Of a stretch of DNA of 36,999 nt, positions 1-36,999 are shown one piece after another (positions within the stretch are counted from its first letter, which is position 1; every line of letters begins with the position of its first letter). This stretch comes from Parcubacteria group bacterium ADurb.Bin115 (GTDB taxonomy: Bacteria; Patescibacteriota; Patescibacteriia; Patescibacteriales; UBA12465). The notes beneath the pieces are model-generated. The model was not told the DNA's origin. It was given only the letters and a program-made list of their open reading frames with translations, and made no database searches. Location: NCBI GenBank assembly GCA_002070735.1, contig MWDX01000024.1:1-36999 (forward strand), read 5' to 3'. A program made the translations under genes and the position numbers.

Positions 1-6
1 TTTCAT

Positions 7-69
7 AGAAGAATTTTGTTATTTATTGGCTTATATTCACCAATATTTTAGCAGAATTCTTCTTTTTTA
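7..69 (+). terminator. Intrinsic terminator of a gene left of the window
   Basis: Bases 7-18 pair with 52-63 in a 12-base-pair stem (one G-U pair). An inner hairpin attgg/ccaat sits in the loop, and a run of T follows from 63. This is a standard Rho-independent terminator for a plus-strand gene ending outside the window. Confidence 0.75.
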
Positions 70-97
70 TACACACTTTTCAACGTAGAGCCAAATA

Positions 98-126
98 TTG
101 ACAAATTATTATGACTATGTTAAATT
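98..126 (+). promoter_or_regulatory. Sigma70-like promoter for the 69-aa gene
   Basis: A perfect -35 box TTGACA lies at 98-103, followed by a 17-base spacer and TAAATT at 121-126. Transcription would start near 133, about 65 bases before the ATG at 199. Confidence 0.6.
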
Positions 127-198
127 TTTATTGTTAGTGGAATTATCTGCTAACCTCGGCTACGGAGTTTTGTGGCATAGTACATATTCAAAAAGATT

Positions 199-408
199 AT
201 GGATAACCGAAGAAAAGAACAAATCGCGCTTCTGCTCATCAAGCATCAACTCCGTGAAAAAGGAATCCGACTCACGCCAAATTTCAGGCGAGGGATCGGA
301 AACGAAGCCAATAGTATTGGCATCCCTGTTGATGAAGCCATGGAATTCGCGGAAATCATCGTCCGCGAGCTGGTCGAGGAAACATTTGCGAAGAAGTCCG
401 AAGCGTAG
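199..408 (+). CDS. Small conserved-looking hypothetical protein (69 aa)
   Basis: The protein is a charged, mostly helical 69-residue polypeptide without signal peptide or membrane segment. It starts MDNRRKEQIALLL and its middle part reads PNFRRGIGNEANSIGI. The ATG at 199 follows a good promoter at 98-126 but has no Shine-Dalgarno sequence. The composition (R, E, K rich with regular hydrophobics, VDEAMEFAEIIVREL) looks like a genuine folded protein. I do not recognise a characterised family. A chain of hairpins ending in a terminator at 525-563 follows it. An overlapping frame beginning near 98 is less protein-like and was not called. Confidence 0.65.
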   Translation: MDNRRKEQIALLLIKHQLREKGIRLTPNFRRGIGNEANSIGIPVDEAMEFAEIIVRELVEETFAKKSEA

Positions 409-419
409 TTCCTGAACAA

Positions 420-524
420 TAGGGTGAACTCAGTGAGTTCCTAAACGGGTAATTGTACCTCTCTCCAAAACGGAGAAGTTGGGCAGAATAAGAACCGCCC
501 CCCCTTGTTCCAAAGGAACACAAC
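420..524 (+). other. Chain of small hairpins downstream of the 69-aa gene
   Basis: After the stop codon at 408 come several short inverted repeats: gaact/agttc, tctcc/ggaga around an aaaac loop, gggc/gccc, and tgttcc/ggaaca around an aaa loop. The terminator at 525-563 follows. No convincing reading frame spans this part. It may be a structured 3' UTR or a processed RNA; I do not recognise a known family. Confidence 0.4.
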
Positions 525-563
525 GAGCGCATCATTCTCACAAGTGGTGCGCTCTATTTTTTT
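525..563 (+). terminator. Intrinsic terminator
   Basis: gagcgcatca at 525-534 pairs with tggtgcgctc at 545-554 (10 base pairs, one G-U). Seven T follow at 557-563. It ends the transcript of the 69-aa gene. Confidence 0.85.
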
Positions 564-566
564 CTC

Positions 567-596
567 TGGAACTAAAAACAAAAAAACTGATATACT
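567..596 (+). promoter_or_regulatory. Possible promoter of the structured RNA
   Basis: TATACT at 591-596 is a good -10 box. A weak -35 candidate, TGGAAC, lies 18 bases upstream at 567-572. It sits just after a terminator and just before a structured, non-coding stretch, so a separate transcript starting near 603 is plausible. Confidence 0.4.
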
Positions 597-602
597 AAAA
601 TC

Positions 603-766
603 ACAATTAAATAAGAAAAAGACCTAACCCTTTTAAGCAATTAAGAAGCACGGTCAAAAGTCGAGTTAAGCATAAAAACCCATCAGGGGGTCGCTTAACT
701 CGCCATATCGGGAAACCGGTATGAGAGACTTCGGTCTCTACTCGTAGTGGGCTTTTTGTGTAAAGT
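603..766 (+). ncRNA. Candidate structured non-coding RNA of unknown family
   Basis: Three hairpins follow each other without a reading frame. The first has a perfect 10-base-pair stem, cgagttaagc (about 661-670) with gcttaactcg. The second is an 8-base-pair stem, catatcgg/ccggtatg, capped by a GAAA tetraloop. The third is a 6-base-pair stem, agagac/gtctct, capped by a TTCG tetraloop. The loop of hairpin 1 contains aaaaaccca, which can pair with tgggcttttt near 748-757, either as a pseudoknot or as an alternative terminator. An upstream gacc...ggtc pair (about 630-655) may close a further domain. Two stable tetraloop caps in AT-rich DNA argue for selection on RNA structure. It does not match the tRNA, SRP RNA, tmRNA or RNase P signatures I know. 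Ends are approximate. Confidence 0.55.
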
Positions 767-825
767 CGAAAACAAAACTAACTACGGGGGTAAAATTATA
801 AACCCTTTTATTAACTTAAAATTTT

Positions 826-1048
826 ATGGAAAATCAAAAATAAAAGACAAAAAGAAGTTTTATAAACGCTAGTGGTTTTGGACGCTCGCAGTTTTAATCA
901 TTTTTATCGTTATTGGCTCAAGTGGAAATAAGCCGGAAAAAGTCGGACAAAATACTACAAACAGCGAAGCATCAACGAAAACAGAAAGCCAAACATTCAA
1001 AGTCGGAGTAAAAATGGATGGCTCAATCATCACGTTGAACAAAGTCCT
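826..1048 (+). pseudogene. Remnant of a membrane-anchored (DUF4352-like) protein
   Basis: Read in one frame from ATG 826, the sequence gives MENQK-stop-KTKKKFYKR-stop-WFW, then a hydrophobic anchor TLAVLIIFIVIG, a polar linker rich in T, S, E and K, and QTFKVG...TLNKV. A short lysine-rich tail, WWFW-type membrane start, linker and small beta domain is typical of DUF4352-like exported proteins (inference from pattern). There are two in-frame stops (TAA at codon 6; TAG, probably from TGG, at codon 16). The homology ends abruptly near 1048, where the sequence switches to a gene on the other strand. The gene is dead and truncated. Confidence 0.6.
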
Positions 1049-1289
1049 GGTTATTATTTGCCCCAAAGAATACACAAAAGCAACTTCGTCTGCCTGTTTG
1101 ATTTTACCTTCGCCCTTAGTTTCTATAAAATAATAAATCGGGTATTGATTAGCTTTAATATCAACTCCTTTTTCTCGTAAACCGCCGAATTGGAGATGAC
1201 CCCAGTTATTTACTGATAGCCATTTTATAATAGAATTTTTTATAGTCTTCTGATAAAATTTTAACTTTTTTATCTTTATTTTTTAGCAT
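1049..1289 (-). pseudogene. Remnant of a PD-(D/E)XK-type nuclease-like protein
   Basis: On the minus strand from ATG 1289 the frame runs through KVKILSEDYKK. A one-base shift near 1235 is then needed to continue with IIKWLSVNNWGHLQFG, GVDIKANQYPIYYFIETKGE and QADEVAFVYSLGQIITR. The last part stops at about 1049, where the other remnant begins. GVDI followed about 14 residues later by IETK fits the D...ExK core of PD-(D/E)XK nucleases (family inference). It is truncated at its C terminus and frameshifted. It lies next to an intact restriction system but is a different protein from that endonuclease. Confidence 0.6.
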
Positions 1290-1366
1290 AATTTTAGGTA
1301 AATATCCTGTATTTATACCACATTATGGCCATAAAGACAAACATTTCGGTTATCGGTTATTTGTGA

Positions 1367-1372
1367 TATAAT
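1367..1372 (+). promoter_or_regulatory. -10 box of the restriction-modification operon
   Basis: A perfect TATAAT ends seven bases before the ATG at 1380, so the transcript would start at or very near the start codon (leaderless). No good -35 box is visible at the expected distance. Confidence 0.5.
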
Positions 1373-1379
1373 TTTTTGT

Positions 1380-2834
1380 ATGACACAGCAAACTCAAAAA
1401 CAACTAGGTGCTTTTTATACCCCCATCCATACGGTTAAATATATGGTTGAAAAGTTAACCAATTTTGATAAAAGCAGTAAATTATTGGAACCGAGCGGAG
1501 GCGACGGTGCTTTTGTTTCGGTTATTTTAAAAAATAAGTTGTTAAAACCTGACCAGATAACGGTTTGGGACATAAATCCGGAAGTCAAAAATGGTTTAAA
1601 CGAACTTGGCCTAAAAAATGTTGTCATTAAAGACACTCTTTTAAATACTGATATCGCCAATGATTCTCTTTTTGGTTGCGAGCAATTTTCACATATAATC
1701 GGGAACCCCCCTTATTTGAATAAGCAAAGCGATTATATTAAAAAAAATAAGCACAAATTAGGTAATATTTTTAATGAAATTGGGGCTAATGATACTTATG
1801 CGATGTTTTTGTATTTGGGTTGTAAATTACTAAAAGAGAATGGACAACTTTGTTTTATTGTCAGCGATACTTATTTAACTTTAGGCATACACAAAAAGTT
1901 AAGAAAATTTTTATTGAAAAATTACACCGTTAATGAGATAACGCTATGTTCTAAAAAATTATTTAGAGATAGAGGGGCATTGGTTAATACTAGTATTATT
2001 TTAATAACTAATAAAAAAGCGACGGATGATCATGTTGTCATTTTTAACGATTGCCGAGATAATGAAATTGATGATTATAATGGCAAAAAATATAAAACTA
2101 TTCAAAAAAATATTTTATCGTATCCGGATTATGTGTTTGATTTTAATGGCGGGGCTAAATTATTAGGTAAAATCAACGAGTTTGAAAAAATGATTAATTA
2201 TTTGGATGGCGGATTAGGAATGCATACAACTAACAATCGTAAATTTTTAGCTATTGCTGATTATAACGGTGTCCAATATGCTAAAAATAATGGGATAACA
2301 GAACGGGTTAATATCAAAAATATTGATGGGAAAAAATGGAAATTTTATCATAAAAAGGGAGGTAATAATAAATATTATTGGCCGGCTGAATATGCTATAA
2401 GATGGGATCAAGAATCGGTGTCTAATTATAAAATGCCTAGCCATTATAATTTGAATGATGACAGACAGGGTTTTATCATTTCCGGTGTTTGTTCTAACTT
2501 GACCGCAAGATTATCAACGGTTGGAGCTCTTTGGGAAAGTAATAAGGCAATGTGCTTTTTCCCCAAAAACCCCAAAAAATATCCGCCGGAATTCTTTGTC
2601 GGAATTTTGAATAGTGAGGTTTATAATAAGATGATCAAATTATTAAATCATACTAATTCTATTCAAATTAGGGATATAAAAAAATTACCAATGCCCAGTT
2701 TTACTGATAAAGATATTAAAGCCGTTGTTGAGATTTCAAAAAATATAATAAAAAATTTAAAGCATGATTTTAGCTACAATTTTAATCAGGATCAAGAACA
2801 AATTAATAAAATTGTTGGAGCCTATTTTAGCTAA
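1380..2834 (+). CDS. Adenine-specific DNA methyltransferase (Eco57I/TaqI-like)
   Basis: The modification enzyme of a type II restriction system, transferring a methyl group from SAM to adenine N6 in a specific DNA site. Visible motifs: GAFYTP (residues 10-15, motif X typical of gamma-class N6-adenine methyltransferases), LEPSGGDGAF (36-45, SAM-binding motif I) and IGNPPY (107-112, catalytic motif IV). The C-terminal half should carry the target-recognition domain; the length (484 aa) suits the TaqI/Eco57I-like family. A TATAAT lies just upstream and no Shine-Dalgarno is present. The endonuclease gene starts one base after the stop codon. The gene is clearly more AT-rich than the core genes to the right, which suggests horizontal transfer. 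The recognition site cannot be read from the sequence. Confidence 0.88.
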   Translation: MTQQTQKQLGAFYTPIHTVKYMVEKLTNFDKSSKLLEPSGGDGAFVSVILKNKLLKPDQITVWDINPEVKNGLNELGLKNVVIKDTLLNTDIANDSLFGCEQFSHIIGNPPYLNKQSDYIKKNKHKLGNIFNEIGANDTYAMFLYLGCKLLKENGQLCFIVSDTYLTLGIHKKLRKFLLKNYTVNEITLCSKKLFRDRGALVNTSIILITNKKATDDHVVIFNDCRDNEIDDYNGKKYKTIQKNILSYPDYVFDFNGGAKLLGKINEFEKMINYLDGGLGMHTTNNRKFLAIADYNGVQYAKNNGITERVNIKNIDGKKWKFYHKKGGNNKYYWPAEYAIRWDQESVSNYKMPSHYNLNDDRQGFIISGVCSNLTARLSTVGALWESNKAMCFFPKNPKKYPPEFFVGILNSEVYNKMIKLLNHTNSIQIRDIKKLPMPSFTDKDIKAVVEISKNIIKNLKHDFSYNFNQDQEQINKIVGAYFS

Positions 2835-2835
2835 T

Positions 2836-3735
2836 ATGAAAAAAGGTAATAAAGAAAAATCAAACCGAGCACAGGCCGATTATTTTGAGCTGTTAGTCTG
2901 TCAGTATATTTGCCATCTTTATAAAATAACTTTTTCTTATAGCGAAGATTTAGCCAAGTTATCTAATAAAATTTTAGACAAAGAAGATGGTAAAGAAAGA
3001 ATGAGATTGCAAAATAATAATTTTATAAAAATTCAGCCGGGAATTAAAAAAATATTGGATGACGAAATAAGCAGAAAAGGCAAAATTATAAATGTTGTTT
3101 GGACTGGCCGTCATTTTGTTATTGAGCAATCAACGTCGGATGTTGATGCCGAGCATTCAAGTAATAAGAAAACCAGGTTTTCTATAAAATCAATTGCTAA
3201 GTCGGGCACAGGAACATTAAAAAATCTTGGCTTAGGAAAATTGGAAAAATGGTTTAGTTTTAGTTTTAAGAATCAAACTGATAAAATGTGGCGGGATCTT
3301 AAAAATTATATTCGTCAGACAACTGGCAAGAATACTTCAAAAAGAGGGGAATTGAAAAAAATAGCACAGAAAAATAAAAAAATTTTGGAATGGGCAAAAA
3401 GAAATGGAAAGATTTTTCAAGCCCGATTAAATAGTGTGTGTTTAGAAAAATTTAACTCTTTGCCGCCAAAACAAAAAAGAGAGTTTTTAAATTTTATTAC
3501 CGACTGCCACGACGAAGATTTATATGTGGTTATCGTTAATAATTCCGGTGTAGCTATTTATAAGCCGGTTGATAAAACGGCCAAACCAAAAGACAGAATC
3601 ATAGCGAAAAAAGAAAATGGATCAGATGTTGGGTATACGATTTATATTAATAAAATTCCGACATATAGAGCTCAGACTAATAATACTAATGGGATAGGAA
3701 TTAGCGCTTTTTGTCAGAGAATATTCTTGATTTAA
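2836..3735 (+). CDS. Putative type II restriction endonuclease (family unrecognised)
   Basis: The 299-residue protein is called an endonuclease mainly because it directly follows the methyltransferase (one-base gap) in the same AT-rich block. I chose ATG 2836; an upstream in-frame ATG at 2764 lies inside the methyltransferase. Residues 99-118 read STSDVDAEH...RFSIKS, a possible PD-(D/E)XK variant with D102 or D104 and S116-x-K118 in place of ExK, as in several restriction enzymes with SxK cores. The N terminus (RAQADYFELLVCQYI) resembles the helix that opens many such folds. The C-terminal third is lysine-rich beta/alpha. No signal peptide or membrane segment. The assignment is contextual and the fold is inferred. 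Confidence 0.7.
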   Translation: MKKGNKEKSNRAQADYFELLVCQYICHLYKITFSYSEDLAKLSNKILDKEDGKERMRLQNNNFIKIQPGIKKILDDEISRKGKIINVVWTGRHFVIEQSTSDVDAEHSSNKKTRFSIKSIAKSGTGTLKNLGLGKLEKWFSFSFKNQTDKMWRDLKNYIRQTTGKNTSKRGELKKIAQKNKKILEWAKRNGKIFQARLNSVCLEKFNSLPPKQKREFLNFITDCHDEDLYVVIVNNSGVAIYKPVDKTAKPKDRIIAKKENGSDVGYTIYINKIPTYRAQTNNTNGIGISAFCQRIFLI

Positions 3736-3762
3736 AAATTTTTATCTTAGAAATGTTTTTAT

Positions 3763-3791
3763 AAAAAGCCATCCATAAAAGGATAGCTTTT
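3763..3791. terminator. Bidirectional intrinsic terminator
   Basis: aaaagc (3764-3769) pairs with gctttt (3786-3791), with an inner atcc/ggat pair and an ataaaa loop. On the minus strand a T run follows the stem directly, ending the tRNA-Ala transcript. On the plus strand it closes the restriction-modification operon. Confidence 0.65.
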
Positions 3792-3821
3792 AAATTACTG
3801 GTAGGAGATGTTGAGTATTAG

Positions 3822-3894
3822 TGGACCCTACAGGACTCGAACCTGCCACCCCCTGCTTGCAAAGCAGGTGCTCTACCAGCTGAGCTAAGGGCCC
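3822..3894 (-). tRNA. tRNA-Ala (anticodon UGC)
   Basis: The minus strand from 3894 folds as a standard cloverleaf. The acceptor stem is gggccct/agggtcc with the G3-U70 wobble pair that marks alanine tRNAs. The D arm contains agctcagctggtagagc, the anticodon stem is cctgc/gcagg with loop tttgcaa (anticodon UGC), and the T arm contains ggttcgagtcc. The discriminator base is A. CCA is not encoded and must be added after transcription. It is 73 bases long. Confidence 0.96.
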
Positions 3895-3899
3895 TTTTT

Positions 3900-3923
3900 C
3901 TCGGTAAATTTTAGTTTACCGAG
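3900..3923. other. Perfect 9-bp hairpin upstream of tRNA-Ala
   Basis: ctcggtaaa (3900-3908) pairs perfectly with tttaccgag (3915-3923) around a six-base loop. It lacks a T tract on the minus side and overlaps the proposed -10 box of the tRNA. It could be a processing or regulatory hairpin between the membrane-protein gene and the tRNA. Confidence 0.45.
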
Positions 3924-3941
3924 ATTATTATGACTAGTCAA
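3913..3941 (-). promoter_or_regulatory. Possible promoter of tRNA-Ala
   Basis: On the minus strand TTGACT (3941-3936) is followed after 17 bases by TAAACT (3918-3913). This would give a transcript start about 12 bases before the mature tRNA. Confidence 0.45.
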
Positions 3942-3950
3942 TATTATGTA

Positions 3951-4193
3951 TTATTGTTTAGGAATAAGTGGGCCGAGTAGCCAGGTGAAGAAATCGTTGC
4001 CATTGCCGCTCATCAGAACTATTCCAATAAAGATAGCAACAAGGCCTAGAAGTTTATAGCCCAAACGAGAGCCGCCTTCGCTGCCAAGCTTGTTTTCAAA
4101 CCAAGATAATCTTCCAAAATTTTGCAGAAACCATTCAGTTTTTATAATTAGCACTGTTCCTACCGCTATTATTATTAAGCCGAGAATAATCAT
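3951..4193 (-). CDS. Small two-helix membrane protein (80 aa)
   Basis: The protein has a hydrophobic helix at residues 1-17 (MIILGLIIIAVGTVLII), a polar middle with WFLQNFGRLSWFENKLG, a second helix at about 47-62 (LLGLVAIFIGIVLM) and a short tail. The ATG lies one base after the stop of the LysM/M23 hydrolase, so the two are almost certainly one operon and this product may help localise or control the hydrolase (inference). There is no Shine-Dalgarno. I recognise it only as a small membrane protein of unknown function. Confidence 0.75.
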   Translation of the reverse strand: MIILGLIIIAVGTVLIIKTEWFLQNFGRLSWFENKLGSEGGSRLGYKLLGLVAIFIGIVLMSGNGNDFFTWLLGPLIPKQ

Positions 4194-4194
4194 A

Positions 4195-5607
4195 TTATTT
4201 TATATAGTTTAATGGATTATATCTGACACCATTGATAATGACTTCAAAGTGGAGATGAGGACCGGTCGAGCGCCCGGTCGAACCCATTAAAGCAATTAAT
4301 TGACCTTTAGTTACTGTTTCTCCTTTTTTAACTAATAATTTAGAGACATGTCCGTATCTGGTTTTTTTACCACCACCGTGGTTTATGAGGATAGTATTGC
4401 CATAACCGCCGTTGTAGCCTCCTTGAGATATCTCTACGACGCCGTCATCGGCCGCATAGATCGGCGTCCCTACTTTATTAGCTATATCTAAACCGCTGTG
4501 TTTCCAGGAAAAATATTGAGTAATGCGATTGCCAACCGTAGGCCAAACCATTTTATTACTACTAACAATCGGTTTGTCAGAGGAAATAATATCTTTAATA
4601 ACAGCAATACCAGAGTAACTGCTTTGAGTACCGGCGCTGGCGACCGTATGGCTGGTGGGTTTTTTAACTCCCGGAATGATAAGTTGCTGGCCAATAGTAA
4701 TCGTGCCGGCGGCGTCTAAAGAGTTGCTGGCAATAATTTTGTCAGCACTAACATCATAAGTCTGTGCAATTTTACCGATAGTATCGCCACGGACAACTTT
4801 ATATAAGAAGCCGTCTGTAGGTAGGATTGTGAGCTTGTCTCCAGCTCTGATAATACTGAAAGCATTAAGATTATTTGCCCATAAAATAGTATTGACATTG
4901 AGGTTGAAGCGGCGGGCGATTGAACTGATAGTATCGCCGGCACGGACGGTATATTCCGTAATTTCTTGGCGGCTTGTTGTTGTGTTATTTTCTGCCGGTT
5001 TTTCTGTCTGGTTGTTAATAATTGCGATTTGCTTCGGTTTGGTCAGCATGTTATTGGTATTTTTTGCAAGGTTATTTTCCTCTTCGCTTACAGGGGTAAC
5101 ACTTTTAACCACACTGACCGCGTCGCGTCCTCCCAGATATTTTTCCGCACCTAAGGCGTGCATATTAATATTCTGCGCAGTCTCTTCTACTAGTTCATCA
5201 TTATTTTGACCGAGGTCGCTGAATTCATTTTTTACAATTTCCGCCATCAAACTTTTCGGCGCCTTGCCCACCGCCGCGCTGGTCTGTTTTTTATCGCTTA
5301 GATTAAGGATTATAGCGGAAATAATTAAAATCAAAGCGGTTAGGTGCAGAGATTTTTTGTTTATTAATTCCCGCTTTGATTGTTGTTTTAAATCATATTT
5401 TTTGATACGGAAGATGAGATAGTACAGTCGGATAAAGGGGCGATAGAGCAGAAATTTTCCTAACCAAAAAAACGGCTTGATAACAGTCGTTACCGTCACG
5501 GCAATCAGGTTTTTCAAACCAATAATCAGCTTGAGACCAAAAAGCAGTGATTCAACCGCGATTTTTTTAAGTTTTAGGTTTTTTTTAAGAGCAATATTAT
5601 TGGACAC
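4195..5607 (-). CDS. Membrane-anchored LysM / M23 peptidoglycan endopeptidase
   Basis: A cell-wall hydrolase predicted to cut peptide cross-links. Residues 1-85 form a basic, partly hydrophobic N terminus; a clear membrane helix at about 87-102 (LHLTALILIISAIILN) anchors it. A low-complexity linker leads to two LysM repeats (about 217-261 and 267-311: YTVRAGDTISSIA and YKVVRGDTIGKIA) that bind glycan chains. The M23 domain (about 360-468) has HSGLD (H370, D374), GH420 and HLHFE (H451, H453), so all zinc ligands and catalytic histidines are present. I kept the GTG start at 5607: a TATAAA box ends nine bases upstream and no better start follows before the basic N terminus. The 80-aa membrane protein follows directly. 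The 85-residue segment before the anchor is unusual for the family. Confidence 0.93.
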   Translation of the reverse strand: MSNNIALKKNLKLKKIAVESLLFGLKLIIGLKNLIAVTVTTVIKPFFWLGKFLLYRPFIRLYYLIFRIKKYDLKQQSKRELINKKSLHLTALILIISAIILNLSDKKQTSAAVGKAPKSLMAEIVKNEFSDLGQNNDELVEETAQNINMHALGAEKYLGGRDAVSVVKSVTPVSEEENNLAKNTNNMLTKPKQIAIINNQTEKPAENNTTTSRQEITEYTVRAGDTISSIARRFNLNVNTILWANNLNAFSIIRAGDKLTILPTDGFLYKVVRGDTIGKIAQTYDVSADKIIASNSLDAAGTITIGQQLIIPGVKKPTSHTVASAGTQSSYSGIAVIKDIISSDKPIVSSNKMVWPTVGNRITQYFSWKHSGLDIANKVGTPIYAADDGVVEISQGGYNGGYGNTILINHGGGKKTRYGHVSKLLVKKGETVTKGQLIALMGSTGRSTGPHLHFEVIINGVRYNPLNYIK

Positions 5608-5616
5608 TTAAGCTTT

Positions 5617-5622
5617 TTTATA
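5617..5622 (-). promoter_or_regulatory. -10 box of the LysM/M23 gene
   Basis: TATAAA reads on the minus strand from 5622 to 5617, nine bases before the GTG at 5607. The transcript would have almost no leader. No convincing -35 box was seen. Confidence 0.4.
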
Positions 5623-5649
5623 CTATCATCTTCGCCCTGCTCAGTCAAT

Positions 5650-5679
5650 TTGCTTTTTCTCTTTTTTATTTGTTATAAT
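5650..5679 (+). promoter_or_regulatory. Sigma70-like promoter of gpmA
   Basis: TTGCTT at 5650-5655, an 18-base spacer and TATAAT at 5674-5679 give a start near 5686, leaving a leader of roughly 37 bases before the ATG at 5723. Confidence 0.6.
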
Positions 5680-5722
5680 ATAAAAAATAAATATTCTTAG
5701 CTAATAATTTAGAGATATTTTT

Positions 5723-6460
5723 ATGTTAAAACTTGTGTTATTGCGTCATGGTGAAAGTGTTTGGAACGAAAAAGGTCTTTTTACCGGCTGGACCGATGTT
5801 GATTTAAGCAGTCGGGGCTTGTTAGAGGCGTCATCTGCCGGCAAAAAATTAAAAAAAGCCGGTTTTAGTTTTGATCTTGCCTATGTCTCTTTTCTCAAAA
5901 GAGCTATTAAAACCTTAAATATCGTTTTAGAAGAAATGGATTTATTATGGTTGCCGACAATAAAGGATTGGCGCTTAAATGAGCGTCATTACGGCAATCT
6001 TCAAGGATTAAACAAACAGCAAACAGCGAAGAAGTTTGGGGAAGAACAAGTAAAGATTTGGCGTCGCAGTTATGATGTTCGCCCCCCGGAAATTGATAAT
6101 AAAAATAAGTATAATCAAAAGGATGATGTTCGCTATCGGGATATTAAGGTTCCATCGGCGGAGAGCTTAAAGGATGTGGTCTTGAGGGTGACGCCTTGGT
6201 GGAAAAAGGAAGCGTTACCATTATTACGTAAAGGTAAAAAGATTTTGGTGACAGCCTCTGGTAATAGTTTGCGGGCTTTGGTGAAATATTTAGAAGCTAT
6301 GTCGGAAAACGAAATTGTTGAATTTAACATACCAACGGGCATTCCTCTGGTGTATGAACTGGATAAAAATTTACGGCCGGTTAAAAGATATTATTTGGCC
6401 AGCGCCAAAGAATTAAAAGCCGCTATCGATAAAGTTAAAAATCAAGGCAAGAAAAAATAA
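5723..6460 (+). CDS. gpmA: 2,3-bisphosphoglycerate-dependent phosphoglycerate mutase, second catalytic His replaced by Ser
   Basis: A glycolytic enzyme interconverting 3- and 2-phosphoglycerate. It is near-collinear with the E. coli GpmA family (245 aa): LLRHGES (R8, phosphoacceptor H9), FTGWTDVDLS, LKRAIKTL (R60), WRLNERHYG (E87), EEQVKIWRRSYD and IPTGIPLVYELD are all present. The family motif AHGNSLRAL, which carries the second catalytic histidine (H184 in E. coli), reads ASGNSLRAL here: S179 replaces it, and the codon is a clear TCT. Everything around it is conserved, so a sequencing error or decay is unlikely, but activity may be altered. It is monocistronic: own promoter at 5650-5679 and a terminator at 6470. 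Confidence 0.95.
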   Translation: MLKLVLLRHGESVWNEKGLFTGWTDVDLSSRGLLEASSAGKKLKKAGFSFDLAYVSFLKRAIKTLNIVLEEMDLLWLPTIKDWRLNERHYGNLQGLNKQQTAKKFGEEQVKIWRRSYDVRPPEIDNKNKYNQKDDVRYRDIKVPSAESLKDVVLRVTPWWKKEALPLLRKGKKILVTASGNSLRALVKYLEAMSENEIVEFNIPTGIPLVYELDKNLRPVKRYYLASAKELKAAIDKVKNQGKKK

Positions 6461-6469
6461 AATTAAATA

Positions 6470-6501
6470 AAAATCATCTTTTTTCGCGAAGATGATTTTT
6501 A
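6470..6501 (+). terminator. Intrinsic terminator of gpmA
   Basis: aaaatcatctt (6470-6480) pairs perfectly with aagatgatttt (6489-6499) around an eight-base loop, with a T-rich 3' side. Confidence 0.85.
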
Positions 6502-6504
6502 TAA

Positions 6505-6545
6505 GATCAGGAAATCCCGCACAAGCTGCCAGCGAGCGCGGGGAG
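6505..6545. repeat. Dispersed 41-bp intergenic repeat, copy A
   Basis: This GC-rich stretch aligns without gaps to 16876-16916 with 33 of 41 identical bases; the last 15 bases (agcgagcgcggggag) are identical. Both copies lie a few bases after an intrinsic terminator (gpmA here, ftsK there). It is much richer in G and C than the surrounding intergenic DNA. Function unknown; no reading frame is evident. Confidence 0.7.
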
Positions 6546-6574
6546 GGGACATGTTATTTGGTAAATTTTTAAAT

Positions 6575-7495
6575 TTAATTTCCTGGCACGATGATGTCGA
6601 ACGGTTTAGCGCCAGCATAGGCTTTATAGCCGTAGTCTCGGCAGAATTTAACAAGGTTGGGGCGGAAGTAGTCGGGGTGGGCATCTTGGATGAGGCCGAT
6701 TAAGAAATAAGAAACGGCCATCGCCCAGGCTTTGTTTGCCGTTTTAGGTTTTTTTATTTCCCAGCGGTGTTGAGGGTGTCCGAAATATTTGTTCTTGCCA
6801 AAACTGATTACTAACTCGTCTTTTTCTCTGATGACAAATTTAGCATGCCGAGATTCGCCGTAGGAAAAAGCCCGTAAGGATAGATTCGGACCGAAGAGCT
6901 CGCTTTTTTTAATTTCCAGCATCAACGCAATTGCTCCCCATTCATCTGGCAGAATAAAGGAATAGGCGCGGTATTTTTTAAAATTTTTTGGCAATTTAAG
7001 ATTAAAAATAAATTGGGTAATTGTCGAAGCTTTTTCTCCAGTAGCCGCCATAATCATGCCCAAATAGGTCGATACATTATAAGTGTAAGGCTCAGATAGC
7101 TTCGGGAAAATATAAGTTTCATGGGCAATTTTAGCGGCCCTGGAAGCGGGCGAGCAGGTTAACAATACGGTTTTTAAGCCAGCTTTTTTGGCCTCTTTAA
7201 TTTCCCAGACCGAATCTTTTTCGCCGGAGGCGGAAATAATGACAGCGTGGCTAATGTTTTTTTGCTTAATTAAATCCCGATAACGTTTCAGGATTAAACG
7301 GAAGTTACTTTCGTTAGCAAAAATGGCTTTTTGTTGGTCGAAGATCGCCAGGCCGACATTAATGGCGTTGCCACTGCCTACCACCAGAGGAAAGGGGTAT
7401 TTTTTAAGCTGAAAGCGAGGGGGTGGATTTTTTTGGAAGAAAGCTAAAGCCTTAAGGACACTGAGGTTTAAAGAATCTAATGCCAATTTATTCAT
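6575..7495 (-). CDS. SIS-domain sugar-phosphate isomerase, PGI/PMI-like
   Basis: A 306-residue protein with the SIS fold of sugar-phosphate isomerases. The N-terminal part has PLVVGSGNAINVG (about 36-48, phosphate-binding turn). AVIISASGEKDSVWEIKEAKKAG (about 84-106) matches the SxSGxT/D phosphosugar loop, followed by the strand LKTVLLTC. A second, weaker SIS half follows. The overall shape fits the compact bifunctional phosphoglucose/phosphomannose isomerase group, which would connect to the neighbouring glycolytic gpmA and to the glucan genes to the right. The substrate cannot be settled from sequence. ATG 7495 follows a strong promoter (7560-7532); the gene is divergent from yebC. Confidence 0.75.
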   Translation of the reverse strand: MNKLALDSLNLSVLKALAFFQKNPPPRFQLKKYPFPLVVGSGNAINVGLAIFDQQKAIFANESNFRLILKRYRDLIKQKNISHAVIISASGEKDSVWEIKEAKKAGLKTVLLTCSPASRAAKIAHETYIFPKLSEPYTYNVSTYLGMIMAATGEKASTITQFIFNLKLPKNFKKYRAYSFILPDEWGAIALMLEIKKSELFGPNLSLRAFSYGESRHAKFVIREKDELVISFGKNKYFGHPQHRWEIKKPKTANKAWAMAVSYFLIGLIQDAHPDYFRPNLVKFCRDYGYKAYAGAKPFDIIVPGN

Positions 7496-7531
7496 ATTTT
7501 TGATAATTTACCTGATTTTATTGATGTTTTT

Positions 7532-7560
7532 ATTATAACGGATATTGATTTTTATTTCAA
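7532..7560 (-). promoter_or_regulatory. Promoter of the SIS-domain isomerase gene
   Basis: On the minus strand TTGAAA (7560-7555), 17 bases, then TATAAT (7537-7532) form a near-consensus promoter about 37 bases before the ATG. Confidence 0.7.
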
Positions 7561-7573
7561 TTTAGGATAAGAT
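7545..7573 (+). promoter_or_regulatory. Promoter of yebC
   Basis: TTGATT (7545-7550), a 17-base spacer and TAAGAT (7568-7573) lie about 28 bases before the ATG at 7602. The element overlaps the divergent isomerase promoter, so the two may compete for polymerase. Confidence 0.5.
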
Positions 7574-7601
7574 GGGGGCGTGAATAATTAATTTGAAAAT
7601 T

Positions 7602-8324
7602 ATGTCCGGACACTCCAAGTGGGCGACAACACATCGTCAGAAAGAGCTTGTTGACGCCAAACGTGGCGCGATTTTTACTAAATTAGCTAATGTTATTTCC
7701 ATCGCCGCCAAAGCCGGCGGCGATCCTTCTGCTAACCCCAGTTTGCGGGCGGCGATTGATCGCGCTCGCGCCGCCAGTATGCCCAAAGATAATATTGAAA
7801 GAGCAATTAAGAAGGGTACGGGCGAATTAGCAGGAGAGCAAATTGAAGAAATTTATTATGAGGGTATCGGTCCGGCCGGTATTCAGGTGATTGTAAAGTG
7901 TGTAACTGATAATCGTAATCGTAGTGTTTCTACCATTCGTCATATTTTTACCAAGAATGGTGGTTCTTTCGGGGCGGTGATGTGGAACTTTGAGCAGGCG
8001 GGAGTAATTTTATTGTCTCAGGCTGAATTGGCGGCTAAGAATTTAAGCGTCGCCGATTTAGAATTGGATTTAATTGATAATGGCGCTAGCGATATTTCTG
8101 TTTCCAAAGAAGGTTTGACTATTTATACTGAGTTAAACGATTTTCAGAAGATGCAGGATTTTTTAAAGAGTAAAAAATTAAAGACTGAATTGGCGGAAAT
8201 AGAATATGTTGCTAAAGAAAAAGTCAATCTCAGCGAGCTCGATCAGGAAAAGTGCGATAAATTTTTAGAAGAACTTGATGACAATGAGGATGTGAGCGCC
8301 TATTACACTAATTTAGCTGATTAA
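7602..8324 (+). CDS. yebC: YebC/PmpR/TACO1-family protein
   Basis: A 240-residue member of the universal YebC family, long annotated as a transcriptional regulator and now linked to translation of difficult (for example proline-rich) sequences. The signature MSGHSKWATTHRQKELVDAKRG opens the protein. ASMPKDNIERAIKKGTGE, YEGIGPAGIQVIV, CVTDNRNRSVSTIRHIFTKNGG and FGAVMWNFEQ follow in canonical order. I use ATG 7602 because the family begins MSGHSKW; a TTG three codons upstream only adds MKI. It is followed by ruvC, as in many bacteria where yebC and ruvC are adjacent. Confidence 0.95.
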   Translation: MSGHSKWATTHRQKELVDAKRGAIFTKLANVISIAAKAGGDPSANPSLRAAIDRARAASMPKDNIERAIKKGTGELAGEQIEEIYYEGIGPAGIQVIVKCVTDNRNRSVSTIRHIFTKNGGSFGAVMWNFEQAGVILLSQAELAAKNLSVADLELDLIDNGASDISVSKEGLTIYTELNDFQKMQDFLKSKKLKTELAEIEYVAKEKVNLSELDQEKCDKFLEELDDNEDVSAYYTNLAD

Positions 8325-8354
8325 AATATAACCAATAGATAGCTTCTTAATTTT

Positions 8355-8389
8355 AGGCTCGGAATACGTCATCTACTGGTTCCGAGCCT
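8355..8389 (+). promoter_or_regulatory. Perfect 10-bp hairpin immediately before ruvC
   Basis: aggctcggaa (8355-8364) pairs with ttccgagcct (8380-8389) around a 15-base loop. The stem ends six bases before the ruvC ATG and no T run follows, so it is not a normal terminator. It may mark an mRNA processing site or control ribosome access. Confidence 0.6.
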
Positions 8390-8395
8390 CTATGT

Positions 8396-8878
8396 ATGGA
8401 AAAAATTATTTTTGGCATCGATCCGGGTATTGCCGATACCGGTTACGGCTTCATTCGCGTTCAGGGCGGAAATTTAGAATGCCTGGATTATGGTTCAATT
8501 AAGACTCCTGCCGGTCAACCCTTGCCGGAGCGTCTTCAGTCGCTTTATCAGGAATTACGTTTATTGTTGGAGAAGTACCGTCCTCAGGTAGCGGCGGTGG
8601 AACAATTATTTTTTAACAAGAATGTCCGCACGGCTTTAATTGTTGGACAAGCGCGCGGTGTCGCCCTTTTGGCTGTCAGCCAGCAGGGGATACCTTTATT
8701 AGATTTCACGCCGGCTCAAGTCAAACGGGCTGTATCCGCTTATGGCCAAGCTTCAAAATTACAAATTCAAAAGATGGTTAAACTTATTTTAAAGTTGGAA
8801 GAAATTCCGAAGCCAGATGACGCCGCTGATGCTCTGGCGGTGGCTATTTGCGGGGCTAATCAGCGCCAGTGGCGCTAA
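8396..8878 (+). CDS. ruvC: Holliday junction endodeoxyribonuclease RuvC
   Basis: Resolves Holliday junctions made during homologous recombination, normally with RuvAB. The four acidic active-site residues of the family can be placed: D9 in FGIDPG, E69 in AAVEQLFF, and two aspartates in KPDDAADALAVA (about 141/142 and 145). NVRTALIVGQARGVAL and TPAQVKRAVSAYGQASK are standard RuvC segments. The length (160 aa) is normal. It follows yebC and a perfect hairpin, and is followed after four bases by a glycogen synthase gene, so a repair gene here leads the glucan cluster. ruvA and ruvB are not in the window. Confidence 0.96.
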   Translation: MEKIIFGIDPGIADTGYGFIRVQGGNLECLDYGSIKTPAGQPLPERLQSLYQELRLLLEKYRPQVAAVEQLFFNKNVRTALIVGQARGVALLAVSQQGIPLLDFTPAQVKRAVSAYGQASKLQIQKMVKLILKLEEIPKPDDAADALAVAICGANQRQWR

Positions 8879-8882
8879 AACT

Positions 8883-10349
8883 ATGCGAAAAATTTTAAAA
8901 ATTGTGCATATTGCCTCTGAAGTTGCGCCTTTTTCCAAGACCGGAGGTTTGGGGGACGTTGCTCGTAGTTTACCGAAGTCTTTAAGCCGTCTCGGCCATG
9001 ACGTCTGTTTAATTACTCCTCTGTATACTAAATCAATTAATAAGACGGAATATAAACTTAAGTTGATATTTAGCAACGTCAAATTACGCTTAAACTCAGA
9101 TGAAACCATTATTGTTAATTATTGGCAGGGGCAGTTGTTAGAAAATTTGCCAGTATATTTTATTGAATGCGGCAAATATTTTTCCAAACATAAGGCCTTA
9201 TATGGTGCGAGCAATGAGAATGCTCGTTTTTTAGTATTTGATGTGGCCGCCTTGAAGCTTTTATCTTTACTTAAATTTGAAGCCGATATAATTCATTGCC
9301 ACGATTGGCATACAGGTTTGATTCCTTATTATTTAAAGCATGACTTTCGCTATTCTAAAACCCTGAAAAATGCAAAAACTGTTTTTACCATCCATAATTT
9401 AGTTTTTCAGTTCGGTCATAATTGGTGGGAAGTGCCAGCAGCCGAAAAAGATTATGGACGCGGTCCGATTCCCCATTTAGACGACCCTCGTCTAGAAAGA
9501 ATTAATTTTGCCAAAAGGGCGATTTTATCCGCTGATATTATCAATACTGTTAGCGAACAGTATCGTTCGGAAATAATGACCAAAAAGTTCGGTCAGGATT
9601 TGCACCAGATTTTACGCAATCGTTCGGACCGTCTTTTTGGTATCGTTAATGGCATTGATTATTATGCGTATAACCCGGAAAAAGATCAGACGCTAAGTAA
9701 TAATTTTTCTTGGCGTAATTTATCTGGTAAGACGGAGAATAAATTTCATTTGCAAAAGTTTTTTGGTTTGCCTATTGGCCGCAATATCCCGGTGATCAGT
9801 ATGACTTCGCGCATCACTTTTCAGAAAGGATTTGAACTGATGTTAAAAATTTTACCTGATTTACTTAATTTGGAAGTACAGTTGATAATTATCGGCACCG
9901 GCGACAAAAAATATATTAGTGAATTGCGAAAATTCGCACGTAAGTTTCCTAAAAAATTAGTAGTTATTCCTTCTCATAAAGCGAATCAGCAATATGAGAC
10001 TCAAGTTTATGCTGGTTCAGATTTATTATTGCTACCTTCTAACCATGAGCCCTGCGGTATTAATCAGTTGATTGCGATGCGTTATGGTTGCGTGCCGATT
10101 GTGCGCGAAATTGGCGGCCTTTATGATACCGTGGAAGATTATAATCCGGCTACCGGCCGAGGTAACGGTTTTACTTTCAAACGTGAGGATCCGGCCGACC
10201 TTTTTCGGGCTATTATCCGTGCTTTGGAAAATTATCGCAATCGCTCGGCTTGGACAAAATTAGTGCAAAGAGTAATGAAGCAATCGAACAGCTGGGAAAT
10301 ACCGGCCAAAAAATATATCCAGCTATATCGCCGGGTTAAACATTTATAA
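8883..10349 (+). CDS. glgA: Glycogen/starch synthase, GT5 (first copy)
   Basis: Adds glucose from ADP- or UDP-glucose to an alpha-1,4-glucan. The N-terminal Rossmann half opens with VHIASEVAPFSKTGGLGDV (KTGGL at 19-23, sugar-nucleotide binding). DIIHCHDWHTGLIPYYL and VFTIHNLVFQFGHNWW follow. The C-terminal half has VNGIDYYAYNP, TSRITFQKGFELML and HEPCGINQLIAMRYGCVPIVREIGGLYDTV with the E-x7-E-like catalytic stretch. The ATG at 8883 (488 aa) is used; an upstream ATG lies inside ruvC. It starts four bases after ruvC and is followed by the GH57 gene after three bases. It shares its architecture with the second copy at 12600 but clearly differs in sequence, so the two are old paralogs. Confidence 0.93.
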   Translation: MRKILKIVHIASEVAPFSKTGGLGDVARSLPKSLSRLGHDVCLITPLYTKSINKTEYKLKLIFSNVKLRLNSDETIIVNYWQGQLLENLPVYFIECGKYFSKHKALYGASNENARFLVFDVAALKLLSLLKFEADIIHCHDWHTGLIPYYLKHDFRYSKTLKNAKTVFTIHNLVFQFGHNWWEVPAAEKDYGRGPIPHLDDPRLERINFAKRAILSADIINTVSEQYRSEIMTKKFGQDLHQILRNRSDRLFGIVNGIDYYAYNPEKDQTLSNNFSWRNLSGKTENKFHLQKFFGLPIGRNIPVISMTSRITFQKGFELMLKILPDLLNLEVQLIIIGTGDKKYISELRKFARKFPKKLVVIPSHKANQQYETQVYAGSDLLLLPSNHEPCGINQLIAMRYGCVPIVREIGGLYDTVEDYNPATGRGNGFTFKREDPADLFRAIIRALENYRNRSAWTKLVQRVMKQSNSWEIPAKKYIQLYRRVKHL

Positions 10350-10352
10350 ATT

Positions 10353-11513
10353 ATGTTGTGGTTAAATTTTCTTCATCTTTATCAACCGGCTAACAGCCCA
10401 TCTGCCAGAATCAAAGAAGCGGTTGAAAAAAGTTATTTACGCCTCACTCGGCTTTTGGAGGATAATCCCGATTTGCGTTTTACTGCCAATATCAGCGCTT
10501 GCCTTTTAGAACGCCTGCGGACAGACGGTTTTATCGAATTAATTAACCGTTGGCGGCGTTTAATTTTGTCCGGCCGCCTGGAGGTGGTGGGTTCGGCTGC
10601 CTATCATGCATTTTTGCCCTTAATCCCGGAAAGGGAGGCGTTATATCAAATCAAGCGCCAAGAGGAGTTGTTGCAAGAGATTCTTGGCGTCGATGTGCGT
10701 GGTGGCGGATTTTTCTTTCCAGAAATGGCCTATACTCCAGCCTTAGCTAAATTAGTTAAAGCTCAGGGATATCGCTGGATTATTATCGATGAAGCCTCAT
10801 TACCCCATCTTTTAGAGCGTAATCCTAACGGCGCTTATCTTGACGCTAATAGTGGTTTGCAAGCAATTGTGCGCCAACGGCGTTTTTCTAATGCTTATGC
10901 CCCCGATATTATCGGCGACTTATTAGAATCAGAAGTCGCCCATGAATTATTGATTACCGCTACGGATGCCGAGCTATATGGCTTGCGTCATGAAGATCCG
11001 ACCTTAGAATTGGAAAAAATAGTTGCCCTCGATAATTTACAGACTCAGAACATTTCCGACTTTTTAGATACTCAGAAAAGCTTAGTACCGGTTATTTTTC
11101 GTGCCGCTTCTTGGGAAACTAATTGGGACGAAGACGGTCGTAATCCCTTTTCTGTCTGGTATGATACGAATAATAAGATTCAAAGGTTGTTGTGGCGTTT
11201 GGCCCGAATGGCGATAGCCGCCGGTGATAAATATGGCGACGATAAGAATTATCAGTGGTATCGTTGGCATCTGAGCCGAGGCCTGGCTAGCTGTTCTTTT
11301 TGGTGGGCCAGTGGCCGAGATTTTTTTCATAATTTCGGGCTAGTGGCTTGGAACCCGGATGAAGTTGAGAACGGGATTAATGATTTATTAAGAGCCATTC
11401 GTTCTTTACAGGATAAACGGAGCTTAAAAGAAAAAATAAAAGCCGAAAATTTGGTTTCTACCATCAGGGCTCGTCTCTGGCAAAGACATTGGCGCCAATT
11501 TTGGACAGCGTAA
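10353..11513 (+). CDS. GH57 family glycoside hydrolase / glucanotransferase
   Basis: A compact (386 aa) GH57 enzyme acting on alpha-glucans: amylase, 4-alpha-glucanotransferase or branching type. FLHLYQPAN at the N terminus corresponds to GH57 motif 1 (HxxQP form). GGGFFFPEMAYTPAL carries the likely nucleophile E124, and ITATDAELYGLRHEDP carries the likely acid/base D205. AAYHAFLPLIPEREALYQI matches the conserved region between them. No signal peptide, so it should be cytoplasmic. It lies between a glycogen synthase and a kinase-like gene, with very short gaps, which supports intracellular storage-glucan metabolism. The exact reaction is not decidable by eye. Confidence 0.88.
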   Translation: MLWLNFLHLYQPANSPSARIKEAVEKSYLRLTRLLEDNPDLRFTANISACLLERLRTDGFIELINRWRRLILSGRLEVVGSAAYHAFLPLIPEREALYQIKRQEELLQEILGVDVRGGGFFFPEMAYTPALAKLVKAQGYRWIIIDEASLPHLLERNPNGAYLDANSGLQAIVRQRRFSNAYAPDIIGDLLESEVAHELLITATDAELYGLRHEDPTLELEKIVALDNLQTQNISDFLDTQKSLVPVIFRAASWETNWDEDGRNPFSVWYDTNNKIQRLLWRLARMAIAAGDKYGDDKNYQWYRWHLSRGLASCSFWWASGRDFFHNFGLVAWNPDEVENGINDLLRAIRSLQDKRSLKEKIKAENLVSTIRARLWQRHWRQFWTA

Positions 11514-11535
11514 TTTTTATTAACATAAATTCATC

Positions 11536-11559
11536 GCCCGAATTGTCAGAAATTCGGGC
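11536..11559 (+). promoter_or_regulatory. Perfect 9-bp hairpin just before the APH-fold kinase gene
   Basis: gcccgaatt (11536-11544) pairs with aattcgggc (11551-11559) around a six-base loop. The stem ends seven bases before ATG 11567 and has no T run. The position matches the hairpin before ruvC, suggesting a shared role in translation or processing inside this operon. Confidence 0.6.
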
Positions 11560-11566
11560 AACTATT

Positions 11567-12613
11567 ATGAATAAGATCCTCAGTCTGTTTGACAAACAGA
11601 CCGTTCGTTTGCTTTTAGAGAAAGAAGTGTTACCGCTTTATCCGGAGTTTGAAAAAATCGTCAGTTTCACGATAAAACCTTATAAAAAATTAATCTGGAC
11701 CACCACTTATCATGTTGTTGTCGCTTATCGCTTGGTTCTAGCTAAAGCCAATGGCGAGGAGCATAAGATTGAAATTGTTTGTTCGGCTCACAGCCATGAA
11801 GCCAGGGAGAATGTTTTTAAAGTTTTAAATTTTTTATGGAACAGCGGCCTGCCTGGTGACGGCATCGCTCTTCCGCGCCCCTTATTTTTCAATTCAGAAT
11901 TTAACGGCACTTTTTATCGGGCGATTGAAGGTAAGAATCTTTTGAATTTTATCAAGTTAAATAATCGTGAGAAGGTAAAATCTATGGTAGTCCAAGCGGC
12001 CGGCTTGTTTGCCCGGTTGCATGCCTTAAGTTTACCGGCAAACGCCAAAAAGATATTTGTAGAGGATAATTCCTTGTTGCGAACGGTTGTTCCAGGAAGA
12101 GATTTGATTGTTTGGGAAATAGGCCAGCGTTTTCAAGAAAAATATGTCCACGATATTGCCGATTTTTACGATCGTTTCATTAAACAGGAGGAAGAATTTT
12201 TTGCCAGTACGACTAAGCGTTGGCTTATTCATGGCGATGCTCATCCGGAAAATATTATTGCTGTCGGCGCCGATAAAATCGGATTGATTGATTTCACCGA
12301 TTTTTGTTTGGCAGATTTTGCCCGTGATTTCGGCGCTTTTATGCAGCAGCTGGAATATAAGATAAAGCGAAATTTACAGGATGATGAATTTGCCCTAGCC
12401 ATGAAAAGACTATTTTTAAATACTTATTTGCAAGCCGCCAACATTTCTTTAGATGAATCTCTGCAGCGCCGCTTAGATTTATATTACAACTGGACCGCCA
12501 CCAGGACCGCGACTTTTTGGTTATTAAAGCATGAATGTGAACCAGAAAAAGCAGAGGCGATGATTGCTTTGGTAAAAAATTATTTAAATACTAATCATCA
12601 TGCTCAAGATTAA
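11567..12613 (+). CDS. APH-fold phosphotransferase (sugar kinase-like) in glucan operon
   Basis: A 348-residue kinase of the aminoglycoside phosphotransferase/choline kinase superfamily. The catalytic loop WLIHGDAHPENII (H222, D224, N229) and the metal-binding LIDFTDF (D242) are intact. YRAIEGKNLLNFI and AAGLFARLHALSL are typical of the fold. The start is ATG 11567, just after a hairpin; the longer TTG frame would overlap the GH57 gene by eight codons. It overlaps the next glycogen synthase gene by 14 bases. In this neighbourhood a role as a sugar kinase (as maltokinases of the same fold act in glucan pathways) is more likely than drug resistance, but this is inference from context. Confidence 0.8.
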   Translation: MNKILSLFDKQTVRLLLEKEVLPLYPEFEKIVSFTIKPYKKLIWTTTYHVVVAYRLVLAKANGEEHKIEIVCSAHSHEARENVFKVLNFLWNSGLPGDGIALPRPLFFNSEFNGTFYRAIEGKNLLNFIKLNNREKVKSMVVQAAGLFARLHALSLPANAKKIFVEDNSLLRTVVPGRDLIVWEIGQRFQEKYVHDIADFYDRFIKQEEEFFASTTKRWLIHGDAHPENIIAVGADKIGLIDFTDFCLADFARDFGAFMQQLEYKIKRNLQDDEFALAMKRLFLNTYLQAANISLDESLQRRLDLYYNWTATRTATFWLLKHECEPEKAEAMIALVKNYLNTNHHAQD

Positions 12614-14009
12614 GAAAAAAATTCTTTTTTGCGCGGCTGAAGCCGCACCTTTAGCTAAAATCGGCGGTTTGGCCGATGTTGTCGATTCTTTGCCGCCAGC
12701 CTTAAAAAAACAAGGAGTGGAGGTGCGCGTCATTATGCCAGCGCATGGCTCTATTTCTCTGCGTTTCTGGCGGGCTAAGAAATTAGCCTCATTTTCCGTA
12801 AATTTTGGTAAGAAAAAGGAGAGAGTCGTTTTGCTGAGCGCCAAGGTAGAGGGGGTTCATTATTATTTTTTACAAAGTAAAAATTATTTTTCCGGAGCGG
12901 TGTATGGGGAGAACACTTTGGATAAATATTTATTTTTTTCCCAGGCGGTAGCGGCTAGTATGCCTTTTTTAGCTTTTACTCCAGACATTATCCATGCGCA
13001 TGATTTTCATACTGCCGGAGTTTTACTTACTTATTTACAGAAGTCAGATTATCCCCGGCCGAAGCTTGTTTTAACCATTCATAATTTACAACATCAAGGC
13101 TGGGTCTCAGCTTCTAAATTTAAATCTTTTGGTTTTAATCCTGATATTGTGCCGGCGGCGGCAAAAAATAAGGCTGGCAATTGGGTTAATATTTTAGCGG
13201 CTGGTATTATGGCGGCTGATAAAATTACGACTGTTAGCCCTAGTTATGCCCAAGAGATAATGACGAAAAAGTATGGGCAGGAACTAGAGAAATTGCTTAT
13301 TTCTCGCCAAAATGATTTAGTCGGAATTTTAAATGGCCTTGATGTTGTTTCTTATAATCCGGCTACCGATAAAGCTTTAGCTTTTAATTATAATCGTATT
13401 AATTTAGTCGCCGGGAAGGCCATAAATAAACAGGCCTTGCGCTCTTATTTCGGCTTATCTGACTCTCCGATACCGCTGTTGGCTTTAGTCGCCCGCCTCT
13501 CCGATCAAAAGGGAATCGACCTTTTTAATCTTAACAAGTTAAAAACTTTGATTAAAAAATATCCATTTCAATTAATAATCCTTGGTACCGGCGAAAAAAA
13601 ATTTGAAAGTTTAGCCTCGTCCTTAGCTGTTAATTTGCCTGAGGCAGTGAGAGCCGAAATTGCTTTTGATGATGTCTTAGCTCGTAATTTGTACGCTGGC
13701 TCCGATTATTTTTTAGTACCTTCTCGTTTCGAGCCTTGTGGCTTGACGCAGATGATTGCCATGAGATATGGTTCGGTGCCGATTGTTAGAGCGACTGGCG
13801 GTCTAAAGGATACGGTTATTGACGGTTATAATGGTTTTGTCTTTAAAAATTATACAGATTCTTCCTTGTTGTCTTCACTGCAAAGGGCTTTGCGTCTCTA
13901 TTATCAAGAGCCCGATAAATATCAAGCACTTCGTCGCGCCGGCATGTCAGCTGATTGGTCTTGGCAAGCATCTGTACCCAGGTATTTAGATTTGTATAAT
14001 AGTCTGTAA
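12600..14009 (+). CDS. glgA: Glycogen/starch synthase, GT5 (second copy)
   Basis: A second GT5 glucan synthase (469 aa). LFCAAEAAPLAKIGGLADVVDSLP opens the protein with the K-x-GGL nucleotide-sugar loop. DIIHAHDFHTAGVLL, LTIHNLQHQGWVS, TTVSPSYAQEIMTKKYGQEL, ILNGLDVVSYNP, LVARLSDQKGIDLF and FEPCGLTQMIAMRYGSVPIVRATGGLKDTV follow in the normal order. ATG 12600 overlaps the end of the kinase gene by 14 bases (translational coupling likely). It keeps the canonical RFEPCG motif, where the first copy has NHEPCG. The two copies may differ in donor sugar or acceptor. No terminator is evident right after it. Confidence 0.94.
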   Translation: MLKIKKKILFCAAEAAPLAKIGGLADVVDSLPPALKKQGVEVRVIMPAHGSISLRFWRAKKLASFSVNFGKKKERVVLLSAKVEGVHYYFLQSKNYFSGAVYGENTLDKYLFFSQAVAASMPFLAFTPDIIHAHDFHTAGVLLTYLQKSDYPRPKLVLTIHNLQHQGWVSASKFKSFGFNPDIVPAAAKNKAGNWVNILAAGIMAADKITTVSPSYAQEIMTKKYGQELEKLLISRQNDLVGILNGLDVVSYNPATDKALAFNYNRINLVAGKAINKQALRSYFGLSDSPIPLLALVARLSDQKGIDLFNLNKLKTLIKKYPFQLIILGTGEKKFESLASSLAVNLPEAVRAEIAFDDVLARNLYAGSDYFLVPSRFEPCGLTQMIAMRYGSVPIVRATGGLKDTVIDGYNGFVFKNYTDSSLLSSLQRALRLYYQEPDKYQALRRAGMSADWSWQASVPRYLDLYNSL

Positions 14010-14079
14010 TAATTTTATTATTTTTAAAAGATCTCGTCCTCTCCTTCCTCGGGCTTCGGGCTGGCCCTAGCCGCGTTTA

Positions 14080-14163
14080 GTGAGCAGAAAGATTGATGAA
14101 ATCGAGAAAAAAATTAGAGAACGTTTTCCGAAGATAGTTTTTATTGATATCGAGATTAATTAA
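14080..14163 (+). pseudogene. Possible 3' remnant of a gene (CDF-transporter-like tail)
   Basis: A 27-codon frame from GTG 14080 ends in KIDEIEKKIRERF and KIVFIDIEIN before a TAA. The pattern (amphipathic helix, FP, strand ending in an acidic-hydrophobic tail) resembles the C-terminal end of cation diffusion facilitators. The 50 bases upstream (about 14031-14076) are GC-rich and non-coding in appearance, so if real this is only the tail of a deleted gene. Low confidence; it may be chance. Confidence 0.25.
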
Positions 14164-14178
14164 TATTGATTGGGCTAT

Positions 14179-14207
14179 TTGAGATTTACTAAAGCTTTTT
14201 GTATAAT
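14179..14207 (+). promoter_or_regulatory. Promoter of ftsK
   Basis: TTGAGA (14179-14184), a 17-base spacer and TATAAT (14202-14207) make a near-perfect sigma70-type promoter about 44 bases before the ftsK ATG. Confidence 0.75.
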
Positions 14208-14251
14208 GAAGATAGTCCGCCGGCGCCTTTATTGGCAATTATTTTAATTTT

Positions 14252-16831
14252 ATGGGTAAAAAAAAGAAAAAAACGGCTAACCCATTCGAAAATTTACCTA
14301 ATTTTGAATTAAGCGACCACGCTAAACATAGTATCGGCATCGTTATTGTTTTTGCTTTTGGTTTAATTTCTCTTTTAGGCTTATTCAATCTTTCTGGGCG
14401 TTCCGGTGTTTTTCTGTCACATTGGCTTTCTTTAATTTTTGGATTTGGCAAATGGTTAGTGCCTCTAGTTTTGCTTTTTTGGGGGATATTACTGGTGCGC
14501 AATAAGACGGTTGATGTCAAACCGAGTGATTATTTGGGCTTGTTTCTTTTATTTATTTCTTATCAGACATTGTTTCATTTTTTCTTAAAAGAAGCCGATT
14601 GGCTAAGCAATGCTCAGGCCGGTCTTGGCGGCGGTTATATCGGCTATTATTTAAGCCGTTTATTTCTTTACGCTTTTGGCTTCTGGGGCGGGGTGATAAT
14701 TTTATTCTGTTTGCTGTTAGTAGCTTTGGTGATTGTCTTTAATACCTCTCTGTCTAAACTTATCGGTCGGGAAAGTTTTTTGGCTAATTTCGGTCGTACT
14801 TTAGGCAATGCTTTTCGCGGTGTTTTTTCTGCTTCCTCTGCGGAGAGAGCGGGAAAGGGGGAAGCGGAAGATACTATTGAGTCTACCCAGTCTGAAGTCT
14901 TGGCGTCTTGGCGCAAGCGGGAATTAGCTGAAAGCGAATCGGATGAAGACGCTGAGGATAAGATTGATTCCGAATTGTCAGCTAAGCAGGCTAATTTGGC
15001 TCAGGCGGCCACTTCTAAGGTTCAGGCCAAATTATCTTTGCCCAAGAAAAAAATAAAAATAGATTTGCCGATTGAATTGTTAAATCATAAATCTGGTCAG
15101 GCGGTTGGCGGTGATATTCAGAGAGGGGCGGCTTTAATTAAGCGCACTTTGGAAAATTTCGGTATTGCTGTAGAAATGGCGGAAACAAAAGTCGGTCCGA
15201 CAGTCACCCAATATACTTTTAAGCCGGCTGAAGGCGTAAAAGTTTCACGTATTATTACTTTGAATAATGATTTATCTTTAGCTTTGGCGGCGCATCCAAT
15301 CAGAATTGAAGCGCCGATTCCCGGTCAATCGTTAGTGGGAGTTGAAGTTCCCAATAAAGTCAAAGCCGTGGTGGGTTTGCGGGAGATTTTAGAAGACCCT
15401 ATCTTTAAGAATCGTAAACATAATTTAATGATTGCTTTAGGAAAAGATGTTTCCGGTACGGTTTGGATTTATGACATTACGCGCATGCCGCATTTATTGG
15501 TGGCCGGTGCCACTAATTCTGGAAAATCTGTTTGTTTGAATACGATTATTATTTCGTTGCTTTATCAAAACAACCCCGATGATTTGCGCTTTATTATGGT
15601 TGATCCTAAACGGGTGGAACTCCCGGTCTATAACGGTATTCCGCATCTGTTGACGCCGGTTATTACCGAAGTCTCCAAAACAATCAACGCTTTAAAGTGG
15701 TGTCTAAATGAAATGGAAAGGCGCTATGATTTATTTAATAAAGCCGGCAAGAAAAATATCCAGAGTTATAACGCCGATAAGCCAGAGGAGAAATTGCCTT
15801 ATATTATTTTTATCATAGATGAATTGGCTGATTTTATGATGACATCTGGCAAAGAAATGGAAGCGGCCATTATTCGTTTAGCCCAGATGTCTAGAGCTGT
15901 TGGCATTCACTTAATTCTTGCTACTCAGCGACCGAGCGTTGATGTTATTACCGGCTTAATCAAAGCGAATATACCCGCTCGTATCGCTTTTTCCGTCACT
16001 TCTTTAGTGGATTCTAAAACGATTTTAGATATGAGCGGGGCGGAAAAATTACTGGGTCAGGGTGATATGTTGTTGACCACAACTGAGCTTTCCAAGCCGA
16101 AGCGCATTCAAGGAGCTTATGTCAGTGACCAAGAAATTAATGACGTGATTAATTATATTAAAGAAAAGAGCGGCGCGGTCGATTATCTTGAGGGTGTGAC
16201 CGACAGACAAAAGGTGGGGGGTGTGGCCGGTGTCGGTCTTGACGGTACTTACGGCGATGAAGACGAATTAATGTCAGAAGCTCAAGAAATAATTATTAAG
16301 GCGGGCAAAGCTTCTACTTCTTTATTGCAGCGACGTTTGTCAATCGGTTATGGGCGAGCCGCTAAGATCCTGGATATGCTGGAAGAATCCGGTATCATCG
16401 GTCCAGCTAACGGTTCAAAGCCAAGAGAAATATTAATCAGCAAGGAACAGTTAGAAAATATGCAGAATCAGGGAATTAGCGCGATGCCCGTACATAATCG
16501 TCACGAAATGTCCGCTCCCGACCATTATTTTGGGAATGATGAAGGTGATGATGATACTTTATCTTTTAAATCCGGGGACGAAGACAAGGAAGTGGTAAAA
16601 GAGACAGAAATTGAAAGCAAAACCGAAGAGGATGAAGATAATAATCAAAACGTTCCCGCTTTCTTATTGGATGACAACGGCCCTGAAGACGATGTTCAGG
16701 AGGAGAACGAAATTCTTGAGGAAATCAAGCCGGAGGAGCCTTCGCCACCCAGACAGGCTGAAGAAAAAAAACAGACACTTAAGTCTCGTGTCTTCGATGA
16801 TGATGACGAAGGGATGTTTTTTAGCCGATAG
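14252..16831 (+). CDS. ftsK: FtsK/SpoIIIE DNA translocase with acidic C-terminal tail
   Basis: A septal DNA pump that moves chromosomes during division (859 aa). A lysine-rich start is followed by about four membrane helices (about 28-48, 56-82, 94-112, 126-160) and a short charged linker. The motor has GATNSGKSV (Walker A, about 418-426) and IIFIIDELADFMM (Walker B, about 516-528), plus ATQRPSVDVITG and NIPARIAFSV. The gamma winged-helix domain (about 672-735: STSLLQRRLSIGYGRAAKILDMLE) should recognise orienting DNA sites. Beyond it lies a further stretch of about 120 residues, rich in D and E, which most FtsK proteins lack. It has its own promoter and terminator. Confidence 0.96.
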   Translation: MGKKKKKTANPFENLPNFELSDHAKHSIGIVIVFAFGLISLLGLFNLSGRSGVFLSHWLSLIFGFGKWLVPLVLLFWGILLVRNKTVDVKPSDYLGLFLLFISYQTLFHFFLKEADWLSNAQAGLGGGYIGYYLSRLFLYAFGFWGGVIILFCLLLVALVIVFNTSLSKLIGRESFLANFGRTLGNAFRGVFSASSAERAGKGEAEDTIESTQSEVLASWRKRELAESESDEDAEDKIDSELSAKQANLAQAATSKVQAKLSLPKKKIKIDLPIELLNHKSGQAVGGDIQRGAALIKRTLENFGIAVEMAETKVGPTVTQYTFKPAEGVKVSRIITLNNDLSLALAAHPIRIEAPIPGQSLVGVEVPNKVKAVVGLREILEDPIFKNRKHNLMIALGKDVSGTVWIYDITRMPHLLVAGATNSGKSVCLNTIIISLLYQNNPDDLRFIMVDPKRVELPVYNGIPHLLTPVITEVSKTINALKWCLNEMERRYDLFNKAGKKNIQSYNADKPEEKLPYIIFIIDELADFMMTSGKEMEAAIIRLAQMSRAVGIHLILATQRPSVDVITGLIKANIPARIAFSVTSLVDSKTILDMSGAEKLLGQGDMLLTTTELSKPKRIQGAYVSDQEINDVINYIKEKSGAVDYLEGVTDRQKVGGVAGVGLDGTYGDEDELMSEAQEIIIKAGKASTSLLQRRLSIGYGRAAKILDMLEESGIIGPANGSKPREILISKEQLENMQNQGISAMPVHNRHEMSAPDHYFGNDEGDDDTLSFKSGDEDKEVVKETEIESKTEEDEDNNQNVPAFLLDDNGPEDDVQEENEILEEIKPEEPSPPRQAEEKKQTLKSRVFDDDDEGMFFSR

Positions 16832-16846
16832 CGTAAACGATTAAAC

Positions 16847-16870
16847 AAAAAGGTCAATTTTGGCCTTTTT
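16847..16870 (+). terminator. Intrinsic terminator of ftsK
   Basis: aaaaaggtca (16847-16856) pairs with tggccttttt (16861-16870), ten base pairs with one G-U around a four-base loop, ending in T. Confidence 0.85.
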
Positions 16871-16875
16871 TAATA

Positions 16876-16916
16876 GGTCGGGAAACCCGGCATGAGCCGC
16901 TAGCGAGCGCGGGGAG
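16876..16916. repeat. Dispersed 41-bp intergenic repeat, copy B
   Basis: Aligns to 6505-6545 (33 of 41 identical, no gaps, last 15 bases identical). It starts six bases after the ftsK terminator. Its first half contains a small hairpin, cggg-aaa-cccg. Purpose unknown. Confidence 0.7.
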
Positions 16917-16954
16917 AAGGCCATTGTTTGGTTTTTTCTTTTTTAGTTTCTTGT

Positions 16955-16960
16955 TATACT
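16955..16960 (+). promoter_or_regulatory. -10 box of the murE-like gene
   Basis: TATACT ends eight bases before the ATG at 16969, so the message would be leaderless or nearly so. No clear -35 box at the normal distance. Confidence 0.45.
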
Positions 16961-16968
16961 AATTAGAT

Positions 16969-18381
16969 ATGCTTGCCAGAATTAGACGTTTAATACCAAC
17001 CACTATTTTCCAGAGTTTACAGCCCTTTTATCATTTCATTATGGGCTATCTGGCAGCTTTGTATTATCGTTTTCCCAGTCAGCAAATGCTTATCATCGGC
17101 GTTACCGGTACCACCGGTAAAACTTCAAGCGTTTATTTTTTGTCTAGGCTTCTTAATGCTAATGGTTATAAAGCTGGTTATACTTCTACCGCTCAATTTA
17201 ATGATGGCGAGAAGGAGTGGTTAAACGATAAGAAAATGACAATGCCCGGTCGTTTTTTTCTACAACGGACTCTTCGGCGAATGGTTAATAACGGTTGTCA
17301 AGCCGCTATTATAGAAACCACTTCTCAAGGGATAGAGCAGTTCCGTCATCGTTTTATTAACTATGATTTATTGGTTTTTACCAATCTCTATCCGGAACAT
17401 ATTGATGCCCATGGCAGTTTTGAGAACTACAAACGTGCTAAGGGTAAGCTATTTTCTCATCTTTGTCATTGCCGCTCTAAATATTTAGATGATAATAATC
17501 AGGTAGTTTCTCACCCGAGCGGATTGAAACAGACCGAACTTTTAAAGGTTAAAAAAACAATTATTGTAAATGGCGACGATGATCAGGCTTCATATTTTTT
17601 ATCTTTCCCGGCCGAACGTAAATGCGTATATACGCTTAATCCGAATTTGGTGGCGACAAGCCTGACGGATGACTCTGGGCAGGAGATCCAACCGCCACCA
17701 GAAATTTTTCTTTATGAGCCTTTATTCGCCACCGCTTCAGGTTCTGATTTTCAATTTAACGGCCAGCGCTGTCATCTTTCGATTCTCGGGTCTTACCATG
17801 TTTTTAATGCCGTTGCCGCTTTAACAGTCGCTTCTGTGCTTAATATTAAAACTGAACAAGCGGCGGCCGCTTTGGCAAATATTAAATCTTTAGCCGGCAA
17901 GATGGAGAAGATAGAGGCTGGCCAAAATTTTCATGTTTTGATTGATTATGCCTTTGAGCCTAAAGCCTTAGAGGCTCTGTATCAAAACCTTAATTTTATT
18001 CATTATCGCCGCTTAATTCATATTTTAGGCTCGGCTGGAGGCGGTCGTGATCAGGCTCGTCGGTCAATTTTAGGTAAAATGGCTGGAGAAAAAGCGGATA
18101 TAGTGATTGTGACCAATGAAGATCCATATGACGATAATCCTCAGGATATTATTAATCAAGTGGCGGCGGGGGCAGAAAAGGCAGGGAAAATTCTAGAATC
18201 GAATCTTTATAAAATTCTTGATCGGCGCGAAGCTATGCGCCTGGCTTTCCGTCTGGCCAGCGAAGGCGATCTCGTTCTAATTACCGGTAAAGGGGCCGAG
18301 CAGTATATTTGCGGTCCCAGAGGTAGTCGAATTCCTTGGGATGACCGTGTGGTTGCTCGGGAAGAATTAGCATATTATTGA
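16969..18381 (+). CDS. murE: Mur ligase, MurE-like (UDP-MurNAc-tripeptide synthetase type)
   Basis: An ATP-dependent amide ligase of peptidoglycan precursor synthesis, most like MurE, which adds the third residue of the stem peptide. Motifs: IGVTGTTGKTS (43-53, P-loop), IIETTSQGIEQ (114-124), FTNLYPEHIDAHGSFENYKRAKGKLF (137-162, including the lysine normally carbamylated), LGSYHVFNAVAAL (273-285, ATP-binding N) and the C-terminal-domain segments LAGKMEKI and HILGSAGGGRDQARR. In place of the meso-DAP-binding DNPR it has NEDPYDD (383-389), and the usual DYAH motif reads DYAF. The third residue therefore may not be meso-DAP (inference). The first 35 residues are more hydrophobic than usual. The stop is TGA. 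Confidence 0.88.
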   Translation: MLARIRRLIPTTIFQSLQPFYHFIMGYLAALYYRFPSQQMLIIGVTGTTGKTSSVYFLSRLLNANGYKAGYTSTAQFNDGEKEWLNDKKMTMPGRFFLQRTLRRMVNNGCQAAIIETTSQGIEQFRHRFINYDLLVFTNLYPEHIDAHGSFENYKRAKGKLFSHLCHCRSKYLDDNNQVVSHPSGLKQTELLKVKKTIIVNGDDDQASYFLSFPAERKCVYTLNPNLVATSLTDDSGQEIQPPPEIFLYEPLFATASGSDFQFNGQRCHLSILGSYHVFNAVAALTVASVLNIKTEQAAAALANIKSLAGKMEKIEAGQNFHVLIDYAFEPKALEALYQNLNFIHYRRLIHILGSAGGGRDQARRSILGKMAGEKADIVIVTNEDPYDDNPQDIINQVAAGAEKAGKILESNLYKILDRREAMRLAFRLASEGDLVLITGKGAEQYICGPRGSRIPWDDRVVAREELAYY

Positions 18382-18439
18382 TAATAGTTTAGTTTTTTGA
18401 CTGGTCGAGGCTTAATTTTTTCTGTGGAGAAATTGTGTA

Positions 18440-18468
18440 TTGACAAAAAATAATTATTATAATATGAT
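18440..18468 (+). promoter_or_regulatory. Strong promoter of the rpoB leader transcript
   Basis: Perfect TTGACA (18440-18445), 17 bases, then TATGAT (18463-18468). An overlapping TATAAT at 18458 is too close to the -35 box. The predicted start is near 18475, about 297 bases before the rpoB ATG. Between murE (stop 18381) and rpoB, 390 bases hold only this promoter and the leader elements listed below. Confidence 0.75.
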
Positions 18469-18496
18469 AGATAATACAATCAGCTATTAGGCAAAA

Positions 18497-18589
18497 ATGA
18501 TAATAAAAACGGTTGCTCAGGTGTTATTTTTTCTTTATTCACCAATCCGTTTTTTTTGTATTTTTAGCCAAAATTCACTTTATAAATAA
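18497..18589 (+). CDS. Possible 30-aa leader peptide upstream of rpoB
   Basis: ATG 18497 opens a 30-codon frame ending TAA at 18587-18589. The product is hydrophobic and rich in Phe (MIIKTVAQVLFFLYSP, then IRFFCIF). It begins about 22 bases after the predicted transcript start and fully contains the first terminator-like hairpin. That arrangement would suit a leader peptide or a small membrane protein. No Shine-Dalgarno is present, but no gene here has one. It could be a chance frame. Confidence 0.3.
   Translation: MIIKTVAQVLFFLYSPIRFFCIFSQNSLYK
18505..18558 (+). terminator. Terminator-like hairpin 1 (possible attenuator) in rpoB leader
   Basis: aaaaacgg (18505-18512) pairs with ccgttttt (18547-18554), with an inner ggtg/cacc pair, and the T run continues to 18557. 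It lies 30-80 bases after the predicted start and far upstream of rpoB, so it may give partial termination. Confidence 0.5.
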
Positions 18590-18605
18590 GCATATTCTAA
18601 AGTGA
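18575..18605 (+). other. Perfect 8-bp hairpin in rpoB leader
   Basis: tcacttta (18575-18582) pairs with taaagtga (18598-18605) around a 15-base loop. No T run follows. It lies between the two terminator-like hairpins. Confidence 0.4.
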
Positions 18606-18644
18606 TTATAAAATTTCGGCGCAATTAAATAAAACAACAGTTAA

Positions 18645-18674
18645 CTCAAGCTTAAATCAGTTTGAGATTTTTTT
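18645..18674 (+). terminator. Terminator-like hairpin 2 in rpoB leader
   Basis: ctcaagct (18645-18652) pairs with agtttgag (18659-18666; one G-U) around a six-base loop. Seven T follow at 18668-18674. It has the textbook shape of an intrinsic terminator, about 100 bases before the rpoB ATG. Confidence 0.65.
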
Positions 18675-18679
18675 GTTGA

Positions 18680-18749
18680 AAGCGCCTATCTTCATCAAGT
18701 CAATAAATTCAGGCCGGACTATCGCCTTTCTGTTTGGCAGATGGCGCTT
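18680..18749 (+). other. Long-range stem next to the rpoB start
   Basis: aagcgcc (18680-18686) plus atct (18688-18691) can pair with agat (18739-18742) plus ggcgctt (18743-18749), with a one-base bulge. It ends 22 bases before the ATG and could influence translation initiation. Confidence 0.4.
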
Positions 18750-18771
18750 GGTTTGCCGCCCTTAAAGTTCT

Positions 18772-21700
18772 ATGTCTAACGTAAGCTCAACGGATAAAAA
18801 AATCGCAGAGCGTAAGTTTTTTACCGATTTCAAAGAGGTCATGCCCTTGCCTGACTTAATTGAAATTCAGAAAGATTCTTATCGCTGGTTTTTAGAGGAG
18901 GGGCTGGCTGAATTATTTGACGAAATCAACCCGGTTACCGATTTCATTGGCAGAGATTTGGAATTATACTTTGAAGATTATTATCTTGATGAGCCTAAAT
19001 TTTCCGAAACCGAGAGCCGTGCCAAGAACATCACCTATGAAGCTCCCCTGCGCGTTAAGACTCGTTTATTAAATAAGAAGACCAACCAAAGCTCTAATCA
19101 GGAAGTTTATTTAGGTGATTTTCCAATTATGACCGATAAGGGCACTTTTATTATTAACGGCATTGAACGCGTGGTTGTTTCTCAGTTGATTCGTTCGGCT
19201 GGTGTGATGTTTACCGCTGAATTTATTAAAGGCAAAAAATGTTACGGCGCTAAGATTATTCCTAATCGTGGTGCTTGGCTGGAAATAGAAACTGATTCAA
19301 ATAAAGTAATTTGGGTGCGCATTGATCGTAAACGTAAAGTGGCGGTGACGTCGCTCTTGCGTGCTTTTGGCTATGAAAATGATGAAGAATTAAAAAAGCT
19401 TTTCCGTGATGTTGATTTGGTTAAGAGCAATGATGAGCCTACTTTTATTGAAGCAACGATTGAGAAGGACGCGGCCAAGAATGAAGCCGAAGGCCTGCAG
19501 GAGGTTTATCGCCGCATCCGCCCAGGAGATTTAGCTTCTGTAGAAAATGCTCGTCAACTTATCCATTCCATGTTTTTCCGTTTTGATCGCTATGATTTTG
19601 GTCGTGTTGGTCGCTATAAATTAAATCGTCGCTTTGGTTTGGATTTGCCAAATAAAAAAGAGAATCGGGTTTTGCGCAAAGAAGATTTGCTTTTAATAGT
19701 AAAGGAAGTTATTCGTTTGAATATAACTAAAGAGCCGGAAGACGATATTGATCATTTGGGCAATCGTCGCATCCGCGCTATTGGCGGCTTGATTCAGAAT
19801 CGTTTCCGGGTGGGATTGGCACGGATGGAGCGTATTATCAAAGACAGGATGTCCACCTCAGATATTGCTACTTTGACTCCCAATAAGTTAGTAAATTCAC
19901 GACCGGTAATTGGTGTTGTTAAAGAGTTTTTCATGTCTTCTCAGTTGTCTCAGTTTATGGATCAGACTAATCTTTTGGCCGAACTGGAGCATAAGCGCCG
20001 CTTATCGGCTATGGGCCCTGGCGGTTTGACCAGAGAGCGCGCCGGTTTTGATGTACGCGACGTTCATTCCACTCACTATGGTCGCATCTGTCCTATTGCC
20101 ACCCCGGAAGGACCGAATATTGGTTTGGTCGGTCACTTGGCTAGCTACGCCCGTCTTAACAGTTATGGCTTTTTAGAAACTCCTTATCGCCGGGTTAAAC
20201 ATGAAAAGAGTGGCAGCAGAATCACCGACGAAGTTGTTTATTTAGATGCTTTTGAGGAAGAAAAATATATCACCGCTGACGCCACCATTCCGGTGGATGC
20301 TTCCGGGCATTTGGCCGTTAGCCGTTATGAGGTCCGTAAGTTTGGTCAACCTGGCGTTGAAGATGTTAACAAAATTGATTTTGTGGGGGTCGCCGCTAAT
20401 CAGATTATCTCTATTGCTACTTCCTTAATTCCTTTCATGGAACATAATGACGGACAGCGCTCTTTAATGGGCACTAATATGCAACGTCAGGCCGTGCCTT
20501 TGGTAAAAGCGGAAGCGCCTATTGTCGGTACCGGCGTAGAAGCTCGTGCCGCCCGCGATAGCGGCCACGTAGCGATTGCCAAAGAAGACGGAATCGTAGT
20601 TAAATCCGAGGCGGCTTTGATTGAAATTGAAAATAAGAAAGGCCAAATAAGCCAGTATCATTTAAATAAATTTTTACGCTCCAATTCCTCCACCTGCATT
20701 AATCAACATCCTTTAGTGACTGTTGGCGAAAAAGTCAAAGCCGGTCAAATTTTAACCGATGGCCCTTCTATCGATAACGGAGAGCTCTCTCTCGGCCGTA
20801 ATGTCTTGGTGGCCTTCATGACTTGGGATGGCTTCAACTATGAAGACGCTATTATTATTTCCGAGCGCTTAGTGAAAGAAGATATTTATTCTTCAATCCA
20901 TATTGAAAACTACACAATCGATGTCCGCGATACCAAGCTCGGCCCCGAATTGATTACCAATGATATTCCTAATATAAGTGAGGAGAAGCTCAAAAATCTT
21001 GACGAGGATGGGATTATCCATATTGGCGCGGAGGTTTCTTCTGGCGATATCTTGGTTGGTAAAATTACCCCTAAAGGAGAAACAACTTTGTCAGCGGAAG
21101 AAAAATTACTAAGAGCCATTTTTGGTGAAAAGGCCAAGGATGTCCGGGACTCTTCTCTTTATTTGGAACACGGCGAACATGGTAAGGTGGTTGATGTAAA
21201 GATTTTTTCCAGAGAAGAGGGAGACAGGTTGGCGGCTGGTGTTTTGAAATCAATTCAGGTGTCGGTAGCTAACCTGCGCAAGATTCAGGTGGGTGATAAA
21301 ATGTCCGGTCGTCACGGCAACAAGGGTGTTATTTCCAAAGTAGTTCCGGTCGAAGATATGCCTTATATGGCCGACGGCACTCCGATTGATATTATTCTTT
21401 CCCCTTTAGGTATTATTTCTCGTATGAATTTGGGTCAGTTATTGGAAACCCATCTCGGCTTTGCTGCTAAGAAATTAGGCTATCGCATCGCTACTCCGGC
21501 TTTAAATGGTGTTTCGGAGGAACAAATTAAGAGAGAATTAAAGAAAGCCGGTTTACCCGAGGACGGTAAAATCACTCTTTATGACGGTAAAACCGGTGAA
21601 GCTTTCGACCATAAAATAACCGTCGGTTATAAGTATATCTTGAAGCTTAATCATATGGTGGAAGATAAGATTCACCAGCGTTCAATCGGACCCTATTCTT

Positions 21701-22107
21701 TGATTACTCAACAGCCTTTGGGCGGTAAAGCTCAGTTTGGCGGTCAACGTTTTGGTGAAATGGAGGTGTGGGCTTTAGAAGGTTATGGCGCTTCCCATAC
21801 TTTACAGGAAATGCTTACTATCAAATCCGATGACGTTCCCGGACGCAGTAAGGCTTATGAAGCGATTATTAAAGGCGAAGAAATTGAGAAGCTTAACGTT
21901 CCTGAGTCTTTTAACGTGTTAATAAGGGAACTTAAAGGTCTTGGTCTTAGTGTTGAGCTTTTGGGCGGCAGTAACGGTCAGACTGCCTCGGAAGTGGAAA
22001 CAGAGATTGACTTAGAGAAAAAGAAGGATCCGCGTTATGACTACGACAAACCAGAGATAATTGCTACTTCCGATAGCGTCGAGGCTGCCCCGCCGACGGA
22101 AGAATAA
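18772..22107 (+). CDS. rpoB: DNA-directed RNA polymerase subunit beta
   Basis: The beta subunit of RNA polymerase (1,111 aa), shorter than in E. coli (1,342) and close to the minimal core. The start region [21 protein letters not shown] is the normal beta N terminus. Rifampicin-region motifs [34 protein letters not shown] and [14 protein letters not shown] are intact. [13 protein letters not shown] (catalytic lysines) and the C-terminal [26 protein letters not shown] are present. No large lineage insert is obvious. rpoC follows after 40 bases. Expression should depend on the promoter at 18440-18468 and the structured leader. Confidence 0.98.
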
Positions 22108-22147
22108 GTTTTCGCTGTAAATTTTATCAAATCAATCTATCACATAT

Positions 22148-25100
22148 ATGTTGAATCCAATTAAAACTAGCGATTTCGACGCCTTGCGTCTCAAGCTCGC
22201 TTCGCCTGAAGAGATTCTTTCTTGGTCGCACGGGGAAGTCGTTAGGCCGGAAACAATCAACTATCGCACACAGAAGCCGGAAAAAGACGGACTTTTCTGC
22301 GAAAAGATTTTTGGCCCGACCAAGGATTGGGAGTGTGCTTGCGGTAAGTATAAGAAAATCCGCTATAAAGGTATTGTCTGTGACAAGTGCGGCGTTGAAG
22401 TTACTCGCAGTGTTGTTCGTCGGGAGCGTATGGGCCACATTAACCTCCAGATTCCTTGCACCCATATCTGGTTTTTAAGAGGAATTTCTTCAAAAATTGG
22501 TTTACTTTTAAATCTCGGTATTCAGTCTTTGGAAAAGGTTATATACTTTGCCAGCTTTATCGTGACTGATGTTGATGAAGGCTTGAAAGAGGCTGCTTTA
22601 GAGCAGATTAAAAACGAACATAAATCTAAGCGCAAGAGCATTGAGGCGGAATTAGTTCAGCAGATTAAGCGGATTCAAGACAGTCGGGCTGATATTATAA
22701 AGGAGGGTAAAGCCAAGGCGGAGGTTGACGCCAGTATTGCTAATCAGATTAAAGTTGCCACGGCTGAACGCGATGAAAAATTAAAAAGACTGGAGGAAGA
22801 CTTTATTCAAGTTTCTAAAGAATTGAAAGAACTTAAGCCTTTACTAATATTATCGGAGCAGCAGTATCAAAATTTAAGCTTGAAATTTGGTCATTTATTT
22901 GAAGCCGGCATCGGCGCGGAAGCTATTAGATTGCTTCTTTCTCGTATAGATTTAGCTAAGAGTATTGAAAAAATAGAAGAAAAATTAAAGGATGCCGTCG
23001 ATTCTAAGCGCGATAAATTAACTAAACGTTTGAAGCTTTTAAAGAGTTTTCGTAATAATAATTTACGCCCAGAGTGGATGATTATAACTGTCTTGCCGGT
23101 AGTGCCGCCTGATTTACGTCCGATGGTTGCTCTTGATGGTGGTCGTTTTGCCGCTTCTGATTTAAACGACCTTTATCGCCGTGTTATTAATCGTAATAAT
23201 CGTTTGAAACAGCTGATTGATTTGAATGCCCCGGAAGTAATTTGCCGTAATGAAAAACGGATGCTTCAGGAAGCGGTAGACGCTTTGATTGATAACTCCG
23301 CCCGTCACACCAAGACCGTGACCGCCTCAACCGGACAAAAGCGCCAGTTGAAATCTTTAGCTGATGGCTTGAAAGGGAAACAGGGTCGTTTCCGTCAGAA
23401 TTTATTGGGTAAACGCGTCGATTATTCTGGCCGTAGCGTGATTGTCGTTAATCCTAAGTTAAACCTTGATCAATGTGGTTTGCCTAAAATCATGGCCTTG
23501 GAGTTGTTCAAGCCTTTTATTATCAGTCAGTTGATTAAACGCGAGATTGTCCATAATGTCCGCAGCGCTTCTCGTTATATTGAAGCTGGGCATGATGAGG
23601 TGTTTGATATTCTTGAAGAAACTGTTAAAGAGGCCTATGTGCTGTTGAATCGCGCCCCCACTCTGCATCGCTTGGGCATCCAGGCTTTCCGGCCGGTTTT
23701 AATTGAGGGTAAAGCCATCCAGATTCATCCTTTAGTTTGTACTGCTTTTAATGCCGACTTTGATGGCGATCAAATGGCTGTCCATGTGCCGCTAACCAAG
23801 GAGGCGAAGCAGGAAGCGGCTGACATCATGCTGTCTTCCCATAATTTATTAAAACCGGCTACTGGCGATCCGATTGTGGCACCTGCTCAAGATATCGTCT
23901 GGGGAACTTATTACATTACTCTGGAAGATCCGGCCTATAAAGACAAAAAAGATCAGGAATTAAAATATTTTTATAATGACGATGACGCGATTTTAGCTTA
24001 TGACCATAATTTCGTTTCTTTAAACGAGCCGGTGATCGCTAAAATTAACGGGCAACGTCTTCGCACCACTGTTGGTCGGATGATTTTTAATTTGATTTTG
24101 CCTGAAAAGCTGCGCTATATCAACGAAGTGGTCGGCAAGGGCAAGTTAAAAGATTTAATCCGCGAATGTCTGCGTCTTTATACGGAAGACGAAACGGTTA
24201 AATTTATTGATAATTTAAAGAATAAAAGTTTTTCATTCATCACTAAATCCGGTCTTTCTTGGGGTTTTGGTGACCTGCCTTATCTGCCGGAAAAAGACCG
24301 CTTAATTGCCGAAGCCAATGATAAGGTTGATGTCATTCAAGAACAGTATGAAGACGGCTTATTGACCGAGAGTGAACGCTATACCAAGGTTATTGAAGTG
24401 TGGGCCAACACTAAAGATCAGATTGCCGATATTTGCAAGGAAGGCTTAGTTAATATTTTGCCGGTTTTCTCCATGATTGATTCCGGCGCCCGTGGTTCTT
24501 GGGCTCAGCCGGTTCAAATTTTGGGCATGAAGGGTTTGGTAACTTCACCTTCCGGCGCTATTATCGAATTACCGGTTAAAGGGAATTTTAAAGAAGGATT
24601 TGGCGTGCTGGAATATTTTATTTCTACCCACGGTGTCCGTAAAGGTTTGTCTGATACCGCTTTAAGAACGGCAAACGCCGGTTATCTCACTCGTCGTTTG
24701 ATTGATGTTGCTCAAGATGTGATTGTTACTGAAGATGATTGCGGCGACAAGAAGGGCGTATGTTATATCAAGGAAGAAACAGAAAAAACTGGTGAAGATT
24801 TTTATAAAAAAATCGTTGGTCGCTATTTGGCGCAAGACTTGCTTGATGATAAGAATAAAGTTTTATTAAAAGCCGGGTCTTTAATTAACGAAGATGTATC
24901 TAAGGATTTGAAGGCGAAAGGCGTTAGTGCTTTGAATCTACGCTCGGTGCTAAGTTGTCATTTACATAAAGGCGTCTGCGCTAAGTGTTATGGTTGGGAT
25001 TTAGCTTATAATAAAGAGGTTAAGCTGGGTGCGGCGGTGGGCATTATTGCCGCTCAGTCTATCGGTGAGCCGGGTACGCAGTTAACGATGAGAACCTTCC

Positions 25101-26140
25101 ATACGGGTGGGGTTGCCGGACAAGACGATATTACTCAAGGTCTTCCTCGCGTTGAAGAAATTTTTGAAGCGCGCAGCCCGAAGAAGAAGGCTCTAATTTC
25201 TGACGTTGCCGGTAGGGTTAAGATTGAATTTGCCCAAAAGACGATTAAAGATCAAGACGGCAAAGATATCGTCATTACCAATCCGCAAGCGAAAATTTTA
25301 AGTATCATTTATCGCGGCAAAGAACAGGAGAAATATTATTTTTCCGAGAAAATTAATGAGTTAAAATTAGCTTCGGGTTTGACCGTTAAAGACAAGAAAA
25401 AATTAATTCCGGAAATTTCCGTTAAAGATGGCGATAAGGTCGCGAAGGGGGTAGAGATTTTTAAGGTGGGAGGTGAAAGCGTAAAAGCAAAGAGTGCCGG
25501 CGTAGTGTCAATTAATGATAAGTATGTCAGTATTACCAAGGATGTCGACAAGGTGAAGGAATTTTCTATTTTAAAGGGGACAATGATGATGGTTAAGGAT
25601 GGCGATGAGGTAGAAAAAGGAACACAACTAACGGAGGGAAGCCTTGATTTACGCGAATTGTATAAATTAAAGGGCGAACTCGAGACTCAAAAATATATTA
25701 TCCGGGAAATACAATATGTTTATTCTTCACAAGGTCAGCCTTTAAACGATAAGCATGTAGAAATAATTGCTCGCCAGATGTTCTCTCGCTATCTTATTAA
25801 AGACCCTGGTGATACCAGTATGTTGCCCGGTGAAACCGTGGAGGCGGAAGTTTTTGAACACGCCAATCAGGTAGCCAAAGTTAAAGCTAAAGCCGATCGT
25901 TTATTGTTGGGTATCACTAAAGCTTCTTTAACCACAGACAGCTTCTTATCAGCTGCTTCTTTCCAAGAGACGCCCAGAGTGTTGATTGAGGCGGCAGTTA
26001 ACGGCAAGATTGATTATCTTGAGGGCTTGAAGGAGAATGTTATTATTGGTTGTTTGATTCCGGCCGGTACTGGTTATAAAGGCAAAAAAGTGCGCGACAA
26101 ATATGAAAATATTCAACCGCCAGCAGTTAGTGAAAACTAA
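22148..26140 (+). CDS. rpoC: DNA-directed RNA polymerase subunit beta' with N-terminal coiled-coil insertion
   Basis: The catalytic beta' subunit (1,330 aa). The zinc-binding domain is CACG...CDKCG (C63, C65, C78, C81). The active-site loop [12 protein letters not shown] (535 onward) has all three magnesium-binding aspartates. A second zinc cluster ([13 protein letters not shown], about 937-949) and the bridge/trigger segment [16 protein letters not shown] are intact. Between SFIVTD (about 141) and the usual LLxxxQY region (about 232) lies an insert of about 90 residues, rich in K, E, R and A with a heptad-like pattern, predicted to be a coiled coil. It is co-transcribed with rpoB and ends at a strong terminator (26164). 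Confidence 0.97.
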
Positions 26141-26163
26141 AATTTATTAATATTTGGTAAGAT

Positions 26164-26200
26164 AAAAATCCCTCCGATAATCAGAGGGATTTTTGTTTTT
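26164..26200 (+). terminator. Intrinsic terminator of rpoBC
   Basis: aaaaatccctc (26164-26174) pairs perfectly with gagggattttt (26184-26194), loop of nine bases, followed by further T. Confidence 0.92.
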
Positions 26201-26226
26201 ATCTGTTAATTTTTAGAGAATCTTAG

Positions 26227-26232
26227 TATAAT
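26227..26232 (+). promoter_or_regulatory. -10 box of the envelope cluster
   Basis: TATAAT at 26227-26232 directly follows the rpoC terminator. The -35 region is poor. The start would be near 26239. Confidence 0.45.
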
Positions 26233-26285
26233 AAGGATAAGCCTTGAGCTTTGAAAAGATCGAAGCGCCAGATATTTATTATCTT

Positions 26286-27764
26286 ATGAAGATGCCTTTA
26301 AATAAAAAAATTAGGTTTTTTTGGCTGATATTATTGTTTTTTATTATTATTTTTTTAGCTTATCAATTTGTTTCCCCAAGCGGCGATTGGTCTTGTACCC
26401 ATTCTTTTTCTTCTTTTCAAGCTTCTTCTTGCCTGGGCGACCCTACTCCAAAGGAAAGGGTGATTAAAACTCAGGGTGGGCCTTTGTTAATTTTAGGAGA
26501 ACCGGTATATTTTTCTGTTTTTAGCCCTAGACCTTTCAGTCACATCACCATCAAGATTACTTATCGTCCTCATTTAAGTTCCTCTACGCCGATTTTTGAG
26601 GCCGGTTTTTTAGCGGATAAAAAACTTTGGCGTTACCGTTTACAGCCGGTTTATAATTTATGGCTGGAGCAAGGTTTGTCTTCTTGGACTCAGCTCCGGT
26701 CTGGTAATCTTAGTTTATTCCAGAGGAAGGAAAAATTTTCTTCGCTGTCGGAATTTTTAAGTGTTTGGCGGAGTCAAGGCTCCTCTTTTTGTTCTCAGCC
26801 TCGTTGTTTAGCGGTTTACAATCTATCTTTAGAGGAAGCGCCCCCCGCTTTAGACTTACGTTCTTTGTCTCCAGTGTCTGAAAATTCTTTTTTCCCTTAC
26901 CCCCTTCGCGGGGAGCATCAATTTTATATATTTCTTAAAAATAAGGGTTTAAGTCTATCTGGTAATTTGTTAGATTTAAACGAAAATAAAGATATAGATG
27001 ACGCAGAAATTGTAGTTTTTTCTGGCAGGAATCAAGTTGATCTCCTGTCTTTACCAGATAGACGCCCGCAAAAGGAAGAAAGTGGCGACATCGGGATTAT
27101 TCAATCTGTAAAAATAGTTAATTCTGATTTGCCCTCTGGTCTCTATCGCCTAGAATTTCGAGCAGGGGACGATTTAGTTTTAAGTGATTTGTCTGTAAAT
27201 TCAGCCTATTTATCAATAATTAATAAAATTTGGCCTTTTACTGAAGAGGCCGTTTCTTTAGTAACCGATGCTCCTTATTTGCAGGTGAAGGCTTTAAGTC
27301 CGGCGGCTTTACAGACTCTTGATTTTGGCGGTCGTCATCTGGAGTTAACCGAGATTTATAAGCAATATGAGATTAAAAGTAAGCGCTTAGGCGGGGAAAA
27401 TATAAGATTGAGTACCGGTTCTTTGATTTTAGCTAATAACGGCATGTTTGCCGCCTCTTCCTCGGCCTTAATTAATCCGGATTACCCCCGTTTAGACCGT
27501 TTTTCTTCTTTAAACGAACAACTAGATTTTGTTTTGGCTGATTATCGTCCGGCTATTATCGAGGATGAAGGCTGGTTGTCCAGCACCCTAGAATTTGATG
27601 CCTCTGATTTATATCGAGAGCGGGGGAAATATAGTTTGATTTTATCTATTCCCGGATTATTAGCAGAGGGTGGGGGTGGCGGTTTGGTGGAAATAAAGAG
27701 TATTAATGTTGAATTTTCCGGCCCTAGTTTGGGAGCGAAGATTAAAGATTGGCTGAATTTATGA
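26286..27764 (+). CDS. Membrane-anchored exported protein of unknown function
   Basis: A basic start (MKMPLNKKIR) is followed by one strongly hydrophobic helix (FFWLILLFFIIIFLAYQF). About 460 residues then appear to lie outside the membrane. They are rich in S, L and aromatics, with beta-type alternation. Two cysteine pairs occur early (SC and SSCLG; later FCSQPRC), so disulfides are possible. I chose ATG 26286 because it gives the classic short basic N terminus; a TTG at 26244 would add 14 residues, and ATG 26292 is also possible. The stop overlaps the next start (ATGA), and the neighbours are glycosyltransferase and flippase genes, which suggests a surface role. No family recognised. Confidence 0.75.
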   Translation: MKMPLNKKIRFFWLILLFFIIIFLAYQFVSPSGDWSCTHSFSSFQASSCLGDPTPKERVIKTQGGPLLILGEPVYFSVFSPRPFSHITIKITYRPHLSSSTPIFEAGFLADKKLWRYRLQPVYNLWLEQGLSSWTQLRSGNLSLFQRKEKFSSLSEFLSVWRSQGSSFCSQPRCLAVYNLSLEEAPPALDLRSLSPVSENSFFPYPLRGEHQFYIFLKNKGLSLSGNLLDLNENKDIDDAEIVVFSGRNQVDLLSLPDRRPQKEESGDIGIIQSVKIVNSDLPSGLYRLEFRAGDDLVLSDLSVNSAYLSIINKIWPFTEEAVSLVTDAPYLQVKALSPAALQTLDFGGRHLELTEIYKQYEIKSKRLGGENIRLSTGSLILANNGMFAASSSALINPDYPRLDRFSSLNEQLDFVLADYRPAIIEDEGWLSSTLEFDASDLYRERGKYSLILSIPGLLAEGGGGGLVEIKSINVEFSGPSLGAKIKDWLNL

Positions 27765-27967
27765 AAAAATATTTTATTTCTCATGATCTATGTAAATTAT
27801 TAGCTAAGGAGATTTTTTATTTTTTTAGCGCTCTAGTGGCGGTGGGTTTGGCCTTTGAAAGTCTGCTGCCAGGATTTTTTTGTCTTTATTTCAATGTCTC
27901 GGTATTAGCCGGTTTCTGGCTTTTGAGCCTAATTATTTCATTATTATGTATCAAGGAAAAAAAATAA
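27761..27967 (+). CDS. Small membrane protein (68 aa)
   Basis: Starts inside the stop codon of the preceding gene (ATGA overlap), typical of coupled translation. The protein starts MKKYFISHDLCKLL and has two hydrophobic helices (about 18-40 and 43-62). It ends CIKEKK. The next gene, a glycosyltransferase, overlaps its last 22 bases, so all three are one operon. It may be a membrane partner for the glycosyltransferase (inference). Family unknown. Confidence 0.6.
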   Translation: MKKYFISHDLCKLLAKEIFYFFSALVAVGLAFESLLPGFFCLYFNVSVLAGFWLLSLIISLLCIKEKK

Positions 27968-28659
27968 TCGTGGTTTTGCCGGCCTACAATGCCGCCGCCA
28001 CTTTGGAGCAGACGGTGGCGGATTTGCCCGGTGTAGTCGATGAGATTATTTTGGTCGACGACGGTAGCAGCGATGATACGATTAAACTGGCTCAGCGTCT
28101 CGGTTTATTTGTTTTTGCGCACCAGCGCAATCGGGGATACGGCGCCAATCAAAAATCTTGTTATCGTTTAGCCCTGGAAAGAGGGGCAGATATTGTAGTA
28201 ATGGTCCACCCTGATTATCAATATGATCCTCGTTTGGTCTCTTATTTCGCTTCTTTTATCGCTGATGATTATTTTGACGTGATGCTTGGCTCCCGCGTTC
28301 GCAGTCGGCAAGAAACTTTGCGGGGAGGCATGCCTATTTATAAATATTATGCCAATCGCTTTTTAACTTTTGTGGAGAATCTGGCTACAGGCCAGAATTT
28401 ATCAGAATGGCATACTGGTATGCGCGCTTATTCTCGCGAGGTTTTATCCAGCCTAGATTTTTCTAAAACCAGCGATGATTTTATTTTTGATACTCAAGTA
28501 TTACTGCAGATTGTCCAAAGAAAATGGCGTATCGGGGAAATTCCGGTGCCGGTTCGTTATTTTTCCGAGGCTTCATCTATTAATTGGCGCCGCGGTTTGC
28601 GTTACGGTGTCGGTACTTTATTTTTAGCTATTTTTTATTTTTTCGGTTATCGGCCGTAG
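27946..28659 (+). CDS. GT2 family glycosyltransferase (dolichol-phosphate mannosyltransferase-like)
   Basis: A 237-residue GT-A-fold enzyme that likely transfers a sugar from a nucleotide donor to a polyprenyl phosphate or similar lipid carrier. IIVVLPAYNAAATLEQTV, DEIILVDDGSSDDT (D38, D39) and GYGANQKSCYRLALERGADIVVMVHPDYQYDP (D90 in the metal-binding position) are typical, and WHTGMRAYSREVL occupies the acceptor/base region. The start is ATG 27946, whose product begins MYQGKKIIVVLPAYN as expected; a longer frame from 27880 runs inside the preceding gene. It ends in a short hydrophobic stretch (LFLAIFYFFGY) that may sit on the membrane. The TMTC-like membrane protein follows after three bases and could use the lipid-linked sugar. 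Confidence 0.88.
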   Translation: MYQGKKIIVVLPAYNAAATLEQTVADLPGVVDEIILVDDGSSDDTIKLAQRLGLFVFAHQRNRGYGANQKSCYRLALERGADIVVMVHPDYQYDPRLVSYFASFIADDYFDVMLGSRVRSRQETLRGGMPIYKYYANRFLTFVENLATGQNLSEWHTGMRAYSREVLSSLDFSKTSDDFIFDTQVLLQIVQRKWRIGEIPVPVRYFSEASSINWRRGLRYGVGTLFLAIFYFFGYRP

Positions 28660-28662
28660 CTT

Positions 28663-30243
28663 ATGCGCTTTTTTTTCTGGGAAAAAATTAAATCTTCTTA
28701 TCATTGGCGCTCCTGGCACGCCTATTTGTTTTTAATTTTAGCGGCCCTTATTGTTTATGGGCAGAGTTTATTTTTCGATTATAGTTATTTTGACGATCAA
28801 CAATTAATTTTAGAGCATGCCGATATTTTAGAAAGAGCCAATCCGGCAGAAATATTTTTAAACGATGTTTTTTTTAGTGCGGCTAAATATTATTATCGCC
28901 CTTTGCTGACCTGGTCATTGGTCTGCGATTGGCACTGGGGTGGCGGGACTGTCTTTGCCTTCCATTTGAGCAATATTATTTTTCACGCCGTGGCTGCTTG
29001 TTTGTTGTTTTATCTATTGCGCTTAATTGATATTAGGGGAAAAACTGCTTTATTTTTAAGCTTATTGTTTACTATTCATCCCGTTTTATCGCCAGCGGTG
29101 GCCTGGATTCCCGGCCGGAATGATGTTCTGGTGGCTGTGTTTATCTGGGCGACTTTAATTTTTTGGTCGCGCTGGCTCCGCCGGGAAAAAATTGGCGATT
29201 TAGTGGCCCTGTGGCTATTTTTTCTAAGCGCTCTATTGAGTAAAGAAACAGCTATATTATTACCGTTGTTTGCTCTCGCTTGGATGTTTGTTTTTGAATA
29301 TCGTTACTTTACTTGGTTTAAGTTGCTATTAGCATCAGCGGGGGCACTGGTGTCAATGTTTCTTTGGGCACTGTTGCGCCTAGTTGCTCTCGGGGGCACT
29401 GGGTCTGGCTTAGCCTGGCAGTCTTTGGGTGATAATCTTTGGTCGCCTCTAATTTTTCTAGGAAAAGTTGTGTTGCCGGTAAATTTATCTGTTTATCCGG
29501 TCCCGGCTGATTCGCCCTGGATTTACGGGATTATCTCTTTATTGATATTGATGCTATTATTATTTTATTCCCGTCCTTGGAGAGGAAAGCGTCTACTTTT
29601 CGGTTTTGCTTGGTTCTGGTTATTTTTAGTTTTAGGTTCTATCCGCCCAGACAGCGATGTTTTCCGTAATTTTATGGAGCATCGTTTATATGTGCCGATG
29701 TTTGGCTTGCTTATTATTTTGGCAGAAACTGAAAAATTCTGGCAGGGTCTACCCTTGCGCCGCCGCCGTTATGTTTTAGCCACTATTTTAGTGGTTTTAG
29801 CCACTATTAATTTGTTCCATTCTCGCAGTTTTAGAGACCGTTTATCTTTTTGGGAGCAAGCCGCCAGCAGTTCGCCGCATTCAGCCTTAGCCCAGCGTAA
29901 TTTAGGGGCGATGTATTATTTAGAGGGAGATTTAGAAAAGGCGGAAGGGCGATTTCGCCAATCTTTATTCTTAAATTCCTCAGAGCCGATGGCACACAAT
30001 AACCTGGCCGCAATTTATATTGATCGCGGCGATTTTGGGCGGGCGGAAATTGAGTTAAAAAAGGAATTAGCCATTAATCCTCAATATGATTTAGCTTTAT
30101 ATAATCTGGGTAGAGTTTATTACCAGTATCGGCGTTATCAGGAGGCGGCCGCTTTATGGAATGAAGCTTTGCGTTTAAATCCCCGACTAGACAGCGCTGC
30201 CCAGGCTTTAACCGCTCTACAAAGTGAGGCAGAAGTAAAATAA
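28663..30243 (+). CDS. TMTC-like multi-pass membrane protein with C-terminal TPRs
   Basis: A 526-residue protein with about nine or ten membrane helices followed by TPR repeats. The first extracellular loop has YSYFDDQQLIL with the aspartate pair D44/D45, matching the metal/catalytic acid of GT-C sugar transferases. YYYRPLLTWSL and AWIPGRNDVLVAVF correspond to conserved TMTC/GT-C loops, and FMEHRLYVPMFGL to a later conserved loop. Three TPRs run from about 407 to 508 (LAQRNLGAMYYLEGDLEKA and similar). The likely role is transfer of sugars from a polyprenyl-linked donor to surface proteins, perhaps supplied by the preceding GT2 enzyme (inference from order and family). Confidence 0.82.
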   Translation: MRFFFWEKIKSSYHWRSWHAYLFLILAALIVYGQSLFFDYSYFDDQQLILEHADILERANPAEIFLNDVFFSAAKYYYRPLLTWSLVCDWHWGGGTVFAFHLSNIIFHAVAACLLFYLLRLIDIRGKTALFLSLLFTIHPVLSPAVAWIPGRNDVLVAVFIWATLIFWSRWLRREKIGDLVALWLFFLSALLSKETAILLPLFALAWMFVFEYRYFTWFKLLLASAGALVSMFLWALLRLVALGGTGSGLAWQSLGDNLWSPLIFLGKVVLPVNLSVYPVPADSPWIYGIISLLILMLLLFYSRPWRGKRLLFGFAWFWLFLVLGSIRPDSDVFRNFMEHRLYVPMFGLLIILAETEKFWQGLPLRRRRYVLATILVVLATINLFHSRSFRDRLSFWEQAASSSPHSALAQRNLGAMYYLEGDLEKAEGRFRQSLFLNSSEPMAHNNLAAIYIDRGDFGRAEIELKKELAINPQYDLALYNLGRVYYQYRRYQEAAALWNEALRLNPRLDSAAQALTALQSEAEVK

Positions 30244-30264
30244 TTTATTTATTCTTATCAGCTT

Positions 30265-31896
30265 ATGTTGTCTTTGCGTAAATTAATTGGCCGGCCAATC
30301 AACAATATTACCGCCGCCGCCGCTCTAGTGGCTTTATTTTCAGTGGCCTCTCGTTTTTTAGGAGTGGTGCGCGATCATATTTTAGCCGGAAGTTTCGGCG
30401 CTGGAGCGGAGCTGGATATTTATTACGCCGCTTTTCGCGTGCCTGATTTTATTTATAATCTCATTGTTTTGGGCGCTTTGTCGGCTGGTTTTATCCCGGT
30501 ATTTTCAGAGATGATTAAACGTTCTGAAATTTGGCCTGGAGAAAAAGAAAAATTAGTCCGTCTCGCCAACAACGTTTTTAATTCTCTGTTATTACTGATT
30601 ATTTTACTGTCTGTTTTTGGCGTTATTTTTGCCGCCCCGGTGACTGCCTGGATTACTCCCGGTTTCAGCGCAGAGGCTAAAGCCCAAACCGCCCACCTGA
30701 CCCGCATTATGTTTTTATCTCCTTTATTTTTAGGGATGTCGGGGGTGCTGGGGGGTATCTTGCAAAGTTATAAGCGTTTTTTTGTTTATTCATTATCGCC
30801 GGTTTTCTATAATCTCGGCATTATTTTTGGCGCTTTGGTTTTGGTTGATTTTTGGGGAATAGATGGACTTGCTTGGGGGGTAGTATTAGGAGCCGTTCTC
30901 CATTTTGCCGTACAGCTACCGACGGTTTGGTCTCTCGGTTTTCACTATCGTTTTTTACTTGATATCCGTGACCGAGGTTTGCGCCAGATTGCCATGATGA
31001 TGGGACCGAGAACTTTGTCTTTAGCTGTTTCCCAAATTAATTTATTAGCCATAACCGCTTTAGCTTCTTTACTGGACAGCGGTTCTCTGGCGGTTTTTAA
31101 TTTGGCTAATAATTTACAATCTTTTCCTTTGGGTGTTTTTGGTATTTCTTTTGCCGTCGCCGCTTTTCCCTTTTTATCGGAAAATGCTTATAAGATAGAA
31201 GAGCTTAAAGTTAGATTTTCCGCGACCATCAGACAAATATTATTTTTTATTATTCCCGCTTCCGTACTACTTATCACCCTCAGGGCGCAGTTGATTCGTC
31301 TTGTTTTGGGCAGTGGCGCTTTTAATTGGCAGGATACAATTTTAACTATGAATACTCTTGGCTTTTTTTCTCTTAGTTTGTTTGCGCAAGCCAGTTTACC
31401 CCTTTTAGTGAGAGTGTTTTACGCTCGCCGCGATTCGCTTACCCCTTTTTATTTAGGATTATTTTCTGTAGTTTTAAATATTGTTTGCGCTTGGTATTTA
31501 CATCCTTATTTGGGAGTAGCGGGCCTGGCGCTGGCTTTTTCTATTGCCAGTATCGTTAATTTTTTAAGTTTATGGATTGTTTTGTATTTCCGCGTTGGCT
31601 CTTTAGATTTGGATAAAATTTTGGTATCGGTTTTAAAATTTTCCGTCGCCGCTATCGGCGCCGGTTTGGTTATCCAAATTTTAAAGATAGCCGTCTGGCC
31701 ATTTATTGATATGACGACTTTTGTCGGCGTTTTTATTCAGTTCTCAGTGGCGGCTAGCGGCGGCGTTATCGCTTATATCTGTCTTTGTCATCTTTTTCGC
31801 AGTGAAGAATTATTGTCGGCTATTGCCATTTTTAAGAAGCGTTTATCGGTAAAAAAGGTGAAATTAGCTGATCAAGGGGAGGCTCGCGGTCTCTAA
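30265..31896 (+). CDS. murJ: Lipid II flippase MurJ
   Basis: A MOP-superfamily flippase (543 aa) that moves lipid II across the membrane for peptidoglycan synthesis. The N terminus (AAALVALFSVASRFLGVVRDHILAGSFGAG) and the following DIYYAAFRVPDFIYNLIVLGALSAGFIPVF are the standard MurJ start. About 14 hydrophobic helices can be traced, with LGVFGISFAVAAFPFLSE in the middle and LVRVFYARRDSLTPF near helix 10. Arginines and acidic residues in helices 1-2 (SRFLGVVRDH) fit the substrate cavity. It ends in a short charged tail. It closes the envelope cluster begun at 26286. Confidence 0.94.
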   Translation: MLSLRKLIGRPINNITAAAALVALFSVASRFLGVVRDHILAGSFGAGAELDIYYAAFRVPDFIYNLIVLGALSAGFIPVFSEMIKRSEIWPGEKEKLVRLANNVFNSLLLLIILLSVFGVIFAAPVTAWITPGFSAEAKAQTAHLTRIMFLSPLFLGMSGVLGGILQSYKRFFVYSLSPVFYNLGIIFGALVLVDFWGIDGLAWGVVLGAVLHFAVQLPTVWSLGFHYRFLLDIRDRGLRQIAMMMGPRTLSLAVSQINLLAITALASLLDSGSLAVFNLANNLQSFPLGVFGISFAVAAFPFLSENAYKIEELKVRFSATIRQILFFIIPASVLLITLRAQLIRLVLGSGAFNWQDTILTMNTLGFFSLSLFAQASLPLLVRVFYARRDSLTPFYLGLFSVVLNIVCAWYLHPYLGVAGLALAFSIASIVNFLSLWIVLYFRVGSLDLDKILVSVLKFSVAAIGAGLVIQILKIAVWPFIDMTTFVGVFIQFSVAASGGVIAYICLCHLFRSEELLSAIAIFKKRLSVKKVKLADQGEARGL

Positions 31897-31981
31897 TTTT
31901 CCTCTTGCCCGATTTTTTTATTAATGATAAGGTATTTTTACAAATCCAATTTTTAGGATATTTTTATTTAATATTAGTTTT

Positions 31982-31987
31982 TATAAT
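31982..31987 (+). promoter_or_regulatory. -10 box of lepA
   Basis: TATAAT ends eight bases before the lepA ATG (31996), pointing to a leaderless transcript. No good -35 box seen in the AT-rich stretch upstream. Confidence 0.45.
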
Positions 31988-31995
31988 TTACGGAC

Positions 31996-33795
31996 ATGAA
32001 TGATAATCTGCATAAAATACGTAACTTCGCCATTCTTGCTCATATTGACCACGGCAAATCGACCTTAGCCGACAGAATGTTGGAAATTACCAATACGGTT
32101 GATAAGCGGAAAATGAAAAATCAGATTCTCGATGGCATGGACATCGAAAGGGAGCGAGGAATTACCATTAAGCTGCAGCCGGTGACGATGACCTATCAAG
32201 GTTACCAGCTGAATTTAATTGATACTCCCGGGCATATCGATTTTTCTTATGAGGTTTCCCGTTCCTTGGCGGCAGTAGAAACAGCAATTTTGTTGGTTGA
32301 CGCTACTCAAGGAATACAGGCGCAGACACTGGCTAATTTATATTTAGCCTTAGAGCAGGATTTAACGATTATTCCGGTAGTTAATAAAATTGACTTACCA
32401 GCCGCCAATGTTTTCAAAACAAAAACAGAAATTAGTCGTTTGCTCGGCGGGGCGGAATCGGAGATTCTTTGCGCTTCCGGAAAAACCGGAGAGGGCGTTG
32501 AGGAAATTCTGGGCGCCGTTATTACCCGGGGTTTGCCGCCGCGGGCTTCTTCCGCTTCTGTCGGGCGGGCTTTAATTTTTGATTCCAAGTACGACGAGTA
32601 TAAAGGGGTGGTCGCCTTTATCAGAGTTTTTGACGGTGAAATTAAAAAGGGAGACCCTATAGTTTTATCAGCTACCAAAGCCAAGAGTGAAGCTTTAGAT
32701 GTTGGTATTTTCAAACCTGAATATTTTTCTACCGGCAGTCTTCAGGCTGGTAGTATCGGTTATGTTGTCACTGGTTTTAAGCAAGTTGGCGATTGTCGCG
32801 TCGGCGATACTTTAGCTTCTGGGAGGGAAGTAGTCCCTGCTTTAGCCGGCTATAAAGAAGTAAAGCCCATGGTTTTTGCCGGTGTTTTTCCGAGAGAGGG
32901 TAATGATTGGGAGGATTTGCGCGAAGCGATGGAGAAATTAAAATTGAACGATGCCGCCTTATCATATGAACCAGAAAGGTCAGACGCTCTCGGCTTCGGT
33001 TTTCGTTGCGGTTTTTTAGGGTTATTACATTTAGAGATTTTTCAAGAACGTTTGCGCCGAGAATATAATTTAGATTTAATCGTTACCGTCCCCAGCGTTG
33101 CTTATCGGGTCTTAAAGAAAAGTGGGGAAGATATTATTGTCCGCACTCCTCAGTGCTTGCCTGATCCCAGTGAAATTGAGAAAATAGAAGAACCCTGGGT
33201 CAAGCTTGATATTATTACCCCGCAAGCGTATCTCGGCAATATTATGAGTTTGTCGCGGGATAAACGGGGAATATATAAAAATACTGAATATATTTCTACC
33301 GGCAGCGATGAGGCGAGAGCGATATTACATTATGATATGCCTCTATCCGCGATTTTGACTGATTTTTATGATAAGATAAAAAGTGTGTCCGCCGGGTATG
33401 CTTCCCTTAACTACGATTATTTAGATTATCGTCCGACTGACGTGGTCAAATTAGATATTATGGTCGCGGAGGAGCCGGTTGAATCTCTTGCCAGTATTGT
33501 TTATCGGGATGAAGCCTATCGTCAAGGCAAGGAAATAGTAGAAATATTAAAAGAGACTCTGCCGCGCCAGATGTTTGTTTTGAAAATTCAAGCAGTGGTT
33601 GGTGGAAAAGTTGTCGCTGCCGAGCGTCTATCCGCGAGACGTAAAGATGTAACCGCTAAATTATACGGCGGCGATGTGACGCGTAAGCGTAAATTGTTGG
33701 AAAAACAGAAGAAAGGTAAGAAAAAAATGATGGCGGCCGGTAAAGGCAGTGTTGTTATTCCTTCCGATGTTTTTGTGAAGATTTTAAAAAGGTAA
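31996..33795 (+). CDS. lepA: Elongation factor 4 (LepA)
   Basis: A ribosome-dependent translational GTPase (599 aa, the normal length). G motifs: AHIDHGKST (15-23, G1), RGITI (54-58, G2), DTPGHIDF (76-83, G3), NKIDLP (G4) and CASGKTG (G5 region). Domain II, an EF-G-like domain III and the LepA-specific C terminus with ERLSARRKDVTAKLYGGDVTRKRKLLEKQ, which reaches the peptidyl-transferase centre in the family, are all there. It acts on stalled or mis-translocated ribosomes. It is preceded by MurJ (100-base gap with its own -10 box) and followed by a hairpin and a tiny membrane-peptide gene. Confidence 0.98.
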   Translation: MNDNLHKIRNFAILAHIDHGKSTLADRMLEITNTVDKRKMKNQILDGMDIERERGITIKLQPVTMTYQGYQLNLIDTPGHIDFSYEVSRSLAAVETAILLVDATQGIQAQTLANLYLALEQDLTIIPVVNKIDLPAANVFKTKTEISRLLGGAESEILCASGKTGEGVEEILGAVITRGLPPRASSASVGRALIFDSKYDEYKGVVAFIRVFDGEIKKGDPIVLSATKAKSEALDVGIFKPEYFSTGSLQAGSIGYVVTGFKQVGDCRVGDTLASGREVVPALAGYKEVKPMVFAGVFPREGNDWEDLREAMEKLKLNDAALSYEPERSDALGFGFRCGFLGLLHLEIFQERLRREYNLDLIVTVPSVAYRVLKKSGEDIIVRTPQCLPDPSEIEKIEEPWVKLDIITPQAYLGNIMSLSRDKRGIYKNTEYISTGSDEARAILHYDMPLSAILTDFYDKIKSVSAGYASLNYDYLDYRPTDVVKLDIMVAEEPVESLASIVYRDEAYRQGKEIVEILKETLPRQMFVLKIQAVVGGKVVAAERLSARRKDVTAKLYGGDVTRKRKLLEKQKKGKKKMMAAGKGSVVIPSDVFVKILKR

Positions 33796-33800
33796 ACACA

Positions 33801-33833
33801 AGATTTAAGGTTTGGCTTATTGATCTTAAATCT
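33801..33833 (+). other. Perfect 9-bp hairpin after lepA
   Basis: agatttaag (33801-33809) pairs with cttaaatct (33825-33833) around a 15-base loop. Only a loose T-rich stretch follows, so it would be a weak terminator or a processing site. Confidence 0.45.
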
Positions 33834-33850
33834 CTAAATTAATATTTTTT

Positions 33851-33949
33851 ATGAAAAGGAAGAAGGCGGTAAAAATCGCTTGGACGATTATGTCCATAAT
33901 AATTATGGTGTCAATGTTGATTTGGACTTTTGGTGCGATGTTTTTTTAA
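33851..33949 (+). CDS. 32-aa single-helix membrane peptide
   Basis: ATG 33851 encodes MKRKKAVKIAWTI, then a hydrophobic helix rich in I, M, V and W, ending FGAMFF before TAA. A lysine/arginine-rich start followed by one membrane helix is a convincing small inner-membrane protein pattern. It fills the gap between lepA and recJ, and its stop is six bases before the recJ ATG. It has no predicted enzymatic part. Too short for ordinary gene callers, so it may be missed elsewhere. Confidence 0.6.
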   Translation: MKRKKAVKIAWTIMSIIIMVSMLIWTFGAMFF

Positions 33950-33955
33950 GATTAT

Positions 33956-35779
33956 ATGCAGAAATATTGGCAGATAAACCCAGTGGCGCCTCCAGAATTT
34001 TTTAGCTCCTTGCCGGAAATCGAACCGGTGATCGCTCAAATATTATGGAATCGAGGCTTGCGCAGCGCGACCGTCGCTCGTGCTTTTTTAAGTGACGCTT
34101 TAGAGCCAGAGCTTTCCCTTGATTTAACTGGCAATAAAGATTTGGTTTTTTATAATCCTTTTTTATTTCGTGATATGCAGGCGGCGGTTGATATTATTGT
34201 TAAGCACATCAAGGCGAGAAATAAGATAGTGGTTTATGGCGATTATGATGCTGACGGCGTCACTGCAGCCGTTGTTTTATCAGAAGCCCTAAAAACCCTA
34301 CAGGCGATGGTGGATGTTTATCTCCCCGATCGCGTTAGCGAAGGTTATGGCTTGAATAAATCGGCTCTAGACCAAATAAAAGAGCAGGGGGTTAGTCTGG
34401 TAATTACTGTTGATAATGGCATCCGTAATAAGGATGAGGTTGATTATGCCCATCGCTTGGGACTGGAAGTGATTATTACCGATCACCATGTTCTTCCCGA
34501 GAATCGTTCCGATTTGCCCGCTTGTCCGGTAATTGATCCAGCCGACGCCGAAGATAAATATCCCTGGCCCTTTCTAGCTGGTGTCGGCGTAGCTTTTAAA
34601 CTTGTTTGCGCTTTATTATACCAAGCTACTTTACCCGCTAAGCAAAAATTTCTAATCGCCGAAAGATCATTAGATTTGGTGGCGGTCGGGACAATTGCCG
34701 ACATGGTCAGCTTGCTTGGTGAAAATAGATTCTTAGTCAAAAGAGGTCTATCCATATTAAATCAGAATAGACGTTTAGGCTTAAAAGCTCTTTTTCAAAC
34801 CGCCAAAATTGCTTTAGATCGTCCTTTGGAGGAATGGAATGTCGGCTGGCAGCTTGGTCCGCGTTTGAATGCGGCTAGTCGTTTGGGCCACGCCAACAGC
34901 GCTTTTGCTTTAATTAGCGCTGAAGATGAAGTTGAGGCCAGAAATTTGGCTCAAGAATTAAATCAGCGCAATCTCAATCGTCAGCAGATTACCGAAGAAA
35001 TTATTAAGCAAATGGAGGCACAGATTGATAAAGATAATTTGCCGCCTCTTATTATCGGTGTGGCTCAAGACGGCCAGTCTTGGAACGAAGGCATTGTTGG
35101 CTTGATAGCCGGTAAGATTTGCGATAAATATCATCGCCCCACTTTGGTGGTCGCCCGGATAATTGAAGAGGAGGAAAGGAACCAGGCAGACACCGGCTTA
35201 AAAGCTGCTCAGCTTTCTTTTAAAGGATCTGGACGTTCGATTGAGGGCTTTAATCTCATTGCCGCGATTGAGGAATGTTCAGAATTTTTAGATAAATATG
35301 GCGGTCATCCGATGGCCTGTGGCTTTTCGATAGAGAACGTGGAAAATCTTAATGGTTTTAGAGATAAGCTCCTTGTTATCGCCAAAAAAAAGTTGACTCC
35401 TGAAATTTTAGTGCCCAAATTATCTTTAGACGCCGCTTTAAGCGCTCGAGAAATTACCCTTAGTTTAGCTGACAGTCTGACGAAACTAGCGCCCTTCGGG
35501 CAGAACAATCCTCAGCCTAAGTTTACCAGTGCTAATTTGCGCGTTGATGACATTGTTTGGATGGGTAAAGATAGACAGCATATTAAGTTGCGCTTAGCTG
35601 CGGCTAATAGCCAAGATATATTTTCAGTTGGGGCGATTGCTTTTAACGCTCCTGACACTTTTAAAGATTTACAGATTGGCGACATTATTGATTTAGCGTA
35701 TTATTTAGAAATTAATGAATTTAACGGGCGACGCGAGCTTCAGTTAAAGATTATTGATTGGCGCAAGAGTACGGATTAA
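33956..35779 (+). CDS. recJ: Single-stranded-DNA-specific exonuclease RecJ
   Basis: A DHH-superfamily 5'-3' exonuclease for recombination and repair (607 aa). Motifs: VVYGDYDADGVTAAV (92-106, with D96, D98, D100), VDNG (152-155), ITDHHVLPE (174-182, the DHH motif) and VGTIADMVSL. The DHHA1-type domain has FKGSGRSIEGFNL (about 422-434) and GGHPMACGFSI (about 448-458). A C-terminal OB-fold region (about 500-600: FGQNNPQPKF and onward) follows. The start at 33956 gives the family-like opening KYWQINP. It is followed 35 bases later by rnhA, a second nucleic-acid nuclease, probably in the same transcript. Confidence 0.97.
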   Translation: MQKYWQINPVAPPEFFSSLPEIEPVIAQILWNRGLRSATVARAFLSDALEPELSLDLTGNKDLVFYNPFLFRDMQAAVDIIVKHIKARNKIVVYGDYDADGVTAAVVLSEALKTLQAMVDVYLPDRVSEGYGLNKSALDQIKEQGVSLVITVDNGIRNKDEVDYAHRLGLEVIITDHHVLPENRSDLPACPVIDPADAEDKYPWPFLAGVGVAFKLVCALLYQATLPAKQKFLIAERSLDLVAVGTIADMVSLLGENRFLVKRGLSILNQNRRLGLKALFQTAKIALDRPLEEWNVGWQLGPRLNAASRLGHANSAFALISAEDEVEARNLAQELNQRNLNRQQITEEIIKQMEAQIDKDNLPPLIIGVAQDGQSWNEGIVGLIAGKICDKYHRPTLVVARIIEEEERNQADTGLKAAQLSFKGSGRSIEGFNLIAAIEECSEFLDKYGGHPMACGFSIENVENLNGFRDKLLVIAKKKLTPEILVPKLSLDAALSAREITLSLADSLTKLAPFGQNNPQPKFTSANLRVDDIVWMGKDRQHIKLRLAAANSQDIFSVGAIAFNAPDTFKDLQIGDIIDLAYYLEINEFNGRRELQLKIIDWRKSTD

Positions 35780-35814
35780 AAAATTAAGAATTAAATTTTA
35801 AGTTTATAATTTTT

Positions 35815-36216
35815 ATGAAAATAATCATCCATTCCGACGGCGGCGCTCGCGGCAATCCCGGGCCAGCCGGCATCGGCGTTTTACTCACCAATGAGCAGGG
35901 CGTATCAGTGGCAGAAATTTCTAATTTCATCGGTCGCGCCACTAATAATCAGGCCGAATATCAGGCGCTCCTGGCGGGTTTAGAAAAGGCTAAAAGTTTG
36001 GGGGCGGAAGAAGTTGTTTGTCGCCTGGACAGCGAATTAGTGGTTAAGCAGCTTAATCATGAGTATAAAGTGAAAAACAAGGATTTGGCACCCTTGTTTT
36101 TAAAGGTTCATAATTTAATTACCAGTTTTAAAAAAATTTCTTTTCAACACGTGCCCCGGGAGATGAATAAAGAGGCAGATAAATTAGCCAATGAAGCGAT
36201 GGATAGAGGCAAATGA
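35815..36216 (+). CDS. rnhA: Ribonuclease HI
   Basis: Degrades RNA in RNA-DNA hybrids (133 aa). The catalytic carboxylates can be placed: D8 (IIHSDGGARGNPG), E48 (NNQAEYQALL), D72 (CRLDSELVVKQL) and D122 (NKEADKLANEA). The HVPREMNKEAD segment is typical of the RNase HI group lacking the basic protrusion. It is short and compact. It lies downstream of recJ and ends before a bidirectional terminator. Confidence 0.96.
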   Translation: MKIIIHSDGGARGNPGPAGIGVLLTNEQGVSVAEISNFIGRATNNQAEYQALLAGLEKAKSLGAEEVVCRLDSELVVKQLNHEYKVKNKDLAPLFLKVHNLITSFKKISFQHVPREMNKEADKLANEAMDRGK

Positions 36217-36256
36217 TTTTAGGGATAATCAATCTTTCAATTGATTTTTATTTTTT

Positions 36257-36286
36257 AAAAACCGCCCTCAGAAGGGGGCGGTTTTT
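36257..36286. terminator. Bidirectional terminator between rnhA and the VanY fusion
   Basis: aaaaaccgccc (36257-36267) pairs perfectly with gggcggttttt (36276-36286), loop of eight bases. The A5/T5 flanks allow termination of both convergent genes. Confidence 0.92.
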
Positions 36287-36299
36287 GACTTGGTTAAAT

Positions 36300-36998
36300 T
36301 TATGAGTTATCTGCATTTTTCATTGGTTCTTGATATTGAAAGTGCCACCATTCTCCGCGATATCTTTGCCAGCCAGCTGCTTTCATAATCGCCTTTAATT
36401 TGACGACATCCTCGTCGCTGTAATTAGCCACGGCCGCACTTCCCATTTTTTGACAAGACGCGGTGTCTTTAATACAGACATCAATTGCCCGACCGCTACG
36501 GTGGCCGCCACAGCTTCCAGGTCTAGCTACATATTTAGCGGCTAAATTTGCGTCTTTATATTTAGCCATGGCGTCGTCCCATAATCTCTGTTGATGAGCG
36601 GCGGTACGAAAGGCGCTGGTTACATATAATTCTACGCCTTGTTTTTTGGCTTCTTCAACCGCTTTAATTAGACCTTCCTTGCCGATTTTATCGAGCATTG
36701 GTGTTTCGGCATTACTTTCAACAATGTCCGTAATCGTCACCAAACTGTTTTCATTCGCACAGTTATCGGAAATATTCTCAGTACTGTCACTTCCATTTTT
36801 AATTGGCTGGATGATGATGCGTTCAATCATTTTTACGGAAATCGATTTCAAAGTTGTTAGCTTGGGGTTTATCTGAGACAGTATGAGATAAGTGCCTAAA
36901 AGAATGATTAAGCCGGTGATACTGCCGATGATTAAGTCTTTGGCTTGTGATATTTTAGAAACATCGCCAGCCGAAACAAGCCAGAGTACGCCTCCGGC
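36300..36998 (-). CDS. TrbC-like pilin / VanY carboxypeptidase fusion (5' end outside window)
   Basis: The frame stays open to the window edge, so the true start lies beyond 36999. The visible 232 residues begin AGGVLWLVSAGDVSKISQAK, then a membrane helix (DLIIGSITGLIILLGTYLIL) and INPKLTTLKS; this is the second half of a TrbC/VirB2-like pilin domain as often seen in Patescibacteria. A linker leads to an M15/VanY D-Ala-D-Ala carboxypeptidase domain: SAFRTAAHQQRLW, GSCGGHRSGRAIDVC (zinc ligands H and D in SxHxxGxAxD form) and GEWWHFQYQ (third ligand H). It would trim stem peptides outside the membrane. Calling the start at 36851 would miss the anchor. Confidence 0.85.
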   Translation of the reverse strand, partial: AGGVLWLVSAGDVSKISQAKDLIIGSITGLIILLGTYLILSQINPKLTTLKSISVKMIERIIIQPIKNGSDSTENISDNCANENSLVTITDIVESNAETPMLDKIGKEGLIKAVEEAKKQGVELYVTSAFRTAAHQQRLWDDAMAKYKDANLAAKYVARPGSCGGHRSGRAIDVCIKDTASCQKMGSAAVANYSDEDVVKLKAIMKAAGWQRYRGEWWHFQYQEPMKNADNS

Positions 36999-36999
36999 C

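What the first reader, a model, noticed from the sequence alone, without database searches (positions are those of the whole stretch)
603..766. Candidate new structured RNA with three capped hairpins and a loop-tail pairing
Seen: a 10-bp stem, then an 8-bp stem closed by a GAAA tetraloop, then a 6-bp stem closed by a TTCG tetraloop, between a terminator and a pseudogene, with a TATACT box upstream. The loop of the first hairpin (aaaaaccca) can pair with the 3' tail (tgggcttttt), so a pseudoknot or a switch between pseudoknot and terminator is possible. No family I know fits. Such economical tetraloops in AT-rich, non-coding DNA suggest selection for structure.
Basis: partly seen in the sequence, partly recalled or inferred. 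Interest (0 to 1): 0.65.

Follow-up and report, generated by a model that had tools for sequence, protein, structure and literature searches.

The report
LOOT RNA, likely a gene-control leader
The folded RNA is real but not new: it is a copy of the known, functionally orphan LOOT RNA of ultra-small bacteria, and comparing nearly 300 copies suggests that LOOT is a control switch in front of genes (one arm of its main hairpin is often copied right before the next gene's start codon), although this particular copy sits in front of a broken gene.

Summary
The described hairpins are real, but the RNA is not a new family. Window 621-739 is a full-length match to Rfam RF03000, LOOT RNA: 78.3 bits against a cut-off of 46.4. 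It is the only copy in a 758-kb, Patescibacteria-type genome.
The tail T lies just outside the Rfam model. Across 285 LOOT loci in three sets, T pairs with its own P2 loop far better than with other loci's loops. In the window copy this pairing has two mismatches and is not significant alone.
A second feature emerged. In 57 of 285 loci (about 0.2 expected) the P2 5' arm, X, recurs as an exact copy of 9 nt or more just upstream of the next gene's ATG. Copies in one genome carry different X, and each matches its own leader. LOOT sits at the 5' end of the unit, a median 56 nt before a same-strand start codon.
I propose that LOOT is a cis-acting leader that switches between a pseudoknot (start codon free) and a fold in which the P2 3' arm covers the start region. 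Rfam files it as an sRNA; I found no published function. The window copy lacks X'' and precedes a broken DUF4352-type gene, so it may be a relic.

The parts
525..562 (+). intrinsic-terminator-like hairpin plus T run of the upstream unit
   Evidence: 12-pair stem 525-554 followed by TATTTTTTTC
591..596 (+). -10-like box TATACT
   Evidence: sequence; over 205 LOOT loci TATAAT-like hexamers peak about 22-27 nt before the LOOT 5' end; here -30. The sigma-70 scan found no paired -35/-10 at this site
621..739 (+). LOOT RNA (Rfam RF03000), full length 1-121
   Evidence: 78.3 bits, gathering 46.4, E 2.8e-13
621..655 (+). P1 domain: GACC/GGTC with inner hairpin 629-648; conserved CCUAACC subtype
   Evidence: alignment; subtypes
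660..671 (+). P2 5' arm (X)
672..692 (+). P2 loop (L) with the AAAAACCCATCA segment that pairs with tail T
   Evidence: in this copy two mismatches, not significant alone
693..704 (+). P2 3' arm (X')
704..723 (+). P3 hairpin, GAAA tetraloop
724..739 (+). P4 hairpin, TTCG tetraloop
741..757 (+). tail T (CTCGTAGTGGGCTTTTT), outside the Rfam model; pairs with the P2 loop across the family
781..786 (+). possible L'' (ACTACG) complementary to CGTAGT of T; inferred, weak in this copy
   Evidence: family-level T:L'' signal
826..1055 (+). degraded DUF4352-type membrane-protein gene: early stop and frame change after the ATG, an in-frame TAG in the membrane segment, lost 3' end
   Evidence: translation; resembles the intact genes downstream of LOOT in L098, L233 and L241; L098 is PF11611 DUF4352

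Best explanation
The element is a LOOT RNA (RF03000) at the 5' end of its transcript, and LOOT RNAs are most likely cis-acting translational leaders. State A: the P2 arms X and X' pair and the P2 loop L pairs with the tail T, a pseudoknot that leaves the start region of the next gene free. State B: T pairs with a segment L'' just downstream and X' pairs with X'', a copy of X that ends 0-7 nt before the ATG, so that ribosome binding is blocked. An unknown signal (metabolite, protein or temperature) would choose between them. Shown: family identity, loop-tail pairing, X'' copies at start codons, leader position, near-equal energies of A (pseudoknot not counted) and B. Inferred: that the switch operates, its direction and its trigger. 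The window copy keeps the RNA but has no X'' and its gene is broken, so it is probably a relic or has lost its output.
For: LOOT identity. Leader position: 168/190 loci have an ATG-started ORF of 60 aa or more starting 22-140 nt downstream on the same strand, against 53/190 for the mirrored upstream side; median distance 56 nt; -10-like boxes peak just upstream. Loop-tail pairing, own versus swapped between loci, score >= 20: 91% v 19%, 67% v 18%, 99% v 40%; it also holds within loop subtypes. X'' of 9 nt or more: 27/118 v 0.12 expected, 5/87 v 0.06, 25/80 v 0.03; absent further downstream, upstream, and for X'. X'' ends within 6 nt of an ATG in 84% v 24% of random positions. In genome G358, 5 of 7 copies with different X each match their own leader; G038 3 of 3. 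Homologous downstream genes carry different X, with X'' changed to match: L060/L099; type III methyltransferases L055/L066/L110. T has a competing downstream partner (45 loci v 13 expected). States A and B differ by 0.8 kcal/mol on average over 30 loci, pseudoknot not counted.
Against: About 80% of loci have no detectable X'', so it is not universal (more frequent in the CCUAACC subtype). No ligand, protein partner or transcript is known. Downstream genes are very diverse, giving no hint of a signal. Rfam types LOOT as 'Gene; sRNA'. The window copy has no X'', only a weak loop-tail pairing, and a broken gene. Energies ignore pseudoknots and co-transcriptional folding.
Confidence: 0.66

Rival explanations
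1. LOOT is a free-standing small RNA (Rfam's type): it is transcribed, ends at the U-run after T, and acts in trans by base pairing, with X' as the seed.
For: Rfam type 'Gene; sRNA'; U-rich run after T in nearly all copies; an own -10-like box; most copies lack X'' in cis.
Against: Where a target is visible it lies directly downstream in cis, and copies in one genome are mutually specific. The window's X has no other exact match in its genome, and its one-mismatch matches are not just upstream of an ATG. L069's X has no second exact match in G358, and its one-mismatch match is 12 nt from an ATG. The same-strand start 35-80 nt downstream is unexpected for a free sRNA.
Confidence: 0.17
2. LOOT is a transcription attenuator: the loop-tail helix followed by the U-run ends transcription, and pairing of T with L'' lets it read through.
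For: A G/C-rich L-T helix is followed by U-rich sequence; T has a competing partner L''.
Against: The U-run is often interrupted (UUUGUGU) and pairs with the loop's A-rich side. It does not explain why X is copied exactly before the start codon. It could still work alongside translational control.
Confidence: 0.1
3. The X copies reflect a DNA process (insertion with target duplication, gene conversion, or mobile LOOT-gene cassettes) rather than RNA regulation.
For: LOOT precedes accessory genes such as DNA methyltransferases; patchy distribution; the two tandem LOOT-ORF units in G112 carry paralogous small ORFs.
Against: X' changes together with X and X'' although it lies inside the repeat-flanked segment; X'' keeps a fixed place next to the ATG; the tail-loop pairing co-varies independently.
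Confidence: 0.05

Closest known systems
LOOT RNA (Rfam RF03000)
   Same: Full-length CM match at 78.3 bits; P1, P2, P3 and P4 with tetraloops; CCUAA and GGN(C/U)AUGG-type core; host of the same kind as the other LOOT carriers (candidate phyla radiation).
   Different: The loop-tail pseudoknot and the X'' copy at the start codon, described here for the family, lie outside the Rfam model. In this copy X'' is absent, L-T is imperfect, and the downstream gene is broken.
Riboswitches and ribosomal-protein leaders with translational expression platforms
   Same: 5' position, mutually exclusive helices, occlusion of the start region, different regulated genes in one genome.
   Different: No ligand or binding partner known. 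The switching strand is a near-perfect private copy of an arm of the RNA's own core hairpin, different at each locus, not a shared anti-Shine-Dalgarno; leaders with X'' mostly lack a Shine-Dalgarno (1 of 30).
Loop-tail (H-type) pseudoknots of small bacterial riboswitches
   Same: A hairpin loop pairs with the 3' tail.
   Different: Here the pairing is long (about 12-18 bp), also has a competing downstream partner, and is hosted by a four-helix RNA of unknown function.

Membership tests
LOOT RNA (RF03000) | Covariance-model score above the curated gathering threshold over the full model | tested here: met
   78.3 bits against 46.4, model 1-121
LOOT RNA (RF03000) | P1, P2, P3 and P4 helices | tested here: met
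   all four helices present in the alignment and in the MFE fold
LOOT RNA (RF03000) | Occurs in the expected hosts | tested here: met
   83 of 380 genomes of the same phylum carry it, none of 14 control genomes; named genome matches are nearly all candidate-phyla bacteria
LOOT RNA (RF03000) | Is transcribed | not testable with these tools
   no transcriptome data; only a -10-like box
cis-acting translational switch (works-like claim) | Fixed leader position before a same-strand gene | tested here: met
   168/190 against 53/190 mirrored; in the window the gene is present but broken
cis-acting translational switch (works-like claim) | Alternative helix that covers the start codon region | tested here: inconclusive
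   met in 57 of 285 loci; not found in the window copy
Riboswitch | Ligand-binding aptamer | not testable with these tools
   needs in-line probing or SHAPE with candidate ligands
trans-acting antisense sRNA | Complementary target near a start codon elsewhere in the genome | tested here: not met
   for the window's X: no second exact hit; the two one-mismatch hits examined are not just upstream of an ATG; two-mismatch hits not examined

The most novel reading that the evidence does not exclude
LOOT RNAs are a widespread class of self-addressed RNA switches in candidate-phyla bacteria. Each copy carries a private 'address' arm duplicated at the start codon of its own gene, so that one conserved pseudoknotted sensor can control many unrelated accessory genes (DNA methyltransferases, surface proteins, DUF4352 proteins) independently in one small genome. 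The sensed signal is unknown.
Probability: 0.5. Interest if true: 0.75.

Novelty: new member of a known kind. Interest (0 to 1): 0.52.

Why it matters
LOOT is an Rfam family without a known function, present in about a fifth of the genomes sampled in this phylum. If it is a leader switch, it would be one of the most common regulatory RNAs in bacteria that are nearly all uncultivated. It would also suggest an expression-control part for organisms that lack inducible systems (a need stated in PMC11665869), and a search for its ligand or protein becomes a concrete experiment.

Tried and rejected
A new RNA family: rejected by the Rfam match. A trans target of the window's X: only itself matches exactly, and the two one-mismatch hits examined are not just upstream of an ATG; the single one-mismatch hit of L069's X in G358 is 12 nt from an ATG and was not followed. 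A hidden X'' in the other loci by X'-leader duplex energy: only 7 of 81 loci without X'' in the top 5%, about chance. A shared function of the downstream genes: 47 Pfam families over 98 proteins, the commonest in only 6. Shine-Dalgarno avoidance with X'': a trend only (1/30 v 24/140, p = 0.08). The original LOOT paper (Weinberg et al. 2017, from memory) is not held, so whether it mentions the pseudoknot or gene context could not be checked. The held papers that name LOOT give only covariation remarks and a family figure.

Full report
OBSERVATION. The stems described are in the sequence at the stated place: a 10-bp stem 662-671/693-702, an 8-bp stem with GAAA at 704-723, and a 6-bp stem with TTCG at 724-739. 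The segment folds better than all 200 dinucleotide shuffles (z = -4.26).

IDENTITY. A scan of Rfam 15 gives one match here: RF03000 LOOT RNA, 621-739 +, positions 1-121 of 121, 78.3 bits against a gathering score of 46.4. So it is not a new family. It is the only copy in the 758-kb genome. LOOT occurs in 83 of 380 genomes sampled from the phylum and in none of 14 control genomes; in 21 of 111 genomes of the window's order; and in 79 of 197 of another order. Named genome contigs found by a core pattern are nearly all candidate-phyla-radiation bacteria. I therefore take the host to be one of these; the genome itself is unnamed.

TAIL AND PSEUDOKNOT. I collected 121 LOOT copies plus the window copy with flanks. 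Directly after the Rfam 3' boundary lies a tail T (typically GCUGGCGGGGAGCUUUUUGU) complementary to the P2 loop. Scored against tails swapped between loci, own pairs are much better: 91% v 19% reach the threshold, with replication in two further sets (67% v 18%; 99% v 40%) and within loop subtypes. In the window copy T and loop pair with two mismatches, and 14-19% of swaps score as well.

COPY OF X AT THE START CODON. The 5' arm of P2 (X) is very variable, yet it recurs downstream, next to the ATG of the following gene. Exact copies of 9 nt or more within +15..+120: 27/118 loci (expected 0.12 from swaps), 5/87 (0.06), 25/80 (0.03); together 57/285. There is no excess further downstream or upstream, nor for sense copies of X'. 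X'' ends a few nucleotides before the ATG (27 of 32 within 6 nt, against 24% of random positions; 0-7 nt with one exception among the 27 copies of 8 nt or more in the third set). In G358, five of seven copies with different X each match their own leader; in G038 three of three do. Homologous downstream proteins carry different X, with X'' changed to match, for example L060/L099 and the methyltransferases L055, L066 and L110 (families). X'' is commoner with the CCUAACC core (20/57 v 15/140, Fisher p = 1.4e-4; 19/37 v 4/39). The window copy has the CCUAACC core but no X''.

LEADER POSITION. 168 of 190 loci have an ORF start 22-140 nt downstream on the same strand, against 53 of 190 on the mirrored upstream side; the median distance is 56 nt. 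TATAAT-like hexamers peak about 22-27 nt before LOOT, so LOOT appears to sit at the 5' end of the transcript (inference).

COMPETING STATES. T also pairs with a segment L'' downstream in many loci (45 v 13 expected at score 18 or more). State A (X-X' plus L-T) and state B (T-L'' plus X'-X'') are mutually exclusive, and without counting the pseudoknot they differ by 0.8 kcal/mol on average in 30 X''-positive loci. I infer a switch between a pseudoknot with a free start codon and a fold that covers the start region. Direction and trigger are inferred, not shown.

THE WINDOW COPY. Downstream is a broken gene that resembles the intact DUF4352-type genes behind LOOT in L098, L233 and L241. There is a stop and frame change just after its ATG (826), an in-frame TAG in the membrane segment, and no 3' part. 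With no X'' and a weak L-T, this copy may be decaying together with its gene.

LITERATURE. Rfam 14 shows LOOT as an example of a metagenome-derived family (PMC7779021). Rfam 15 added two covarying pairs (PMC11701678). CaCoFold reports 28 'cross-covariations' in LOOT (PMC7657543). I read these as possibly reflecting the locus-specific P2 arm (inference). No held paper gives a function. The original description is not held.

LIMITS. Swaps between loci control for composition but not fully for phylogeny. The P2 arms were called by a simple stem search. The second set was found with a pattern that requires the CCUAAAC core, which lowers its X'' rate. Pseudoknot energies were not computed.

Noticed in passing
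window 406-566: A second strongly folded stretch just upstream (MFE -57.9 kcal/mol, z = -5.8, 0 of 200 shuffles as good), ending in the terminator; no Rfam match and no DNA relative in 111 genomes of the order.
   Followed up: partly
window 1380-3735: Eco57I-like N6 DNA methyltransferase (PF07669, PF02384) followed by an overlapping 323-aa ORF without a Pfam match, perhaps a restriction partner.
   Followed up: partly
L075 (G112 contig C3, 17612-18107): Two LOOT-ORF units in tandem, the LOOT starts 376 nt apart, with paralogous small proteins (MPKFKIDFWFDQEP.. and MPKYKIDIWFDQKP..).
   Followed up: partly
L252, L253: LOOT RNAs on two IMG/VR contigs, upstream of a secreted-protein-like gene and a zinc-ribbon gene; virus, or misclassified host DNA.
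   Followed up: no
L190, L232, L236: LOOT matches in bins named Gastranaerophilales, Lentisphaerae and Omnitrophica; binning contamination or real transfer not resolved.
   Followed up: no
all LOOT loci: X''-positive loci include several DNA methyltransferases (D12, N6/N4, C5), while many LOOT genes encode zinc-ribbon membrane proteins, SNase-like proteins or small surface proteins.
   Followed up: partly
L060, L072, L082, L086, L114, L320; L033, L035, L037, L295, L332: The variable arm X is not random: themes such as CGATCAAGC and CCGACCAAG recur in different genomes.
   Followed up: no
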